From assembly GCA_013284265.1 (NCBI GenBank), contig JABTBR010000027.1:1-64000 (forward strand): a DNA stretch of 64,000 bases. The letters are read 5' to 3'. A model generated the notes under the pieces. It made no database searches. It was given only the letters and a program-made list of their open reading frames with translations, and was not told where the DNA came from. Positions 1 to 64,000 of this stretch are shown here, piece by piece. This DNA comes from Oxalobacteraceae bacterium. Lineage in GTDB: Bacteria > Pseudomonadota > Gammaproteobacteria > Burkholderiales > Burkholderiaceae_D. Position numbers and translations under genes: made by a program. Numbering within the stretch: the stretch's first letter is position 1; each line of letters begins with the position of its first letter.

Positions 1-57
1 AGCTCTTTGCCGTGGGTTGGGAATTGCAGCCGCCGGCCCGCCAAGTAAGCATTTCCC
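1..57 (-). repeat. Dispersed TIR element, truncated by window edge
   Basis: This is the gene-proximal end of the dispersed repeat family. It carries the terminal motif GCCGTGGGTT followed by the hairpin-like arm CCGCCGGCCCGCC. The arm runs directly into the stop codon of the FHA gene, as in the copies at 21228 and 54456. The palindromic core would lie outside the window to the left. Confidence 0.6.
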
Positions 58-1716
58 TCAGGCGGTCGACATATCCTGCGCAGCCACCGTGCTATGCAAA
101 TCAGTGGCGCCGGTGCGGATGATCCAGTGTTCCGGATACGCGTCGCTGGCAAAGCGGTTGTGCTGCGGTAGCCTGCTGAGCTTATCGAGCGAGGTGGCTG
201 GCGCCAGCGCGGTTTCCTTGCCGGTCAGCTGGTCCAGATGCCAGAAGCCGCCGTCGTGATGCAGCAGCAGCGGCAAGGCGGCCGCCTGCGGTGCCGCCTT
301 GAACGCGGCCATCGGGTAGCCCGGATGGGTCTCCGGCGCCAGCAGATAGAAGCATTCGGCGCGCGCGCCCTGGTCGATGCGGTGCAGGATCACGCCGTGC
401 GGCATGAGCGCCGACACCGACAGCACCACGATATCCTTGATGCTGGCGCTAAATTCAATGCGCATGCCCAGCCGCAGCGCGGTGGGCTTGTGCTTGCCGG
501 GCCAGACGCCGTCGAGCAGGATGCCGTAGCGCGACACGTCTTCAATCTCATATCCCGCGCCGGTGCGGCGGATCACCGCATGGCGGCCGGACAGGCGCCG
601 CGTGAGGCCATTGCTGTCCGGGCCGTCCGGACCAAAATGGTTCAGCAGCACATCGGACTCCGGGTCGACCAGCTCGAAGCGGCCGAACACGCATTCGTCC
701 AGCGCGAACAGGCGGATCTGGCGCTGTGCGCCGGCCTCCGGCGCGGCGTTGACCAGGCAGGCGGCGCGGCTGTGGTGCGGATGCAGGGCCGCCGCGCTGG
801 GCATGTCGATCTCGATCAGATCCTCGTCCCAGGCGATGGTGGTAAAGCCCATGTCGACCTTGCCCTGCGGGGCGCTCAGGTCCAGGTGGGCGATGCCGGC
901 ATTGCGGGCGGTGACGTCGATATCGAGGCTGGCGCCGCCCTGGGCGCTGACGCGGGCGATCGAGGCGTCGTCGGCCATCACGCGCACGTTCTTGTGGGTG
1001 GACAGGAAGATGCGGTGGATTTCGGTCAGGCTGGCGTCCAGCCGCGGCACCAGGATCACGAAGGTGCACACCCATTTGCGCGCGGCCAGTTCGGCATGCT
1101 GGCTCAGCAGCTCGATGCTGATCTGGTACTGGCCATGTTCCTTGTCGCGCGAGGAGAATTCGACGAACACCGGACGCCATTCGCCGCTGGTGGAGCGCAC
1201 CAGTTGCTGGCGCGAGGCGCCGTTGGGGATCAGTTCCGATTGCAGTTGCAAGTTCAGCTGTGGCGCGCAGCCTTGCGGCATGCCGCGCAATTCCATCTTG
1301 AGGGTCTGGCGGCCACCGGCGGCGCGCGGGTCGAAACCGCTGATGTGCAGTTGAGGACGTTCGGACTGGGCGCGCTGCATCGGCCGGGCATAGCCGCCGG
1401 CCAGTTCGGCGCTGGCGCTGGCGCTATCGCTATCGACAGTGTTGGCGGCGGTGTTGCCCCGGGCAGGGACGGCAGCAGGCGCCGTTGCCGGCGCGGCGGA
1501 ACGGGAAGTGCGCAAGGCGCTGAGCAGATCGTAGCTGGAAGCAGGCGCTTCCGGCTGGCCGTGGCCACCCGCGCAAGCTTGCTCCCCTGGCATGACCCAG
1601 TAGGTGCAGTGCGGATGATCCGGGTTACCGCATTTTTTCATGGCATTCAGACCGACGAGATAAGCCTCAGTGTAGGCGCTTTTGCCGTGCTTTGGCAATG
1701 CGCCCGGCCTGCTCAC
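58..1716 (-). CDS. FHA-domain protein with N-terminal Cys cluster
   Basis: Probable phosphothreonine-binding protein of 552 residues and the last gene of the kinase/FtsW/phosphatase operon seen here. A forkhead-associated domain lies at about residues 335-435: a GR turn, then LSGRHAVI with the Ser-x-x-His signature, then YGILLDG in place of the usual NGT/NG. The N-terminus (about residues 27-52) has Cys and His spaced like a small zinc finger (CGNPDHPHC, then CAGGHG), followed by a Pro/Ala-rich linker and a beta-rich middle region. No signal peptide is visible, so it is probably cytosolic. The chosen start is GTG; an internal ATG at about 1641 would remove 25 residues. It lies 78 bp after the PP2C gene. 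The likely role is reading marks written by the operon kinase; this is inference. Confidence 0.8.
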   Translation of the reverse strand: MSRPGALPKHGKSAYTEAYLVGLNAMKKCGNPDHPHCTYWVMPGEQACAGGHGQPEAPASSYDLLSALRTSRSAAPATAPAAVPARGNTAANTVDSDSASASAELAGGYARPMQRAQSERPQLHISGFDPRAAGGRQTLKMELRGMPQGCAPQLNLQLQSELIPNGASRQQLVRSTSGEWRPVFVEFSSRDKEHGQYQISIELLSQHAELAARKWVCTFVILVPRLDASLTEIHRIFLSTHKNVRVMADDASIARVSAQGGASLDIDVTARNAGIAHLDLSAPQGKVDMGFTTIAWDEDLIEIDMPSAAALHPHHSRAACLVNAAPEAGAQRQIRLFALDECVFGRFELVDPESDVLLNHFGPDGPDSNGLTRRLSGRHAVIRRTGAGYEIEDVSRYGILLDGVWPGKHKPTALRLGMRIEFSASIKDIVVLSVSALMPHGVILHRIDQGARAECFYLLAPETHPGYPMAAFKAAPQAAALPLLLHHDGGFWHLDQLTGKETALAPATSLDKLSRLPQHNRFASDAYPEHWIIRTGATDLHSTVAAQDMSTA

Positions 1717-1794
1717 GTCGTATTTCCGATGCCTTTTTCGCTATGCGCCATCGGCGCAACAGTCGCTTGTGCCTGGGTGTCAACAAATGGCTTG

Positions 1795-2775
1795 CTACAG
1801 TGCGCCAGGTAGTGCCGTCTCGTCAATATTACCCTTTGCCGCGCTGAAGCGGAAGGCGATGGCCGTCAGGTTGTCAATGTGCAGTCCGGGCGGCGGATGG
1901 TGGGTGAAATCGTCAAACAGCGCGGCCAGGGCCGGGCCGGCCGCGCCGCCGGCCTGCGCCACCAGTTGCGGCCAGCGGCTGGTCCACTCTTGCGGGCGCT
2001 GGCAGGCCCACAGGCCATCGGTCGCCAGCAGATACAGCGCGTCCGGTCTGACGGTCAGCGCGCGCCGGTCGCCGAACTGGCGCAGGAAAGGCGGCAGCCC
2101 GGCCGCTTCCAGGGGGTAGAGGTCGTCGTCCAGCAGTTGCGGATTGGCGAAGGCGTTACCAAGGATGAAAGCCTGTGAAATCTGGGCGCGGTGTTCGCCA
2201 TGCACCTGCTGCCACCATTCCGGCGCGCCGAGCAGGCCGTAGATGGCGAAGGCGGTTGCGGGTACGTGATCGATAGTCAGGGGCTGGGCGATGCCGGGCG
2301 CGATTTCGTACAGGCGCGAATCGCCCACGTGGTACAGCAGCGGCGCGCAGCCGGGGGCAATCTCGATCAGCGTCAAGGTGGTGCCGGGGCGGCGGAAGCT
2401 GTCCTGGTCGCCCGTTTCGCGGAACTGCTCCTGCAACTGCGCGTGCAGCGCGTCGAGCCGCAGGCTCAGTTGCTCCAGGCTGGCGCAGGCGGGAATCGCC
2501 AGCACGCCCATGGCCGCCGCTTCCGCCGCTTCGCGGCCGTGACCATGGCCGCCCATGCCGTCGAACACGGCCAGGCGCACATGGCCGGCCGGCCACTGCG
2601 GTACTTGCAGCGCATACTCCTGTTGCTCGCGCAGGCTGACCGCGCGGCCATTGCCGTCGATGAGGACGAAGTTGTCCTGATTTTCCGGTACATGCAGTTT
2701 GCTGACACTGGCGCAGCTGCGCACAGCGACGTCCAGGCCGGAGCCGAAGGACAGGGTCGCGCTGATTGGCATCAT
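1795..2775 (-). CDS. PP2C-family Ser/Thr protein phosphatase
   Basis: Cytosolic metal-dependent phosphatase of 326 residues, probably opposing the kinase at 7551-8615. The PP2C motifs are present in order: ENQDN near the N-terminus, VFDGMGGHGHG, then YHVGDSRLY, LLATDGLW and a C-terminal DNLT. The four Asp residues expected to hold the two Mn/Mg ions are therefore present. The open frame extends far upstream, but that part overlaps the SH3 gene in another frame. The first good start is the ATG-ATG pair at 2775, which gives a normal PP2C length; no clear ribosome binding site precedes it. It follows the SH3b gene by 86 bp. The actinobacterial analogue would be PstP. Confidence 0.88.
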   Translation of the reverse strand: MMPISATLSFGSGLDVAVRSCASVSKLHVPENQDNFVLIDGNGRAVSLREQQEYALQVPQWPAGHVRLAVFDGMGGHGHGREAAEAAAMGVLAIPACASLEQLSLRLDALHAQLQEQFRETGDQDSFRRPGTTLTLIEIAPGCAPLLYHVGDSRLYEIAPGIAQPLTIDHVPATAFAIYGLLGAPEWWQQVHGEHRAQISQAFILGNAFANPQLLDDDLYPLEAAGLPPFLRQFGDRRALTVRPDALYLLATDGLWACQRPQEWTSRWPQLVAQAGGAAGPALAALFDDFTHHPPPGLHIDNLTAIAFRFSAAKGNIDETALPGAL

Positions 2776-2861
2776 CGTGCGGGAGGCTTGCGCCCGAAGG
2801 GAGAATGGCCACAGCTTATCCGAAAAACCGCGCGCGGCGGAACGCATTTGTGGCGCGACCT

Positions 2862-3410
2862 TCACTCCTTGTCCTGCCGCAGCCACAGACTGCTGGCCCA
2901 GCCCGTTGTTTGCGCCCCCGCTACGCTGGCACGCACCTGCCACCAGTCGCCCTGGCGCAGGCCGGTGGGCGTCACGCTGGCACCGGCCGGCACCGTCAGC
3001 AGGCGTGGCGCCTGCACGCCGGCGCCGCTGCGCAGGTTCAGGTCGCGGTGGGTCACGAAGCTGTGGCCTGCGAATGCGCTGATGGCGGAAGCGGCGGGGG
3101 CTTGTGGCGGCGTCGCCGTTGTCCTTGCCGTGGCCAGCGTTGCTTGTCGAGCTATGGCAAATGCCGTTTGCTGTGATCCTGCCGCCGTCGCAGGCGTCGC
3201 CACGGCATCCGCGAGCGCCGGCTGGTGCTGGCTGCTCAGGTACTGGAGCAGCAGGCTGCCGAAGGCCCAGCTGCCGCCGCACAGGATCAGCAGGGCGACG
3301 GCATTGGGCCGCTTCCACCAGCTGCGCGGCGTGAGCCAGGCGGCCAAGAACAAGGTGATCACCAGCCCTGTCGCATAGGCGGCTGGCGCGTGCCAGGAGT
3401 CGGGCAACAT
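2862..3410 (-). CDS. Membrane-anchored SH3b-domain protein
   Basis: Protein of 182 residues with two N-terminal hydrophobic segments (about residues 10-28 and 38-57), an Ala/Thr-rich linker and a C-terminal bacterial SH3-like domain (about residues 110-180). That domain has the pattern LNLRSGAG, VPAGASV, GDWWQV and GWASSLWL. Such domains often bind peptidoglycan or peptides, so it may connect the operon to the cell wall. The ATG at 3410 has a GGAG five to six bases upstream. A GTG at 3425 overlapping the previous stop (GTGA) is an alternative that adds five residues. Translation appears coupled to the 555-residue protein upstream. Confidence 0.75.
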   Translation of the reverse strand: MLPDSWHAPAAYATGLVITLFLAAWLTPRSWWKRPNAVALLILCGGSWAFGSLLLQYLSSQHQPALADAVATPATAAGSQQTAFAIARQATLATARTTATPPQAPAASAISAFAGHSFVTHRDLNLRSGAGVQAPRLLTVPAGASVTPTGLRQGDWWQVRASVAGAQTTGWASSLWLRQDKE

Positions 3411-3421
3411 GATGGCTCCGT

Positions 3422-5089
3422 TCACGCGTCGAAGCGCAGCACGTAATGGCCCGCCACCAGATGATGGCCCGCCGGCAGGAAGTAAGGCGCATCGGCCTCG
3501 CTGTCGCCAATGCTGGCGACGAAGGCCAGCTTGTCGTCCAGATGGTAGAGCGCCTGCGTAGCAGCCAGCCGGGCGATGTGGAAGCCTTGCGCGGCCGCCT
3601 CGAAGCTGAAGGCCTTGCGCGACAGGCCGATGCGGTCGGCGCTGGCGCCATCGGCCGTGCCGCTGTGCTTGAGGAAGCGCGGCGAATCAAGAACGCGCAG
3701 TGCCGCCAGTGCCGGCGAATTGCGGCCAAACGCGAAGCGCGCGCCGGCCGCCACGCTGGCGCCAGGAGCCTGCGGCAGGCAGAGCAGGGCGCAGTAGCGG
3801 TCCGACATCGCATCCGGCGCGGGCAGCAGGGCAATCACGCGCGCATCGACCGGCGTGAATCTGGCAGGAGCGACGATGCGCTGGCGGCCCGCTGCGCTGC
3901 AGGCATACAGTTCGTCGGCCGCGGTGACGATGAAGCTGATCGCCGCCGCGCCTTCGGCGCAGGGCGTTAGCGCTTGATCGAAGGGCAGCTCCAGTGCGTC
4001 GGCGCCGGTATCGCGATAGCGGCTCAGGCGCGGTAGCGCAATGGCCGCCAGGCTGACACGCTGGCGCGCAAGCGGAGCAAAGGTGGCGTCGCTCTCGGAT
4101 GCTTTCCGCTCCGGCTGATGGCTTAGCGGTACGGCGGTCGCGTCGGCTTGTATCGCGCTGGCGCCGCGCTGCTGCCAAACCGAGACCGGGGCGTGCGGCG
4201 CAGGCGATGGGTGTGCGGCATGGGTAGCGGCGTCGGTGCCGGTGCCAGCGCCTGGACCCGCGACCATGCCACTGCCACTGCCACTGCCACTGCCGGCTAC
4301 CGGGCCTTTGTCCGCGTCGATCCGTAGGCGTGGTCCGGCGCCGGTGCGCGCAATATCGGCGGGAGACGGCCTTATCCGGCCAATTTTAAGCAACAGACGC
4401 GCGCCACCTTCGCTGCCTTCGCCTGCCCGCGCTGATCGAATGATGTAATGCCCGCCGCGCGGGTCGAAGCGGCAGTCGAAGGAATCCTTGGGCCGCATCT
4501 GCACGATAGGCGGTGCATCGGGGCCATCGTTGACGATCAGGATGGCCCCATCGGGACCGAAGGGCCAGCTGCCGGCCGGAACCCCATCACCGTCCAATAG
4601 AGCAAGGCGCTGATTCGGGTAGATCGGGCAGACGGTTTGCCAGACCGCGCTGTCGCGCGACAGGCTGACGTTGTAGAGGATTTTCTCGTCCGGACCCGGA
4701 ATGTAGACGGCGTGGCCGAAGCGCACGCCGATCTGGCCCGGCGCCAGCGTTTCCACGCCGGCCACGTCGTAGCGCACCTGGTCGCTGCCGAGCAGGTCGC
4801 CGAAGTCTTTCTGATGCAGCGCCGTCAAGGTCTGCGCCAGCTCGCGCGCCCGGTTGCCGCGCGTAAGGTGATAGTCGTCATCGACGTCTTCCTGCGGCAG
4901 CAGCAGCGTGACGTGGGAGAAGCAACGGGTGGCGGCGCGGCCGCGATGTTCGCGCGGGCTGCGTTCGAGCAGGTCGCGCAGCAAGGGGCGGCGCGCGAAC
5001 AGCGCCAGTCCGGGCGCCTGCCAGATCGCTTCGGCGTTGAACACGTCCGGAATCCGGCCTAGAACTTCGTGTTGGACATAGATCGGCAT
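3422..5089 (-). CDS. Unknown 555-aa protein, FHA-like C-terminus
   Basis: I do not recognise a family over the full length. The protein is soluble, with no signal peptide. A central Gly/Ser repeat region (about residues 270-285, coded by CCACTG-type repeats near 4260-4300) separates a beta-rich N-terminal half from the C-terminal part. Residues about 450-555 resemble a degenerate FHA fold: FGRNS, then LSRKAFSFEAAAQG, then ALYHLDDK and a final beta strand. The ATG at 5089 has a GAGGAG ribosome binding site. It starts inside the 3' end of the FtsW-like gene (31-bp overlap). Position in the kinase/phosphatase operon suggests a scaffold or regulatory partner; this is inference. Confidence 0.65.
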   Translation of the reverse strand: MPIYVQHEVLGRIPDVFNAEAIWQAPGLALFARRPLLRDLLERSPREHRGRAATRCFSHVTLLLPQEDVDDDYHLTRGNRARELAQTLTALHQKDFGDLLGSDQVRYDVAGVETLAPGQIGVRFGHAVYIPGPDEKILYNVSLSRDSAVWQTVCPIYPNQRLALLDGDGVPAGSWPFGPDGAILIVNDGPDAPPIVQMRPKDSFDCRFDPRGGHYIIRSARAGEGSEGGARLLLKIGRIRPSPADIARTGAGPRLRIDADKGPVAGSGSGSGSGMVAGPGAGTGTDAATHAAHPSPAPHAPVSVWQQRGASAIQADATAVPLSHQPERKASESDATFAPLARQRVSLAAIALPRLSRYRDTGADALELPFDQALTPCAEGAAAISFIVTAADELYACSAAGRQRIVAPARFTPVDARVIALLPAPDAMSDRYCALLCLPQAPGASVAAGARFAFGRNSPALAALRVLDSPRFLKHSGTADGASADRIGLSRKAFSFEAAAQGFHIARLAATQALYHLDDKLAFVASIGDSEADAPYFLPAGHHLVAGHYVLRFDA

Positions 5090-7554
5090 GATTCATTCTC
5101 CTCTAAAGATTGCGCACTGATCGCACAGAGCGTTAGCAGGGGGCAGAGGAAAAACAGCAGATGGCTGCCGCCGGCCGACAGAAAACTCATGGGCTGGCCC
5201 ATGATGGGAAAGATCGCCAGATTGGTTCCCCAGGACAGCAGGAAGTGGCCGAGTACGAAAGCCGCGCCGCCGCACAGGGCGAAGTAGCGCAGGCGGCCCA
5301 GCCAGGCCTGGCGGAAATCGCGCGACTGCGTCGCGGCGCCATAGGCACGCGCCGCCACACTCAGCATCGCGACAATCAGCAGGGCCTGCGCGGCCCACAG
5401 CAGCAGGCCGGCGGCCAAGCCGTGGCGATTCAGGAAAAAGGCCGGCGCAAAGTCATCCTGCACGGCGGGAATGCGGATCGCCGCGCCGGGACCCTGGCCC
5501 AGGGCGCGCAGTCCGAGCATGCCGTCGGCGCCGGCCCAGCCGCCATCGGCAATGGCCTGCGCTCCCAGCAGCAGTTGCTGGCCGGTGTGGGGGTGGCGCG
5601 CGGGCGCTAGCCATACCTGGAAGCGGTCGGCGTAGAAGCCGCCGGTCTGATCCGCCGCAGCGACCGCATGCAGCGTGCCGATGCCAGCGGCGACCAGCAG
5701 CACAAGGACCAGCAGGGCCAGCGCCAGCCGCAAACGCCGGGCGGCCAGGGCATATGCCAGCAGCATGGCGGTGCTCCAGACCAGCAGCAGGATCAGGGGC
5801 GAGTAGTCATCCACCTGTACCAGTGCCATGCCCAGCAGGGATAAAAACAGCAGGGCGGGTGCGATCAGGCGCAGCCAGCGCCCGCCATGTTCTGCCAATG
5901 TGGCGGGCGCCGTTTGCCAGCTCATGCGCAGGGCCAGGCAATGCGCCGTCAATGCGGCCAGCGCCAGCTTGCCCAGTTCCACCGGCTGCAAATCGAATAC
6001 GCCGGTTTCATCGCCCCACAGCACCTGGGCGGCCAGTGCCAGCAGTGCGATAGCCGCCAGTGCGGCCAGCAGCCATTCGGTGCCGCGCTGCGACAGCGAG
6101 CGCCGCGAATAACCGGCCCAGACCCGCCACATGCCACCCAGGCCAGCGCCGATGGCCAGCAGCGCGCAGCTCTTCTGGTAATAGCGCAGCCAGGATGACT
6201 CCTGTGCGCCCAGTCCCAGATCGAGCTGCGCCAGCAGGCCGCTTGCCAGCAGCACCACGGTGGCCGCTGTCAGCGGCGTGATGCGGCCCGGCAGGGCGAT
6301 CCACAGCAGCAGCGCGCCAGCGCCCAGCAGCAGGGAGCATGCGGCCGGTGGCGCCGTGCCCGCACGCTGCAGCCACAGTGCTGCAGCGCCGCACAGCAGC
6401 AGTGCCGCGCAAGCGCCAGCGGCCAGCGCGGCATCGAGCGCACGCCGACGCATGTCATTGCGGCCAGGTGCTGCCAGGCGGCGTATCAGCACAGCCGTGG
6501 CAAGGAGCAGGCAGCAGCTCACGCCTGCCCATAGACCGCGCCCGTCTTCGCCAAACCAGAGCGCGCGCTGCTGCCACTGCCAGGCCACTTGCTCAGGCAG
6601 GCGCTGGCCTGGGGCCGCAAACAGCGTCACGCGACGCGACGGTTGGAGCGTCAGGACGTCGTCATGAAAGGCGAGTTGCAGGCGCGTGTGTCCTGCGATG
6701 ATCGCGCTGGCCCGGTCCAGTGGCAGCTCCTGTTGGCGCAGATCGCTGCGGACGGCGCCATGCAGCAGCACGGCAGCCGCTGCCCCGTCCGGGCTACCGG
6801 CGCTCAGTTGTATCTGCCCGCCGACCCGGTTCAGCATCGCCGCGCCTGGCGCCACGTCGGCAAGGCCAATCCGGTTGCCGCAATACAGATTACCGCCAAA
6901 AGACGCCGCGCGCGCCACGGTGAGCGGGATCGGGACGGCCCGGTTCCACCACGCGAGCATGCGCGCCGACAGTGCGGAGTCCGGGCATGCCGGCTGGGCA
7001 TGGCCGTCGCGGTACAGGGTGGCGCCGTCGAAGCGCCATGTTGATGAGCCGCGCGTGAAGCTGATTTCGCCCGCGCGCGCTGAGGAAATCGCAAACAGCT
7101 TGGCGTCGATCTGAAAATGCGTTTGCCCCGGTGCCGGAAGCGCGGCGCTGCCCGCATGGATGTCTGTTCCGCCCCCTTGAACGAGCAACTGGCGTATGGT
7201 GCTGATCCGGCGTACCAGCCAACGGCCGTCGACGTCGCGGCGCAAGGCCAGGTGCGCACTATCGGCCTGCGGAGCGGCCAGCTCGGCGCGCCCCAGCACG
7301 ATGCCCTGGCCCGGTGCCAGTCGTACTTCGATGGCCGCCGGGAACCATGTTTCCGGGGCGCGCCACAGTGCCCACAGCTGCAATGCGCACAGGAGCGCAA
7401 ACGCCAGCAGTGTCAGCGTGGCCGCGACATGGCGCCGTGCCTGCGCGCGCCAGCCGTCGGGAACCGCCATATGCCACGCTTCGGCGGCGGCCTGCCGCAA
7501 GCTCGCCGCCGCGCGCTCCTGCGCAGCTGGCCGCCGCAGTGCGCTGCCCATCAT
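5059..7554 (-). CDS. FtsW/RodA/SpoVE (SEDS) protein, large N-terminal extension
   Basis: Polytopic membrane protein of 831 residues, about twice the usual SEDS length. After one membrane segment (about residues 44-66), residues about 75-330 form a soluble beta-rich region with an FHA-like start (IVLGRAEL, SAHLALRR). The C-terminal half has around ten membrane helices. SEDS marks include GGWAGADG, then IPAVQDDFAPAFF, where the second Asp aligns with the proposed catalytic Asp of RodA/FtsW, and NLAIFPIMGQPMSFLSAGG near the end. SEDS proteins polymerise glycan strands together with a class B PBP, but no PBP is encoded nearby. Its ATG overlaps the kinase stop (ATGA), so translation is coupled. 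The fusion architecture is unusual. Confidence 0.85.
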   Translation of the reverse strand: MMGSALRRPAAQERAAASLRQAAAEAWHMAVPDGWRAQARRHVAATLTLLAFALLCALQLWALWRAPETWFPAAIEVRLAPGQGIVLGRAELAAPQADSAHLALRRDVDGRWLVRRISTIRQLLVQGGGTDIHAGSAALPAPGQTHFQIDAKLFAISSARAGEISFTRGSSTWRFDGATLYRDGHAQPACPDSALSARMLAWWNRAVPIPLTVARAASFGGNLYCGNRIGLADVAPGAAMLNRVGGQIQLSAGSPDGAAAAVLLHGAVRSDLRQQELPLDRASAIIAGHTRLQLAFHDDVLTLQPSRRVTLFAAPGQRLPEQVAWQWQQRALWFGEDGRGLWAGVSCCLLLATAVLIRRLAAPGRNDMRRRALDAALAAGACAALLLCGAAALWLQRAGTAPPAACSLLLGAGALLLWIALPGRITPLTAATVVLLASGLLAQLDLGLGAQESSWLRYYQKSCALLAIGAGLGGMWRVWAGYSRRSLSQRGTEWLLAALAAIALLALAAQVLWGDETGVFDLQPVELGKLALAALTAHCLALRMSWQTAPATLAEHGGRWLRLIAPALLFLSLLGMALVQVDDYSPLILLLVWSTAMLLAYALAARRLRLALALLVLVLLVAAGIGTLHAVAAADQTGGFYADRFQVWLAPARHPHTGQQLLLGAQAIADGGWAGADGMLGLRALGQGPGAAIRIPAVQDDFAPAFFLNRHGLAAGLLLWAAQALLIVAMLSVAARAYGAATQSRDFRQAWLGRLRYFALCGGAAFVLGHFLLSWGTNLAIFPIMGQPMSFLSAGGSHLLFFLCPLLTLCAISAQSLEENESCRSMSNTKF

Positions 7555-8615
7555 GCCCCCTGAATGCCGCGCCAGCCGTTGTCCGCGCTGGGCCGGCGCA
7601 TATTGCGGATCAGCTCAGGCAGCAGCGGCGAATCGCGCACCGACAGCATGCCCTGGATCGCCGCCAGCATGCGGCTGATCTGGATGGCGTGGCGCGGCCG
7701 CCGCGCCGGATCGGTCTGTAGCAGGGCGCGCAGCAGGGCCAGCGCGGTATCGCGTGCATGTGGATTGAAGCGGCCGATGTGGGCGGCGAACATCGCTTCC
7801 TCGTCGGCATACAGCGCGGCGGGGATGGCGCCGCCGTTGGCATCGCGCAGCAGCTGCGCGCCGGCGCTACTGTGCCGGCGGTAGGCATTGCCGCAATCGC
7901 TGCAAAAACGCAGCGGCACGCCGCCGGTGACCAGAAAGTACAGCATCGCGCCCAGCGAAAAATAGTCGCTGTGGGTGCCGGTCGAATAGGCGCCACTGGC
8001 ATCGGGAAAAAACTGTTCCGGCGCCTGCCAATTGGCGGTGCCGGCATACGAGTGAGCGTGCAGATTGCCGAGTTGGCGGTTGGTGCCGAAGTCGGCCAGC
8101 TTGACTGTTTGCAGTTGCGGATCGAGCAGCACATTGGCCGGCTTCAGGTCCAGATAGCGCCAGCCATACTGGTGCACCTTGGCCAGCGCCTGATTGATCT
8201 GGGCCATCCAGTCGAGCACCTGGGCCAGCGCCAGCGGGGTGTTGGCCGCCTTGAGCGACTGCACATGGCGGCCCAGATCGGTGGCCATCAATTCCAGCGC
8301 CAGCACCGGCAGGCCGTCGTGCCAGCCGCTGTCGAGCAGGCGCACGATGTGGCGCTCGTCCCAGGGCTCGAGCGATTGCAGGAAGGCGATCTCACTGGCG
8401 GCGCAGTCGCTCCAGCGCTCGCGCAGCGGCGGCAGGGCGCGTTCCATCTGCTCCTGGTTGATCAGCTTGAGCGCCACATCGCCACCGGCGCGCGGACCGC
8501 TGGCGCGCCAGATCACGCCGTAGGCCGAGCCGCCGATCTGCTCGCGCAGGCGATAGTGGCCCAGTTCCAGCGCGATCACGCTGTCGCTGGCGATGCTGTT
8601 TGTCTGCTTGTTCAT
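7551..8615 (-). CDS. Cytosolic Ser/Thr protein kinase, non-RD type
   Basis: Eukaryotic-like kinase of 354 residues and first gene of the operon. Motifs in order: Gly-rich loop IGGSAYGVIW, VALKLI with the ATP-binding Lys, YLDLKPANVLLD, where Asp and Lys of the catalytic loop remain but His-Arg of HRD is Tyr-Leu, DFGTN, and APEQF. Loss of the Arg marks a non-RD kinase, which usually does not need activation-loop phosphorylation. A C-lobe insert, FCSDCGNAY, has a CxxC pair. No transmembrane or sensor domain is present, unlike PknB-type kinases. The ATG is preceded by a GGGGGA ribosome binding site. Likely substrates are the operon-encoded proteins; this is inference. Confidence 0.88.
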   Translation of the reverse strand: MNKQTNSIASDSVIALELGHYRLREQIGGSAYGVIWRASGPRAGGDVALKLINQEQMERALPPLRERWSDCAASEIAFLQSLEPWDERHIVRLLDSGWHDGLPVLALELMATDLGRHVQSLKAANTPLALAQVLDWMAQINQALAKVHQYGWRYLDLKPANVLLDPQLQTVKLADFGTNRQLGNLHAHSYAGTANWQAPEQFFPDASGAYSTGTHSDYFSLGAMLYFLVTGGVPLRFCSDCGNAYRRHSSAGAQLLRDANGGAIPAALYADEEAMFAAHIGRFNPHARDTALALLRALLQTDPARRPRHAIQISRMLAAIQGMLSVRDSPLLPELIRNMRRPSADNGWRGIQGA

Positions 8616-8841
8616 GCTGTCCCCCGGATGCCGCGATGGCTACAGGGCGGACTTGTGGGGGGGAAGGGAAACGTCGCTTCCAAGATCTGCGTTGCTCAGT
8701 TCCGCAAAGTCTTGTGACCCGAATTTACGGGAGTCAAAGAGCGCTTTGCGGCGGCCTTTCGGCGGCACTTTGATTGCAAACGGTGGTTGCAAAGGGTTGC
8801 AACTAGACACATACTGGAACCTACATAAATGAGGTGATTAT

Positions 8842-9051
8842 GTGTCTACTGCGTTGAAATTGTCAGATGAGCTTGTCGAAATGGCTAAGACACATGCTGT
8901 TGCCGAGCATCGCTCTGTCCCTAAACAAATTGAGTATTGGGCGCGGCTTGGCAAGGCCGCCGACGAGAATCCTGACCTGCCAGTTCAGTTCATCAAAGAT
9001 ACCCTGCTGGCTGCCCAAGAGGCCAAAGCCGGCATGCTCGTTCCATATTAA
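8842..9051 (+). CDS. Orphan ParD-like antitoxin
   Basis: Small protein of 69 residues beginning MSTALKLSDELVEMAK and containing RSVPKQIEYWARLGK, which matches the ParD-like antitoxin family (ribbon-helix-helix type N-terminus). The GTG start at 8842 follows a GAGGTG sequence. No toxin frame follows: the next 200 bases hold no convincing gene before the convergent glycine-zipper gene. The TAA stop after Pro-Tyr is followed in frame by Phe-Gly-Thr and TGA. As I recall the family, members end Pro-Tyr-x-Phe-Gly, so the stop may be a recent Glu or Gln to stop change that removes only the last few residues. Confidence 0.7.
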   Translation: MSTALKLSDELVEMAKTHAVAEHRSVPKQIEYWARLGKAADENPDLPVQFIKDTLLAAQEAKAGMLVPY

Positions 9052-9178
9052 TTTGGTACCTGATAGTGCTCACAGTACTTGTTACTCAGACCTTTGCGAA
9101 GGCTGCCAAAAAATTGCTTGTTTCCTGTGCCCCTGGAAGCGTCTGAACTGACAGAGGAAAGCGCCGCCGCAATAAACA

Positions 9179-9206
9179 ACGCCCGCGGCTGGCAGGCCAC
9201 GGGCGT
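9179..9206 (-). terminator. Rho-independent terminator of glycine-zipper gene
   Basis: An inverted repeat ACGCCCG...CGGGCGT is followed, on the minus strand, by the T-rich stretch TGTTTATT. It lies about 40 bases beyond the stop of the gene at 9248-9670. It may also stop leftover transcription from the ParD-like gene on the plus strand. Confidence 0.6.
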
Positions 9207-9247
9207 CTGTTTTGATGTGTCTGAATCGCCGGGCTGGCGAGCTTGAT

Positions 9248-9670
9248 TTACCAGCCGCGATGGTGATGATGATGTCCGTGGCGCTCTTCGCGGTAGTAAG
9301 GACGCTCGCGGTAGTATTCGCGCACCGGTTCCACATACACCACGCGCGGCGGCGGAGCGTAATAGCGGCTTGGCGCTTCGTAGTAGACCGGCGCCGGCTC
9401 GTAGTAGGTCGGCTGGGAGTAGACCCGGGTTTCCACGTAACGGCCGCGGTTGTGGCCATATGAGCGGCCATCGGTGCTGATGCTGTTGCCGACCGCCGCG
9501 CCGACCAGGCCACCGACGATGGCGCCATCGCGTCCGCCGCTGTTGCTGCCGATGGCCGCGCCGATGACGGCGCCGGCGGCGGTATTGAAGTCACGGTCGC
9601 CGGCGACGGCGGCGGTGGAAATGGCAGCTGCGCCAACCAGTACCAACCCCAGGAATGTCTTGTTCAACAT
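9248..9670 (-). CDS. Glycine-zipper 2TM-like envelope protein, His-rich tail
   Basis: Exported protein of 140 residues. A signal peptide (about 23 residues, ending AAVAGD) is followed by a glycine zipper (about residues 30-65: AAGAVIGAAIGS, then AIVGGLVGAAVGNSI) typical of outer-membrane-associated SlyB/RcnB-like small proteins. The rest is rich in Tyr, Pro and Arg and ends in HGHHHHHRGW, which could bind metal ions. The ATG is preceded by a GGGGA ribosome binding site. It is a single-gene unit with its own terminator. The function is not known beyond envelope association. Confidence 0.8.
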   Translation of the reverse strand: MLNKTFLGLVLVGAAAISTAAVAGDRDFNTAAGAVIGAAIGSNSGGRDGAIVGGLVGAAVGNSISTDGRSYGHNRGRYVETRVYSQPTYYEPAPVYYEAPSRYYAPPPRVVYVEPVREYYRERPYYREERHGHHHHHRGW

Positions 9671-9803
9671 AATTGTTCCCCTTGCTCGGGCCTGGATCGG
9701 AATGATCTGGTGGCCTTGTTATGGTGTAACTATAGTCAGCCGGGGAGAAACTGCCCACACGATATACACATTCTTACAAACGGCGCCGACCTGTAACAGC
9801 CGT

Positions 9804-10334
9804 TCAGGAGCGGCCGCGCTCCCATTCAGGCCGCAGCAGGCTGAAAACCTTGACGTCGCAGTAATGCCCGTTGATGAAGAAGGATTGGCGCAGCGTGCCT
9901 TCCTCGCGGAAGCCGTTTTTCTCCGCGACCCGCAGCGAGGCGGTGTTTTCCGGGGCGCTGAGCAGCTCCAGCCGGTGGTATTGATAGGCGCGGAACAGGT
10001 GGTCGACCAGCAGGCCGGTCGCTTCCGAGATGTAGCCGCGCCCGGACAGCGAGGCGTCGAACAGGCGGTAGCCAATTTCGCGGCAGACCGGGGTGCGGCC
10101 CTTGAAGTGGGTGATCACGCCGACAATATGGTGCAGCCGGTCTTCGATGATGAACAACTCGCTGTCTTCGGTGGCGAAGCCGTTCTGCATGAACTCCTTG
10201 CGCATGATTTCGGGCGACTTGAAGTGCGTGGAAAAATAATCGCCGCGCGATGGCAGGTCGTTCACCAGCGCGATGAAGGTATTCAGGTCGGCCGTCAGCA
10301 GGTGACGGACGGTGCACAGTTGTCCCTTGAGCAT
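9804..10334 (-). CDS. GNAT-family N-acetyltransferase (RimJ/RimL-like)
   Basis: Cytosolic protein of 176 residues with the layout of the RimJ/RimL acetyltransferases, which acetylate protein N-termini or small amines using acetyl-CoA. The acetyl-CoA binding region reads LSGRGYISEATGLLVDHLF (about residues 95-115). Next come the strand-helix NTASLRVAEKNGFREEGTL, characteristic of the family, and the C-terminal DVKVFSLLRPEW. The substrate cannot be read from sequence. The gene stands alone, divergent from the M28 peptidase gene. Confidence 0.85.
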   Translation of the reverse strand: MLKGQLCTVRHLLTADLNTFIALVNDLPSRGDYFSTHFKSPEIMRKEFMQNGFATEDSELFIIEDRLHHIVGVITHFKGRTPVCREIGYRLFDASLSGRGYISEATGLLVDHLFRAYQYHRLELLSAPENTASLRVAEKNGFREEGTLRQSFFINGHYCDVKVFSLLRPEWERGRS

Positions 10335-10589
10335 GGTTGCATCCGGTCTGGGGTGGTGTAATCGGCGTGGCTGGAACCATGGTAAAGCAAGGGCGCCGAC
10401 AAATCAAACCGGCCTCGCCGTCCGCGCTTTGGGCCCGGGATTGCCACGTTGTCGCGGGCCTGCCGCGGAGTTGCTGCAGGATATTGCTAAATGCGCTATT
10501 GTCTTGTTCGTCCTGAACATTGCCGGGGCGCCGCGCCACGACGCGCGAACTGCTAATCATCATCCATATTTTTATCAGATAGGATACGC
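10335..10589. other. Intergenic region between divergent genes
   Basis: About 255 bases between the divergent acetyltransferase and peptidase genes. It must hold both promoters. AT-rich stretches occur around 10545-10580, just before the peptidase gene. I see no strong palindrome or small gene. Confidence 0.4.
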
Positions 10590-12029
10590 ATGACACCCGT
10601 GCTGAAGAATGCCCTCCGCCTCACCCCGCTGATGGCCGCCCTGGCCACCGTCCTGTTCACCGCCGGCGCGCAGGCGGCGCCGGGCAACGATCCGGCCACC
10701 CTGGCCAGCATCCGCGACACCGCGATGAAGAGCGACTGGGCCTATGAACGCCTGGCCGACCTGACCGATCTGGTCGGCCCGCGCCTGTCCGGCTCTCCGG
10801 GCGCGGCGGCGGCGGTGGAACAGGTGGCGGCGGCCATGCGCAAGCTGGGCGCGACTGTCACGCTGCAGCCGGTGAAGGTGCCGCACTGGGTGCGCGGCGC
10901 GGAAACGGCGGAACTGGTCGATTACAAGGGCCGTCCGGCGGGCGTCAGCCAGAAGGTGGTGCTGACGGCACTGGGCGGTTCTGGCGCTACCCCGGCCGCC
11001 GGCCTGACCGCGCCGGTGCTGGTGGTGCATGACTTCGACGAACTCAAAGCCCGCGCGGCCGAGGTGAAAGGCCGCATCGTCCTGTTCGATCTGGCCTTCG
11101 ACCAGGACATGGCCGAACGCGGCCTGGCCGGTCCGGCCTATGGCCGCATCTCCAATTACCGGGTCAACGGCCCGCGCATCGCGGCCGAAATGGGCGCGGT
11201 GGCCGCGCTGGTGCGCTCGATCGGCGGCGCCGACTTCCGCATTCCGCACACCGGTGTGACCCTGCTGAGCGACAAGGCGCGCATTCCCGCCGCCGCCGTC
11301 ACGGCGGAAGATGCGATGCTGATGGCACGCCTGTCGGCGCGCGGTCCGGTCTCGATGCACCTGACGCTGACGCCGCAGACTCTGCCCGATGCGGACAGCT
11401 TCAACGTCATCGCCGACCTGCCAGGTAGCGAGCAGGCCGATGAAGTGGTGATCGTGTCCGGCCACCTCGATTCCTGGGACCTGGCCACCGGCGCGCACGA
11501 CGATGGCGCGGGCGTGGCCGCGGCCATGGGCGTGTTCGAAACGCTGAAAAAACTCAAGCTGCAGCCGCGCCGTACCATTCGCGTGGTGGCATGGATGAGC
11601 GAGGAAAGCGGCGGTATGGGTGGCAGCAGCTACTTCAATGCCAACAAGGACAAGCTGGAAAAGCATATCGCCGCGATCGAAAGCGATTCCGGCGCGGGCC
11701 GTCCCTTCGGTATCCAGGCCAGCATAGGCGCGCCGGCGATGAAGCTGTTCGCACCGTTGCAGGCGGCCTTGCAGCCAATCGGCGCCCAGGTACTTTCCCG
11801 CCGCGATGCGCTGGGCACCGGCGATCTGCATGAGATTGAAGCGGCCGGCGTGCCGATTTTTGAACCGCAGGTCGATACCCACGCCTACTTCCACTACCAC
11901 CATTCGGCGGCCGATACGCTGGACAAGGTCAATCCCGGCAATCTGCAGCGCCATGTGGCGGTGATGTCCTCGCTGGCGTGGTTCCTGGCGAATCTGGATC
12001 AGCCGATCGGACGCGCACCGGCGCAGTAA
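10590..12029 (+). CDS. Secreted M28-family zinc aminopeptidase/carboxypeptidase
   Basis: Exported metallopeptidase of 479 residues. The signal peptide ends at about residue 30 (AGAQAAPG). An N-terminal peptidase segment (about residues 45-100) is interrupted by a PA-type insert (about residues 110-270). The M28 catalytic part follows: VSGHLDSWDLATGAHDDGAG with the zinc-binding His and bridging Asp, then MSEESGGMGGSSYF with the catalytic and zinc-binding Glu pair, a later Asp in ESDSGAG, and a C-terminal His in FHYHHSAADT. The layout matches plasma glutamate carboxypeptidase (carboxypeptidase Q)-like bacterial enzymes that trim peptides in the periplasm. Single gene with its own terminator. 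Confidence 0.9.
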   Translation: MTPVLKNALRLTPLMAALATVLFTAGAQAAPGNDPATLASIRDTAMKSDWAYERLADLTDLVGPRLSGSPGAAAAVEQVAAAMRKLGATVTLQPVKVPHWVRGAETAELVDYKGRPAGVSQKVVLTALGGSGATPAAGLTAPVLVVHDFDELKARAAEVKGRIVLFDLAFDQDMAERGLAGPAYGRISNYRVNGPRIAAEMGAVAALVRSIGGADFRIPHTGVTLLSDKARIPAAAVTAEDAMLMARLSARGPVSMHLTLTPQTLPDADSFNVIADLPGSEQADEVVIVSGHLDSWDLATGAHDDGAGVAAAMGVFETLKKLKLQPRRTIRVVAWMSEESGGMGGSSYFNANKDKLEKHIAAIESDSGAGRPFGIQASIGAPAMKLFAPLQAALQPIGAQVLSRRDALGTGDLHEIEAAGVPIFEPQVDTHAYFHYHHSAADTLDKVNPGNLQRHVAVMSSLAWFLANLDQPIGRAPAQ

Positions 12030-12042
12030 TATCATCGGTGGC

Positions 12043-12083
12043 AACGCAAAACGGGCCGGCATAGCGCTGGCCCGTTTTGCGTT
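12043..12083 (+). terminator. Strong hairpin terminator
   Basis: A perfect 15-bp inverted repeat, AACGCAAAACGGGCC and its complement, with an 11-base loop, followed by TTTTCC. It lies 13 bases after the M28 peptidase stop and between two convergent genes, so it may work in both directions. Confidence 0.85.
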
Positions 12084-12098
12084 TTCCGGTCAATCCGC

Positions 12099-12959
12099 TC
12101 AGATCGCGTTGATCGGAATCTTCAGATAGCGCACGCCGTTCTCCTCGGCGGGCGGCAGGCGTCCGGCGCTGATGTTGACCTGGATCGCCGGCAGGATCAG
12201 GGTCGGCATGTCGAGCGTGGCGTCGCGCTCGGTGCGCATGGCGACGAACTGCGCTTCGCTGACGCCGTCGCGGATATGGATGTTCCCGGCACGCTGCTCG
12301 GCCACCGTCACCTCCCAGCGCGCTTCGCGCCCGCCGGGTGGGTAGTCATGGCACATGAACAGGCGGGTGGCCGGCGGCAGATCGAGCAGGCGCCGCACCG
12401 AGCGGTACAACATGCTGGCCGAACCGCCCGGAAAATCGCAGCGCGCCGTGCCCACGTCGGGCATGAACAGCGTATCGCCGATGAACACCGCGTCGCCCAC
12501 CTGGTAGGCCAGGTCGGCCGGGGTATGGCCGGGCACATGCAGCGCGCGCGCCTTCAGGCGGCCGATCATGAATTCTTCTTCCGGCTGGAACAGATGGTCG
12601 AACTGCGAGCCGTCCTGGGGCGCCTTGGGCACCTGGTGGAAGATCGCCGAGAACGCGTGCTGTACCGTGCAGATCGCCGCGCCGATGCCAACCCGGCCGC
12701 CCAGGCGCTCCACCAGATAGGGGGCGGCCGACAGGTGATCGGCATGGGCGTGGGTTTCCAGCAGCCACTGCACCTTCAGATCGTGCGCGCGCGCGAAATC
12801 GATCACCAGATCGGCCGAATGGGTGGAAGTGCGGCCCGATTTGGGGTCGTAGTCCAGCACCGAGTCGATGATGGCGCAGTCGCTGCCCTCGGTCTCGTAC
12901 ACAATATAGGTAACGGTGCCGGTGGCGGGGTCGTGGAAGGCTTGGATCTGTGGCGTCAT
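12099..12959 (-). CDS. MBL-fold hydrolase, persulfide dioxygenase/Blh-like
   Basis: Cytosolic metallo-beta-lactamase-fold protein of 286 residues. The metal site is visible: THAHADHL (HxHxDH), VPGHTPADLAY with the next His, GDTLFMPDVGTARCDF with the bridging Asp, and CHDYPPGG with the last His. The TARCDFPGGSA stretch and the size match ETHE1-like/Blh proteins, which oxidise glutathione persulfide in sulfide detoxification. The open frame extends to 13007 but would then start inside the promoter palindrome. The ATG at 12959 gives the family N-terminus. The palindromic promoter site suggests control by an ArsR-type repressor such as BigR; no such regulator is adjacent. Confidence 0.85.
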   Translation of the reverse strand: MTPQIQAFHDPATGTVTYIVYETEGSDCAIIDSVLDYDPKSGRTSTHSADLVIDFARAHDLKVQWLLETHAHADHLSAAPYLVERLGGRVGIGAAICTVQHAFSAIFHQVPKAPQDGSQFDHLFQPEEEFMIGRLKARALHVPGHTPADLAYQVGDAVFIGDTLFMPDVGTARCDFPGGSASMLYRSVRRLLDLPPATRLFMCHDYPPGGREARWEVTVAEQRAGNIHIRDGVSEAQFVAMRTERDATLDMPTLILPAIQVNISAGRLPPAEENGVRYLKIPINAI

Positions 12960-12989
12960 GGTTGCAGTGCAAAGGTAGTGAGCTGCGTC

Positions 12990-13017
12990 ATTATAATAAA
13001 AAAGCATAACGTTATGC
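12990..13017 (-). promoter_or_regulatory. Promoter of MBL gene with palindromic operator
   Basis: On the minus strand a perfect -10 box TATAAT occupies 12995-12990. Just upstream, at 13004-13017, is a perfect 14-bp palindrome GCATAACGTTATGC. It covers the spacer and -35 region, where a dimeric repressor would block RNA polymerase. The -35 itself is weak. Confidence 0.65.
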
Positions 13018-13110
13018 GAAATTCATCTAAGGGCGTTGCCGCCCGGCATAGGTGTGCAGCATGACCATGCTTCATGGTAGCCTGTCCGGGAATCCTAGGG
13101 AGTCAACGCC

Positions 13111-13359
13111 ATGAAAACCTCATCCAAAATCCATTACAAAGGCTGGGAAATTGTTCCTTTTGCCGCCCCCACCAGCGACCAGCAATGGAGCGCCAGCTGC
13201 GACATCGAGCGTGCCGGCGCCGACGGGCTGGAAGTGTTCGAGGGCGCGACCATGCAATTCGTGCGCGCGACCGAAGACGACGCCATCGCCGCCGCCTGCG
13301 AGGAAGCGATCCGCCAGATCGACAATATCATCGCCAATCCGCTGGTAAGGCTGGCCTGA
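13111..13359 (+). CDS. Small conserved protein, possibly CV_2116-domain type
   Basis: Cytosolic acidic protein of 82 residues starting MKTSSKIHYKGWEIVPFAAP, with a GGGAG ribosome binding site upstream of the ATG. The pattern of a short beta-rich N-terminus followed by a helix with ATEDDAIAAACEEAIRQID resembles small betaproteobacterial proteins annotated with the CV_2116 domain. That assignment is from memory and not certain. No catalytic motif is visible. It stands alone between the MBL gene and the copper operon. Confidence 0.65.
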   Translation: MKTSSKIHYKGWEIVPFAAPTSDQQWSASCDIERAGADGLEVFEGATMQFVRATEDDAIAAACEEAIRQIDNIIANPLVRLA

Positions 13360-13410
13360 GGGGCGCTGCCTGGTCTGTTTGCTCGGTTTGCCTGTGATAC
13401 CATTGCGGCC

Positions 13411-13890
13411 ATGACTTTTCTGGCGCGCTCCGTCCTCGTGTGGCTGATGTTGCTGGCGATTCCCTTCCAGGGATACGCCTCGGCGACGATGATGTTGTGC
13501 GCGCCGAATCCGGCTGTTCATGCTGCTTCCCAAACGCTGAGGGACATGACTATGCCGCCGCAGATGGCCGCAGTACATGACCATGCCGCGATGCTGGCCG
13601 CGCAGGCGGTCGATCCCGCCGTGCCTTCGGACCACGTGGGCCAAGCCATGGATAGCGCCACTGGCCATGCCAGCGATTCGGCCCACGCCAGCCACGGCAA
13701 AGGCGCGCACGACGGCGTCAAATGCGGCGCTGCCGCGGCCTGCTGCATCGGCGCCGTGCTGGTCTCGTCCAGCATGCCGGCATTGGCCGCGCTGGATGTC
13801 GCCTCCGAAGCGATTCCTTTCCATTCCGATTTCCTTCCCGCGGTCGACCTGGCCCACCCCGAACGTCCGCCTCAAGGCTTGCACCTCTGA
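13411..13890 (+). CDS. Exported His/Met/Cys-rich protein of copper operon
   Basis: Protein of 159 residues with a hydrophobic signal segment (residues about 4-24). The middle is rich in His, Met and Asp (for example DMTMPPQMAAVHDHAAM, then HASDSAHASHGKGAHDG), followed by CGAAAACCIGAVL. This composition is typical of small periplasmic or membrane copper-binding proteins (CopL- or DUF2946-like) encoded ahead of copper efflux genes. It is followed after 80 bp by a TolC-like channel and a multicopper oxidase, which supports a copper-resistance role. The specific family is not certain. Confidence 0.65.
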   Translation: MTFLARSVLVWLMLLAIPFQGYASATMMLCAPNPAVHAASQTLRDMTMPPQMAAVHDHAAMLAAQAVDPAVPSDHVGQAMDSATGHASDSAHASHGKGAHDGVKCGAAAACCIGAVLVSSSMPALAALDVASEAIPFHSDFLPAVDLAHPERPPQGLHL

Positions 13891-13970
13891 TTGCGGCGCG
13901 CTGCCTGCAGCCGCGCCTGATGCCCCGTTGCCGCGCAACGGGCGAATCCGATTTTCATTCGAGGTAACAC

Positions 13971-15362
13971 ATGCACCATCTTTATCAACGTGCCGCCGCG
14001 CCCGCGCTGGCGCTGCTGCTGGCCGGCTGCGCTTCGTTCTCGCCCGACGGCGGCTTCGACAGCGTGGCAAAGACCAGCCGTGAACGTAGCGGGCAGGACA
14101 CCCGCCTGCTGCGCAGCGAGGCCGACATCAAGGCGCTCGACGCGGCCATCGGCGCCATGCTGGCGCAGCCCCTGTCGGCGGACGACGCGGTGCGCATCGC
14201 GCTGCTGAATAACCGCGGCCTGCAAGCGAGCTACTGGTCGCTCGGCATAGCCGAAGCCGATCTGGTGCAGGCCGGCCGCCTGCAAAATCCTTCCTTCGGC
14301 TTTCAGCGCACCGCCGCCGACGGCGCGGTCGATATCGACCGTTCGCTGACCGTCAGCCTGGTGCAGTTGCTGACGATGCCCCTGGCCAGCCGCATCGAAG
14401 CGGGCCGTTTCGAGCAGACCAAACTCAGCGTGGCCAACGCCGCCTTGCAGGTGGCGGCGGAGGCGCGCCGGGCGTATTACGACGCGGTCGGTGCGGCCCA
14501 GTCGGCCGATTACGCCGCGCAGGTGGAGGCCTCCGCCTCGGCCAGCGCGGAACTGGCCGGGCGCATGCGCAAGGCCGGCAACTGGAGCCAGCTGGATCTG
14601 GCGCGCGAACAGGCCTACCACGCCCAGACGGCGGCGGAAGTGCTGCGGGCGCGCCAGGCGGCGGTGGCCGCGCGTGAAAAACTCACGCGCACGCTGGGCC
14701 TGTCGGGACGCGGGGCGGAGTTCAGCCTGCCGGATCGTCTGCCGGACCTGCCGGCCGCGCCGCGCACCCTGGACGACATCGAACAGCTGGCGCTGCGCGA
14801 GCGGCTCGACATCCAGGCCGCCACGCTGGACACCAGGCAGACCGCATCGGCGCTGGGCCTGACGCGCGGCACCCGCTTCATCAACGTGCTGGAGCTGGGC
14901 GCGGTGCGCAACAGCGGCGCCGGCCAGCCGTCCGCGCGCGGCTACGCGCTGACGCTGGAAGTGCCGCTGTTCGACTGGGGCGGCAGCCGGGTGGCGCGGG
15001 CCGAAGCGACGTATATGCAGTCGGTCAACCGGCTGGCCGAAACCGCCGCCAATGCCCGCAGCGAGGCACGCGAGCGCTATGCCGACTACCGCAGCGCCTA
15101 CGCGCTGGCCGTGCATTACCGAGACGAGGTTCTGCCGCAGCGCAAACGCATCTCCGACGAAACCCTGCTGCGCTACAACGGCATGCTGCTCAGCGTATTC
15201 GAGCTGCTGGCCGACGCACGCGAGCAGGCCAGCGCCGTCAACGCCGCCATTGGCGCGCAGCGCGACTTCTGGGTCGCGCACACCAGTTTGGAATCGGCCC
15301 TGGGCGGCCGCCTGCCGCCTACCGGCACCACCCCTCAAGTACAGAATGGAGCAGCACAATGA
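13971..15362 (+). CDS. TolC/CusC-family outer membrane lipoprotein channel
   Basis: Outer membrane efflux protein of 463 residues. The N-terminus ends in a lipobox-like LLAGCAS (Cys at about residue 24). Two OEP repeats with long helices follow (about residues 65-240 and 270-450), including the typical ALLNNRGLQASYWSLGIAEA and QLDLAREQAYHAQ. Such channels export metals or drugs with RND or other pumps, but no inner-membrane pump is encoded in this operon. The ATG has a GAGGT ribosome binding site. Its TGA overlaps the ATG of the multicopper oxidase (ATGA), so the two are coupled; a copper-related role is inferred from that neighbour. Confidence 0.85.
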   Translation: MHHLYQRAAAPALALLLAGCASFSPDGGFDSVAKTSRERSGQDTRLLRSEADIKALDAAIGAMLAQPLSADDAVRIALLNNRGLQASYWSLGIAEADLVQAGRLQNPSFGFQRTAADGAVDIDRSLTVSLVQLLTMPLASRIEAGRFEQTKLSVANAALQVAAEARRAYYDAVGAAQSADYAAQVEASASASAELAGRMRKAGNWSQLDLAREQAYHAQTAAEVLRARQAAVAAREKLTRTLGLSGRGAEFSLPDRLPDLPAAPRTLDDIEQLALRERLDIQAATLDTRQTASALGLTRGTRFINVLELGAVRNSGAGQPSARGYALTLEVPLFDWGGSRVARAEATYMQSVNRLAETAANARSEARERYADYRSAYALAVHYRDEVLPQRKRISDETLLRYNGMLLSVFELLADAREQASAVNAAIGAQRDFWVAHTSLESALGGRLPPTGTTPQVQNGAAQ

Positions 15363-16732
15363 CTAGCCGTCGATCGTTTTTAAGTGGTGCCGCCCTGGTC
15401 GGTGCGGGCATGGTCAGCCGTGCCGGTGCTGCTTCGCTGCCGGAAGCGCCGCTCCAGTCGTCCGCTTCCACCATGCCGCCGCTGGTGCCGCCGAATGGCC
15501 GTCCCTACAATCCGGTGCTCACGCTGAACGGCTGGACGCTGCCCTGGCGCATGAAGGAGGGCGTGAAGGAGTTCCATCTGGTGGCCGAGCCGGTGGTGCG
15601 CGAAATCGCGCCCGGCATGAAGGCCAATCTGTGGGGCTATAACGGCCAGAGTCCGGGACCGACGATTGAAGTGGTGGAGGGCGACCGCGTGCGCATCTTC
15701 GTCACCAACAAGCTGCCCGAACACACCAGCGTACACTGGCACGGCCAGCGCCTGCCGAACGGCATGGATGGCGTGACGGGGCTGACACAGCCCGGTATCG
15801 AGCCTGGCAAAACCTTTGTCTACGAGTTCGTGGCGCGCAATGCCGGCACCTTTATGTACCACCCGCACGCCGACGAAATGGCGCAGATGGCGATGGGCAT
15901 GATGGGCTTCTGGATCACCCACCCCAAGGACGTGCGCCAGCATGCGGTCGACCGCGACTTCGTGTTCCTGCTCAATGCCTACGATATCGAGCCAGGCAGC
16001 TACACGCCCAAGGTCAACACGATGCTGGACTTTAATCTGTGGACTTTTAACAGCCGCGCCTTCCCCGGCGTCGATCCGCTGGTGGTGCGCAAGGACGACC
16101 GGGTGCGTATCCGCGTCGGCAATCTGACCATGACCAACCATCCCATCCATCTGCATGGGCATACATTCGAAGTGACCGGTACCGACGGCGGCTGGGTGCG
16201 GCCTTCGGCGCGCTGGCCGGAGGTGACTACCGATATCGCCGTGGGACAGATGCGCGCGATCGAGTTTGTGGCAGATGCGCCGGGTGACTGGGCCTTCCAC
16301 TGCCACAAATCGCATCACACCATGAATGCCATGGGCCATTCGGTACCCACCATGATCGGGGTCGATCACAGCGGCGTGGCCGAGAGGATCAACAAGCTGG
16401 TGCCCGGCTATATGGTCATGGGCGACAAGGGTGGGGCGATGGGCGGCATGCAGATGCCGCTGCCGGAAAATACCCTGCCGATGATGACGGGCGAGGGGCC
16501 GTTCGGCGGCATTGAGATGGGCGGCATGTTCACCACCATGAAAGTGCGCGAGGGCCTGGCGCGCAACGACTACAAGGACCCGGGCTGGTATCGCCACCCG
16601 CCGGGCACCGTGGCGCACGAGTGGACCGGCGAGCTGCCGCCTGCCCACGCCGCTCCGGGTAGTAGTACCGCGCCGGCCAAGGAGGAGGGCGCCATGGACG
16701 TGAAGCGCGGTGGGGAGATGCATCACCACTAG
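15359..16732 (+). CDS. Tat-exported multicopper oxidase (copper resistance)
   Basis: Periplasmic copper oxidase of 457 residues that probably oxidises Cu(I) to Cu(II). The N-terminus SRRSFLSG is a Tat signal. All four copper-binding His motifs are visible: SVHWHG (residues 126-128), MYHPH (167-170), HPIHLHGH (261-268) and HCHKSHH (314-320). They lie in only two cupredoxin domains, so the enzyme is shorter than three-domain CopA/CueO types. A Met-rich tail (GGMQMPLPENTLPMM) and a C-terminal MHHH could bind copper. It is the last gene of the copper operon and has a hairpin after its stop. Confidence 0.88.
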   Translation: MTSRRSFLSGAALVGAGMVSRAGAASLPEAPLQSSASTMPPLVPPNGRPYNPVLTLNGWTLPWRMKEGVKEFHLVAEPVVREIAPGMKANLWGYNGQSPGPTIEVVEGDRVRIFVTNKLPEHTSVHWHGQRLPNGMDGVTGLTQPGIEPGKTFVYEFVARNAGTFMYHPHADEMAQMAMGMMGFWITHPKDVRQHAVDRDFVFLLNAYDIEPGSYTPKVNTMLDFNLWTFNSRAFPGVDPLVVRKDDRVRIRVGNLTMTNHPIHLHGHTFEVTGTDGGWVRPSARWPEVTTDIAVGQMRAIEFVADAPGDWAFHCHKSHHTMNAMGHSVPTMIGVDHSGVAERINKLVPGYMVMGDKGGAMGGMQMPLPENTLPMMTGEGPFGGIEMGGMFTTMKVREGLARNDYKDPGWYRHPPGTVAHEWTGELPPAHAAPGSSTAPAKEEGAMDVKRGGEMHHH

Positions 16733-16736
16733 GAAA

Positions 16737-16770
16737 AATGCCGCCGGTAGCCCAGCTCAGCGGCGGCATT
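16737..16770 (-). terminator. Bidirectional terminator
   Basis: Inverted repeat AATGCCGCCG...CGGCGGCATT between convergent genes. On the minus strand it is followed by TTTTTCC, a good terminator tail for the coiled-coil gene. On the plus strand the tail is weak but it lies four bases after the multicopper oxidase stop. Confidence 0.65.
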
Positions 16771-17183
16771 AGTTTCCCGCAACGAGCTTGCTAACGGCCC
16801 CCAGTACTGCAAGCACTGTGGCAATGTGGATACCGACCTGCCATCTGAACAATGTGTTGAATTTGCTGTCCGCTTCCTGCCGGGCCCGCTCAATGTCGGC
16901 GCGTGCGATTTCAAATTGCCGCGGTGATTCAGCCTTCGCAATCCGAGGCGGCCGTATCGGCCCGGGCTTGTTGGGCATTCTTGTCAATATGCTGCAGAAT
17001 GATCGCAAACTCTTCCTTGCGCTCCTTGCGGGCGGTATCGGCGTCTGCCTTGAGCAGATTGAATCGGTCGTTCATCTCGGTCCTGACGTTGGCAAAGTCC
17101 TGCGCGGTATGGCGCTGAAACTCAACCAGCGCCTCGGCGGTCTGGTCGGTGAGGGCTTCCAGTCTTGCGATGCGTTCTTCCAT
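16769..17183 (-). pseudogene. Frameshifted coiled-coil membrane protein gene
   Basis: Two overlapping reading frames look like halves of one gene. The first (17183 down to 16929) encodes a coiled coil starting MEERIARLEALTDQTAEAL and stops shortly after DKNAQQARADT. The second frame carries on with FEIARADIERARQEADSKFN and a C-terminal membrane helix (WQVGIHIATVLAVLGAVS). A single-base shift around 16935-16985 would join them into a protein of about 137 residues: long coiled coil, then membrane anchor. It is either a real frameshift mutation or a sequencing error. The product is unknown. Confidence 0.55.
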
Positions 17184-17340
17184 GGCTGCGAACGGCGCGG
17201 GCGCCAGTGGTCCAGGGGCGATCTATCTTTGACCAGGTCAGCTGAGCCAAGTTCACCTTGGCGATCAAAAGTTCAAAAATTGTCGGTAATCCAGGCCTGC
17301 CCGGCCGCCAACATTGCTGGCGCCTAGCTTCTTTGTTAGC

Positions 17341-18642
17341 ATGACAAGCGCTGCCCACTCCACAGGCCCCCACTTGTCCCATCGTTCCCGCTATCCCGAA
17401 CCCGTCGCCATGCTGCCTTATGTGGGCAAGTGGACCTTGATCGCCGTGCTGATTGCGGCTCTCAGCGGCACCGCGTCGGCATTTTTCCTGTTCGCGCTGG
17501 ACGCGGCCACCAACTGGCGCGAAGCCCATCCCTGGATCATCTGGCTGCTGCCGCTGGCCGGCTTCGGCGTGGGCTGGGTCTACCTGAAAATCGGCAGCTC
17601 GGTCGAAGCGGGCAATAACCTGCTGATCGATGAGATTCACGATCCCAAAAAAGTCGTGCCCTTGCGGCTGGCGCCGCTGGTGCTGGCCGGTACGGTGATT
17701 TCCCACCTGTTCGGCGCCTCGGTCGGACGTGAAGGCACCGCCGTACAGATGGGCGGCGCGCTGGCCGATCAGCTGACCCACGTCTTCCGCCTGCGCCACG
17801 ACGACCGGCGCATTCTGCTGATGGCCGGTATCAGCGCCGGCTTCGCCTCCGTGTTCGGCACCCCGCTGGCCGGCGCGGTATTCGGACTGGAAGTGCTGGC
17901 CATCGGCCGCTTGCGCTACGATGCGATCTTCCCCTGCATGGTGGCGGCCATCGCGGCCGACCAGTTTGGCCTGCTGTGGGGCGTGCATCACACCCACTAT
18001 GCGCTGAGCGGCATGGCGCCGGTCAATCTGTGGACGCTGGCGGCGGTTCTGCTGGCAGGCATGCTGTTCGGCCTGACCGGCATGGCCTTTGCCAAGTGCA
18101 CCCATATGGCCTCCGCTTTCATGAAGCGCCATATTGGGTATGCACCACTGCGGCCCATGCTGGGTGGCGCGCTCGTGGCGGTCGCGGTGTACCTGGTCGG
18201 CACCCGTTACATCGGCCTGGGCATTCCGGTGATTGTGGAAGCGTTCCAGCAGCCGTTGGCACCGTGGGATTTCGCCGGCAAGTTCGCGTTCACGGTGGCC
18301 TCGCTGGGCAGTGGATTCAAGGGCGGGGAGGTGACGCCGCTGTTCTACATCGGCGCCACGCTGGGCAATGCGCTGGCGCCGCTGCTGCACCTGCCGTTCT
18401 CGCTGCTGGCCGGCATAGGCTTCGTGGCGGTGTTCGCGGGCGCGGCCAATACGCCGCTGGCGTCGACCATCATGGCGATCGAATTATTCGGCCCGCAGAT
18501 CGGGCCTTTCGCCGCGCTGGCCTGCGTCGTCAGTTATCTGTTCTCCGGCCACAGCGGTATCTACCATGCGCAGAAGGTGGGGCTGGCCAAACACCATTCG
18601 GCGGCGGTGGATGAAAAGCGCCTGCCGCCCGCCGGTGACTAG
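17341..18642 (+). CDS. CLC-family anion channel/antiporter, possibly fluoride type
   Basis: Polytopic membrane protein of 433 residues with the CLC fold. Signature segments are EAGNNLLIDEIH (in place of the GSGIP motif of chloride types), GREGTAVQMGG, SGFKGGEVTPLFYIG and GAANTPLAS. The GNNL and GGEVTP variants fit the CLC-F clade, which exports fluoride, better than chloride transporters; this is inference from remembered motifs. No fluoride riboswitch (GATGG/CTGATGAC pattern) is visible upstream. The ATG at 17341 was preferred to an upstream TTG because it gives a usual N-terminus; no strong ribosome binding site is seen. It ends four bases before the convergent LysR gene. Confidence 0.82.
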   Translation: MTSAAHSTGPHLSHRSRYPEPVAMLPYVGKWTLIAVLIAALSGTASAFFLFALDAATNWREAHPWIIWLLPLAGFGVGWVYLKIGSSVEAGNNLLIDEIHDPKKVVPLRLAPLVLAGTVISHLFGASVGREGTAVQMGGALADQLTHVFRLRHDDRRILLMAGISAGFASVFGTPLAGAVFGLEVLAIGRLRYDAIFPCMVAAIAADQFGLLWGVHHTHYALSGMAPVNLWTLAAVLLAGMLFGLTGMAFAKCTHMASAFMKRHIGYAPLRPMLGGALVAVAVYLVGTRYIGLGIPVIVEAFQQPLAPWDFAGKFAFTVASLGSGFKGGEVTPLFYIGATLGNALAPLLHLPFSLLAGIGFVAVFAGAANTPLASTIMAIELFGPQIGPFAALACVVSYLFSGHSGIYHAQKVGLAKHHSAAVDEKRLPPAGD

Positions 18643-18645
18643 CTT

Positions 18646-19566
18646 TCAGCGAGTGCCCGCTGTGCCGCCTTCGGCCCTGAGCGGCTCCAGCGCGCTCAGT
18701 TCCGCGAACAGATAATCGAGCAGGGCGCGCAGCTTGGGCGACATGTGGCGCGCGCTCGGCACCACCAGATGCACCGGCTGCGGTTCCGGTTCGTAGTCCC
18801 TGAGCAGGCGCACCAGGGTTCCCGCCGCCAGTTCGTCGGCGACCTGGTACGACAGCGAGCGGCCTATCCCAAAGCCATCCTTGACGGCGTTGAGCGCCGC
18901 GCCGTTCTCGTTCACCAGCAGACGCGGCGCCACCTTCACGGCCAAATCCCGGCCGGCGTGGCGAAAGCGCCATTCCTCAATCTGCGAATGGCCGTTGGTG
19001 AAGACGATGTTACGCTCACTCAGTTCCTGCGGCGTCTGCGGCGTGCCGAACTGCGCGAGGTAGGCCGGACTTGCCACCACCACGCGCCGCACCTCGCCAA
19101 CCTGGCGGGCCATCATGCCCGCGTCGGCCAGGGCGCCAATGCGTACCGCCAGATCCAGTCCGGCGTCGATCATGTCCAGATTGCGGTCGTTGAGCATCAG
19201 CTCTATCTGCATCGACGGATGCAGCTGCAGGAAGCGCATGACCATGCGCGTGACGTGGCGGCGCCCGAAAATCTGCGGCGCCGTCACGCGCAGCTTGCCG
19301 CGCAGGGGCGCCTGCTCGTCTTCGCGCACCGCCTCGTCGTAACCCGCCAGCACCCGCCGGCCCATCTCCGCCAGCCGCGCGCCCGCTTCGGTTGGCGCCA
19401 GCTTGCGGGTGGTGCGCTCGATCAGGCGCGCACCCATGCGTTCTTCCAGCGCGGCCAGCGCGCGCGTGACGGCCGGGCCCGAGCGGCGCAGGCGGCGCGC
19501 GGCGCCGCTCAGGCTGCCGCTATCCAAAATCGCAATAAAGATACTCAGTTCGTCCAGCCGGTCCAT
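18646..19566 (-). CDS. LysR-family transcriptional regulator
   Basis: DNA-binding regulator of 306 residues. The N-terminal winged helix-turn-helix (residues about 1-60) reads LSIFIAILDSGSLSGAARRL, then SGPAVTRALAALEERMG. The C-terminal substrate-binding domain covers about residues 90-295 (LRVTAPQIFGRRHV at its start). It belongs to the CrgA/DsdC-like group common beside oxidoreductase and GST genes. It is divergent from the GST/PPOX pair and probably controls it through the palindrome at 19582-19600. The inducer is unknown. Confidence 0.9.
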   Translation of the reverse strand: MDRLDELSIFIAILDSGSLSGAARRLRRSGPAVTRALAALEERMGARLIERTTRKLAPTEAGARLAEMGRRVLAGYDEAVREDEQAPLRGKLRVTAPQIFGRRHVTRMVMRFLQLHPSMQIELMLNDRNLDMIDAGLDLAVRIGALADAGMMARQVGEVRRVVVASPAYLAQFGTPQTPQELSERNIVFTNGHSQIEEWRFRHAGRDLAVKVAPRLLVNENGAALNAVKDGFGIGRSLSYQVADELAAGTLVRLLRDYEPEPQPVHLVVPSARHMSPKLRALLDYLFAELSALEPLRAEGGTAGTR

Positions 19567-19581
19567 TGATTCTTCCTGATT

Positions 19582-19600
19582 TTGAAAGAGTGATTTTCAA
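19582..19600. promoter_or_regulatory. Palindrome between LysR gene and GST operon
   Basis: TTGAAA, seven bases, TTTCAA: a perfect 6-bp inverted repeat in the divergent promoter region, 16 bases before the LysR start. It is a candidate binding site for the LysR protein, although it is not a textbook T-N11-A box. Confidence 0.4.
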
Positions 19601-19671
19601 TATAGCATTATTTACGTCGGTTTATGAAACGATTACCATGCTTGCATCACTTACCCACCAAGGAGTTTCAG

Positions 19672-20298
19672 ATGACACAAGCGAGCAAGCTGACCCTGCA
19701 CGGCATGAAGCTGTCCGGCCACACCCACAAAGTCGAACTGCTGCTGAATTTGATCGGCCAGCCTTACCAGTTCGTGGAAACGGGCGCGCCGGAACGGGCA
19801 TCCGCCGCCTTCCTGGCGCTCAATCCGCTGGGCCAGATTCCGGTGCTGCAGGATGGCGAACGGGTGCTGGCCGACAGCCACGGCATTCTGGTTTACCTGG
19901 CCAGGCGCTATGCGCCGCAAGGCGGCTGGCTGGGCGAGGATAGCGCCAGCGGCGCGGCCGAGCTGCAACGCTGGTTGTCGATTGCCGCCGGCGATGTGCG
20001 CTTCGGTCCCGCCGCCGCGCGTGTGATGTGCTTGTGGAAGGGGCCGGGCGATCTGGGCCAGGCGCGCAAGATCGCCGCGCGGGTACTGGGTTTCATGGAT
20101 CAGCATCTGGCCAGCCGTCCCTTCCTGGCGGCGGAAAACGTGACGATCGCCGATGTGGCCTGCTATTCCTATGTGGCGCATGCGCCGGAAGGCGGCGTCG
20201 CGCTGACGCCTTACCCGGCCGTGCAGGCCTGGCTGGCGCGTATCGAAGCATTGCCCGGTTTTGTCGGCATGCCCCGCTCCGCCGTGACGGAGGCATGA
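19672..20298 (+). CDS. Glutathione S-transferase family protein
   Basis: Cytosolic enzyme of 208 residues. The N-terminal thioredoxin-like domain (residues 1-80) contains KLSGHTHKVELLLNLIG, NPLGQIPVLQDG with the cis-Pro, and ADSHGILVYLARRY, where Asp-Ser contact glutathione. The C-terminal helical domain contains the N-capping box NVTIADVACYSY. The catalytic Ser/Cys of the N-terminus is not obvious, so the chemistry is open. The ATG at 19672 has an AAGGAG ribosome binding site. The stop overlaps the start of the PPOX-like gene (ATGA), so the two form one operon. Confidence 0.9.
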   Translation: MTQASKLTLHGMKLSGHTHKVELLLNLIGQPYQFVETGAPERASAAFLALNPLGQIPVLQDGERVLADSHGILVYLARRYAPQGGWLGEDSASGAAELQRWLSIAAGDVRFGPAAARVMCLWKGPGDLGQARKIAARVLGFMDQHLASRPFLAAENVTIADVACYSYVAHAPEGGVALTPYPAVQAWLARIEALPGFVGMPRSAVTEA

Positions 20299-21209
20299 TG
20301 GACGCCCCTTTCCACAAGGGCGAACTGGAAGCGCAGCGCCTGGCCGGAAAGGGCTCTTCCGGCGGCGCGATCCGCGACTACATGCCCGATCAGCATCGCG
20401 AGTTTTTCGCCATGCTGCCCTTTATGCTGGTCTCGACCGTCGATGCGCAAGGCTGGCCGCATGCCGATGTGCTGAGCGGAGCGCCTGGTTTTGTCAGCAG
20501 CCCTGATCCGGAGACGCTGGAGCTGACGTTGCCAGCGCCGCTGGAGGCGGCCATGCAGGCGCCGGCGGCCGGTGCGGATTTGCGCGCCACGTTTGCGCCC
20601 GGCACCCGCATCGGCATGCTGGGGCTGGACTTTGGCACCCGCCGGCGCAACCGGGCGAATGGTGTGGTGCAGGCATCGCTGCCGGGACGTCTGCGTATCG
20701 CGGTGGAGGAGTCGTTTGGCAACTGTCCGAAATATATTCATCTGCGTGACGTGCGGCCTGAGCCGGTGCAACTGTCGGTTGCTGAGCCGGTGGTATTCGA
20801 GGGATTGGGTGCGGATGCGCGCGCGCTGGTGGAGCAGGCCGACACGTTTTTTGTCGCCACCACCGGCGGCGAACATGGCAGCGATATCTCGCACCGGGGC
20901 GGTCCGGCAGGCTTTGTGCATATCGACGGCGATACACTGACTGTGCCTGATTTCAGCGGAAACCGGTACTACAACACCTTCGGTAATATGGTGTTGGATG
21001 ACCGGAGTGCCTTGCTGTTCATCGATTACCGTAGCGGTGATTTGCTGTACCTGCGGGGCCGCGTGCAGGTGCTGTGGGATGCGGATACGTCGGCCTTTCC
21101 CGGCGCGGAGCGCTTGTGGCGCTTTGTGGTGGAGCGGGGAAGTTTGCGGCGTGGCGCGTTGCCGCTGCGCTGGGATGAGCGGTTGGGGGGGAGGTCCTTG
21201 CTAACCTAA
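20295..21209 (+). CDS. Pyridoxamine 5'-phosphate oxidase-like flavoprotein
   Basis: Protein of 304 residues with two split-barrel-like halves. The first (about residues 30-150) contains EFFAMLPFMLVSTVDAQGWP; the second (about residues 170-300) contains TFFVATTGGEHGSDISHRGG and GNRYYNTFGNMVLDDRSALL. This is the pattern of PPOX-family proteins that bind FMN or F420; it is not the true PdxH. It starts at the ATG at 20295 overlapping the GST stop, with GGAGGC just upstream; a second ATG follows immediately. Coupling with a GST suggests a detoxification or redox role. The element at 21228 begins 18 bases after its stop. Confidence 0.85.
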   Translation: MMDAPFHKGELEAQRLAGKGSSGGAIRDYMPDQHREFFAMLPFMLVSTVDAQGWPHADVLSGAPGFVSSPDPETLELTLPAPLEAAMQAPAAGADLRATFAPGTRIGMLGLDFGTRRRNRANGVVQASLPGRLRIAVEESFGNCPKYIHLRDVRPEPVQLSVAEPVVFEGLGADARALVEQADTFFVATTGGEHGSDISHRGGPAGFVHIDGDTLTVPDFSGNRYYNTFGNMVLDDRSALLFIDYRSGDLLYLRGRVQVLWDADTSAFPGAERLWRFVVERGSLRRGALPLRWDERLGGRSLLT

Positions 21210-21227
21210 GCAAGCCGCAACGCCTTT

Positions 21228-21338
21228 TTAGAACCCACGGCAAAGAGCCGGGGTCTGACCCGTCGGGTCAGACCCCAGGGGTACGCCGTGGGTTTTAAAG
21301 CATTGCCAGCGGCCCGCCAGCAGGGTACTTTTCTCGAC
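21228..21338 (-). repeat. Dispersed TIR element, short form
   Basis: Outer inverted ends AACCCACGGC and GCCGTGGGTT enclose a perfect 12-bp-arm palindrome, GGGGTCTGACCC/GGGTCAGACCCC (21250-21276). On the right the arm GCGGCCCGCCAGCAGG leads straight into the stop codon of the alkB-like gene. Relative to the copy at 54456, the part inside the outer ends is inverted while the right arm keeps its orientation. Confidence 0.8.
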
Positions 21339-22505
21339 TCAGATCGGTTCTTGTAAACCGTAACGGCGCATCAGCTTGGCCCGCAGTCCAGGCTGAAAAC
21401 TGATGCGACGCACATCGCCACCGGTGGCCGCGATCAGGCGCCGGTTCATCACCGCGAACCACAGCGGCGGAATATACGCGAGGATGAACATGCCGAAGTA
21501 GCCATTGGGCAGCGTCGGCAGGTCCGGGAAATGGCGCAGGCTCTGATAGCGCCGGCTGGCATGCGCATGGTGATCCGAATGGCGCTGAAGGTGAAACAGT
21601 ATCCAGTTCGACAGCGTATTGTTGCTGTTCCAGGAGTGCTGCGGCTTGCAGGTTTCCACCTTGCCGTTGGCACCGGTCTGGCGCAGCAGGCCGTAGTGCT
21701 CGATGTAGTTGGCGGAAGTGAGCTGGAAATTGGCCCACAACGCCATCGGCAGCATGAAGCCCAGGATCGCTGGCCCCAGCCACAGCGCCAGTGCACACCA
21801 CAGCAGCGCGGTAAACAGCATTGGCTGCAGCACTTCGTTATCGTGATGCCACACCGGCTTGCCCTGGCGCGCCATGCGTTCGCGCTCCAGTTTCCACGCG
21901 CGCCGGAACGCGCCCGGCATTTCCCGCAGCAGAAAACGGTACAGTGTCTCGCCCATGCGCGACGAGGCCGGGTCGGCCAGCGTGGCCACGTCGCGATGAT
22001 GGCCGCGATTATGCTCCACATAAAAGTGGCCGTAGCCGGTGGGCGCCAGCACCAGCTTGGCCAGCCACTGTTCCACCCTGCTGCGCTTGTGCCCCAGTTC
22101 ATGGCCGACGTTGATGCAGAAGCCGCCCATCACGCCGGTCGACAGCACCATCGCCAGTTGCGTATGCCAGGGCAGCGCGTGCGTGGCCACGAACCAGGCG
22201 GCGCACACGATGCTCAGCCACAGCGTGGGCACAAGGGCGAAGGTGATGGCGCGGTAGTAGCGGTCCGCATCCATCGCGGGCACGGCATCCTCGGGCGGAT
22301 TGCTGCGGTCTTCCCCCATCCACAGATCCAGCAGGGGCAGCAGCAGATAGACGGCGGCCAAAGGCAGCCACAGTATCCAGGCCTGACCCAGCCACAGATA
22401 GGCCAGCGGGCCGGAGCCGAGTGCGGCCGGTACCAGCAGGGATAGCAGCCAGTAGGGCCGTTTGGGATCGCGGTAAGCAACAGGGGGCAGGGCGGCAGTG
22501 GACAT
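21339..22505 (-). CDS. alkB: AlkB-type alkane 1-monooxygenase
   Basis: Integral membrane di-iron hydroxylase of 388 residues that probably oxidises the terminal carbon of medium-chain alkanes. Six membrane helices and the His boxes are visible: NVGHELGHK, EHNRGHHRDVATLADPASS and LQRHSDHHAHASRRY, plus the alkane-hydroxylase marker NYIEHYGLLR. These separate AlkB from ordinary fatty acid desaturases. The ATG at 22505 is preceded by CGGAG; the longer frame to 22592 lacks support. The rubredoxin partner is not in the window. It is divergent from an AraC-type regulator, a common arrangement for alkB. Confidence 0.88.
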   Translation of the reverse strand: MSTAALPPVAYRDPKRPYWLLSLLVPAALGSGPLAYLWLGQAWILWLPLAAVYLLLPLLDLWMGEDRSNPPEDAVPAMDADRYYRAITFALVPTLWLSIVCAAWFVATHALPWHTQLAMVLSTGVMGGFCINVGHELGHKRSRVEQWLAKLVLAPTGYGHFYVEHNRGHHRDVATLADPASSRMGETLYRFLLREMPGAFRRAWKLERERMARQGKPVWHHDNEVLQPMLFTALLWCALALWLGPAILGFMLPMALWANFQLTSANYIEHYGLLRQTGANGKVETCKPQHSWNSNNTLSNWILFHLQRHSDHHAHASRRYQSLRHFPDLPTLPNGYFGMFILAYIPPLWFAVMNRRLIAATGGDVRRISFQPGLRAKLMRRYGLQEPI

Positions 22506-22587
22506 GAAACTCCGTTCGTCAGGAATGGTGGAAGGGCGCGGGTGAAGCTGTAGCGATCTTGCCATTCCGCCCGCGCGGCCGACACCG

Positions 22588-22624
22588 GACAAACTGCCAC
22601 GGATTAGTCAAATTGTGACAAACT
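22588..22624 (+). promoter_or_regulatory. Direct repeats upstream of alkB/araC
   Basis: GACAAACT occurs twice (22588-22595 and 22617-22624), 29 bases apart, in the alkB/AraC divergent region. AraC-family proteins usually bind such direct repeats, so this is a candidate operator. Confidence 0.35.
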
Positions 22625-22640
22625 CGGGTTTTGCTTAGCG

Positions 22641-23648
22641 ATGACGCCAGCCATGTCCGACTTCCACCCCACCTATTTGCGCCTGTTGCAGTCCATGCTG
22701 CAGGCCGAAGGCTGCGACGCCGATGCGATCGTGCGCCAGGCCGGACTGGACCCGGAGCAGCTGCGCAGCGGCCAGCAGTTTATCGACAGCCCGCACATGC
22801 TGGCCCTACTGGCGGCGGCGGTGCGGGTCACCCGCAAACCCTGGCTGGGACTGGAGTTCGGCCTGCTGGCGCAGGTGTTCATGCATGGGCCTCTGGGCTA
22901 TGCGGCGGCGGCCAGCGCCACCCTGGGCGAGGCGCTGGCGCTGCTGCCGCGCTTTTCCGGCCTGCGCACGGCGGCCTTGCGGGTGCAGCTGAAAACCCAT
23001 CAGCGTGACAGCGAACTGATATTGATCGAAGTGGCCGACCTGGGTGCCAGCCGCATCGTGGTGCTGGAGGCGATGCTGACCATCATCGCGCGCCTGCTGG
23101 TCACGCTGAGCGGCCGCCCCTGCGATCAGGCGCAGCTGTTCCTGCCCTGGCCCAAGCCGGCATGGGCGTCGAAGTACGCGGAGTGTTTTGGCGGCAGCTG
23201 CCAATTCGACGCGGAGCGGCTGGTGCTGCGCCTGCCGAATGCCTTGCTGGAGGCGCCCTGTCTGACGGCGGACCCGGAAGCCTATGCCAAAGCCTGCGAG
23301 GAGTGCGAGCGCCAGCTGGGCGCACCGCCCAGCGCCAGGCCGGTGGCGCAAGGGCTGCGTTCACGCCTGCTGCGCTGCGACGGCGGCTATCCGACGCTGG
23401 CGCAGGTGGCCGAAGAACAGTCCACCTCGGCGCGCACCCTGATCCGCAAGCTCAAGGCGGAAGGCAGCAGCTATCAGGACTTGCTTGATGAAGTGCGCTG
23501 CGAGCGCGCGCGCTGGTTCCTGCTGCATACCGATATGCCGGTCGACACGATCGCCGAGCGCCTCGGCATGCAGAATAGCTCCAACTTCAGCCGCAGCTTC
23601 CGGCGCTGGCAGGGGGTTACGCCGGCGCAGTTTCGCGCCGGCCGCTGA
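22641..23648 (+). CDS. AraC-family regulator (OruR/ArgR-like), likely for alkB
   Basis: Transcriptional regulator of 335 residues. The N-terminal half (about residues 20-205) is the arabinose-binding-like domain (PF12625 type) found in lipid- and alkane-responsive regulators. The C-terminal AraC helix-turn-helix pair (about residues 235-335) reads YPTLAQVAEEQSTSARTLIRKL, then DMPVDTIAERLGMQNSSNFSRSFRRW, ending GVTPAQFR. The start may also be the ATG at 22653 (MSDFHP). Its divergent position suggests it activates alkB in response to alkanes or fatty acids; this is inferred from arrangement. Confidence 0.88.
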   Translation: MTPAMSDFHPTYLRLLQSMLQAEGCDADAIVRQAGLDPEQLRSGQQFIDSPHMLALLAAAVRVTRKPWLGLEFGLLAQVFMHGPLGYAAAASATLGEALALLPRFSGLRTAALRVQLKTHQRDSELILIEVADLGASRIVVLEAMLTIIARLLVTLSGRPCDQAQLFLPWPKPAWASKYAECFGGSCQFDAERLVLRLPNALLEAPCLTADPEAYAKACEECERQLGAPPSARPVAQGLRSRLLRCDGGYPTLAQVAEEQSTSARTLIRKLKAEGSSYQDLLDEVRCERARWFLLHTDMPVDTIAERLGMQNSSNFSRSFRRWQGVTPAQFRAGR

Positions 23649-25298
23649 TCAGGGAAGATCGTCGGTTGGTACTTCGATCGGTGCGGTGGCCGGGGCCATG
23701 TGCCACTGCGCCTTCGGCACCACCTGCGGTTCGGCCGGATCGCTGATGTAGTGCGGCGACATGATCTGCACATTGAATTCATTGAACACGTCGACCACCT
23801 GCTGGTGCAGGCGGTTCAGTACCTCGGCGCGGCGGCGCGGGGTCTGCACGGTGGCATAGGCCACCAGCCGGTATTCCACGTAATAGTCCTGCAGCGCCAC
23901 CTGCATCACATACGGCTTGGGCGTATCGGCGATGTCGTCGATGCGGCTGGCCGCCAGTTCCAGCATGGCGTGTACCTGGCGCCACGGCGTGGCATAGCCG
24001 ATGGTGACGGTGGTGTCGAGCACAAAGCCGGTGCCGGGGTAGGCGCGCGAATAGTTCTTGGTGGTCTGCGACAGTACCCAGGCGTTCGGTAGCGTGATCT
24101 CTTCGCCCAGGCCGGTGCGCAGGCGGATTTCGAACAGGCCCAGTTCCACCACCGTGCCTTCGGTCTCGCCGATGCGCACATATTCTCCTTTGCGTAGCGC
24201 CCGCGCGTACATCAAGATCAGGCCACTTGCGCCCTGGCCGACGATGCTGGACGCGCCGATCGATACCATCAGGCCCACCAGCACGGACACGCCCTGGAAG
24301 GCCGCCGTCTGCGCGCCCGGCAGGTAAGGGTAGGCCATCGCCAGCGCGAACAGCCAGATCACCACGGTGACGATGCGCCGGGTCGGACCGGCCGTATCCG
24401 GATCGAGCCAGCCGAAATGCAGCTCGCCGCTTTCGACCCGCTGGAAGAAGGAAGCGGAGGTCAGCACCACCAGCCGCGCCAGTATCGCTATGACCAGCAC
24501 CAGCACCAGGCCGGGCAGGGCGTTCAGGATGCTCTGGCCGACGGTGCCGGCGATGTCGAGCAGGTAGTCTTCCAGCCGTTCGCCCCAGGAGCGGGTGTAA
24601 GGGACTTTGCCCAGCACGAAGGCGGCCCAGACATAGGTGGCGATCAGGCGCAGCGACCAGACCAGCAGGTTGATCAGATGGCGTACGAAGACGGTGTAGT
24701 GTTCCGCGTCGAGCACGCGCACGTTCTTGAAGCGCACCTTGCCCAGGTGGGTGCTGAGCAGGTGCACGCTGCGCTGGCCGGCCCAGCGATGCAGGCGCGT
24801 CAGGCCGGCCAGCAGCACCGCGTAGGTCAGCGTGGCGGCGGCGCAGAAGGCGGCGGCGATCAGCAGGTAGTGCAGGCTGTTCAGTTCGCGGTGCTCGTTG
24901 AGTGCCTTGTTCAGCTCCGCTGCCGCGGCGGCGGCCACGCTTTCAGTCGTGTCGCCGGCCAGCGGATTGACGTCGGCGGCCGTGACCAGGAACAGCAACT
25001 GACCGTCGAGCAGCACCTGGCTGCCTTCGGCGATGTTGCGGCTGCCGGCCTGCAGCGCGCCTTCGCGCGCAATGGCGCTATCGAGGCGTTTGCGCGCGCC
25101 CTCGGCCCGGTCGGCCGGGGAGTAGCCGGTCAGTACCGAGCGGAACACGAAGATGGTGCGGTTGGCGAAAGTGAGGGGCGTTTGCGCGGACGCGGGGGCT
25201 TCAGTCTTGGCCACGGTGGGGAGCAGATCGGCTGAATAGGCGGCCGGCAGGACGAGCAGCAAGAGGAGGGCAAACAGCAGGCGACACTGGGCAAACAT
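23649..25298 (-). CDS. MscS-family mechanosensitive channel
   Basis: Inner-membrane protein of 549 residues. A signal peptide (residues 1-22) and a periplasmic region are followed by several membrane helices (about residues 125-330). The MscS core follows: the pore-lining helix near VSVLVGLMVSIGASSIVGQGASGLILMYAR, the beta domain EYVRIGETEGTVVELGLFEIRLRT, ITLPNAWVL, and a C-terminal alpha/beta domain. It releases solutes on hypo-osmotic shock. The ATG at 25298 has a CCAAGGAG ribosome binding site, so the longer frame to 25370 is not used. It ends at the stop of the convergent AraC gene. Confidence 0.9.
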   Translation of the reverse strand: MFAQCRLLFALLLLLVLPAAYSADLLPTVAKTEAPASAQTPLTFANRTIFVFRSVLTGYSPADRAEGARKRLDSAIAREGALQAGSRNIAEGSQVLLDGQLLFLVTAADVNPLAGDTTESVAAAAAAELNKALNEHRELNSLHYLLIAAAFCAAATLTYAVLLAGLTRLHRWAGQRSVHLLSTHLGKVRFKNVRVLDAEHYTVFVRHLINLLVWSLRLIATYVWAAFVLGKVPYTRSWGERLEDYLLDIAGTVGQSILNALPGLVLVLVIAILARLVVLTSASFFQRVESGELHFGWLDPDTAGPTRRIVTVVIWLFALAMAYPYLPGAQTAAFQGVSVLVGLMVSIGASSIVGQGASGLILMYARALRKGEYVRIGETEGTVVELGLFEIRLRTGLGEEITLPNAWVLSQTTKNYSRAYPGTGFVLDTTVTIGYATPWRQVHAMLELAASRIDDIADTPKPYVMQVALQDYYVEYRLVAYATVQTPRRRAEVLNRLHQQVVDVFNEFNVQIMSPHYISDPAEPQVVPKAQWHMAPATAPIEVPTDDLP

Positions 25299-25481
25299 GG
25301 AGCTCCTTGGCGGGAATGATATGGTTGCCAATGATGCCATGAAATATGTTGCGCAAGTGGATTCAATCATGCCATTAATTTACTACGGCATTGAAAGTTG
25401 CTTATAAAGGGACTAAGTTATAGAGATGCCCAGCCGGCTGGCCAGGCATGACATCACAATAAAAATACAGGGGGATCTACC

Positions 25482-26063
25482 GTGGTCAACTCCAAGAAAA
25501 TAGCGATGGTGGCGGCAGTTTTGTCCGTCTGCGGCAGCGTGCATGCGGCTGTCGTCGATACGCCAGACGTTGCGGGCCTCAAGACGTTCATGGACACCAA
25601 TACCGGCCGCGTGTGGCTGGATATGGACAATTTCTTCGATGCCGGTGCCAATGTCGGCACCAGCGGCTTTGGCATGATCGCCGCCGCCAACGCGGCCGGT
25701 TTTTCCATCGCCAACCTGGCCGATGTGCAGCAGTTGTTCAGCACCTTGCCCCTGTCGGGCGGCGAATGGCCGTCGTATGCGGCCGTGATGGGTTATGGCC
25801 AGCCGCGCCAGTTAATCTGGGGCATGTATGAAGGCGGCTATTCCCCCGACTACCCCTGGGCCTATGCATGGTCCAGTGACAGTTACTGGAATTTTGGTGG
25901 CAACACCTACGGCCCCGGGGTGCAGAACGATGGCAATTCCGGCTCGGTCGACATGGGGATCTGGGCCTACCAGACCAACCCCGTACCGGAGCCGGACACC
26001 TGGCTGATGACCCTGGGCGGCCTGGGCCTGCTGGCCGCGCTGGCGCGCCGGCGCAGGGTGTAA
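25482..26063 (+). CDS. PEP-CTERM sorted exported protein
   Basis: Protein of 193 residues with an N-terminal signal peptide (about residues 1-23, ending HA) and a C-terminal PEP-CTERM anchor: NPVPEPDTWLM, a hydrophobic helix GGLGLLAALA and RRRR. The EpsH-type exosortase cuts after this motif and delivers proteins to the exopolysaccharide matrix. The body contains MDTNTGRVWLDMDNFFD and a Gly/Tyr/Trp-rich region common in these secreted proteins; no catalytic motif is seen. It uses a GTG start with GGGGGA upstream. The exosortase is not in the window. Confidence 0.88.
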   Translation: MVNSKKIAMVAAVLSVCGSVHAAVVDTPDVAGLKTFMDTNTGRVWLDMDNFFDAGANVGTSGFGMIAAANAAGFSIANLADVQQLFSTLPLSGGEWPSYAAVMGYGQPRQLIWGMYEGGYSPDYPWAYAWSSDSYWNFGGNTYGPGVQNDGNSGSVDMGIWAYQTNPVPEPDTWLMTLGGLGLLAALARRRRV

Positions 26064-26137
26064 GGGATCCAGGGCGCCCTGGCGGGCGTCCCGGCTGACA
26101 AAGCAATCCGGATTGCCGCCGGCGGCGGCGCGGTGAT

Positions 26138-26329
26138 TTAGCGCTGGTCGGCGCGGCGGCGCCGCTCGGGCTCCGACAGCACCCGTGCAATCACGGGCAG
26201 GGGCACATGGGCATCGGCCAGGAACTCGGCGGCCGATGCGCGCCCGCGCGTGGCCAGGATATCGAGGCTGGCATTGACGACCACCGCCATCGCGCGGTTC
26301 GGGCGCGAGCGTCGTTCTATGAAACCCAT
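26138..26329 (-). CDS. Small hypothetical protein
   Basis: Basic protein of 63 residues starting MGFIERRSRPNRAMAVVVNAS and ending in an Arg-rich tail. The ATG at 26329 was chosen because ATGGAGGACACC upstream supplies a GGAGG ribosome binding site; earlier ATGs in frame are less well placed. No known domain is recognised. It lies downstream of the TadE-like gene in the same direction, 82 bases beyond its stop, and could be expressed with it. Confidence 0.5.
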   Translation of the reverse strand: MGFIERRSRPNRAMAVVVNASLDILATRGRASAAEFLADAHVPLPVIARVLSEPERRRRADQR

Positions 26330-26411
26330 GGTGTCCTCCATTCGAAACGTCAACGTTAGCACATTCCCGTGGTTTTGTATTTTCGCAACAAACTGCTGTT
26401 GCTGGGCATAC

Positions 26412-27050
26412 TCACGGGCAGATGGGCGAACCGGGTTCGTAGCCCAGCGACTCGGCCTTGACGACGCTGAGGGCGCTGGGCAGATTAAAGCCCTGCAGGG
26501 TAAAGGGCAGCAGCGGCTGATAGGGGATGGGTTCGCAGCCGACGCCTTCGGGCTGGCACAGGCGCACCCTGACCAGGCGGATGCAGTTGGCGCCGAAGGG
26601 ATCGCTCATGCAGTTGACGCGGTTGCGCGCGGCGCAGTTGGGCAGGGTCCCGTTCAAGGGCACCGCCGTCAGGTTGTCGGCGGAATCGCGGCTCAGTGCC
26701 AGGTAATCGATGCGGATATGCGCATCCGTCACCGGTGCGCCGAGGGCCAGCAGACCCGCATCGGCGCGGAAAATGGCGTTCTGGCGCACGGTATTGAGTG
26801 CTGCCGTATCGGTCGGATAGATCATGGCGGCGCCACGGGCGGCGCGGCGCGTGACTTCCTGCAAGGTATTCCACATATACAGGGCGCGCGCGACTTCGAT
26901 GATGCCGAACAGCAGAGTGAAGATCATCAGGCTCAGCAAGGCGAATTCGACCGCCGCCACGCCGGCCTGCCTACGCCGGGCCGGACGGCGGCACCGGGCG
27001 CGCTTACTGGTCCACATAGGGCATGCGCGCCAGCTGGGCGGGGGGATCAT
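26412..27050 (-). CDS. TadE-like pilus/Flp assembly protein
   Basis: Protein of 212 residues with a prepilin-like N-terminal segment: basic residues, then RRRQAGVAAVEFALLSLMIFTLLFGIIEVARALY with the TadE Glu. The C-terminal domain is periplasmic and has several Cys. TadE minor pseudopilins act with TadG in tight-adherence (Flp) pilus systems. The ATG overlaps the stop of the TadG-like gene (ATGA). An internal ATG (27017) would also keep the pilin-like segment. No Flp pilin or TadA ATPase is in the window, so this is an outlying pair. Confidence 0.82.
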   Translation of the reverse strand: MIPPPSWRACPMWTSKRARCRRPARRRQAGVAAVEFALLSLMIFTLLFGIIEVARALYMWNTLQEVTRRAARGAAMIYPTDTAALNTVRQNAIFRADAGLLALGAPVTDAHIRIDYLALSRDSADNLTAVPLNGTLPNCAARNRVNCMSDPFGANCIRLVRVRLCQPEGVGCEPIPYQPLLPFTLQGFNLPSALSVVKAESLGYEPGSPICP

Positions 27051-28543
27051 TGGTATAGCTCCACGGCGTTGCTCAGCGTGCGTTCGGGCGCGACGCCGCC
27101 GAATTCTGCGTGCAGCGTGCTCGCCGTGGCAGGCACGGTCATGAAAAAACGCCCCACCGCCAGCACATTGGCGGTGACGGCGGTACCGGTGGGCACCGGG
27201 CAGCTGAGCAAAGCCACATTCAATACCCGGCGCAGGCGCACGCCCGGATGGGCGGCCGACGGCGCCAGGAAATGTGTTCCGGCAATCGACTGGTAAGGCG
27301 TGCTGGCCGGATAGGCGGTGGCGGTGGGCAGACCGGGCTTGTACAGCGTGGACCAGCTGCCGGTGGCGAGGGTAGCGTAGCCGCTGACCGGCTCGGCCAC
27401 CCCTGCGCTATAGGCCGAGAACAGGACCGTCCTGGCATAGCTCCATAGCGGTCCGTAACTGCCCGCGGTATTGCTGCCGGGCGCGGGCAGGGGATCGGCC
27501 ACGGTCCACAGATTGCCGGCGCTGCTAAATGGCGTGGCGCTTTGGCCCGACGGCGCGGTCGCCATCCATGGCGTGCCGGAATTGAAGACATAGGATTTGA
27601 TGTTGGCGTCCGGCGGTGCGCCGTTGGGGCTGCACAGGTTGCCGGGGTACTGGTCGAAGCGGGAGTTGAGCCGATCGAACAACTGGGCCAGTGGAAATGG
27701 CGAGCTCACCGTGATGCTGGTGCCGGCGATCCGTGGCAAGGGCATGCTGCCGGTGCAGACGAAGGGGCCGACTTCGGCCGCCGTCATATTCGCCGCCGAG
27801 CCCAGCGCGCCGACCGGATCGAGCGGATCGATGACAAAGTTCTGCGGCGTGGCGCTGCCGAAAGCCAGTTGCATCAGGTCGTAGGCCACGCCGCGCCGGA
27901 AGCCGTATTCCACCAGTTCGGTAATGATGGGTGGGCCGGGATTGACGCGTGCCGCCGCCGGCGTGGCCGACAGCGCGCAGATCGCCAGCGGCAGGACGTT
28001 GATGCTGGAGCGGCCCGCGATGGCGCGGGCCTGGGTGCTGGTGCTGGCCAGCGCGCTCGACAGGATGCCCATGAAGGCCGTGTTGACCTTGCCCAGGTCC
28101 GGGTCGAGCGCGCCGGTATCGACGCGCGCGTAGAACAGATTGGCGGGCGTGAGCGCGGCCGCGCTGGCGTTGACCCAGTCCGATTCCGGGGCCGTGGCGG
28201 ATTGGCTGAACTGGAGCGCGGCGGCGTTCCAGCTCACCGAGGCATTGTCGTATCGATAGCTCGCGTCGGCCGCGGCCGTACTCGGGGGGGGGGCGGCGCT
28301 GGTGATGCCGGCCGCGGTGCCGTTCAACTGGCGCGCGGCCGCCAGCGCGGCGCCATCGGCCAGATCCTGCAACTCGGTCTTGCGGTGGTAGAGCTGGGCC
28401 AGATCGAGCGCCATGCCGATGAAGCCGAACATGACCAGCATCATCAGCGTGAACGTGATCGCCACCGCGCCGCGCTGTGAGCTTGGACGGGCCGGACGCG
28501 GGCCGGCACGGCGGGCAGGGTGGGGCGGCGTGAACCCGGTCAT
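27047..28543 (-). CDS. TadG-like Flp pilus-associated protein
   Basis: Protein of 498 residues with a basic N-terminus followed by RGAVAITFTLMMLVMFGFIGMALDLAQLY, the hydrophobic segment of TadG/TadE-like proteins, then LQDLADGAALAAARQL (typical of TadG). The rest is a large exported domain with few charged residues; no clear von Willebrand A metal site is seen. The gene contains a run of ten G bases (ten C on the coding strand, around 28284-28293) coding for Pro residues, which is prone to slippage. It is followed by the coupled TadE-like gene. Confidence 0.8.
   Translation of the reverse strand: MTGFTPPHPARRAGPRPARPSSQRGAVAITFTLMMLVMFGFIGMALDLAQLYHRKTELQDLADGAALAAARQLNGTAAGITSAAPPPSTAAADASYRYDNASVSWNAAALQFSQSATAPESDWVNASAAALTPANLFYARVDTGALDPDLGKVNTAFMGILSSALASTSTQARAIAGRSSINVLPLAICALSATPAAARVNPGPPIITELVEYGFRRGVAYDLMQLAFGSATPQNFVIDPLDPVGALGSAANMTAAEVGPFVCTGSMPLPRIAGTSITVSSPFPLAQLFDRLNSRFDQYPGNLCSPNGAPPDANIKSYVFNSGTPWMATAPSGQSATPFSSAGNLWTVADPLPAPGSNTAGSYGPLWSYARTVLFSAYSAGVAEPVSGYATLATGSWSTLYKPGLPTATAYPASTPYQSIAGTHFLAPSAAHPGVRLRRVLNVALLSCPVPTGTAVTANVLAVGRFFMTVPATASTLHAEFGGVAPERTLSNAVELYQ
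28284..28293. repeat. Homopolymer tract G10 in TadG-like gene
   Basis: Ten consecutive G on the plus strand, within codons about 83-88 of the TadG-like gene (Ala-Ala-Pro-Pro-Pro-Ser). Gain or loss of a base would shift the frame early in the gene. Confidence 0.8.
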
Positions 28544-28732
28544 GCGGCAACTCCTATCGCGGCATTCAATTCATTCCCACGCGCAAGGAAGCGCGTCAGC
28601 AGTTGATTTTATCGGGGGAAATATTGCTGGAATTGATGTGGAGCAAGCCTCGGGATTGCGCGGGAGCGCGGGGCTGGTGCGTGCTTGCGCGGCTAAAACG
28701 CGCCAATAGTGTCCAATTGATCACCTATGTGC

Positions 28733-28738
28733 TAGAAT
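28733..28738 (+). promoter_or_regulatory. -10 box of tRNA-Leu promoter
   Basis: TAGAAT lies 11 bases ahead of the tRNA; a weak -35 (TGTCCA, 28710-28715) lies 17 bases upstream of it. Position fits a promoter starting just before the tRNA. Confidence 0.45.
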
Positions 28739-28749
28739 CCTGCCGCGCT

Positions 28750-28836
28750 GCCCGGATGGTGAAACTGGTAGACACTGGAGACTTAAAATCTCCCGCCTGT
28801 AAGGGCGTGCCGGTTCGATTCCGGCTCCGGGCACCA
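28750..28836 (+). tRNA. tRNA-Leu (UAA)
   Basis: An 87-base tRNA with encoded CCA. The acceptor stem GCCCGGA pairs with TCCGGGC. The anticodon stem GGAGA/TCTCC encloses loop CTTAAAA with anticodon TAA. A long variable arm follows, as expected for tRNA-Leu, and the T arm contains GGTTCGATTCC. It is followed by a hairpin terminator, so it is a single-gene unit. Confidence 0.95.
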
Positions 28837-28873
28837 CAAACATGTCTTTCGCAGTCTCCCAACGTCTATCGAA

Positions 28874-28906
28874 CCCGCATTTCTCCTATGAGAGTGCGGG
28901 TTTTTT
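28874..28906 (+). terminator. Rho-independent terminator of tRNA-Leu
   Basis: CCCGCA...TGCGGG hairpin followed by six T, 37 bases after the tRNA end. Confidence 0.85.
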
Positions 28907-28909
28907 GTT

Positions 28910-29188
28910 GCCGGAAGTCTGAGCGTGTCTCTTGCCATCTCCCCCGAGGTAGGGACCTGTTATGGGGGCATGGGAGCGATCGGTTTAGCCGCATCAGCGC
29001 TTGCGCCAACGTGGCGACAATGTGCTGGCCTTCGATCCCCACCCGGACCTGCCCCGCTGGGCGACATTAATGCAGTCTACTTTGCCGCCCTGTGGATATC
29101 TGTGATTTTTTCGGGTGTGAATGCACTGTAAAATGTGTCCCGGTACTGTTGTTTTAATATTAATGTTAATATTTTAGAGGGGTATTTT
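28910..29188. other. Gene-free region before lyase-like gene
   Basis: About 280 bases after the tRNA terminator with no supported gene. The left part is GC-rich with broken frames. The last 60 bases are AT-rich (repeated TTAATATTAATG-like sequence) and probably hold the promoter of the next gene. No integrase or duplicated tRNA end is seen. Confidence 0.4.
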
Positions 29189-30121
29189 GTGCGCATAAAA
29201 ATTGTCGCCACCTTGCTGCTGGCAATGGCAGTTGAGTCACCCGCAGTGGCTCAAATCATCGACTACAGTGTTTTTGCCTGGAGCCTGCCACGTGGATTCA
29301 ACTTCAACGGCGATCGGCCATTCGTCAATCCCATCACCGGCCAAGCCGATATCGCCACTTTCCAATTCGATGGAAAGCAGATCAACGGCGCCTCCATCAC
29401 CAATAATGGCAGTGGCGTCAACGACGTGCACATACAGCGTGTCCACGACAATGCCATCAACGAGGACGTGACTCGGGTTGTTCTTCGACAGCGTACGGAA
29501 GATGCCGTGACTGCGGGCAGCCACCGGACACAAATTAATTCTTACGCCATCGAGCCGTACAAGCGCTACATTCTCGATCTGGAATTCAAACTGGATGATG
29601 ATGATCATTGGGACTTTTCCACCACAGCTCAGGGAGTGGGGCCAGGCTTGATCTGGCAACTGAAGGGACAGCCGAAGATCGATCATCAATGGGGCAACCC
29701 GGTGATGGGGCTCAACCTGTCTGGCAATCAACTGAAAATGGAGATTCTCTACCCGCTCTCGGCAGCCAAGGCCACGGCCTGGCCCATGACTGACGGCGTC
29801 AGCTGGGCGAAAAATCAATATGTTGCAGTTGACCTGCCGCAAAAAACGCTCACTGCCGGCGTGTATCACCGCGTGCAATTGGTTTTCTATGCGGACGACG
29901 CGCCGAACAAGGTGATTAACCAGCCGGGCATCCCTGAGGGAAAAGGCTTTGTTACCGCTTACCTGGATGGCCAGCCATGGTTCAATTATGTCGGTCCTAC
30001 CTTGCATCCGGATCAACTGGGGCCTCACAACACTAGCTTTGGTTGGTATCAATGGTCTGGTGCACCGACTACCGACCGCGTGATCTACTACCGCAAGAAT
30101 AGTTTGTACGAGTGGAAGTAA
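29189..30121 (+). CDS. Secreted polysaccharide-lyase-like protein
   Basis: Exported protein of 310 residues. The signal peptide (KIVATLLLAMAVESPAVAQ) ends at about residue 23. The remainder is beta-rich with Trp/Tyr/Asp patterns such as LEFKLDDDDHWD, GPGLIWQLKG and YLDGQPWFNYVGPTLHP, like the jelly-roll heparin-lyase-I type (PF14099-like) enzymes. Family and substrate are not certain. The GTG start at 29189 has GAGGGG six bases upstream, so the longer ATG-like frame is not used. Base composition is lower in GC than neighbouring genes, suggesting acquisition. It stands alone. Confidence 0.6.
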   Translation: MRIKIVATLLLAMAVESPAVAQIIDYSVFAWSLPRGFNFNGDRPFVNPITGQADIATFQFDGKQINGASITNNGSGVNDVHIQRVHDNAINEDVTRVVLRQRTEDAVTAGSHRTQINSYAIEPYKRYILDLEFKLDDDDHWDFSTTAQGVGPGLIWQLKGQPKIDHQWGNPVMGLNLSGNQLKMEILYPLSAAKATAWPMTDGVSWAKNQYVAVDLPQKTLTAGVYHRVQLVFYADDAPNKVINQPGIPEGKGFVTAYLDGQPWFNYVGPTLHPDQLGPHNTSFGWYQWSGAPTTDRVIYYRKNSLYEWK

Positions 30122-30533
30122 GCCATATTTGAACGACAGCGCTACCAAGGTGTGCTTGAACTCCAACGGATGCTGGCGATAGTGGCCGCGTGTGTTCTTC
30201 GAAATGAGCGCTTGAATATTTGTGTCCCTATTCAGAATTTGTGGGCATAGATGCTGCGCCAAAATTCGATCATGAATGCCGCTGGTCAGCCAGTCCAGAC
30301 GACGCGGGGAAGACGCTTACCTACGTGCGGCCAGATGGTAGCGCTGCTGGAGCACCAGTATCTTCACCCCCAGCACGGTGGGATACGGTGCTCTACCGCC
30401 TTTGGCGCGCGAGGGTCTTGGGGCAACCGCATATTGTCGTCCCCAGTTTTAGCGCGAACGATTACCGCCCTGTGTGGTCTATAGCTTATGGGGGTTTTAT
30501 AGGCGGTGCGGCTGCGCGCGATCGGGTGATCTC
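30122..30533. other. Region without supported gene
   Basis: About 410 bases between the lyase-like gene and the next exported protein. A frame of 105 codons (30220-30537) exists but has no ribosome binding site, no family pattern and odd composition, so I do not call it. The sequence may be decayed coding DNA. Confidence 0.4.
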
Positions 30534-31364
30534 ATGATGAAAATCGGGGTGGGACTGTTGGGACTGGTCATGGCCGTGCCGGCCATCGCGGGCTTCGAGG
30601 CAGGCTTGAAGGCGCTCCAGGCGCGCGATTATGCCGCCGCGCTGACGGAAGCGCGCCAGGGGCAAGCGGTCGGCGATGCGCGCGCGTCCTATCTGGTGTT
30701 CGTGGTCCTGAGTCAGACCGCGCTGCTTTATCTTGATGCCACCGGTAAGCCCGATATGAGCAAGTATTTCCGGCTGGCGGCGCGTCCGGTCTCCGAGCGC
30801 GTGCCGGATGTGGAAGCATACGACGCGCTGTATCGCGCCGCCGCCGCCGGCTTCCTCCCCGCAGTGGTGGGACTCGCGGCGCTTGAAGGCGGCGTGCTCG
30901 GCGAAGGCAATCGTGCCCGGCTCATGGCGCTGTTGCAGACCCTGCCGCCGCAGCAGAAACAGGCTCTGTCTGGCTATGAAAGCATCGCGCGCCGGATGGA
31001 TGGCCTGGGACAGAGCTATGCCTCGCCCCGGCTATTCGTCGACACCTTGGAGTTGGGAGAAGTATTAGCGACACTGAAGGCTTGCGGCGCGAGCCCGGTC
31101 ACCAGTCCGGCCGCGCTGGTGGTCACTGCAATCACGACGCCACCCCACGACACGCTCTATCTGCCGTCAACGGTGCCGGGCTACGAGCGTGCGTTTCTGG
31201 TTGCCGGCCAGTGGCAGGAGGAATGGACCTTCCAAGCCTGCGGAAAGACCGTCGCGCTGAAGATCGATTTTTCCGCCGATGGCATGGGCGGTGCCCACAT
31301 GCGCACCGATATCCAGGCCGCCAGAGTTATTGGCGTCGGCGAACAAGAGCAGCCGAAGCAATAG
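30534..31364 (+). CDS. Exported protein with Sel1/TPR-like helices
   Basis: Protein of 276 residues with a short signal peptide (MMKIGVGLLGLVMAVPAIAG). Residues about 20-140 contain helix pairs (LKALQARDYAAALTEARQGQA, then YDALYRAAAAGFLPAVVGLAALEGG) in the style of Sel1/TPR repeats. The C-terminal part (about residues 180-265) is beta-rich with two Cys (LKACGASP, FQACGKTVAL) that could form a disulfide. The ATG-ATG pair at 30534 gives the signal peptide. No function can be assigned. It is a single gene followed by an unannotated 200-base gap. Confidence 0.6.
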   Translation: MMKIGVGLLGLVMAVPAIAGFEAGLKALQARDYAAALTEARQGQAVGDARASYLVFVVLSQTALLYLDATGKPDMSKYFRLAARPVSERVPDVEAYDALYRAAAAGFLPAVVGLAALEGGVLGEGNRARLMALLQTLPPQQKQALSGYESIARRMDGLGQSYASPRLFVDTLELGEVLATLKACGASPVTSPAALVVTAITTPPHDTLYLPSTVPGYERAFLVAGQWQEEWTFQACGKTVALKIDFSADGMGGAHMRTDIQAARVIGVGEQEQPKQ

Positions 31365-31560
31365 GGCGCGAAAAACGGAATCCGGCAATTGACTTGACAC
31401 GCGGGCTACTCAAATCGGGGATTTTTCCTCGTCGAAATCACCGACTGCATCGCCCACTCGACGACAAAACAGATTGGTACTGGCAGTTAGCGATGACGAG
31501 CTGGAAATAATTTTGTGCCGCTACCACGATTGACCAGCAGCGGTAGCGGACTGTGACAAA

Positions 31561-32511
31561 CTATTGCTGCACCGCGCGCTGCAGCGATGGCTCGCCACTC
31601 AATGCAAACGGCATGGCCCTGGCCCAGCGGTTGGACGATAGCGAGAACGTCAGCGAACGCACCTGGTGATACCAGCCGGCAGGCACGTAGAGCATATCCC
31701 CAGGATGGACGATGACTTCGATCATCGTCGCCTGGCGCGCCAGAGGGAACTTCTCGTAATCCGGCGCTTCCGGATCAAACGGCGAGCCGAACAGGATGGC
31801 ATTCGCCTCGTTGGGGTAGAGGAATTCGTCGTGATGCGGCGGCGACAGGAAAATACGTTTCGTGCCCCAGATCTGGGCGAAGATATTGTCGTCATAGTCG
31901 CAATGCAGCGGCGTCACCGTGCCGGCGGGGCCTAGCCAGAAGCGCGGCGGACCCATTTTGTCAAAATAGGTGGGCCAGTGGCACAGGCGGTTCAGTTCGC
32001 GTAATTCCAGATTGCCCAGATAGGGCGGCAGATCCTGGGTGCCGTTCGCTACAAGCTCCAGATACTCCAGCATGGACATGTCCTGCATGGCCCGGTCGGG
32101 GGCGAATGCCGTGTTGATATAGTCGCCTACCCGTGCGCGCACCGGCAGGTGGCTGTAGCGCTCACGCAGGGTGTCCGGGCTAAGGGCAAACAGCGGCCAG
32201 CGCTTGACGAGCCCGCTTGTCAGGAAAGGCAGGCCCAGTTCGGCGCGCGCCCGGAACGCTGCGGCGTCAAGCTGGCCGAGGCGCGGCACTTCGGCAATTG
32301 CAGGCAGTTCGCGTGCGACGCGCTTGATGGCGTCGCGCATTTCCTGGATGGAGGTGACGCCGCGAACCTGTGCATCCTTTTGTTCTCGCGCCTGCTTTCT
32401 GGCGAGGGCGTCCATGGTCGACGCGGAATCCGACGCCTGCCGGGTGGGCGGCAATCGTGGCGCGATACGCAACGCTTGATTATCCACCAAGGAATTCATT
32501 TCTTTTGACAT
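31561..32511 (-). CDS. Cupin-like/JmjC-type Fe(II) dioxygenase
   Basis: Cytosolic protein of 316 residues with the Cupin_8/JmjC fold. The substrate/iron region reads WLGPAGTVTPLHCDYDDNIFAQIWGTKRI, with the His-x-Asp pair, and the third iron ligand is the His in YVPAGWYHQV. An N-terminal region (residues 1-70) is helical and Arg/Lys-rich. Relatives are 2-oxoglutarate-dependent hydroxylases of proteins or small molecules. The substrate is not readable. It stands alone on the minus strand. Confidence 0.82.
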   Translation of the reverse strand: MSKEMNSLVDNQALRIAPRLPPTRQASDSASTMDALARKQAREQKDAQVRGVTSIQEMRDAIKRVARELPAIAEVPRLGQLDAAAFRARAELGLPFLTSGLVKRWPLFALSPDTLRERYSHLPVRARVGDYINTAFAPDRAMQDMSMLEYLELVANGTQDLPPYLGNLELRELNRLCHWPTYFDKMGPPRFWLGPAGTVTPLHCDYDDNIFAQIWGTKRIFLSPPHHDEFLYPNEANAILFGSPFDPEAPDYEKFPLARQATMIEVIVHPGDMLYVPAGWYHQVRSLTFSLSSNRWARAMPFALSGEPSLQRAVQQ

Positions 32512-32592
32512 TTACTTCTTCACTACAGGCACTGAATCGTTCAGTTTACCATTTTGTCGAAGCGAAAACGCGATGTCTGCGTGGGCGGCCTG

Positions 32593-32952
32593 TCAATGGA
32601 GGGGTGATAGGGATTCATGTTTGTCGCTGTCTTTGGCTCTGATGGCGTCCAGACGCACTTGGGTTTTCATAATCTGCACGTCGATTTCCGCTGTTTGCCG
32701 TCTAAACTCGGCTTGCGCAGCGGATGTGTTTTTCCCCGACTCGAAAGACGCGAACTTGTTTGAAAGTACGGTTGCGTTAAACACTGCAACACCGAATACA
32801 GTCGCGAGAACGACGCTGATGCCGGTCACGATGACCGTGATTTTAAGATTGGAGATCGAAGTTTTTATTTCGGACATCAAAGTTTTTATTTCTGACAGCA
32901 ACATCTTCAATTCCAAGATAGACGCTTCGATGGCGGCAAGATCGGCGTTCAT
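32593..32952 (-). CDS. Small coiled-coil membrane protein
   Basis: Protein of 119 residues. Residues 1-36 form a heptad-like coiled coil (repeated LLSEIKTLMSEIKTSIS), followed by one membrane helix (VIVTGISVVLATVFGVAVF, about 39-58) and a second helical charged region. The ATG has AGGAGC upstream. Function unknown; it may be a small scaffold. It is convergent with nothing and lies between the cupin gene and a PEP-CTERM gene on the same strand. Confidence 0.6.
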   Translation of the reverse strand: MNADLAAIEASILELKMLLSEIKTLMSEIKTSISNLKITVIVTGISVVLATVFGVAVFNATVLSNKFASFESGKNTSAAQAEFRRQTAEIDVQIMKTQVRLDAIRAKDSDKHESLSPLH

Positions 32953-32970
32953 TCCTGCTCCCCTCGGAGT

Positions 32971-33546
32971 TTATGAAGGCACGCCGTTTGGGCTCGTGGT
33001 TCCAGCACTCCTCCGCGCCGTCATCGCGAGCAGCGCCAAGCCACCCAGCAGCATGCCGTAGGTGAGCGGTTCCGGCACCGGGACGATATCGATGCTGATC
33101 AAGCCAGTTTGCCGGTCCACCGCCTGCCAGGACGAAAACACGATGTCGTGAATGTTATACACGGTTTGCTGGTAATGGATGGGCTGTCCATACGTCATCA
33201 GGACGGTGCCGTTGGCGACCACGTTGCCATTGATGTCGCGGAAGTTCAGGTAGAGCTCGTAGGGTGTCAGGTTGTCGCCGGGCGTGGCGTTGCCGCCAGG
33301 GTAGTGGTCGAAGTCGAAAGTCATGCCCTCGAAGTCGAACCGTCCGGCGTTGTAGCTCATGATGGCCGACCCCATCTGGAACTGGATGCGCGGTTCGTCG
33401 CCATAGGAGGTGATGTTGCCGCTGAAGTTAAAGCCGCTGTAGTTGCCACCGATCTGGCCGGGCGGCATGTGCAGGGGAATGGTGGCGGCGCAGACGGCGC
33501 CGCTCATGGATAGGGCGACAAGCAGAGGGGCAATCAATTTCTTCAT
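32971..33546 (-). CDS. PEP-CTERM sorted exported protein
   Basis: Protein of 191 residues with a signal peptide (MKKLIAPLLVALSMSGAVCAA) and a C-terminal VPVPEPLTYGMLLGGLALLAMTARR sorting signal of the exosortase system. The middle is beta-rich (for example YNAGRFDFEGMTFDFDHYPGG) with no recognised enzyme motif. The ATG at 33546 gives the signal peptide directly; the longer frame is not needed. It is 18 bases upstream of the coiled-coil membrane protein gene, so the two may be co-transcribed. Confidence 0.85.
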   Translation of the reverse strand: MKKLIAPLLVALSMSGAVCAATIPLHMPPGQIGGNYSGFNFSGNITSYGDEPRIQFQMGSAIMSYNAGRFDFEGMTFDFDHYPGGNATPGDNLTPYELYLNFRDINGNVVANGTVLMTYGQPIHYQQTVYNIHDIVFSSWQAVDRQTGLISIDIVPVPEPLTYGMLLGGLALLAMTARRSAGTTSPNGVPS

Positions 33547-33759
33547 GGTAGGCACCTGGTGGAAATCGCGGCGGGAGTGTCGAAAAAGCATAGCACCCGC
33601 GCTACGCGGTAAATGCGCGAAATCCCACCGGTGCGCGGTTTATATTTTCAGATGGGGACGCTTTGGCGGGCGCGCCGGATGGTGTAGCATGCTGGGTCGG
33701 CACAGGAGCATGCGCGCGGCTGCGCGAGCCCGGCCGGCTATTCAAGGACAGAAAGAGTT

Positions 33760-34575
33760 ATGCAAATCAAAATTAATGACGTGCTGCGCAGTTACATCGA
33801 TCCGCTGACGGAGAGCGAGTACGCGGCGCTGGAGCGCAGCATCCTGGTGGAAGGTTGCCGGGATTCGCTGGTGCTGTGGCAGGATGTGCTGGTGGATGGT
33901 CATAACCGTTACCAGATCTGCCAGCAGCATGGTATTCCCTTCAAGGTTATTGAAAACACCAGCTTCAAGTCGCTGGACGACGTCAAGCTGTGGATGATCG
34001 ATAACCATCTGGGCCGGCGCAGCGTGTCGGACTTCCAGCGCGGCGTGCTGGCCTTGCGCAAGAAGGATATCGTCGCGGCCAAGTCGGCCGAGATGGCGGC
34101 GCGCGCCCAGGCGGAAGACGCGGCCATCGCGCCAGCGGAGGGCGAGGCGGAACCGAAGGCGGCCGCCATGCCTTTGAGCTCGCGCGAGGATATCGCCCGC
34201 GCCGCCCGCCTGAGCAGCAATACCATCAGCCAGATTGAAAAGATCCAGAAGACGGCGGCGCCGGAACTGGTGGAAGCCGTGCGTTCGGGGACGATTTCGA
34301 TCAACGCGGCGGCCACGGTGGCTTCGCTGCCGGAGGCCGAGCAGGTGGCGGCTGTCGCCGGCGGCAAGAAGTTCCTGCAGCAGGCGGCCAAGGAAGTGCG
34401 CGAACTGCGCGCGGCCTCGCGTCCGGCCAAGGAGCCGAAGGAAGGCGCGGAACCGATGACGGAAGTCGAACAGCTGCGCGCGGAAATCGCCACGCTCAAG
34501 GAACGCAACGCCGCCCTCAAGGCGGAGAATGCGGCCCTGCACGAGCGCATCTCCGCGTTGGTGGACGCCTCCTGA
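33760..34575 (+). CDS. ParB/Spo0J-like nuclease-domain protein with HTH
   Basis: Protein of 271 residues. The N-terminal ParB-like part (residues about 1-90) contains LTESEYAALERSILVEGCRD and VLVDGHNRYQICQQHG, matching the ParB N-terminal (Arg-rich CTP-binding) fold in shortened form. A helix-turn-helix-like region follows (SREDIARAARLSSNTISQIEKI, about 145-170). The C-terminus is a coiled coil (residues about 225-265). No ParA partner and no parS-like palindrome are adjacent, so it is not the chromosomal partition gene. It may be a phage- or plasmid-derived regulator. Confidence 0.75.
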   Translation: MQIKINDVLRSYIDPLTESEYAALERSILVEGCRDSLVLWQDVLVDGHNRYQICQQHGIPFKVIENTSFKSLDDVKLWMIDNHLGRRSVSDFQRGVLALRKKDIVAAKSAEMAARAQAEDAAIAPAEGEAEPKAAAMPLSSREDIARAARLSSNTISQIEKIQKTAAPELVEAVRSGTISINAAATVASLPEAEQVAAVAGGKKFLQQAAKEVRELRAASRPAKEPKEGAEPMTEVEQLRAEIATLKERNAALKAENAALHERISALVDAS

Positions 34576-34588
34576 ACCCTGGCCGCGC

Positions 34589-35190
34589 TTAAATCGCGGC
34601 CGGTGCCCTGCGCAGATCCTCACGCAGGTCTTCCACATGTTCGATACCGACCGATAGCCGGATCAGCCCATCGCCGATGCCTAGCTTGGCGCGCGTCTCG
34701 GGCGGTATGGTGGCATGGGTCATCAGGGCCGGATGCTCGATCAGGCTTTCCACACCGCCCAGGCTTTCGGCCAGGGTAAACACTTCACACCGTTCCAGAA
34801 AGCGCCGCGCGCCCGGCAGATCGGTATCCAGATCGATCGAGATGATGCCGCCAAACCCTTCCATTTGACGTTTTGCCAGCGCGTGCTGGGGGGGATTCCA
34901 GCCCCGGATAGTAGACGCGCTTGACCAGCGGCTGCCGCTCCAGCCATCGCGCCGGGTCCAGCGCGCTGGCGCAATGACGCTCCATGCGGATGGCCAGCGT
35001 TTTCACACCGCGCAGCGCCAGGAAGGCTTCGAAGGGGCCGGCGATCGCGCCTACCGAATTCTGCAAAAAATCCCAGCTGTTCGCGCCACCCACCCTGATG
35101 CGGCTCGGCGCCGACGATGGCAATGCCGCCGATGATGTCCGAGTGGCCGACGATTCACGCTGGGAAGGAATGTATTCGTGCTAGCTTATG
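34589..35190 (-). pseudogene. Decayed cystathionine gamma-synthase-like gene (metB/metC type)
   Basis: Remnant of a PLP-dependent Cys/Met metabolism enzyme in three frames. It begins with [12 protein letters not shown] (matching the DNTFL...RPL stretch), loses about 15 codons including the PLP-lysine region, and resumes as [20 protein letters not shown]. It shifts frame at a T-run near 35065 to [18 protein letters not shown], shifts again near 34890, and ends with [18 protein letters not shown]...GGVESLIEHPALMTHA. The N-terminal half of the enzyme is missing. Because the catalytic Lys region and frame are lost, no active product is expected. Confidence 0.8.
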
Positions 35191-35315
35191 CGCTGGCCTT
35201 GGAACGGTTCCTGGGTATTTCTGCTGTCGTATCGGCAAGGATGCGCTTTTTTCAAAGGTGCTGCCGCACGCGGTTTATAATCCGCCTCTTCGAATTCCCA
35301 GGGTAGAAGGCTGCA

Positions 35316-35867
35316 GTGGCAAAACTTTATTTCCGATATTCTGCGATGAACGCAGGTAAATCCACCGCCATGCTGCAGGTGGCGCACAACTACGAAGAGC
35401 AGGGGCAGGCGGTGCGCCTGTACACGGCCGCGATCGATACCCGCCACGGCGTGGGCCAGGTCACGTCGCGGCTGGGGCCGCAGCGCCAGGTCGATGTATT
35501 CGATAGCTGGACCGATTTTTTGGCCGACATTCCCAAGGTTGCCTGCGTGCTCATCGACGAGTCGCAGTTTCTCAGCACGGCACAAGTGCAGCAGTTGCAC
35601 CAGTTGGCGCAGATGCATGGCGTGCCGGTGATCTGTTACGGCTTGCGCACCGACTTCCGCGGCGAACCTTTCCCCGGTTCGGCCTATCTGCTGGCGCTGG
35701 CCGACGATATTGAGGAACTCAAGAATATTTGCAGCTGCGGCAAGAAGGCCACCATGAATATCCGGGTGGATGAGAATGGCAAGCGCCTGAAGGATGGCGA
35801 GCAGATCAGCATTGGCGGCAATGAGCGTTATCGCCAGGCTTGCGGGCGCTGCTTTTATGCCGACTGA
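35316..35867 (+). CDS. tdk: Thymidine kinase (type II)
   Basis: Cytosolic enzyme of 183 residues that phosphorylates thymidine for salvage. The P-loop reads YSAMNAGKSTAMLQ (residues about 8-18). LIDESQFL supplies the Walker B and catalytic Glu region, and YGLRTDFRGEPFPGS is the lid and substrate stretch. A structural zinc is held by CSCGKKA and CGRC near the C-terminus. The GTG start at 35316 gives the family N-terminus. It stands alone and is followed by a dispersed TIR element. Confidence 0.93.
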   Translation: MAKLYFRYSAMNAGKSTAMLQVAHNYEEQGQAVRLYTAAIDTRHGVGQVTSRLGPQRQVDVFDSWTDFLADIPKVACVLIDESQFLSTAQVQQLHQLAQMHGVPVICYGLRTDFRGEPFPGSAYLLALADDIEELKNICSCGKKATMNIRVDENGKRLKDGEQISIGGNERYRQACGRCFYAD

Positions 35868-35879
35868 GATGGTTTCCAA

Positions 35880-36040
35880 TAAAACCCAAGGCGTATTCTT
35901 GAGGGGGCGTTCGAGGGCCGGCGGCAATCTTAAAACCCACGGCAAAGAGCCGGGGGCCTTTCCCACAGGGACAGGCGGGGCGCAGCCCCTCCCCGGACCC
36001 CGGGGTCAGACCCCAGGGTTAAGCCGTGGGTTTTAAAAAA
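35880..36040 (+). repeat. Dispersed TIR element, long form
   Basis: Ends AAAACCCACGGC (35932) and GCCGTGGGTTTTAA (36023-36036) enclose a longer core with CCCCTCCCCGGACCCCGGGGTCAGACCCC. To the left lies GGGCCGGCGGCAATCTT, the same hairpin-like arm seen at the other copies, here on the plus strand after tdk. A further decayed end, AAAACCCAAGGCGTA, is at 35881. Confidence 0.75.
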
Positions 36041-36050
36041 GCGTCGCGGC

Positions 36051-36593
36051 ATGCTTGATTTAGCGGGAAACTGCGCCGACTTGGCCCCGCGCTGGCTGTG
36101 CGGCCAGCGCCAAGAGCTACTCTATCTCGCGCCATCGCTGCTGCTGGCGCTGGTGATCCGCGCGCTGGCACGGCGCCATCCCATCTTCTTCCTGTTCACC
36201 CTGGCGGGCACGCTGTGCCACGAACTGGCGCACTTCGGCGCCGGCCTGCTTACCTGCGCCAAACCCGTCTCGCTGACGATCATCCCGCGCCGGGTGGGGC
36301 AGGGCTGGCACCTCGGTTCGCTCAGGCTCACGCGGCTGCGCTGGTATAACGCCGCCCCGTCCGCGCTGGCTCCCTTCCTGGTGCTGGCGCTGCCCTGGCT
36401 GACGGCACGCTGGCGCACCCATCCCGGCTGGCAGTTCCAATGGCTGGATCTGCTGCTGGCCTTCGCCCTCGCACCGCAGTTCCTGGCCTGCTGGCCATCC
36501 AGGGTGGACTGGAAGATCGCGCTCAAGTCCTGGCCCTATCTGCCGATCGGCGCCGGGCTGTTCGCGCTGCTGCGCTGGGCCGGATGGCTATAG
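36051..36593 (+). CDS. Small integral membrane protein with HELAH (M50-like) motif
   Basis: Protein of 180 residues with about four or five membrane helices. The segment LFTLAGTLCHELAHFGAGLLT carries HELAH inside a helix, the zinc-binding pattern of site-2-type membrane metalloproteases, but no second NxxPxxxxD motif is obvious. A downstream segment (PSALAPFLVLALPWL) could take its place. The assigned ATG lies ten bases after the repeat at 35880-36040 and has no clear ribosome binding site, so the start is uncertain. Protease activity is a hypothesis. Confidence 0.55.
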   Translation: MLDLAGNCADLAPRWLCGQRQELLYLAPSLLLALVIRALARRHPIFFLFTLAGTLCHELAHFGAGLLTCAKPVSLTIIPRRVGQGWHLGSLRLTRLRWYNAAPSALAPFLVLALPWLTARWRTHPGWQFQWLDLLLAFALAPQFLACWPSRVDWKIALKSWPYLPIGAGLFALLRWAGWL

Positions 36594-36894
36594 CGCGGCC
36601 CGGCCGCAACTGCTACTATGCGTTGCCTTCGGGGAACTTAAGGGGGATTCCATGTGGCCAGACGATGCATTCTTGCCGGTTTTGCCCGCAAGTTAGCCAG
36701 ACGCGTGACCTCGTCGCGGCGTTTTCAGCCGCCCTTAAGGTTTCGCATGGAAACTATGTTTCTCAGGGGTGTGCCCTGGCTGCTATCCTGTAGAATAAGA
36801 TTCAGCTAGAGGTAGAGTTCCCCATTCCGCCGACGGCGCCGGACTTGGTCCGGCACGGTCGGCAAAATCGACAATTTACGTTCGGAGTAAGCCG
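36594..36894 (+). promoter_or_regulatory. Upstream region of prc with leader hairpin
   Basis: 300 bases with no gene. A TAGAAT -10-like box is at about 36791. An imperfect inverted repeat (CCGACGGCGCCGGA...TCCGGCACGGTCGG, about 36831-36865) lies in the likely 5' untranslated leader of the protease gene. No T-run follows it, so a role in mRNA stability is as likely as termination. Confidence 0.4.
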
Positions 36895-39150
36895 ATGAAG
36901 AAGCAAATGTTGTTGGTAGCACTGGCAGCTGGACTGTCCATGCAAGCCGGCGCGGCCACGCCGGAAAAAACGACGGAAACCCAGATGAAACCGCAGGCCC
37001 AGCAACTCCAGGCCGCCGTGTGGGCCTCGCGTTTCCTGTCCCGCTACCACTACAAGGCGACGCCGCTGGACGACGCGATGTCGGAAAAAATCTTCGACCG
37101 CTATTTCAAGTCGCTCGACGGTGAAAAACTGTTCTTCGTCCAGGCCGATATCGACCAGTTCGCTCCCGCGCGCAGCCGCCTGGACGACGCCATCAATAAC
37201 GAAAACCTCAACGTTCCCTTCTCGATCTATAACCTGTACCAGCAGCGCTTTGGCGAACGCTTTGCGTTTGCGCGCGAGCTGCTCAAGGGGAAATTCGATT
37301 TCTCCGTGGACGAGAGCTATCAGTACGACCGCGAAAAAGCCGAATGGCCGAAGAACGAAGCCGAGGTGCGCGAGCTGTGGCGCAAGCGCGTCAAGAACGA
37401 CTGGCTGCGCCTGAAACTGGCCGGCAAGGAAGACAAGGGCATCCGCGAGATGCTCGACAAGCGCTACGAAAATTACATGAGCCGTTCGCGCAAGCTGAAC
37501 AATGAAGACGTGTTCCAGATCTTCATGAACGCCTACACCATGTCGATCGAGCCGCACACCAATTACCTGGGACCGCGCGCGTCGGAGAACTTCGACATCG
37601 CCATGCGCCTGTCGCTCGAAGGCATCGGCTGCGTGCTGCAGACCCGCGACGAATACACCGTCGTGCGCGAAGTGGTGCCTGGCAGCCCGGCTGGCCTGTC
37701 CGGCAAGATCAAGGTGGGCGACCGCATCGTGGCCGTCGGCCAGGGCGACAGCGGCTCGCTGACCGAGGTGCTGGGCTGGCGCATCGACGACGTGGTGGCG
37801 CAGATTCGCGGCACCAAGGACTCCACCGTGCGCCTGGATATCCTGCCGGCCGATGCCGGTCCGGATGGCAAGCACACCATGGTGGCGCTGGTGCGCAAGA
37901 AAATCAGCATGGAAGAGCAGTCGGCCAAGAAGTCGATCCTGGAAGTGCGCGATGGCACCGTGAAGCGCCGCATCGGCGTCATTTCGCTGCCGACCTTCTA
38001 TCAGGACTTCGAGGCACGCCGCAAGGGTGACCGCGAATTCAAGAGCGCCACCCGCGACGTGGCCCGCCTGCTGGGTGAGCTGAAACGCGAAAAAGTCGAC
38101 AACGTGCTGATCGACCTGCGCAACAACGGCGGCGGTTCGCTGAGCGAGGCGGTCGAACTGACCGGCCTGTTCATCGACAAGGGCCCGGTGGTCCAGCAGC
38201 GCAATGCCGAGGGCAAGGTCGAAATCGAATCCGACACCAATGCCGGCCTGGCCTGGGATGGCCCGGTGGGCGTGCTGATCAACCGTGGTTCGGCGTCGGC
38301 GTCCGAGATCTTTGCGGCGGCGATCCAGGATTACGGCCGTGGCCTGATCATCGGCGAGCCTAGCTTCGGCAAGGGCACCGTGCAGACGCTGGTCAATCTG
38401 GACCGCTTCGCACAGGGCGACAAGGCCAAGCTGGGCGAACTGAAGATGACCATTGCCCAGTTCTTCCGCATCAATGGCGGCACCACCCAGCTGCGCGGCG
38501 TCACGCCCGACATCAAGCTGCCGGCGCTGTCCGATGCCGACAGCTTCGGCGAGTCCAGCTATGACAATGCCTTGCCGTGGACCTCGATCAAACCGGCCAT
38601 CTACATTCCGGCCGGCGAGCTGAAGGAAATCGTGCCGATGCTGGACAAACGCCACGAGGCGCGGGTGGCCAAGGACAAGGACTTCCAGTATCTGCAGGAA
38701 GACATCACCCTGGTCAAGAAGCTGCGCAAGGAAAACCTGATCTCGCTGAACGAAACCGTGCGCCGCAAGGAGCGCGATACGCAAGAGGCGCGTGCCAAGT
38801 TGCGTGAGGCGCGTCTGGTGGCCAGCAGCGCCACGCCGAGCGGCGACGATCCGGTGCTGGTGGCCGATCCGAAGGACGTGATCAACAAGGTCTCGGCCGG
38901 GAAACTGGTACCGGGCAAGCCTGGTTCCAAGATCGCCGCAGTCAAGGGCGCTTCGCGCACCGACGACGGCCTGCAGGCCGACGAGCGCGGCCTGGCGGCC
39001 GAGCTGGACGCGGAAAAAGCGGCCAAGAGCGCCAAGGACGTGCTGCTGAACGAAGCGGTGCATATCCTGGCCGACGAGGTCAGTCTGCTCAAGACCGATA
39101 CTCGCTTGGCGTCGCGGGTGCTGCCGTATGTGGCCGATGTGAACAAATAA
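36895..39150 (+). CDS. prc: Tail-specific protease (S41, Prc/Tsp)
   Basis: Periplasmic carboxy-terminal processing protease of 751 residues. The signal peptide ends at about residue 21 (AGAATPEK). A helical N-terminal domain (about 40-230) is followed by a PDZ domain (about 240-335, SLEGIGCVLQTRDEYTVVREVVPGSPA). The S41 core holds DNVLIDLRNNGGGSL, the catalytic Ser in NRGSASASEIF and the catalytic Lys in SFGKGTVQT. The C-terminal helical domain covers about 570-750. It degrades or trims periplasmic proteins from nonpolar C-termini, including peptidoglycan hydrolases in E. coli. Single gene with its own terminator. Confidence 0.95.
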   Translation: MKKQMLLVALAAGLSMQAGAATPEKTTETQMKPQAQQLQAAVWASRFLSRYHYKATPLDDAMSEKIFDRYFKSLDGEKLFFVQADIDQFAPARSRLDDAINNENLNVPFSIYNLYQQRFGERFAFARELLKGKFDFSVDESYQYDREKAEWPKNEAEVRELWRKRVKNDWLRLKLAGKEDKGIREMLDKRYENYMSRSRKLNNEDVFQIFMNAYTMSIEPHTNYLGPRASENFDIAMRLSLEGIGCVLQTRDEYTVVREVVPGSPAGLSGKIKVGDRIVAVGQGDSGSLTEVLGWRIDDVVAQIRGTKDSTVRLDILPADAGPDGKHTMVALVRKKISMEEQSAKKSILEVRDGTVKRRIGVISLPTFYQDFEARRKGDREFKSATRDVARLLGELKREKVDNVLIDLRNNGGGSLSEAVELTGLFIDKGPVVQQRNAEGKVEIESDTNAGLAWDGPVGVLINRGSASASEIFAAAIQDYGRGLIIGEPSFGKGTVQTLVNLDRFAQGDKAKLGELKMTIAQFFRINGGTTQLRGVTPDIKLPALSDADSFGESSYDNALPWTSIKPAIYIPAGELKEIVPMLDKRHEARVAKDKDFQYLQEDITLVKKLRKENLISLNETVRRKERDTQEARAKLREARLVASSATPSGDDPVLVADPKDVINKVSAGKLVPGKPGSKIAAVKGASRTDDGLQADERGLAAELDAEKAAKSAKDVLLNEAVHILADEVSLLKTDTRLASRVLPYVADVNK

Positions 39151-39173
39151 GCGGTTGTACGAAGCAAGCTGAA

Positions 39174-39197
39174 CCCCATGCATGCATGGGGTTTTTT
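39174..39197 (+). terminator. Terminator of prc
   Basis: CCCCATG...CATGGGG hairpin (with four-base loop) followed by seven T, 23 bases after the prc stop. Confidence 0.9.
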
Positions 39198-39204
39198 TAT
39201 ACCC

Positions 39205-39331
39205 TCTGCGTGCCGCGACAATTGTTAAAATCCACGGCAAAGAGCTGGGGTCAGACCCTGGGGTCCGGGGAGGGACTGCGTCCCGCCTGTCCCGATGGGA
39301 CAGGCCCCCAGGGTTACGCAGTAGGTTTTGG
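39205..39331 (+). repeat. Dispersed TIR element, long form with inverted core
   Basis: Ends AAAATCCACGGC and GCAGTAGGTTTT (partly decayed) enclose GGGGTCAGACCCTGGGGTCCGGGGAGGG followed by CGGGACAG-type sequence. Read on the opposite strand, the core matches that of the copy at 35880-36040, so the core is inverted relative to it. It lies 3' of prc, after its terminator. Confidence 0.7.
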
Positions 39332-39453
39332 AAAGCGCACTAATGGGTTATTCACAAATCCAATGACCATCATCACAACTAACAATTGGATATATATGCC
39401 GCAATGCAGCATCATTCACCTGTCTCCTCTATCTCCTCCAAGGAAATAGATTT

Positions 39454-39481
39454 TGCCCGCTCTTTAGCGGGCATTTTTTTT
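39454..39481 (+). terminator. Orphan terminator, possible sRNA end
   Basis: TGCCCGCT...AGCGGGCA hairpin followed by eight T, a very strong rho-independent terminator. No gene ends just upstream on the plus strand: prc already has a terminator 280 bases earlier. It may end a small RNA starting somewhere in 39340-39440, or be a second stop for prc read-through. Confidence 0.65.
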
Positions 39482-39579
39482 GTCCGAAGAAAAGTGTTGC
39501 TTGCGGCACCGGCGGCTGGCGAATTGCGTTAAAAAAATGGTATCTTTTTATATTATTCATTTTCTAACGAGGAGCCGCC

Positions 39580-40596
39580 ATGCCAGAGTTGACTATCAAA
39601 TTGAACGGTAAAGCCGTCGGTAAATCCTGCGATGCCACAGTCGGCGAGCGGATGAATTTCTCCTTCGTCTGCACTGGCGGCGTGCTGGCCGACCCGCGCT
39701 GGCATATCACCGGCCCCGCGATGTGCGGCGATTACGAGATGAGCAACGCACGCTCCACCGAAGCCCTTGCCACCATCGGCGCCGGCGCGACCGCGTCGTG
39801 GTGCCTTGCCAACACAGGGCAGGCGCGGGTCATCCTGCAGGGCACGGTGGCGGGCGCAACGGTCGTCGCCAACCTGAACATCTCGATCACCGCGCCCAAA
39901 GTCATTGAATTTGCCGCCGTCACGGACGACGTTCACATCGGGCTGGTCGATAGCGAACTTCTTGAGCAGGGCGCGCTCTATCTGACGTTTGGCGGTCTGA
40001 AATCGACGCGCAAGGCGGGCATTGAGTGGACCGCCAAACTGGTCGGCTCCTCGTTTACCTCCGGCAGCTATGCCTTCGTTCAACTGATGAAGATCAGCCG
40101 GCAAAAAAGCTATAACAACGCCGCGCTGCCGGCGATGAGCTCCAGTTCCGAGGACAGCTGGGTGCTCGACGAGGACGTATTTTATGGCACTACCGAATCG
40201 ACCAATTCACTGATGGCGCAGGCCGACGGCGAGTACGAGGACTTTGTCACCGCACAATGGCCCTCGGAATCAACCATGATCAAGGGCGACGACAGCCCGG
40301 GCACGCCCTTGTTCTCCAGCCTGCCGGAAGAGCACCGACGCTTCGATGAAATCAGGGTGGAGGAGCATTTCCGGACTTATTTGATGTACCGGCCTAAAGC
40401 CGCCGGCAGTATCTGGGTGTCCATCGCCAAGCTGGAATGGCATTGGAAGGCCCACGCCAAATTCAGCAAAGAGGTCAGCAGCAGCAAGGGCACGTGGCGC
40501 CTGATCAGCAAAGAGTTCGACGTCAATCCCGTGGGCGAGAAATGCATCGAACTGCCGGCTTGGACGCGCAACCGCAACCAGATCATGAGAAACTGA
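39580..40596 (+). CDS. Unknown 338-aa protein
   Basis: I do not recognise a family. The product begins MPELTIKLNGKAVGKSCDA, has no signal peptide or membrane segment, and looks beta-rich in its N-terminal 110 residues (for example GARATASWCLANTGQARVILQG-like strands with three Cys). The C-terminal part has several Trp and acidic stretches. The ATG has a GAGGA ribosome binding site and an AT-rich promoter region upstream. A very strong terminator follows, so it is an independent transcription unit. Possible roles such as a secreted effector or contractile-system cargo cannot be judged. Confidence 0.65.
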   Translation: MPELTIKLNGKAVGKSCDATVGERMNFSFVCTGGVLADPRWHITGPAMCGDYEMSNARSTEALATIGAGATASWCLANTGQARVILQGTVAGATVVANLNISITAPKVIEFAAVTDDVHIGLVDSELLEQGALYLTFGGLKSTRKAGIEWTAKLVGSSFTSGSYAFVQLMKISRQKSYNNAALPAMSSSSEDSWVLDEDVFYGTTESTNSLMAQADGEYEDFVTAQWPSESTMIKGDDSPGTPLFSSLPEEHRRFDEIRVEEHFRTYLMYRPKAAGSIWVSIAKLEWHWKAHAKFSKEVSSSKGTWRLISKEFDVNPVGEKCIELPAWTRNRNQIMRN

Positions 40597-40615
40597 GCGC
40601 ACTGATCCAGCCGCC

Positions 40616-40664
40616 CGGGCCGGTGCTCCCACTGTTGGAAGGTGGGAGCACCGGCCCGATTTTT
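40616..40664 (+). terminator. Very strong hairpin terminator
   Basis: A perfect 17-bp stem, CGGGCCGGTGCTCCCAC and its complement, with a nine-base loop and a T-rich tail (ATTTTTCT), 20 bases after the stop of the 338-residue protein gene. Confidence 0.95.
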
Positions 40665-40729
40665 CTCCTGGCCACCGCTGTCCTGGCTGCCGGAATGGTT
40701 TAGATTGGGTGCAGGTGCAAAATAGCTTG

Positions 40730-40776
40730 TTGACCGCTTGAATTTATGAGGTACAATTAATGTGAACGGTCGTGCT
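40730..40776 (+). promoter_or_regulatory. Promoter and operator of acyl-CoA dehydrogenase operon
   Basis: A -35 box TTGACC (40730-40735) and a -10 box TACAAT (40752-40757) are separated by 16 bases. Directly downstream, over the expected start of transcription, lies GTGAACGGTCGTGCT (40762-40776), an imperfect palindrome around ACGGTCGT. The same 15 bases occur at 55683-55697 upstream of the APH-type kinase gene. It is a candidate TetR-family operator. Confidence 0.65.
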
Positions 40777-40810
40777 TTTTTAGCGCCGGTACACAATAAA
40801 AGGAGACAGC

Positions 40811-42001
40811 ATGGATTTGAACTATAGCGCCGAGGATCTGGCGTTCCGCGACACCGTACGCGCCTTCCTCGACGCGAACTTGCCTGCCGACTTGCAGCAC
40901 AAGGTGCGCCAGCATCTGCGCCTGCAAAAGGAAGATTATGTGCGCTGGCACCAGATCGTGGCCCGCCAGGGCTGGGTCGCCCCGGCCTGGCCGGTGGAAT
41001 ACGGCGGTCCGGGCTGGAACGCCACCCAGCGCCATATCTGGGAAGAAGAATGCGCCCGCGCCGGCACCCCGCCTATCCTGCCGTTCGGCGTGAACATGGT
41101 GGCGCCGGTGATCATGGCCTTCGCCAGCGAAGAACAGAAAGCCTATTACCTGCCGCGCATCCTCAGCTGCGAAGACTGGTGGTGCCAGGGTTACTCCGAG
41201 CCAGGCTCCGGTTCCGACCTGGCTTCGCTGAAAACCACCGCCGAACGCGTGGGCGACCATTACATCGTCAACGGCCAGAAAACCTGGACCACGCTGGGCC
41301 AGCACGCCGACATGATCTTCTGCCTGGTGCGCACCGACAGCGGCGTGCGCAAACAGGAGGGCATCTCCTTCCTGCTGATCGATATGAAAACGCCAGGTAT
41401 CACCGTGCGTCCCATCATCATGCTCGACGAAGACCATGAAGTGAACGAAGTCTTCTTCGACAACGTCAAAGTACCGGTGACGAACCTGGTCGGCAAAGAA
41501 AACAAGGGCTGGACCTACGCCAAGTACCTGCTGGGCCACGAGCGCACCGGCATCGCCGCCGTGGGCCGCTCCAAGCGCGAGCTGCTGTTCCTGAAGAAGA
41601 TCGCTGCCCAGCAGCAGAAGCGCGGCAAATCGCTGCTGCAAGATCCGCTGTTCGCCGCCAAGGTGGCAAACCTGGAAATCGAATTGATGGCGCTGGAAAC
41701 CACGGTGCTGCGCGTGATCACCAAGGAATCGCATGCGCCGGGACCGGAAGCGTCGATGCTGAAAGTGCGCGGTTCCGAAATCCAGCAGATCCTCACCGAG
41801 CTGATGGTCGAGGCGCTGGGTCCGGAGGCCCTGCCTTTCGACACCGCCTACCTGGAAGGCAGCAGCGAGCACGCCATCACCGGCGACGATGCCGCCGCGC
41901 CGCTGGCAGGCTACTACTTCAATTTCCGCAAGACGTCGATCTACGGCGGCTCTAACGAGATTCAGAAAAACATCATTACCCAGATGATTCTGGGTCTGTG
42001 A
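40811..42001 (+). CDS. Acyl-CoA dehydrogenase (alpha-like)
   Basis: FAD enzyme of 396 residues that introduces a 2,3-double bond into an acyl-CoA. The N-terminal helical domain (about 1-120), the middle beta domain with WWCQGYSEPGSGSDLASLKTTAE and GQKTWTT (about 120-230) and the C-terminal helical domain end in SIYGGSNEIQKNII. The usual catalytic Glu of the IYEGT motif is Gly here. That is typical of the ACAD group that works on bulky substrates and often forms heteromers with a partner. A GGAGA ribosome binding site precedes the ATG. It is first in a four-gene operon, 10 bases from the next gene. Confidence 0.88.
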   Translation: MDLNYSAEDLAFRDTVRAFLDANLPADLQHKVRQHLRLQKEDYVRWHQIVARQGWVAPAWPVEYGGPGWNATQRHIWEEECARAGTPPILPFGVNMVAPVIMAFASEEQKAYYLPRILSCEDWWCQGYSEPGSGSDLASLKTTAERVGDHYIVNGQKTWTTLGQHADMIFCLVRTDSGVRKQEGISFLLIDMKTPGITVRPIIMLDEDHEVNEVFFDNVKVPVTNLVGKENKGWTYAKYLLGHERTGIAAVGRSKRELLFLKKIAAQQQKRGKSLLQDPLFAAKVANLEIELMALETTVLRVITKESHAPGPEASMLKVRGSEIQQILTELMVEALGPEALPFDTAYLEGSSEHAITGDDAAAPLAGYYFNFRKTSIYGGSNEIQKNIITQMILGL

Positions 42002-42011
42002 GGGGACAGCA

Positions 42012-43151
42012 ATGGATTTTACTTTCAAAGAAGAGCAGCAACAATTCGCCGATGCCCTGCGCCGCTGGGTCGACAAGGACTACGGCTTCGCCGAGCGCCA
42101 CAAGATCATCCACTCGCCGGCCGGCGTGTCGGATGCGGCATGGGCCACGCTGACGGAACTGGGCATGACGGCCTTGCCGGTGCCGGAAGAGCAGGGCGGC
42201 TTTAACGGCAGCGCGGTCGATATGCTGGTGGTGATGCAGGAACTGGGCCGCGGCCTGGTGGTCGAGCCTTACTTCGCCACCGTGCTGGGCGCGCAATTTC
42301 TCAAGCTGGCCGGCGGCCATGACGATCTGCTCGAACAGGTCGCGGGCGGCACGCTGAAACTGGCCAGCGCCATCGGCGAGCAGCAGTCGCGCCATGAACT
42401 GAACGATATCCAGACCACCGCGCGCGCCAGCGGCGGCGGCTACATCATCAACGGCAGCAAGTCCGTCGTGGTGCATGGCGGCCAGGCTGGAGCCCTGATC
42501 GTGTCGGCCCGCAGCAGCGGCGCCCAGCGCGATACCGACGGCATCTCGCTGTTCGTGGTGCCGGCCGATGCCGCTGGCGTGACCATCCGCGACTACCGCA
42601 CCATCGACGGCCAGCGCGCCGCCACGGTGACGCTGGCCAATGTCGAACTGTCCGCCTCCGCCTTGCTGGGACAGGCCGGCGCCGGCTGGTCCATCCTGGA
42701 TGCGGCGGCCGACTACGGCGCGACCCTGCTGTGCGCCGAAGCCGTTGGCGCGATGGATGCGATCTTCGCCGCCACGCTGGAATACCTGAAAACGCGTTCG
42801 CAGTTCGGCGCGCCGATCGGAAAATTCCAGGCGCTGCAGCACCGCATGGCCGATATGTTCATCCACGTCGAGCAAGCCCGGTCGATGGCCATGCTGGCCG
42901 CCGTCAAGGTGTCCTCGGACGATGATGAAGAGCGCCGCCGCATCGTCTCCGCCGCCAAGGTGCGCGTAGGCCAGGCCTGCAAATTCGTCGGCCAGCAAGC
43001 GGTGCAGCTGCACGGCGGCATGGGTGTGACGGACGAGCTGCCAGCGGCTCACCACTTCAAGCGCCTGACCATGATCGACCTGACCCTGGGCGACGCCGAC
43101 CATCATCTGGAACGCTTCATCGCCCAGCCGGGCTTCCTGGAAACCGCTTAA
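42012..43151 (+). CDS. Acyl-CoA dehydrogenase (beta-like partner)
   Basis: Protein of 379 residues related to the preceding gene, with the ACAD layout: N-terminal helices, middle beta domain (SKSVVVHGGQAGALIVSAR), and a C-terminal domain with RSQFGAPIGKFQALQHRMADM and QAVQLHGGMGVTDELP. It is shorter and more divergent than the first, as in two-subunit ACADs. Pairs of this kind form alpha2beta2 enzymes in steroid side-chain degradation of actinobacteria; the same architecture here is inferred. The start follows GGGGACAGC. Confidence 0.85.
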   Translation: MDFTFKEEQQQFADALRRWVDKDYGFAERHKIIHSPAGVSDAAWATLTELGMTALPVPEEQGGFNGSAVDMLVVMQELGRGLVVEPYFATVLGAQFLKLAGGHDDLLEQVAGGTLKLASAIGEQQSRHELNDIQTTARASGGGYIINGSKSVVVHGGQAGALIVSARSSGAQRDTDGISLFVVPADAAGVTIRDYRTIDGQRAATVTLANVELSASALLGQAGAGWSILDAAADYGATLLCAEAVGAMDAIFAATLEYLKTRSQFGAPIGKFQALQHRMADMFIHVEQARSMAMLAAVKVSSDDDEERRRIVSAAKVRVGQACKFVGQQAVQLHGGMGVTDELPAAHHFKRLTMIDLTLGDADHHLERFIAQPGFLETA

Positions 43152-43160
43152 GGAGCGCGT

Positions 43161-43631
43161 ATGAGCCCGACCAAGTGGTACTTTGAGGACTTCTTCGTCG
43201 GGCAGGAGGTGCCGCTGGGCAGCCGTCTCGTCACCGAGGAAGAGATCATCGCCTTCGCGCGCGAGTTCGATCCGCAGCCCTTCCATGTGGATCACGACGC
43301 GGCCGAAAAATCGATCTTCGGCGGCGTCGTCGCCAGCGGCTGGCATACCTGCAGCATGATGATGCGGATGGTGGTCGATGGCATGCTCAGCGCTTCGTCG
43401 AGCATGGGCTCGCCCGGCCTGGACTGCGTGCGCTGGATCAAGCCGGTGCGCGCCGGCGATACGCTCACCGTGGTGTATCAGACCAAGGAAGTGCGGCCGT
43501 CGGCCTCCAAGCCGGATCGCGGCGTGGTGGTGTCGGTGTGGCAGGCCAGCAACCAGCATGGCGAAGTGGTCGCCACCGTGGAAGGCATGGGCATGTTTGG
43601 CCGCCGTCCGGCAGGAGGCGCGCATGCGTGA
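43161..43631 (+). CDS. MaoC-family hydratase/dehydratase (first of pair)
   Basis: Hot-dog-fold protein of 156 residues that probably hydrates enoyl-CoA. The R-hydratase motif is visible: FAREFDPQPFHVDHDAAEKSIFGGVVASGWHTCSMMMRM, with Asp-x-x-x-x-His in DPQPFH. The start follows AGGAGCG. It ends inside the start of the second MaoC gene (8-bp overlap), so the two are coupled and may form a heteromeric hydratase. Confidence 0.88.
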   Translation: MSPTKWYFEDFFVGQEVPLGSRLVTEEEIIAFAREFDPQPFHVDHDAAEKSIFGGVVASGWHTCSMMMRMVVDGMLSASSSMGSPGLDCVRWIKPVRAGDTLTVVYQTKEVRPSASKPDRGVVVSVWQASNQHGEVVATVEGMGMFGRRPAGGAHA

Positions 43632-44076
43632 ACTGGCCACCCTGGATGCGATGCGCGAACTGGTGGGCCAGGAACTGGCGACGACGGACTGGATCGAGAT
43701 CACGCAGGAGCGTGTGAACCAGTTCGCCGACGCCACCAATGACCATCAGTGGATCCATCTCGACGCCGAACGGGCCGCACGCGAGTCGCCGTTCGGCGGC
43801 ACCATCGCGCATGGCTTTTTAACCCTGTCGCTGGTGTCGGGCATGCTGGAAAGCGCGATCCGCATGGTCGATATGAAGATGGGCATCAACTACGGCCTGA
43901 ACAAGGTGCGCTTCCCGGCCCCTGTGCCGGTGGGCAGCCGCGTGCGCGCCCGCCTGACCTTGCAGAAGATCGAGGACATCGTCGACGGCGCCCAGCTGGA
44001 ATGGAGCGTGGTGATCGAGCGCGAGGGAAGCCTCAAGCCGGTCTGCGTGGCCGAGTTCGTAATGCGGCGTTATTAG
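43624..44076 (+). CDS. MaoC-family hydratase (second of pair)
   Basis: Hot-dog-fold protein of 150 residues with the motif NQFADATNDHQWIHLDAERAARESPFGGTIAHGFLTLSL, where the Asp and His of the (R)-specific enoyl-CoA hydratase site are present. The frame extends upstream to 43378, but the ATG at 43624 overlapping the first MaoC stop gives the family length and has AGGAGG upstream (GCAGGAGGCGCGC). Last gene of the operon; a terminator follows. Confidence 0.88.
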   Translation: MRELATLDAMRELVGQELATTDWIEITQERVNQFADATNDHQWIHLDAERAARESPFGGTIAHGFLTLSLVSGMLESAIRMVDMKMGINYGLNKVRFPAPVPVGSRVRARLTLQKIEDIVDGAQLEWSVVIEREGSLKPVCVAEFVMRRY

Positions 44077-44131
44077 TTATGGCATATTAGTTAAGAGTGG
44101 GCCGCAGTTCCTGGCTGTACGCGACCCTTGG

Positions 44132-44163
44132 CCGCGACGTTCAATCGACGTCGCGGTTTTTTT
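44132..44163 (+). terminator. Terminator of acyl-CoA operon
   Basis: CCGCGACGT...ACGTCGCGG hairpin followed by seven T, 56 bases after the last MaoC stop. Confidence 0.9.
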
Positions 44164-44210
44164 ATCGAGGCTTTGCTAAAAACTGCTATCAATACGAGCG
44201 AATGATCATC

Positions 44211-44609
44211 TCAGCGGCGGTCGGAAGGGTGATTGACGCCGTCGTGCGTGCCGATTTCGCCCAGGTCAAAGGGGTTCACGCCTTCCAGGCAGCCAACGTT
44301 GTAACCATACTGTTCGGGATTCGAACGCCGCTGGTGGTGGGTGTAGATGCCGCACACCGAGCAGAAGTAATGCTTGGCTGTATTGGTATTGAACTGATAT
44401 AGCTTCAGTACGTCCGCCCCCTTGATGATTTGAATACCGGATAGGGGAACGGAGGCCGCGATCGCCCCTTTCCGGCGGCAGATCGAGCAGTCGCAGCGGC
44501 GCGGATCGACGACGCCGTCCGGCAGCGTCAGCTCCAGTTCCACCGCGCCGCAATGGCAACTGGCTTTGTGCTTGGGTTTGATCTCGGTAGGGCCTATTTT
44601 TTTGATCAT
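44211..44609 (-). CDS. GFA-family (glutathione-dependent formaldehyde-activating-like) protein
   Basis: Zinc-binding protein of 132 residues. Cys pairs are arranged as in the GFA family: CHCGAVELEL near residue 20, RRCDCSICRRKGA, and KHYFCSVCGIYTHHQ. Family members bind zinc and some are described as glutathione S-adduct enzymes, but most are of unknown function. The ATG at 44609 is chosen; a GTG at 44639 would add ten residues without family support. It is convergent with the acyl-CoA operon and lies at the edge of the AT-rich island. Confidence 0.85.
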   Translation of the reverse strand: MIKKIGPTEIKPKHKASCHCGAVELELTLPDGVVDPRRCDCSICRRKGAIAASVPLSGIQIIKGADVLKLYQFNTNTAKHYFCSVCGIYTHHQRRSNPEQYGYNVGCLEGVNPFDLGEIGTHDGVNHPSDRR

Positions 44610-44648
44610 GATCGTGTCCGAACTTTGCTGAACTTCCACTCAATCGAC

Positions 44649-44671
44649 GATTCGCGTTTTCATCGCGAATC
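44649..44671. promoter_or_regulatory. Inverted repeat upstream of GFA gene
   Basis: GATTCGCG, seven bases, CGCGAATC: a perfect 8-bp inverted repeat about 40 bases upstream of the GFA start. It could be an operator; no regulator gene is near. Confidence 0.4.
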
Positions 44672-44978
44672 TCTTTCAGTTTTTGCACTACACCTATCCA
44701 TTCAGGCGCTTATTCAGAGCCGAAATACATGAGCGCACTACTCTTGAACAGAGTGCCAAGGGCGCCAGAATCAAAACTGACATTCGCATACAAGCTTGGC
44801 AAAATGATAATTTTCCTGTAAATCGGTCCATGCCAAAGTGTCGCTCAGATCTGGCCCCACTATTTTTTAAACGGCGGCTTTCGCCCCAAAGCGACCAATG
44901 GCAAGAAGTAACGACGTCCTAAGCATATTGTAGGGCATATGGAAACATTACCCTCCTCCATATGAGCTTTTTGCATCG
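44672..44978. other. AT-rich intergenic region at island edge
   Basis: About 300 bases with no supported gene. Composition drops in GC compared with the genes to the left, marking the start of the island that carries the DUF4365 and OLD genes. No insertion sequence end or direct repeat is recognised. Confidence 0.4.
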
Positions 44979-45911
44979 TTAATCATAAAAATAGATTTCC
45001 TTATTGAAGTGATCTAGTTCTGTCAAATGATGCATACGCCCGTCCTGTACTCTAGGAAAAGGAGAATGTTTATACAGAATTCTGAAGATCTCAATGTGAC
45101 CGTGATCTTTAACCCGATTGATAATTTCTTTCGTTAAAGCAAGGTTTTCTTTTTTCTCTGAAATGACAAAAATATAGAGAAGAGGGTTATCTTCTTTATG
45201 TCCACATGAACCCATGTTCAGAGTGCGCCAATCTATGAACTCATTTAGTCGATCTAGAGTGAATTCTTTGTAAATGTCATAGTGGTGGGCTACATATACG
45301 TATTGGCCAGTTCGTTCAAACTCAGCGAGACAGGTAAAATACATAAAATCATGAGGTTCATGGAGCAACGGGCAAATATCAAGTCGGCCTGTATTGGATG
45401 ATTTATGATATTTCTCGCTCAAAAATTTGAAGAGTGCAAGGTTAACGATATCAGGATGCTGTGGCATCCCAGCGATCAACGTAAGATCATTTTTCCATTT
45501 TTTTGTAAGCGTCTGTTTTTTTGGAACTCTTATCTTCCAAGCTTTTTCGGTTCGAATGATGTTTGCACGTGTAACTTCCTCCCAATAGCATGTGCCAGAC
45601 TGTTCGTCACACAATATTATGAGTACAGGTAGGGAGTGAAGCAACCAATATTCTAAGTGTTTAATTTTTCCATAGTAAATATAGCAATCCTCTTCTTCTG
45701 AAGAGAGATAAGATGGCCCACACTTTATCTGCGCTGCTAGGAGTCTTCCTGTTCCTTCACGACTGTCCTTTACGATTTCAACGTGACCATCAATACCTAA
45801 ATCATTCTTCGTCTGCTCACGAAATATCCAAGAAAACTCTTGTTTCACCCTTAATGAAACTAAGTCAATACCGATGTCACCCTTTTCGTCATTTTCTATA
45901 TAGTCTGGCAT
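44979..45911 (-). CDS. DUF4365 nuclease-like protein
   Basis: Protein of 310 residues, clearly AT-rich compared with the rest of the window. The N-terminal domain (about residues 1-160) matches DUF4365: EFSWIFREQTKNDLGIDGHVEIV, then LLAAQIKCGPSYL. The Gly-Ile-Asp-Gly and Gln-Ile-Lys pattern is the signature of a PD-(D/E)xK nuclease-like fold. The C-terminal half is unassigned and has many aromatic and charged residues. It lies 210 bases downstream of an OLD-family nuclease gene, same strand. Nuclease-like DUF4365 proteins are often seen near defence genes; a role here is inference. Confidence 0.78.
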   Translation of the reverse strand: MPDYIENDEKGDIGIDLVSLRVKQEFSWIFREQTKNDLGIDGHVEIVKDSREGTGRLLAAQIKCGPSYLSSEEEDCYIYYGKIKHLEYWLLHSLPVLIILCDEQSGTCYWEEVTRANIIRTEKAWKIRVPKKQTLTKKWKNDLTLIAGMPQHPDIVNLALFKFLSEKYHKSSNTGRLDICPLLHEPHDFMYFTCLAEFERTGQYVYVAHHYDIYKEFTLDRLNEFIDWRTLNMGSCGHKEDNPLLYIFVISEKKENLALTKEIINRVKDHGHIEIFRILYKHSPFPRVQDGRMHHLTELDHFNKEIYFYD

Positions 45912-46121
45912 AGTTCAGGTTGCAAAAAAAACAACAGCATTATAAAAATACTGTTTTACAATATTAATTTTCTGCGCACGCCACTGGGTAGACGTCATCT
46001 TTAGGATGAAAATACTAACCCTAATTAAAGATCGTGACTTTCTGCTTTTGACCGAACGTCGTCATCTATCCTCATGGACAAGGTGCAGTGCTCTTTGCTA
46101 ACAATCAGAATTACATCGTAC
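45912..46121. other. Short intergenic region between OLD and DUF4365 genes
   Basis: 210 AT-rich bases with no gene. They may hold a separate promoter for the DUF4365 gene. No terminator hairpin is obvious, so co-transcription with the OLD gene remains possible. Confidence 0.35.
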
Positions 46122-48005
46122 CTAATAGTTGCCCATTGCTTTTGAAATTATTTGTACAAGCATAACCGGCACATCACCTGCTGCTTTCAACGTCGCAGTC
46201 CGATAAGCAATTTGATTCTTCGCCAAATCAATACCCGCAGCTGCTTCGACCTCCTTGCAAGCGGTATCCCATTCTGGCCAATTCGTTATGAGAAAATTCT
46301 CAAGGTGGTCTTCGAAGTTTGCAACTTGATCAGAAACAATCGCAGGAGGAAAATCGACTTCCTCCAGACCAAAATATTTCAGGATTGCACGGTTTTGTTT
46401 TGCATTGTTGTTGCGCTCTTCATCTATTTTTTCCTGCTTCTTACCTTTTTCTTTAGCTCGAGCCTCGCACCCAGCATCAGCATCGAAAAGCGCATACGAA
46501 GGGATTCCGATCGAAGTCAGTATCGCGTGCGCCAAAGGAATCGAAGTCTTCCCCCCAACTGGGACGATTGCGATGCCAGCAGCTTCCAATGCGCCATGAG
46601 CCGATTTGTCACCGACGCCGTGGAAGACCGAGGCTTCGGTTGTTCCTTCGACAAGCAAAGCACGGTGGGAAAATAACGCGACGGACAATTGACTAGCGAT
46701 GATGCCATCAAGCTGACGTTCGACGGTCTCCGCACTGACAACCCCATCTAATTTTTCCTTTACATGCTCGACGGTAGCCGAGTGAATTGAAACAACGGGC
46801 GTATCTTCTGTCGACCTAGTTAGTCTTCTAACTTGGTTAAAATATCGAGCTTCGAGGAAGTAAGGGCTATGCGTCGCATAGGTCACCTGAATTCGCTTGC
46901 CAGCGTCCTCGGCAAGCGATCGAAGAACCTTCGCAAAGGTCTGTGCTTGAATAGGGTGTTGAAAGAGCTCAGGCTCTTCAATCGCTAGGCAGATCACCCC
47001 GACTTCTGAAGCTGCACCTGATTGGGCAAGCAATTGCAGGGCCGAGATTAATAGCGTCCGCTGAAAACCGTGTCCTTGGCGCTCAACAGTTGTTTGTGTG
47101 GAACCATCCAAAACCGCCACTTCAAACGTCGTTTTAGGTGCTTTAAGTTCGATATTAGCTGGTGACACAGCGACTGCCCGGCCTGGGGAATAAGAATTGA
47201 CGACTGCATTGAGCTTCGTAGTCATAGTCTCGAGCTGAGACTTAAACTTAACCTCATACACTTTTTGCTGTAGCGCCCGCGATTCTTCGACAATTTTGGC
47301 AATCTCTTCATCAGCCGCAGCGCGATCTATTGAGCGCTCCAAAATTCGCCCTATGATACTCGACTTGCCATCAGTGGATTCCTCACTTGCACGAAGATCA
47401 GCGGTAACTAAAACAAAGTCGAAGAGTCCACTCATCTTGCCACCACTGTTGAACCCAAAGAAATTTGTCTGAAGTGCTTCAGGCGCATCAGTTAGTAGAT
47501 CTGTGTGCGCAGCCTCCCAGGCCATCATCGCCTGCTCAATCGCCGCTGCCGTCGAGGCGCTCGGAAGATCCCATTCCTGTTTTTCGTTTCGCAGGCTTGA
47601 ATACAGTTCTTTCTTCTCACCCGCAGTTCCAGCAGCTTTAATTGCATTAAAGCTATCGAAGCTCTTTGCATTAGCGGACAGGATCTCTGATCCATCAGGC
47701 GCTCGGCGCTTCCACGCAGTAAAGGTGGCAGCACTTTCAGGAGCATACTTGCCAAGCGCTTCCCTATCCTTATCTGTAAGATCACTGAATGTGACCTGAA
47801 CTTCTATGTTTTCAGTATGTGCGCCAAATGAGCAATCCTTCTCTGTCAATGATCCAGGTTTGCCGTTAAAGAACCAATCCAGTGCACGAAGCACCGTAGA
47901 TTTCCCGGCACCGTTTGGGCCAATAAAGGTTGTAACGGACTCAAAGGTAATCGTTGCATCTTTCAATGTCCTGAAATTCTTGATTTGAACAGATCTAATC
48001 TTCAT
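46122..48005 (-). CDS. OLD-family ATP-dependent endonuclease (AAA + Toprim)
   Basis: Protein of 627 residues. The N-terminal ABC-type ATPase starts MKIRSVQIKNFRTLKD with Walker A FIGPNGAGKST (residues 28-37). Its signature and Walker B region are later: QGHGFQRTLLISALQLL and VICLAIEEPELFQHP, then TYATHSPYFLEA. The C-terminal Toprim nuclease domain has HRALLVEGTTEASVF and YALFDADAGCEAR with the metal-binding acidic residues. This is a full-length OLD protein, related to the P2 OLD exclusion protein and to GajA of Gabija. No GajB-type helicase is adjacent. The ATG at 48005 has a GGGGGGAA ribosome binding site; the longer frame to 48131 is not needed. Confidence 0.9.
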   Translation of the reverse strand: MKIRSVQIKNFRTLKDATITFESVTTFIGPNGAGKSTVLRALDWFFNGKPGSLTEKDCSFGAHTENIEVQVTFSDLTDKDREALGKYAPESAATFTAWKRRAPDGSEILSANAKSFDSFNAIKAAGTAGEKKELYSSLRNEKQEWDLPSASTAAAIEQAMMAWEAAHTDLLTDAPEALQTNFFGFNSGGKMSGLFDFVLVTADLRASEESTDGKSSIIGRILERSIDRAAADEEIAKIVEESRALQQKVYEVKFKSQLETMTTKLNAVVNSYSPGRAVAVSPANIELKAPKTTFEVAVLDGSTQTTVERQGHGFQRTLLISALQLLAQSGAASEVGVICLAIEEPELFQHPIQAQTFAKVLRSLAEDAGKRIQVTYATHSPYFLEARYFNQVRRLTRSTEDTPVVSIHSATVEHVKEKLDGVVSAETVERQLDGIIASQLSVALFSHRALLVEGTTEASVFHGVGDKSAHGALEAAGIAIVPVGGKTSIPLAHAILTSIGIPSYALFDADAGCEARAKEKGKKQEKIDEERNNNAKQNRAILKYFGLEEVDFPPAIVSDQVANFEDHLENFLITNWPEWDTACKEVEAAAGIDLAKNQIAYRTATLKAAGDVPVMLVQIISKAMGNY

Positions 48006-48336
48006 ATCAGCATTCCCCCCTAGTTTTTGCTTTTTTATTTGATAAGAAACCAATGATTCTGAAAAGATATTTAACAACCGCAACGTATAGATTGCATCAG
48101 CTGCTGCCCTCTCAAAATGAAGGAGGGACATTACTGAACGTCGGCTCCTGGCCGACTACTGACTGCGCGCACATTAACCATTCATCGCTCACTTGTAACA
48201 AATAGCATCATCCGCGTTTGCTTGTATTCAGCCCCTGATCCAAGGATATCATATTGCCAAAATGAAAATCTCACAGATTTCCACATTGCCTGTGGACCCA
48301 CAGTGAAGTGTCATTCCAAGACAGACCGATGCAAGC
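48006..48336. other. Gene-free region upstream of OLD gene
   Basis: 330 bases at the right edge of the AT-rich island. The longer frame of the OLD gene extends into it but without a ribosome binding site. It should hold the OLD promoter. No tRNA, integrase or repeat is visible to mark an insertion boundary. Confidence 0.4.
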
Positions 48337-48684
48337 TTAAAATCGAAAACAGTGAGCTTGCTGGCTGTCGCTGCGCATGGATGGGGTGGTGAGCACGACG
48401 GATTTTTCGTTTTGGCAGGCGATCAGTGCGTTGGCCGATGCTTCGACGCCCGCTTCGATCCATCCTTTTTTTGCAGCTCCCGCAATTGCCGCTGACAAGG
48501 GCGATAATGGAGAGCGAACTTCGGACGGGTGTTTAAGCGATTCGGGTGCTGGCTCGGAACAGACCAGGAAGCCGCCAGCCGTCGCGGTCAGCGCTTCTTT
48601 CTGCGACTTGTTGCAGCCGCCATCGGCTGCCTTGGCCAGCAAGGGGGCAAGACATATACACAGCATCCAGGCGCCAGTCTTCAT
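48337..48684 (-). CDS. Small exported hypothetical protein
   Basis: Protein of 115 residues with a signal peptide (MKTGAWMLCICLAPLLAKAAD). The mature part has Cys at about residues 24, 42, 89 and 112, which could form disulfides, and no recognised domain. It follows the diguanylate cyclase gene by 13 bases on the same strand, so it may be the last gene of that operon. The function is unknown. Confidence 0.55.
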   Translation of the reverse strand: MKTGAWMLCICLAPLLAKAADGGCNKSQKEALTATAGGFLVCSEPAPESLKHPSEVRSPLSPLSAAIAGAAKKGWIEAGVEASANALIACQNEKSVVLTTPSMRSDSQQAHCFRF

Positions 48685-48697
48685 CGTCCAGCTGCGC

Positions 48698-49624
48698 TCA
48701 GTCTTCGGTGCTCTTGCAATAGCGGTTGCGGCCGTTCTGTTTGGCGCGGTACAGGCAGGCGTCGGCGGTGCGGATCAGGTTGACGGGGTCGGTGCCATCG
48801 GCCGGCGGGGTGACGCTGGCGATGCCCAGGCTGACCGTGACCAGGCCGCTGGTGTCGGAGGCGGCGTGGGGAATGGCGCTGCGGCGCACTTCGTCGAGGA
48901 TGCGCTGGGCCACCACTTCGGCGCCGGCCAGGCCTTCCTGCGGCAGCAGCAGGATGAATTCCTCGCCGCCATAGCGCGCCAGCAGGTCGTGCGGACGGGC
49001 GGCGCAGCGCTTCATGGCGGCGCTGACCTGCTGCAGGCACAGGTCGCCGGCCTGGTGGCCGTAGTGGTCGTTATAGCGTTTGAAATGGTCGATGTCGATC
49101 ATGATCACGGACAGCGGCAGACTGGAGCGGGCACAGCGGCGCCATTCATTGTCTATCGTCTCGTTGAAACTGCGCCGGTTGGCCACGCCGGTCAGCGCGT
49201 CGGTCAGCGTCAGTTCGCGCATGGCGTCGGCCTGGCGCTTGACGGTGAGCTGGGTACGCACGCGCGCGCGCACCACGGCCACGTTGAAGGGCTTGCTGAT
49301 GAAGTCGACCGCGCCCGCTTCCAGCGCCCGGGTTTCATCCTCGGGCTGGCTCAGCGCGGTGACGAAAATGATCGGCAGGTCGCGCGTGGACGGCGCCCCT
49401 TGCAGTGTGGCGCAGACGGCGTAGCCATCCATGCCGGGCATGACGGCGTCGAGCAGGACCAGGTCGGGCATCTGCTGCTGCACGATCTCCAGGGCCTTCT
49501 CGCCGCTCAGGGCGAACAGGACGTCATGCTCGTCGCGCAGGGCCTGGTGCAGGATCTGGATATTTTCCATCGCATCGTCGACGATCAGGATGCGCCCGCC
49601 CGTGGCCAGGTTGGTCCAAGTCAT
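48698..49624 (-). CDS. REC-GGDEF diguanylate cyclase
   Basis: Cytosolic response regulator of 308 residues making cyclic-di-GMP. The receiver domain (residues about 10-128) has RILIVDDAMENI with the acidic pair, phospho-acceptor Asp in LVLLDAVMPGMDG and the Lys in DFISKPF. The GGDEF domain (about 140-300) has the active site RYGGEEF and the product-inhibition site RPHD five residues upstream. The ATG overlaps the stop of the hybrid histidine kinase gene (ATGA), so it is probably phosphorylated through that kinase. Confidence 0.93.
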   Translation of the reverse strand: MTWTNLATGGRILIVDDAMENIQILHQALRDEHDVLFALSGEKALEIVQQQMPDLVLLDAVMPGMDGYAVCATLQGAPSTRDLPIIFVTALSQPEDETRALEAGAVDFISKPFNVAVVRARVRTQLTVKRQADAMRELTLTDALTGVANRRSFNETIDNEWRRCARSSLPLSVIMIDIDHFKRYNDHYGHQAGDLCLQQVSAAMKRCAARPHDLLARYGGEEFILLLPQEGLAGAEVVAQRILDEVRRSAIPHAASDTSGLVTVSLGIASVTPPADGTDPVNLIRTADACLYRAKQNGRNRYCKSTED

Positions 49625-52600
49625 GCAACTTCCTTTCGCTTCAACATTGTGTCTACCAGTTGCTGTGCCGTTCTGAAGTCGAGGGTATCGATCGCTTCGG
49701 CCAAGCCGGCCACCGCGTCCGGGCTGGCCGACTGCAGGGCGGGACGCACTACCCGGAAGGCGTCCAAGGCTTTCAAGTTGTTATTCTGAAGCAAAGCTTG
49801 CAGCTCCGCCAGTCTTTGCGGCAGCTCGGCCGCGCTGGCCGCGTCGGCGTCGACTACGGGCAACGCCGGGATCTGGTTCTGGATGCCCCCGGCCACGGTG
49901 TGGAGGGCTTGGTCCAGCTCGGCAAGGACCGTTTCCAGGGCGCCAGCTTGCGCGGATGGCAAGTTGGCCAGCAGGGTTTCGGCCTGGGCGCACAGGCGTG
50001 CGACGTCGGCCGCGCCCAGGTTGGCGGCGACGCCGCGTACGCGGTGCAAGGCTTGCTTGGCTTCCAGGAATTGTTGAGCGGCCAGCAGGACCCGCAACTC
50101 GTCGGCGGTGCTGGTGTGGGAGGCGCAGAAGCGCGTCAACAGCTTGTGCAGGGTGGCGTAGCTGCCGCCCATGCGCTGCAGGGCGGTGGGGAGGTCGATG
50201 CCGGGCAGGCTGGTGGGGACGGGGAGCGCGGGTTCCGCAGGAGGCGGGGTGGTCGCGGCGGCCGGCTGCGGGGCTGCCGGGCTGTTGTGCCCTGCAAGCC
50301 CTGCAACGCCGGCAAACCCTGCAAACCCTGCAAACCCTGCAAACCCTGCAACCCCTGCAAACCCAGGGCCAAGTGCTGGGGTCTGACCCGACGGGTCAGA
50401 CCCCTTTGATGGGCCGCGGGTGGATGCGGGCGGGCCGTCGGGCCAGACCAGGCGGCTCAGGGTGGCGATCATTTCGTCGACGTCGACCGGCTTGGCCACG
50501 TGGGCGTCCATGCCGGCTGCGGCGGCCTGGACCCGGTCGTCGTCCATGACGTTGGCGGTCATGGCGATCACGGGCAGGCTGCGCAAGCCCATGGCGCGGA
50601 TCGCGGCCGTCGCTTCGTAGCCATTCATCACCGGCATTTGCACATCCATCAGCACCGCGTCATAGCGGCCGGGCTCGGCGTTGAGCCGGTCCAGCGCGAG
50701 CTGGCCGTTGGCGGCGATGGTGACTTCGGCGCCGGCGTGCTGCAACAGGTAGGTGGCCACTTCCTGGTTGATTTCATTGTCTTCCACCAGCAGCACGCGC
50801 ATGCCGTCGAGGCGGCCGTCGAGCGGTTCGTGGCGCGGCAGTGCGGTCGGCACGGTGCCGCCGCAGCGCAGCGCGGCCACCGCTGCCAGCAGGCGCGCCG
50901 GGGTGGCGGGCTTGGCCAGGATGCGCATCTGGCGCAGGCTGTCGTGGGCGCTGGCGTCGACGTCGTCGGGCACCATCATCAGCACCGGCGGCAAGGTCAG
51001 GCCGTCCTGGCGCGCCTGGGCCAGCACGGTGGCGCCATCCATGTCCTGCAAGGCGTAGTCGAGCAGCATCAGGTCGAAGCTGGCGCCGCTGCGGCGCAGC
51101 GCGCCGAGCGCGGTGGCGCCGCTGTGCACGCATTCAGCATGCCAGTCGAACACGGCGCAGGCCGCGGCCAGCGCGGCGCAGACGCTGCGGTTGTCGTCGA
51201 CGATCAGCAGCGACAGCTGCTGCATCGATGGCTGGGTGGGGCGTGGCCCCACATCGTCGGCGCTGGCCCGGCCCAACTGGCATTCGAAGCGGAATTCGGC
51301 GCCGGCGCCGGGCGCGCTGCGCACGCTCAGGCGTCCGCCCATCAGGCCGACCAGGCGCCGGCAGATGGCCAGCCCCAGCCCCACGCCGCCGAAGCGGCGG
51401 CTGGTGCTGCTGTCGCCCTGCGAGAAGGCGTCGAAGATATGCAACTGCTGTTCCTCGCTCATGCCGATGCCGGTGTCGCGCACCGAAAACGCCAGCGTGA
51501 CGCTGCTGCCGCTGCTGCTGAGCGGCTTCACCCCCAGCACCACCTGGCCGGTTTCGGTGAACTTGACGGCGTTGCCGACCAGGTTGACCAGCACCTGCTG
51601 CAGGCGCATGGCGTCGCCCACCAGTTCGAGCGGCACGCGCGGGTCGACTTCGAACACCGGTTCGACGCCCTTGCTCCAGGCGCTGCCGGCCAGCAGCACG
51701 GCGGTGCTGGTGAGGATGTGGTCGAGGTTGAAGCGGGCATGTTCCAGGCGCAGGTGGCCGGACTCGATCTTGGAAAAATCGAGTACGTCGTTGAGTACCC
51801 CGAGCAGCGACTGGGTGGCCAGCTGGATCTTGCCCAGATAGCTGCGCTCGCGCGGTGCCAGCGGCGCATCCTCGAGCAGGCGCGCCAGGCCGATGATGGC
51901 GTTCATCGGGGTGCGGATCTCGTGGCTCATATTGGCCACGAATTCGCTCTTGGCGCGGCTGGCCGCTTCGGCCTTGTCGCGCGCGACGATCAGCTGCTCG
52001 TTGAGTTCCTGCAAATGCAATTCCGTTTCCTTCAGGGTGGTGACGTCCGAGACCAGCACGAAGAAGCCGCGCACGGCCCCGGTCTGGTCCAGGTCGGGGA
52101 TGTAATTGGTCCAGGTGTAACTGGTGTCGCCCGAGGGCCAGACCAGTTCGCCGGGGAAGCCTTGCGGCACGCCGCCCAGGGCGCCGTCGACCTGCTGGTT
52201 GCACAGGGCGAACTGGGGCGCGCCCAGCACCTCGGGCATGGACATGCCGATGATGGTTTCCTTGCTCAGGTTGTGCCATTCGAGGAAGTAGCGGTTGGCG
52301 AAGCAGCAGCGCAGCGACGAATCCCAGTAGGCCACCATGCCGGGCAGGCTGTCGGTGACGGTGCGCAGGAAGTTTTCGCTATGGGCCAGTTGGGCGGTGG
52401 TGGCCAGCACCACTTCCTCGGCGCGGGCGCGTTCGGTGATGTCGATGGCCATGCCGAGCAGGTGGGTGGCCTTGCCGTTCTCGTCGCGCAACGCCACCTT
52501 GTGCGTGTGCAGATAGCGGGTCTCGCCGCTGGCGCCGGTGACCGCTTCCTTGTCGACCTCGTAGACTTCGTCCGAGGCGAGCACCTTGCGGTCGGCCGCG

Positions 52601-54279
52601 TTGAACTGCTCGGCCTGTTCAGGCGGGAACAGTTCCTGGTCGTTCCTGCCCAGCAGTTCGCTGCGGTCATGGCCGAACATCCGTTCGGCGTGGAGGTTCA
52701 GCATTTCAAAGCGCAGGTCCTCGGCGCGCTTGACGAAGATGGTGGCCGGCATGTTTTCGAACACCGAGCTAAACAGCTGCTTGGACTGGCGCAGCTTGGC
52801 TTCCACCCGTTTCTGTTCGCTGATGTCGAGCAGCAGGCCGGTGATGGCGTTCATCCGCCCTTCGGCGTCGAATTGCGGATAGTAGCTGACGATCCAGTAG
52901 CACAGCTGGTCCGGCGAGCCGGGCGAGGTGCCCGACATTTCGATATTCGTCACCGGCTGCCCGGTGGCGAGCACCTTGCGGTAGTCGGCCAGCACCCGCT
53001 GGCGCACGGCCAGGTCGTCGATCATGTCGCCGATCTGGCAGCCCAGGTGTTCGACCACCGGGCGCGCGTTCATCGCCGCCAGATATTCATTGATGCGCAC
53101 CACGCGCAGTTCGGTGTCGACGTAGCTCAGGCCCACCGGCGCGGTGGCATACAGGGTCTCGAGCTGGCTGCGCGATTTTTCCAGCTGGCTGGTGCGCTCG
53201 GCCACCAGGCTTTCCAGTTCATGGCGGTGGCGCAGCAGATCGGTTTCCAGTGCCAGCAGCGCTTCGCCGACGGCGGCCGCCTCCGAGAAGCTGGTCTGGT
53301 CCAGTGTGAACGGCACGCCCTGGGCCAGCGCCTGGGCCGGGGCCGTCAGCGCGCGGATCGAACGGCTGATGCGCCCGCCCACCAGCCAGGCCGCCGAGAA
53401 GCCGCCCAGCAGCACCACCGCCACCATCAGGGTGGTCAGTGCGACCGAGCGCAGCAGTTCTTCCAGCGCTACCTCCTGCGGTGTCGAGATCGAGACCGTG
53501 ACGCCACTGACGGGGGCGCGCGCCAGCCCCAGATAGACCGGGGTGCCGTCGGCGCTGTGGGTGTTGAGCAGGGTGTCGCTGGACTGGCGCATGTATTCGC
53601 GCAGCACCGGCGAGGCGCTCGCGCCGATGCGGTTGCGGCCGTTCTCGGACTGGGCCACGATCACGCCCTTGGTGTCGTACAGGGTCACGGACTGATGGTG
53701 GGTCACCAGCTCGTCGGCCAGGATGCGCGTCATGCGGTCGCTCTTGAAGACGGCGCTGAAGGCGTAGGCCAGGCGGGCATCGATCACCACCGGCACGTCG
53801 AGCGCCAGCAGGCTTTGGTTGGCCTGCTGCAGCTGCGACAAGGCCGGCCGGCCGATGGCCAGCATGGGTTTGAGCCTGGCCGCGTTGGCGGCCGGGGCCG
53901 GCAGGTCGACGCTGTTGCCGCCAATTAAGAGCAGCGCTTTCCCATCGGGATCGCTGAGCAGGAAATGGGAGGCGGGAAACTGGGGCAGCAGCAGGGTGGC
54001 GGCCTGCTGGCGGAATTCATCGAGCTTGCCGCTGCGCAGGCTGGGCGAGGCCAGCAGGGCCAGCGCCGTGCTCTCGGCCTGGGCCAGGTCGCGGTCGACG
54101 GCGGCGGCCACGGTGCGCGCCAGCTGCTGGGTGTCTTCCATCAGCGCGGCCCGCTCGCGCGCGTAGAACTGCTGCACCAGGGCGGCGAAGCAGATCACCG
54201 TGGGCAAGGCGCAGGCCAGTACCAGCAGCGCGATTTGCGACCGGATCGACGGCAGGGCTTTGGCGGGCGTGTCTTGCAA
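49621..54279 (-). CDS. Giant hybrid sensor histidine kinase (PAS, HK, 2 REC, Hpt)
   Basis: Membrane sensor kinase of 1552 residues. Two membrane helices (about residues 12-35 and 283-308) flank a periplasmic Cache-like sensor. PAS domains follow (about 375-490, 500-620, 640-760). The HisKA box reads [20 protein letters not shown], and the ATPase has [15 protein letters not shown] and [16 protein letters not shown]. Two receivers ([11 protein letters not shown]..., [13 protein letters not shown]...[10 protein letters not shown]) precede a linker with (FAG)n repeats, and the C-terminal Hpt carries [13 protein letters not shown]. It uses a TTG start after CAGGAGG. The Hpt can pass phosphate to the coupled diguanylate cyclase. 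The linker contains a translated copy of the dispersed-repeat core. Confidence 0.92.
50287..50368. repeat. 9-bp tandem repeat in histidine kinase gene
   Basis: About nine tandem copies of CCCTGCAAA (plus strand), encoding Phe-Ala-Gly/Val-Ala-Gly/Leu-Ala-Gly tripeptides in the kinase linker. A unit of nine bases keeps the frame, so copy number can vary without loss of function. Confidence 0.85.
50371..50415 (-). repeat. Dispersed-repeat core inside a coding region
   Basis: GGGGTCTGACCC/GGGTCAGACCCC (50378-50404), a perfect palindrome with 12-bp arms, lies inside the hybrid kinase gene and is translated in frame as part of [14 protein letters not shown]. It directly adjoins the 9-bp tandem repeat. 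The outer TIR ends of the family are missing. Confidence 0.8.
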
Positions 54280-54455
54280 TGCGGGAGCCTCCTGCCGCGC
54301 GCGAAGGCGACGGCGACGAACAGTATTTTGCTAGCTGTTCGATAGTAGCCGAGGCGGGAAGATACCGAAAGGGGGGTGAGTGCTGTAGAGCAAAAAACCA
54401 ACTGCGAATGCGGGGAGAGGGGGGGGCTCCCCAAGGCAAGCGCGCCACGACGCGT

Positions 54456-54572
54456 TTAGAACCCAAGGCGTAACCCTGGGGTCAGACCCGACGGGTCTGA
54501 CCCCGGCTCTTTGCCGTGGGTTTTAATTGCGCCGGCGGCCCGCCAGCAGGTATTTTCTTTTCCGAGTATCCC
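54456..54572 (-). repeat. Dispersed TIR element, short form
   Basis: Left end AACCCAAGGCGTAA, palindrome GGGGTCAGACCC/GGGTCTGACCCC (54478-54504), right end GCCGTGGGTTTTAA and the arm GGCGGCCCGCCAGCAGGTA, which leads straight into the stop of the phosphotransferase gene. The core is inverted relative to the copy at 21228 while the arm keeps its orientation. Confidence 0.8.
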
Positions 54573-55640
54573 TTAGATCTTCTTGCCGCAGGCGTAAGCC
54601 CAGGCCAGCTCCGCCATCGGCCGCGCCATCTTGCCCGATTCCAGCGCCTGGGCGCTGGCCGCCGTGCCGTCGACATAGCGCTTCATGATGCCCTGCATGA
54701 TGCTGGCCAGGCGGAACATATTGAAGGCGAGGTAGAAATTGAAGTCTTCCAGCCGTATCGTCTTGCCGGTGCGCTCGGCGTACAGGGCGATGTATTCCTG
54801 CTGGCTAGGGATGCCCAGCGCGGCCAGGTCCAGGCCGCCGATGCCGCGGAAGCTGCCCGGCTCGATATGCCAGCCCATGCAATGGTAGGAGAAGTCGGCA
54901 AACGGGTGGCCCAGCGTCGACAATTCCCAGTCCAGCACGGCCAGGATGCGCGGCTCGGTGGGGTGGAACAGCATATTGTCGAGGCGGTAGTCGCCATGCA
55001 CGATGGAGGTGTCTTCGCCCGGCGGAATGTTGGCCGGCAGCCAGGCGATAAGCTGGTCCATCGCTTCGATGGTCTCGGTCTGGGCGGCCACGTATTGCTT
55101 GCTCCAGCGCTCGATCTGGCGGGCGAAATAATTGCCCGGCTTGCCGAAGTCTTCCAGTCCGATGGCCTTGTAGTCGATGGTGTGCAGCAGGGCCATCACG
55201 CGGTTCTGCTCGTTGTAGATGGCGCGCCGCTCGTCCGGGCTCATGCCGGGCAGGGCCTGGTCCCACAGCACCCGTCCGTCGACGAATTCCATCACATAGA
55301 AGGCCCGTCCGATCACGTCCTCGTCGGTGCACAGCGCGTACTGGCGCGCGGCCGGGAAGCCGGCCTTGCTGAGCGCGTCCATGACGCGGTATTCGCGTTC
55401 GATCGCATGCGCCGACGGCAGCAGCTTGGCGGCCGGGGCCGGCTTGGTGCGCAGCACATAGTGCTGCTCGCCCTTGCTTAATTTATAGGTCGGATTCGAT
55501 TGCCCGCCCTTGAACTGCACCACCGTCAGCGGGCCGGCCGGATAGTCCGCCACATGGGTGCTCAGATAGGCGTCCAGTGCCGCGACATCGAACTGGTGGC
55601 GCGCCGATACTTCTTTGGTACCGATGAATTCTTCGAACAT
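54573..55640 (-). CDS. APH-type phosphotransferase (ACAD10/11-like kinase)
   Basis: Cytosolic protein of 355 residues with the aminoglycoside phosphotransferase/choline kinase fold. Motifs are QFKGGQSNPTYKL (nucleotide loop), IVHGDYRLDNMLF with the catalytic Asp, and AVLDWELSTLGHPFADFSY with the metal-binding Asp. This sub-family resembles the kinase part of ACAD10/ACAD11 and Pseudomonas LvaA, which phosphorylate hydroxyacyl-CoA esters, rather than antibiotic kinases. A 15-bp sequence 43 bases upstream of the ATG is identical to the one at the acyl-CoA dehydrogenase promoter, which supports that role. The ATG has an AGGAGA ribosome binding site. Confidence 0.85.
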   Translation of the reverse strand: MFEEFIGTKEVSARHQFDVAALDAYLSTHVADYPAGPLTVVQFKGGQSNPTYKLSKGEQHYVLRTKPAPAAKLLPSAHAIEREYRVMDALSKAGFPAARQYALCTDEDVIGRAFYVMEFVDGRVLWDQALPGMSPDERRAIYNEQNRVMALLHTIDYKAIGLEDFGKPGNYFARQIERWSKQYVAAQTETIEAMDQLIAWLPANIPPGEDTSIVHGDYRLDNMLFHPTEPRILAVLDWELSTLGHPFADFSYHCMGWHIEPGSFRGIGGLDLAALGIPSQQEYIALYAERTGKTIRLEDFNFYLAFNMFRLASIMQGIMKRYVDGTAASAQALESGKMARPMAELAWAYACGKKI

Positions 55641-55682
55641 GCTGTCTCCTGCGTGAGTAGGTCGCTTATTCTAATCGATAAA

Positions 55683-55697
55683 GTGAACGGTCGTGCT
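55683..55697. promoter_or_regulatory. Operator-like 15-mer upstream of APH kinase gene
   Basis: GTGAACGGTCGTGCT, identical to the site at 40762-40776. It lies 43 bases upstream of the kinase start codon and is a candidate binding site of the same repressor. Confidence 0.6.
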
Positions 55698-55796
55698 ATT
55701 AATTTGCGCGGCGTCGCAATGGCGCGTTTGTTGCGCAAACCCCACACAAGAGGGGCGAGACGACGTCAGGGAAAGTGTAGCAGGAGGAAAAGCGGC

Positions 55797-55842
55797 TGGC
55801 GCCGGCCTGGCCAAGGGGGGAACCCTGGCGCAGCCGGCGCCT
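55797..55842 (-). terminator. Probable terminator of pilin-like gene
   Basis: TGGCGCCGGC...GCCGGCGCCT inverted repeat just beyond the stop of the pilin-like gene; on the minus strand a short CTTTTCC tail follows at about 15 bases. The long loop makes it a moderate candidate only. Confidence 0.45.
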
Positions 55843-55846
55843 GGCA

Positions 55847-56419
55847 TCAGAAGAACAATGCCGTGCGGGTGATGATGGTGCCGTTATTGGTATAGTTGCC
55901 GCTGGCGCGCACCGATCCGGTGTTGAACTTGCCGTCGTCGAGCTTGCTGTCTATCTGTTCGGCGAAGGAGTCCGGCAGATTGTCGAAGCGGATGCCGTTG
56001 CCGCCGCGGCCGCCGACGATATCGTTATAGATGTAGACGGCGCCGCCCTGGGCGCTGGTCATGAAGTCGCTGCTGCCGTTGTAGGAGCCGGTGATGAAGC
56101 CGGCCAGCGCCAGATGCTGGGGCGCCAGCTGGTATTCGGCGATCTGGCCATCGCCATTGCCGTTGCCGGTGGCCGAGGGCGCATGCAGCGTGCCTTGCAC
56201 ATCGTCGCCGGGCAGGGCGCGGAATTTGTCCTGGTAGGCGTTGACGGCGGCCGACAGGGAGTTCGATTGCTGGATGATGTTCTTGACCTTCGCACTATCG
56301 ATCAGCCCCTGGCCTTTGAGCACACCGCCCAGCAGCAGGCCGATGATCACCAGCACGATGGCAATTTCAACCAGGGTGAAGCCGCTGTGGGCTTGCGGAC
56401 GCACAGGTAGACGTTGCAT
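55847..56419 (-). CDS. Type IV pilin-like/pseudopilin protein
   Basis: Prepilin of 190 residues with the class III signal GFTLVEIAIVLVIIGLLLGGVLKG: Gly before the cleavage point, Phe-Thr-Leu-Val-Glu after it. A long N-terminal helix leads into a globular part with VYIYNDIVGGRGG. The ATG at 56419 has AAAGGA upstream and gives a short leader. It is the last gene of the pilus/pseudopilus operon in transcription order but is separated from it by a 139-base gap, so it may have its own promoter. Confidence 0.85.
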   Translation of the reverse strand: MQRLPVRPQAHSGFTLVEIAIVLVIIGLLLGGVLKGQGLIDSAKVKNIIQQSNSLSAAVNAYQDKFRALPGDDVQGTLHAPSATGNGNGDGQIAEYQLAPQHLALAGFITGSYNGSSDFMTSAQGGAVYIYNDIVGGRGGNGIRFDNLPDSFAEQIDSKLDDGKFNTGSVRASGNYTNNGTIITRTALFF

Positions 56420-56558
56420 GAGATATTCCTTTCGAGGCATTTCGCCATAATACAATTCTTAAACGCAATACGCATCATAAAAACATGATGAACTCAGGAA
56501 AATATGGGACCTTCAGCCTGTCTTTTACATACTGTTTGACCTAGATCAATGCATTGCC

Positions 56559-57338
56559 TTATTGTCGCGCCGCAGCATTGGCTGGCGCCGCGTCGGGCTG
56601 CGCAGGCTCGCTTTGGCCGCTTTGGCCGGGGCGTTTGCCCGAGGCGATCCGGTCCAGCCGTTCGGACAGGAAGCGCAGCTCGTTCGGATCGCTGATCTGG
56701 CCGCTTTGCAGCAGGCCGCCGACCAGGGCGCGCGCCGCATCGATTTCATTCATGTCTTCCAGGATGAACACTTCCAGCTCGCGGGCCCAGGCCGGCACCT
56801 GCGCACCGCTGGCCTGCAGCCGGATCGCCTGCGCATAGCGGCGCGCCAGCGCCATGTCGTGCAGGCGGTGGCGCGCCACCAGGCTGGCGTGGGCCAGCCA
56901 GGGCCAGCGCCGGTTCGGGTCTTCGCCAAAGCGCGCGTACACGAAGTCGAGCATCAGGCGCACCCGCGCCGGATCGCCGACGGCGCCATACACTTCGCTG
57001 GCCGCCAGCAGCGGATACTGGCTGCGCGGATCGAGGTCGAGCGCGCGCGCCAGCCAGGCCAGCAGGGTCGGATAGTCGAGTTCGCGCCAGGCCAGGCTCA
57101 GGCCGGGCTGTTCGTCTAAGCCCTGCACATACAGCATGGCGACGCGCGAGGCGGCCGCCGTCTCGCCCAGGCTGGCCAGGCGCAGCAGGGCCAGCGGCGG
57201 CGGCGGCTCCAGCGCCCGGGCTTGCGGCCGGCTGGCCTGCTGCTGCAGCGCAAAGCCGAGCTGCAGCGCGCAGGCCAGCCCCAGTGCCAGCAGCACGGGA
57301 CGGGGAACGGCGGACAGCGGCTTGACCGGGGTGGCCAT
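56559..57338 (-). CDS. Membrane-anchored TPR-like protein of pilus operon
   Basis: Protein of 259 residues with one N-terminal membrane segment (about residues 10-28) and a periplasmic helical region. That region holds TPR-like pairs (ARALDLDPRSQYPLLAASEVYG, then RLHDMALARRYAQAIRL) and a Gln/Ala/Pro tail. It resembles MshN-type accessory proteins. The ATG at 57338 is chosen over an upstream TTG. It starts two bases after the stop of the ABC-2-like gene, so the genes are co-transcribed. Confidence 0.65.
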   Translation of the reverse strand: MATPVKPLSAVPRPVLLALGLACALQLGFALQQQASRPQARALEPPPPLALLRLASLGETAAASRVAMLYVQGLDEQPGLSLAWRELDYPTLLAWLARALDLDPRSQYPLLAASEVYGAVGDPARVRLMLDFVYARFGEDPNRRWPWLAHASLVARHRLHDMALARRYAQAIRLQASGAQVPAWARELEVFILEDMNEIDAARALVGGLLQSGQISDPNELRFLSERLDRIASGKRPGQSGQSEPAQPDAAPANAAARQ

Positions 57339-57340
57339 GA

Positions 57341-58117
57341 TCAAATGTTTTTACGGTAAAGGTCGAACAGCGCGGCGGCCGCCAGCAGGCCCACATAGAT
57401 CGCGCTTTGCAGCGCGATCGCGGCCAACTCGGCGGCGCCGCCATTGTGGTACACCAGCCAGTCGCTGCGGGTGAAGCGATCGAGGTGGGGCAGCAGCAGG
57501 GCGATCGCGTCGATGCCGTGGTCGAGCGTGCGCTGCAGCGGCGTGGCCGCGGCGCTCTGGCCCAGCAGCTGGAAGGTGGCGACCGCGCGCGCCAACAGAT
57601 AGAAGGCGCCGGCCGCCGCCAGCGCGGGCAGGGTCTGCTGCAAGGTCAGCGCGCACAGCAGGCTGAAGGCGGCCACGATCCACAGCTCGCACAGCAGCGA
57701 GGCGGCCCACAGCGCGGCCTGGGCCGGCGGCGCGAACCAGCTTGCGAGCAGGCCGGACAGTACGGCCGGCAGCAGCGCCAGCGCGCCGAAGCCGGCAAGC
57801 TTGCCCAGCAAGTAGACGGCGCGCGGAAGCGGCAGGGCCAGCAGCAGTTCGGCGCCCTTGTCGGCGCTCTCGCGCACCATGCTGGTGATGACGAAGGTGG
57901 CGATCAGGAAGATCGATACCAGCCGCAGCAGCGCGGCCAGCACCGCCGTTTCCAGCTGGGCGCTTTCGGTCAGCGCCAGCGCATGCAGGAAGGACGACAG
58001 GCCGAGCACGCCCAGCGCGCCCGCGCCGAACAGCCACAGCAGGCGGTTGCGCAGCGCTTCGACCAGGGTGTAGCGGGCGATGCACAGGCCCGCGTGCAGG
58101 GTGGGGGCGCGCATCAT
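57341..58117 (-). CDS. ABC-2-like membrane permease in pilus operon
   Basis: Membrane protein of 258 residues with about six helices (for example LLWLFGAGALGVLGLSSFL, then LVSIFLIATFVITSMVRE). The segment SMVRESADKGAELLLALPLPRAVYLLGKLAGF matches ABC-2-type permeases that move drugs, lipids or polysaccharides, or that act in gliding and copper systems. It starts in the stop of the pseudopilin gene before it (ATGA). No ABC ATPase is found in the window, so it is unexpected in an operon of pilus genes. The frame extends upstream to 58573 in the shadow of the pseudopilin gene. Confidence 0.7.
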   Translation of the reverse strand: MMRAPTLHAGLCIARYTLVEALRNRLLWLFGAGALGVLGLSSFLHALALTESAQLETAVLAALLRLVSIFLIATFVITSMVRESADKGAELLLALPLPRAVYLLGKLAGFGALALLPAVLSGLLASWFAPPAQAALWAASLLCELWIVAAFSLLCALTLQQTLPALAAAGAFYLLARAVATFQLLGQSAAATPLQRTLDHGIDAIALLLPHLDRFTRSDWLVYHNGGAAELAAIALQSAIYVGLLAAAALFDLYRKNI

Positions 58118-58821
58118 GGCAGTTTCTGCGCCGCCACCATGCGGCTGTACAGGATGTTGGGCGAGATCCACACCACCAGGTCGTCGAACTCGCCGCCAGG
58201 CGCGTTCGGGTTGTCGCTGATGCCGCGCGCGACGAAGTTGACGCCGGCCAGTTCCTGGTTGGTCTTTTCGTCGGGATTGCTGGCCGAGGTGTCGATCAGC
58301 GTGACGCCCTGGTCGCTGACGGCGCCGAAGCCGTTCTTGCCGTGCGACAGGATCACCGCCACCGTGTCGGCCGCCGCAGTGGCCGGCACCAGGGTGCCGC
58401 CCGCGTCGCGCGTGCTGACGCTGATGTCGCGCAGCGTGGTCAGCTTGAACATGTCCTTGCTGTTGGTGAAGGCCGGGGTCACGCTGTAGCGGAACAGATG
58501 GTTCCAGCTGTCGAGTTTGGGCAGGCCCAGCGTGGCCCAGGGCAGGAAGCCCTGGCGCTTGTCGTCGGCGCAACTGGTGGCGGCGCGGTCTTCCAGGCCG
58601 AGGCTGGCCGAGGTGGCCGGGCAGGGCAGATAGCCATTGCGCAGCGCGAAGCCGAGCAGGGCTTCGCGCGCGTCGTCCAGCGATTTCTGGGTGTCGCTGA
58701 TCTTGCGCTGCTCCATCTGGGCCGCCAGCGGCGTGACCAGGCCGCCAATGATCAGGCCGACAATGACGAGCACGATGGCGATTTCGACGAGGGTAAATCC
58801 GGCGGTGCGCGGTAGTTTCAT
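58114..58821 (-). CDS. Type II/IV pseudopilin
   Basis: Prepilin of 235 residues with leader MKLPRTAG and GFTLVEIAIVLVIVGLIIGG, the prepilin peptidase signal with Glu at +5. The globular part is long and has Cys at about residues 67 and 84. FDDLVVWISPNIL near the end matches a segment of the neighbouring protein (VFDDLVRAMDISLLY), so both may come from one duplicated family. The start overlaps the stop of the GspK-like gene (ATGA). Confidence 0.85.
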   Translation of the reverse strand: MKLPRTAGFTLVEIAIVLVIVGLIIGGLVTPLAAQMEQRKISDTQKSLDDAREALLGFALRNGYLPCPATSASLGLEDRAATSCADDKRQGFLPWATLGLPKLDSWNHLFRYSVTPAFTNSKDMFKLTTLRDISVSTRDAGGTLVPATAAADTVAVILSHGKNGFGAVSDQGVTLIDTSASNPDEKTNQELAGVNFVARGISDNPNAPGGEFDDLVVWISPNILYSRMVAAQKLP

Positions 58822-59555
58822 TTTAATTTGCCGGCGGCGTTCATGCGGCGGTACAGCAGGGAGATATCCATCGCCCTGACCAGATCGTCGAACACGCCAC
58901 CGGGCTGTTCAGGTTCATCGTTCAAGGCGCGCTGCACAAAGCGTTTCGCGGCCACCTCATTGTTTTGTTCATCTTCATTGCCTTCGGCGCCATTGGCCTG
59001 GGGCAGGCCTTGCACCGTGGTGCCGAAATTTTCGCGGCCGCTGGAAAACACCACGGCCGGCGCGCATTGGGCGCGGATATCGCAGGTCTCGGCGCCGACC
59101 CGGTAGAACAGCTTGCCGTTGGCGTCGCGGCTTTGCAAGGTCTTGGTCGCCAGTGCCGCGCCGGAGCGGATCGGCTCGCGGGTAAATTCCGGCGTCACGC
59201 TGTAGCGCAGCAGCTTGCCCCAGGCGTCTGCGCCTTCGACGCCCAAGGTGACGCTGGGCAGGAAACCGCTGCAGGCCTTTTCGTCGGCGCAGGGCTGGGG
59301 CGCCTCGCTGCCATCGGCGGCCGACACGGCGGGGCGCGGCAGGCGTCCGTGCTGGACCGCATAGCCGATCAGCGCTTCCTCGGCGCGCGCCAGCGCCACC
59401 AGGGTGCGCTGCTGGCGCCGCGCCTCCAGGCCGGAGCGGCTGAAGGCCGACAGGAACAGCGCCGCCCCGCCCACCCCCATGACCGCCACCAGCAGCAGCA
59501 GCGCGGCGCCGCGCTGGCGGCCGGCGCGGCGCACGCCAGGCCGCCTAGGGTTCAC
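58818..59555 (-). CDS. GspK/PilX-like pseudopilus tip protein
   Basis: Protein of 245 residues starting VNPRRPGVRRAGRQRGAALLLL. Its N-terminal helix lacks the usual GFTLxE and instead has RGAALLLLVAVMGVGGAALFL, as in GspK/PilX-like minor pilins. The C-terminal part shares FDDLVRAMDISLLYRRM with the adjacent pseudopilin. A GTG at 59555 with AAGGA six bases upstream is preferred; an ATG at 59576 would add seven residues and overlap the previous gene by 32 bases. It probably caps the pseudopilus. Confidence 0.7.
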   Translation of the reverse strand: MNPRRPGVRRAGRQRGAALLLLVAVMGVGGAALFLSAFSRSGLEARRQQRTLVALARAEEALIGYAVQHGRLPRPAVSAADGSEAPQPCADEKACSGFLPSVTLGVEGADAWGKLLRYSVTPEFTREPIRSGAALATKTLQSRDANGKLFYRVGAETCDIRAQCAPAVVFSSGRENFGTTVQGLPQANGAEGNEDEQNNEVAAKRFVQRALNDEPEQPGGVFDDLVRAMDISLLYRRMNAAGKLK

Positions 59556-59994
59556 GGATTTCCTTGATCTTGCCATCGCGCGGATCGAAACGCTGGCCGG
59601 CCTGCAGCAGCACGTTCTGGCCCGTGGGCAGCTTGACCGACACGGCCGGCGCACCGGGCGCCTTGTTGACCAGGTTGGCGGGCGCCTCGCTGTGCGGCAC
59701 CTGATTGATCCAGACGGTATTTCTGCCGCCGCTGCGCTTGACGACGCCATTGAGCACCGGGGGCGGCGGCGTTTCACGCGGAGCGGACGGCGGCGCCAGC
59801 ACCAGCTCGGGCTGGGCCGACACGCCGGAGCGTATACCGTCGAGCTCGACCCGTTCGACCGGGGTCATGAAAATTCGGCCCAGTACGCTGGGCGTGGCCG
59901 CCACGGCCGCGCCTGGCGAGGCCGCAGCCAGCAGCGCAGCCAGTGCCGAGGCTAGCCGCAGCAGCACAGGGCGAAGGGGAGCGTGGCGGCTCAT
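59545..59994 (-). CDS. Small exported MshK/PilP-like protein
   Basis: Protein of 149 residues with a signal peptide (about residues 1-32). The mature part has LGRIFMTPVERVELDGIRSG and LNGVVKRSGGRNTVWINQ, then VSVKLPTGQNVLLQAGQRFDP. These beta-strand patterns are typical of GspC/PilP/MshK homology-region proteins that link inner and outer membrane parts of a pilus system. It starts in the stop of the PilO-like gene (ATGA), placing it as the K/P component. Confidence 0.7.
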   Translation of the reverse strand: MSRHAPLRPVLLRLASALAALLAAASPGAAVAATPSVLGRIFMTPVERVELDGIRSGVSAQPELVLAPPSAPRETPPPPVLNGVVKRSGGRNTVWINQVPHSEAPANLVNKAPGAPAVSVKLPTGQNVLLQAGQRFDPRDGKIKEIREP

Positions 59995-60674
59995 CGGCGG
60001 CCCCGCTTTCTGCGGGCATCGTCGGCCACGGTCGACGGCTGCAGGGTTAGCCAGTTGAGCGTGCAGTCGGCCGCCAGATTGGGCGCGTTCGGCACGTTGG
60101 CCGCGCCGGCCTGGCGCCGCAGCGAGCAATCCTGCACGGCGAAGTAGTTGCGTCGCTTCATATCGTCGAGGAAGTTGAACAGATCCATTTCGTGCAGCAA
60201 CTCCATGTGCAAGCTCATGCGGCTGGCGCGCAACTGGTAGTCGCCCTGCATCAGCGGCCGCTCCAGCGTGACGGGCTGCTGCGGGGCGATATCGTAACTG
60301 AGCGACAGCAGGCGGCGCTGTTCCTGCACCTGGCGGATATTCTCGATCCAGTCGAGGCGGTTTTCCTCGCCCACCAGGCCCTTGCTGCGCAGCGCCACGA
60401 ACTGCGGCTGGTAGGCGCGGATTTCGCGCTTTTCCGTCTCGACCTGGGCGAAGCGGCTGTAGGCGGTGTCGCGGATCAGCTGGGCCTGTGCCTTGTAGTC
60501 GGCCGCGTCGGTCTTGTAGTAATTGCTCGCGAACACGGCCGCCATGCCTATGCCCAGGGTACCGGCGAAGCTGACCACGGCCATGCGGATCAGCGCGAAT
60601 TCGCGCAGCCAATAGGGCAGCGGCAGGACCGCGCGGGCTTTTTTCTTCTTGCCGGGCAGGGGTGTCGGGCTCAT
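59991..60674 (-). CDS. PilO/MshJ-like inner membrane protein
   Basis: Protein of 227 residues with a basic N-terminus (KKKKAR), one membrane helix (about residues 28-48: LIRMAVVSFAGTLGIGMAAVF) and a coiled-coil plus ferredoxin-like periplasmic part. This is the layout of PilO/GspM/MshJ, which form the inner-membrane platform with PilN/GspL. The ATG at 60674 overlaps the stop of the preceding gene; the GTG at 60683 is less likely. Confidence 0.72.
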   Translation of the reverse strand: MSPTPLPGKKKKARAVLPLPYWLREFALIRMAVVSFAGTLGIGMAAVFASNYYKTDAADYKAQAQLIRDTAYSRFAQVETEKREIRAYQPQFVALRSKGLVGEENRLDWIENIRQVQEQRRLLSLSYDIAPQQPVTLERPLMQGDYQLRASRMSLHMELLHEMDLFNFLDDMKRRNYFAVQDCSLRRQAGAANVPNAPNLAADCTLNWLTLQPSTVADDARRKRGRR

Positions 60675-62248
60675 GGGTTCCACACCAGGTTCAGGGTGAA
60701 TTTGGATTTGTTGCCGCTGGCGCTGGCGCCAGCCTTGCCGCTCAGCTTGGCCGAGGAACGGGTGTCGAAGGGCGGCTGCTCGATTTCCACGATCAGGTTC
60801 GGGCGCCGCGCCAGCTCCTGGGTAAACTGGTTCATGCCATCGACGATGCTGCGGTAATTATCCTCGGCGGTGTCGACCTCGGCCTCCACGTGCAGGCTCT
60901 GGGCCGGCTTGCGCGGAATGCCCAGCAGCAGCGAGGACAGCGGCGTGGCCGTGCCCGGCGTGCCGCTGGCCTGCGCCGTGCCCATCTGGTTGGGATTGGC
61001 GTTGACGGGCGCCTTGACGCCGGGCGGGGTCACGCGCCAGTCGAGCTGGACGATACGGATCTGGGGCGCGCGGTCGAGCGCGCTTCCCAGCATCATCAGC
61101 ATGTCCTGGGGCGCGGGCGCCTGTTTCTGCATCATCTGCTCGATCGTCACGGCCGCCTTCATATTGGCCGTGCGCGCCACCGCCGGCGGCATGTTCGACA
61201 GTGCGGCGCGGTAGCGCGTGTCGAACTGGTCGGCTTCGGCGCTGAGGTGCTCGGCGCGGCTGCTGTCATCGACGTAATGCCACAGATTGCTGCCCACCCA
61301 GGCCAGCGACACGGTGCAGATGGCGATGGCGGCGCCGAACATGGCCAGGCGCGCGCGCCACAGCTGGTAGAAGCGGCGCGCATCGCCCAGCGTGTAATGG
61401 CTGGTCGGCAGCAGCTTGCCCAGCACATGCAGCAGCAGGCGGTCGGCCAGCGCCGGCGTGTCGGGCTGGCCGCAGGCGGCCGCGGCCGCGCGCATCGGCA
61501 GGAAGTGGTAGGCCGTCTCCAGGCCGTTCTGGCACAGCGGTTCGAGCCGGGCGATCTGTTCGGGCGGCGCCACGATCACCGTATGGAGTACATTGCCGCG
61601 GTCGATCAGGCGGGTACTGGTCAGGAACTGCTGGGTCTTGGCCGTTTCGCCGGCCACGTTGACGGGGGCGCCGTCGCGGTCCACCGCCAGCGTCAGGCGC
61701 GAGAACTTCAGTTTGCCGTTGAGGAAAAAGCTCTGGCGCAGGCCGGCGCTCTGCTGGGTCACCAGCAGCAGGTGCTCGTGCTTGAGCGCCAGTTTCTTCA
61801 CCAGGGTGTCGCCCAGCAGGGCGGTCGAATACAGGCCGGCCAGCGGCGCCTTCAGGCTTTCCAATGCCTCTATCCAGGGCGTCAGGATGGATGGATTGTT
61901 CAGGCCGCACAGCAGCACGATATCGTCGCGCCGGCCTTCGCTCTCGCGGCCCTGTACGCTGACGTGGCGGTACGGGGTCTCGCGGAACTGCTGGGCCAGC
62001 CGGCGCGCCACCAGCTGGCGCCCGGCGCGGCCTGGCACGTGCGGCATCTGCTGACGCTGGAAGTCTTCCTCGATCAGGTCGGCCAGCAGGTAGATCGGGT
62101 GCTTGCCCTGGGCGTGGACATAGTCCATGAAGGCGTCGATGCCGGCGCGGTCGGCGCCGAAGGCCACGCCCTCGGACAGCTGGCCGCCTTCCCACTGGTA
62201 GGCCCAGAGCTGGTCGCTGGTCAGATAGAATAATTGTTTGCGGAACAC
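60671..62248 (-). CDS. PilM-PilN/GspL-like (MshI-type) platform protein
   Basis: Protein of 525 residues. The N-terminal cytosolic part (about 1-300) has the actin-like layout of PilM/GspL (DIVLLCGLNNPSILTPWIEAL, then LLLVTQQSAGLRQSFFLNGKL). A single membrane helix (about 311-335) and a periplasmic coiled-coil/PilN-like domain follow (RIVQLDWRVTPPG, then GNKSKFTLNLVWNP). The start is GTG with GAGG upstream. It lies eight bases after the GspF-like gene. Together with the following proteins it forms the inner-membrane platform of a pseudopilus system. Confidence 0.75.
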   Translation of the reverse strand: MFRKQLFYLTSDQLWAYQWEGGQLSEGVAFGADRAGIDAFMDYVHAQGKHPIYLLADLIEEDFQRQQMPHVPGRAGRQLVARRLAQQFRETPYRHVSVQGRESEGRRDDIVLLCGLNNPSILTPWIEALESLKAPLAGLYSTALLGDTLVKKLALKHEHLLLVTQQSAGLRQSFFLNGKLKFSRLTLAVDRDGAPVNVAGETAKTQQFLTSTRLIDRGNVLHTVIVAPPEQIARLEPLCQNGLETAYHFLPMRAAAAACGQPDTPALADRLLLHVLGKLLPTSHYTLGDARRFYQLWRARLAMFGAAIAICTVSLAWVGSNLWHYVDDSSRAEHLSAEADQFDTRYRAALSNMPPAVARTANMKAAVTIEQMMQKQAPAPQDMLMMLGSALDRAPQIRIVQLDWRVTPPGVKAPVNANPNQMGTAQASGTPGTATPLSSLLLGIPRKPAQSLHVEAEVDTAEDNYRSIVDGMNQFTQELARRPNLIVEIEQPPFDTRSSAKLSGKAGASASGNKSKFTLNLVWNP

Positions 62249-62255
62249 GGCGGCC

Positions 62256-63461
62256 TCAGGTTTTGATCTTGCTGATCGTGTCGTAAATCGGCCCCAGCAC
62301 CGACAGCATGATCCATCCCAGCAGCAAGCCCAGGATGACCGTCATGGCCGGTTCTATCATCGCCTGCACCTTCTCGATCATTTCCTTGACTTCGCGGTTG
62401 TAGAAGTAACTGACGTTGCGCAGCGCGCCGTCGAGCGAGCCGGTCGCTTCGCCCACCTTGAGCATGCGGATCACCAGCGGCGGGAAGATGCCGGTGTTCT
62501 GGAAGGCCGCCGTCACGCCCTGGCCTTCGGAGATGAGCTGGGCGGCGCGGCGCAGGCCGCTGGCGATGACCCTGTTGCCGACGATGCCCTCGGACAGGCG
62601 TATGCATTCGAGGATGGTGATGCCGGACGCATACATCAGCGCGAAGAAGGTGGCGAAGCGCGCCAGGATGATCTTGTGCAGCACCGGCCCGACCATCCAG
62701 ATGCGCAGCTTGAAGGCGTCGAAGGTGAAGCGGGCCGCCTCGCTGTGGGCGATCCAGGCGCGCAGCACAAAAAAGCCGATGATCGGCAGGGCCAGCAGGA
62801 TGTACCAGAAATGAATAAAAATATTCGACACGAAGATCAGCGCCTTGGTGTGGCCCGGCAATTCATTGCCCATATTCTTGATGAAGGCGGTCAGCTGGGG
62901 CACCAGGTAGATCATCAGGAAGAAGGTCACGCCGATCACCACCACGGCCACCACGGCCGGGTACATGATGATTTTCTTGGTCTGGGCGGCCAGCTCGTCC
63001 TGCCACTTCAGGCTGTCGGACAGGTTCTTGAACACCTCGGCCACCTTGCCGCTCTGCTCGCCGGCGGTGATCAGGCTGGTAAACGTCAGGTCGAACACTT
63101 CCGGATAGGCCGCCAGCGCGGCCGACAGTTGCAGGCCGCCCTCGATGTTCTCGATCAGGTCGGTGATCACTTCGCGGAAGCGCGGATGGTCCATGCTCTC
63201 GCGCAGGTCGTTGAGGCCTTCCAGGATGGGCACGCCGGCCCCGGTCAGCTGCTCCATATGGAAGCAGAAATTGATCAGGTCGCCGCGGGTGATGGGGCGG
63301 CGGCCCAGCGAGATCACTTTCTGGCGCGTGGCCTTGCAATCGATCAGATCCAGGCCCATGCGGTGCAGGCGCAGTTCCAGATCGGGTTCGTTGGCGGCGT
63401 CCATATTGCCCGGCAACATCTGGCCGGCGGCATCCATGGCGCGGTAGATATATTGGGGCAT
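62256..63461 (-). CDS. GspF/PilC/MshG-family platform protein
   Basis: Inner-membrane protein of 401 residues with two T2SSF domains (about residues 65-190 and 265-390). Conserved segments are FCFHMEQLTGAGVPILEGL, ITAGEQSGKVAEVFKNL, RFATFFALMYASGITILECI and MLKVGEATGSLDGALRNVSYFYNREV. It anchors the ATPase to the pseudopilus. Its ATG overlaps the stop of the ATPase gene (ATGA). Confidence 0.93.
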   Translation of the reverse strand: MPQYIYRAMDAAGQMLPGNMDAANEPDLELRLHRMGLDLIDCKATRQKVISLGRRPITRGDLINFCFHMEQLTGAGVPILEGLNDLRESMDHPRFREVITDLIENIEGGLQLSAALAAYPEVFDLTFTSLITAGEQSGKVAEVFKNLSDSLKWQDELAAQTKKIIMYPAVVAVVVIGVTFFLMIYLVPQLTAFIKNMGNELPGHTKALIFVSNIFIHFWYILLALPIIGFFVLRAWIAHSEAARFTFDAFKLRIWMVGPVLHKIILARFATFFALMYASGITILECIRLSEGIVGNRVIASGLRRAAQLISEGQGVTAAFQNTGIFPPLVIRMLKVGEATGSLDGALRNVSYFYNREVKEMIEKVQAMIEPAMTVILGLLLGWIMLSVLGPIYDTISKIKT

Positions 63462-64000
63462 CAGCTTAGCCTGTCGGTCAGGTCGACCACGCGCGAGACT
63501 TCCTCAAGCGTGGTCACGCCCTCGATGACGCGGCGCACGCCGTCGTCGACCAGGGAATGGAAGCCGCCGGCCGCGGCCGCATTTTTCAGTTCGCGCGAGG
63601 AGGCGCGGCGCGCCATCAGCTCGTCCAGGGCGGGCGTCATCTTGAGCAATTCGATGATGGCGATGCGGCCCTTGTAGCCCTGGTGCGAGCAGCGCTCGCA
63701 GCCGACGGCGCGGTAGATGGTTTGCGCATTGGGCTTGCCCGCGTCATCCTCGGTCGGCAGGCCCAGCAGGCGCAGCTCCAGGCCGTCGGCGCTGAAGGCT
63801 TCGCGGCAATGCGGGCACAGCTTGCGCACCAGGCGCTGGGCCACGATGCCGATGATGTTGCCGGCCATGATGTCGGGCAGGATGCCGATGTCGAGCAGGC
63901 GCGACACCGAGCCGATGGCCGAGTTGGTGTGCAAGGTGGAATACACCTGGTGGCCCGTCATCGCCGCCGAGAAGGCCATTTCCGCCGTTTCCTTGTCGCG
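63461..64000 (-). CDS. GspE/PulE/MshE-type assembly ATPase, C-terminal part
   Basis: The gene runs off the right end; about 179 C-terminal residues are visible. They include the His-box region TGHQVYSTLHTNSAIGSVSRLLDIG, RLVRKLCPHCREAF, GCERCSHQGYKGRIAIIE with the tetra-cysteine zinc site, and the C-terminal helices. Walker A lies outside the window. This hexameric ATPase powers pseudopilus assembly and is the first of the genes seen in the operon. Confidence 0.92.
   Translation of the reverse strand, partial: RDKETAEMAFSAAMTGHQVYSTLHTNSAIGSVSRLLDIGILPDIMAGNIIGIVAQRLVRKLCPHCREAFSADGLELRLLGLPTEDDAGKPNAQTIYRAVGCERCSHQGYKGRIAIIELLKMTPALDELMARRASSRELKNAAAAGGFHSLVDDGVRRVIEGVTTLEEVSRVVDLTDRLS

Follow-up and report, generated by a model that had tools for sequence, protein, structure and literature searches.

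The window, a stretch of 64,000 nucleotides, carried six consecutive genes on the minus strand. These encoded a soluble Ser/Thr kinase (7551–8615; 354 aa; Pfam Pkinase E 1.7e-32), a divergent SEDS protein (5059–7554; 831 aa), the product of gene 3, termed P3 (3422–5089; 555 aa), an SH3b protein with a GTG start (2862–3425; 187 aa), a PP2C phosphatase (1795–2775; 326 aa) and a zinc-ribbon-like/FHA protein (58–1641; 527 aa; PF00498 E 3.7e-6). The gene coordinates gave overlaps of 4 bases for kinase/SEDS, 31 bases for SEDS/gene 3 and 4 bases for gene 3/SH3b, matching the 4–31 bases of the initial annotation. The start of the FHA gene was most likely 1641 rather than 1716, as judged from the conserved start, while the PP2C gene was taken to start at about 2775.

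The conservation of this gene set was evaluated in relatives using 80 named loci found via gene 3 (the best 80 of 115). Among these, the SEDS gene could be found in 78, the kinase in 75, SH3b in 80, PP2C in 72 and FHA in 79. The kinase, SEDS, gene 3, SH3b and FHA genes were present in all 20 of the relatives' regions fetched, in the same gene order, and PP2C in 13. The six genes, whose joint occurrence in other genomes had been proposed as a check, are thus real and conserved. Beyond the family, the system was observed in a single genome of the order and partially in two of the class. Reduced forms also occurred: genome G551 had SEDS and P3 with no kinase, PP2C or SH3b gene nearby and a PBP fragment present, and G681 had P3 alone in the stretch fetched, where no PBP fragment was found.

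The FtsW/RodA-type protein scored 56.3 bits against PF01098 (curated cut-off 26.4), and its relatives in other families scored 66–69 bits. Fold comparison revealed a match to P. aeruginosa FtsW (8bh1) with a Z of 20.0 over 315 residues at 4.2 Å, and to E. coli RodA with a Z of 17.8. The SEDS core, with ten predicted membrane helices, covers residues 424–821 (5092–6285). Within its extracellular loop 4, Asp701 (codon 5452–5454), which corresponds to the catalytic residue D297 of E. coli FtsW, aligned with the Asp of the HTDF motif in P. aeruginosa FtsW and with canonical SEDS proteins, and was invariant in 44 sequences. By fold and catalytic Asp, the protein is a true SEDS member, as the annotation had it. 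Unlike RodA and FtsW, it carries about four extra membrane helices and an N-terminal FHA-like domain (residues 70–298; 6661–7347), which gave a VIA match to the APLF FHA domain (Z 8.6, 86 residues, 2.3 Å). Based on the predicted helices and on how the SEDS core is known to be oriented, this domain would face the periplasm.

The active site is altered. One study describes a loop 2 Arg-Trp pair and a loop 5 Tyr as important in E. coli FtsW (PMC8765783). In the window's protein, the Arg aligned to a Thr and the Trp to a gap, the loop 2 residues being matched by motif in an alignment that lacked E. coli FtsW. Loop 2 read GxExGVxxxQPxE in this protein and in all 43 further rows aligned for the family, and an Arg followed by a Trp within three residues was found at loop 2 in none of the 44 family rows. 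The most distant SEDS row, from locus L163, had Arg-Gly-Trp in loop 2 and was the only row with an Arg. The loop 5 Tyr of canonical SEDS proteins was not conserved in the divergent ones. With these residues missing, the active site is not the canonical one, and activity cannot be taken for granted.

The phylogenetic position was assessed with 13 new rows, 16 RodA and 15 FtsW sequences from one phylum, where the RodA and FtsW labels denote the best match to two own-genome proteins taken as RodA and FtsW. All 13 new rows lay on one side of a branch with 100/100 support, outside both clades; the grouping, which the annotation had left between RodA, FtsW and a new clade, is therefore a separate one within the phylum sampled. 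The genome itself also carries two canonical SEDS genes, and 24 other sampled genomes of the phylum had one or two each, never a third.

A PBP had been described as missing, with a search for a class B PBP further left suggested. This does not hold at the level of the genome. The window starts at a contig end, and the last genes of another contig (C95) were those expected beside the window's first gene. No exact overlap of 15–150 bases was found to join the end of C95 to the start of the window's contig; by gene order, the end of C95 would adjoin base 1 of the window. C95 encodes a dedicated PBP of about 1,100 residues with the motifs STFK, SxN and KTGT, which were kept in 42 of 42 rows (some of them duplicates). 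Only PF00905 was detected in Pfam up to E 0.1: no glycosyltransferase domain was recognised, pedestal and PBP dimer domains gave no Pfam match, and the N-terminal region was unrecognised by Pfam. The single sequence matched nothing in the PDB at E 0.01, while its profile matched 4mnr (E 9.5e-12) and 7rcw (E 0.0044). All 60 SEDS-PBP pairs located on the same contig were convergent and 13–28 kb apart (median 17.4 kb). In another family, the PBP gene lay directly beside the kinase gene. The PBP was also present in all six of the further genomes in the order sample that carry P3, once with an internal stop.

It is unlikely that the SEDS-like protein acts on another lipid-linked glycan, as a ligase or polymerase of exopolysaccharide or O-antigen, with the PBP serving as an amidase or regulator. 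FtsW and RodA were clearly better structural matches than the O-antigen ligase WaaL, which came next (Z 12.9) and which Foldseek ranked first (E 0.0016, with no match to the SEDS model below 0.001). The missing loop 2 pair, typical of peptidoglycan SEDS proteins, would suit such a role; the catalytic Asp at the SEDS position and the co-inherited partner with all three penicillin-binding motifs argue against it, as does the lack of any sugar-nucleotide gene among the part of the neighbours scanned with Pfam. No type VI secretion gene was found among the scanned neighbours. A family of ORFs of about 1,460 residues downstream in some relatives read like a false ORF opposite real genes and was dropped.

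P3 gave no match in Pfam, nothing useful in NCBIfam or PADLOC, and no match of its profile to PDB sequences up to E 10. Hydropathy revealed no membrane span. The AlphaFold2 model (mean pLDDT 73) contained a C-terminal domain and probably a second one, joined by a disordered linker. The C-terminal domain (residues 340–555; 3425–4072) has, in this model, an FHA fold: FHA domains topped its match list, with a VIA match to the CT664 FHA domain (Z 8.7, 96 residues, 2.1 Å), and Foldseek returned a best E of only 0.016 at a probability of 1.00. Gly455, Arg456, Ser490 and Arg491 were kept in all 11 of the diverse sequences compared, while the FHA His was lost in nine of them and kept only in the two most distant. 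Residues 129–241 (4367–4705) probably form a second FHA-like domain, as suggested by one VIA match row to MxiG (Z 7.4, 87 residues, 2.8 Å); the fold tool warns of common arrangements at Z values under 8, such as this one. Gene 3 was the FHA-like unknown of the initial annotation. A relation of the P3 N-terminus to the N-terminal domain of actinobacterial FhaA was considered and dropped; it had no Pfam match, no test confirmed it, and the FhaA domain was absent from a fold-match list that hardly covered the N-terminal part. Thr336 (codon 4082–4084), just before the C-terminal FHA domain, was invariant in 45 of 45 sequences of one alignment and 11 of 11 of another, inside a mostly variable linker where the model had pLDDT values under 50, and is a predicted phospho-acceptor.

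The kinase had the motif YLDLKPAN, of the non-RD type, and DFG; in the named loci (best 80 of 115), DFG and xLDLKPxN were found in 75 of the 75 with the gene, and a VAxK-type motif in 66. It had no membrane span by hydropathy, which confirms the reported lack of an extracellular sensor, and no PASTA match in Pfam. The phosphatase matched PF13672 (E 1.5e-4) and NCBIfam Stp1 (E 9.5e-11), both below the respective cut-offs; the motifs DGxGG, GDS and DN were present in all 72 named loci with the gene, and an ATDG-like motif in 66, again among the best 80 of 115. The 7 genomes of the 20 with no PP2C gene in the region had no close copy elsewhere, so that reversal of phosphorylation is not universal. 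Two P3-bearing relatives at class level had good PP2C matches (46–48%) elsewhere in the genome. The SH3b protein had two predicted membrane spans followed by the SH3b domain (PF08239 E 1.3e-7). In the FHA protein of the sixth gene, Gly345, Arg346, Ser376, Arg378 and His379 were invariant in 13 sequences, and its Cys/His motif occurred in 79 of 79 named loci and an SxRHA pattern in 73 of 79 (best 80 of 115). This protein was kept in genomes that lack SEDS and PBP, and thus has another role too.

The kinase also resembled defence kinases (PADLOC mad6 E 1.3e-37), as do many Ser/Thr kinases. In genome G226, genes for a caspase-FGE fusion and for an AAA ATPase lay next to the module, and a protein read as SIR2-like adjoined the PBP fragment in G551. 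These observations would fit a system of defence or conflict: the kinase, together with the caspase-like, SIR2-like and AAA neighbours, would counter phage, and SEDS and PBP would remodel the wall upon infection. This is very improbable, since the pair is near-universal in the genus (both found in 65 of 74 sampled genomes) and sits in one kind of place, unlike mobile defence; P3 had no match among plasmid sequences, and SEDS, P3, SH3b and FHA had no PADLOC match up to E 1.

Across 148 genomes, the own genome included, SEDS and PBP occurred together in 67, both were absent from 78, and one without the other was seen in 1 and 2. Six genomes that lacked the pair had lost both gene blocks and kept the genes between them, and the FHA tree indicated at least two independent losses of both blocks. 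The zinc-ribbon protein encoded between the blocks had been expected to track the module. It was found in 77 of the 148 genomes, including all six that lost the pair; as it does not track the module, it was left out of the core and used as a control. The natural loss mutants suggest that the module is non-essential. Least probable of all is that SEDS and PBP are joined by old synteny alone, with no joint function, and that the phospho-genes serve other targets. In favour of this, the genes lie in one conserved region, so that position alone could explain the co-occurrence; the FHA protein remains where SEDS is gone; and locus L129 retains the kinase, P3, SH3b, PP2C and FHA genes with only a SEDS remnant. 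Against it, the control between the blocks stayed while its flanks were lost together at least twice, and in another family, where the genes are arranged differently, SEDS and PBP again lie near each other.

The actinobacterial locus comprises pknA-pknB-pstP-rodA-pbpA-fhaA/fhaB. According to one report on C. glutamicum and M. tuberculosis, rodA and pbpA lie in the same operon as pknA and pknB, and two FHA proteins are encoded in the cluster (PMC3989709). Similar to that locus, a Ser/Thr kinase, a phosphatase, a SEDS protein, a transpeptidase and two FHA proteins share one neighbourhood here, although the likeness is at the level of general domain families; the initial annotation had remarked on the shared kinase, phosphatase, FHA and SEDS set. 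By contrast, the single kinase is soluble, of the non-RD type and free of PASTA domains; the SEDS protein falls outside the RodA clade and bears an FHA-like outside domain; the PBP has a convergent operon of its own; an SH3b gene is added; and the genes are ordered differently. With RodA-PBP2 and FtsW-FtsI, the pair shares the SEDS fold, the catalytic Asp and a transpeptidase without a recognised glycosyltransferase domain; it differs from them in its separate clade, the absent loop 2 pair, and the size and unrecognised N-terminal region of the PBP.

From the gene content, fold, motifs, clade, co-occurrence and coordinated loss, all computed directly, we infer a third SEDS-PBP peptidoglycan synthase, separate from RodA-PBP2 and FtsW-FtsI and probably under Ser/Thr phospho-control, with a probability of roughly 70%. 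The divergent SEDS protein, with its added FHA-like outside domain, would polymerise glycan, and the large dedicated transpeptidase, whose convergent operon lies about 17 kb off and past the left end of the contig, would contact it and cross-link the product. The soluble kinase and the PP2C phosphatase would together determine how far cytosolic adaptors are phosphorylated. Chief among these adaptors is probably P3, in which Thr336 beside the FHA domain could act as an intramolecular switch. GarA and OdhI are intramolecular FHA switches with an ETT motif. P3 likewise has an invariant Thr directly before its FHA domain, but its motif is DATxxP in most rows, and most P3 sequences have lost the FHA His. 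The state of the wall may be sensed outside by the SH3b protein or by the outer domains of SEDS or PBP, which would turn the synthase on or off. The earlier proposal, in which an independent phospho-signalling module controls a dedicated glycan polymerase, is reasonable as a hypothesis, given the co-occurrence, the true SEDS protein and its separate clade; its missing PBP did not stand. The fuller version, an old third SEDS branch in Gram-negative bacteria with a changed acceptor site, an FHA-like outside domain and its own transpeptidase, switched by a Thr-phosphorylation loop of kinase, PP2C and Thr336-FHA, stands at about even odds. No published description of this system was found in literature searches.

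Control of wall growth by threonine phosphorylation has so far been tied mainly to Gram-positive bacteria. If the main reading is true, eukaryote-like kinase control of wall synthesis extends to betaproteobacteria, and the existence of a third SEDS clade that has a PBP and a phospho-switch of its own would mean that SEDS-PBP synthases diversified beyond elongation and division. The missing loop 2 pair would provide a natural test of essential SEDS residues, and a third synthase that the loss mutants suggest to be non-essential could be deleted and studied. The hosts are soil and water bacteria, whose third, very different wall-building pair, carried besides the two standard ones, is encoded amid genes of protein-phosphorylation switches and seems to be a route of wall building under separate control.

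The draft genome had a size of 6.94 Mb, and the first base of the window was also the first base of contig C59. The module at this end consisted of six minus-strand genes encoding a kinase (7551–8615; Pfam Pkinase), an FtsW/RodA-type (SEDS) protein of 831 aa (5059–7554; FTSW_RODA_SPOVE), the third-gene protein P3 of 555 aa (3422–5089; no Pfam match), an SH3b protein (2862–3425; SH3_3), a PP2C phosphatase (ending at 1795, start near 2775; PP2C_2 below threshold) and an FHA protein (ending at 58, start at 1641 from alignment of relatives; FHA). Relatives were collected by a pattern scan of genome contigs with the P3 alignment, which retained the best 80 of 115 loci, from Massilia, Duganella, Rugamonas, Pseudoduganella, Telluria, Janthinobacterium and other Oxalobacteraceae. 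In these 80 loci, tblastn detected P3 in 80, SH3b in 80, FHA in 79, SEDS in 78, kinase in 75 and PP2C in 72, counts that are biased towards close relatives and include a few fragments at contig ends. Truncation at a contig end affected every one of the five kinase-less loci and one of the two that lacked SEDS; another locus, L131, had neither PP2C nor FHA. Twenty regions fetched from relatives kept the order kinase-SEDS-P3-SH3b-(PP2C)-FHA, with PP2C present in 13 and each other gene in all 20. A close PP2C copy elsewhere was looked for and not found in the seven genomes without PP2C in the operon, and two class-level relatives had PP2C matches of 46–48% elsewhere in the genome. A gene for an MFS_3 family transporter was inserted between SH3b and PP2C in two other genera (L058:9901–11346 and L059:8767–10020). 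In Massilia terrae (L129:9045–10025), the kinase stood directly before P3 with just a remnant from the 3' end of SEDS between them, which is either a natural SEDS deletion retaining the phospho-genes or an assembly error.

P3 was present in 7/399 genomes of the order, 3/274 of the class and, with a broader profile, 2/398 of the phylum, own genome included each time; these samples overlap, and at most a few candidates were scored per genome. A search of plasmids for P3 gave no match.

The predicted model of the SEDS protein (mean pLDDT 84, pTM 0.85) matched the folds of FtsW and RodA (Z 20.0 to 8bh1, 18.3 to 6pl6 and 17.8 to 8tj3), followed by WaaL (Z 12.9); Foldseek alone ranked WaaL first, with no E < 0.001. 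Residues 70–298 matched FHA domains (Z 8.6 over 86 residues), and this FHA-like domain would be located outside the membrane, because of helix parity and because the N-terminus of the SEDS core is known to face inward. According to PMC8765783, E. coli FtsW loses its function on changes of R137, W138, Y379 and D297; these positions were assigned to the SEDS alignment by motif. Asp701 aligned with the catalytic Asp and was invariant in 44 sequences. In loop 2 of the window's protein, Thr took the place of the canonical Arg and a gap that of the canonical Trp; across the 44 family rows this site had the pattern GxExGVxxxQPxE and in none an Arg with a nearby Trp, and the most distant SEDS row (L163) had Arg-Gly-Trp. 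The loop 5 Tyr was not retained; the five new-family rows compared still had the loop 2 Gln and one loop 4 Arg. In a 44-row tree, sampled from one phylum and with a long branch to the new rows, the 13 new rows fell outside those of RodA (16) and FtsW (15), with support 100/100. The own genome carried two canonical SEDS genes in addition, and a third SEDS gene was found in 0/24 other genomes of the phylum. At G000:C90:28893–33319, one canonical gene, taken as RodA, was flanked by two transpeptidase genes, one beyond the usual PBP2.

The initial annotation had called a PBP missing from the locus. A transpeptidase search of the own genome revealed nine places, of which one, on contig C95, was odd. 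The G226 genome, from another family of the order, had a gene adjoining the kinase that encoded a PBP of 1,054 residues, which matched the C95 protein at 36% over 1,065 residues. Pfam gave the transpeptidase domain only, a profile search related the PBP to 4mnr (E 9.5e-12), and STFK, SxN and KTGT were present in 42/42 rows checked, some of them duplicates. The PBP was within none of the 20 regions of relatives and was located further along instead. The end of C95 carried OsmC and pirin genes (88% and 77% identical to proteins so named by Pfam), and directly beyond FHA in relatives pirin occurred in 17/20 and OsmC in 18/20 regions, a synteny that places C95 next to the window; an overlap of letters shared by the C95 end and the window start was sought and not found.

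Among 148 genomes, own included, SEDS was present in 68, PBP in 69, both in 67 and neither in 78 (Fisher p = 1.3e-38, uncorrected for relatedness). SEDS without PBP occurred only in G064 (fragmentary, at a contig end), and PBP without SEDS only in G056 (60% complete) and G070 (520 contigs). Within the genus, 65 genomes had both, one SEDS only, two PBP only and six neither (p = 1e-6, likewise uncorrected). The two genes shared a contig in 60/67 genomes, always convergent and 13.4–28.5 kb apart (median 17.4 kb), and lay on different contigs in seven, the window's genome included. In the order sample, all six other P3-bearing genomes, G084 among them, carried the PBP, the G355 copy with one internal stop; of two P3-bearing genomes in the class sample, one had a PBP fragment at a contig end and the other no PBP.

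Six genus members (G009, G041, G048, G053, G066 and G072) had neither SEDS nor PBP genome-wide. They retained the FHA, pirin, kinase-FGE and zinc-ribbon genes in order, with OsmC in all except G041 and PP2C in G041 only. Kinase, SEDS, P3 and SH3b were absent on one side, and the PBP and four genes without a Pfam match (L165:9399–13902 on C95, between PBP and zinc-ribbon gene) on the other; absence of genes other than SEDS and PBP covers the fetched regions, plus PP2C genome-wide in G009. One of the four, a 355-aa protein, may vaguely resemble a Lon-like domain. The FHA tree, which held five long-branch rows, one (G052) near the group of five, needed two changes for these genomes, forced by well-supported branches, and the genomes were nested inside SEDS-bearing rows. 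The changes are read as losses; on this reading both blocks were lost together and the middle was retained, as expected of one machine. Retention of the zinc-ribbon protein in all six genomes (77/148 overall) shows that position alone does not account for the joint loss. The same retention where SEDS and PBP were lost makes this protein (L165:13986–16277, 763 aa, a putative SPFH/prohibitin-like scaffold) and the adjoining kinase fused to an FGE-sulfatase domain (L165:16298–18628, 776 aa) a separate unit. The G226 module, at L156 and L199, had a caspase-FGE fusion and an AAA ATPase beside it; further genes there, read as FGE or caspase-FGE fusions, apparently form a multiplied family.

In the P3 model (mean pLDDT 73), residues 340–555 had an FHA fold (Z 8.7) and residues 129–241 are probably a second, with a middling Z of 7.4 to MxiG; Foldseek alone gave no E < 0.001. 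Thr336, in the disordered linker directly before the FHA domain, was invariant in 45/45 sequences and in 11/11 of a diverse set, most rows having it in a DATxxP motif. The P3 FHA site retained Gly-Arg, Ser and Arg, and His was limited to the two most distant rows. The sixth protein retained a full FHA site. The FHA protein has another role too, because it was retained without SEDS. Among the best 80 of 115 loci, the kinase was non-RD with DFG in 75/75, and PP2C had three motifs in 72/72 and the fourth in 66/72. The kinase had no membrane span.

Elsewhere in the window, a low-GC stretch (44000–48100; about 0.45–0.48) with ORFs read as DUF4365-like (44979–45911) and as an OLD-like AAA/TOPRIM nuclease (46122–48131) is probably an acquired defence-type insert.

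The comparison with the actinobacterial pknAB locus, proposed in the initial annotation, is based on PMC3989709 and general background. No description of this module was found in the part of the literature searched. There is good support for a third SEDS-PBP synthase as a genetic unit, and we infer its catalysis, product and phospho-control.
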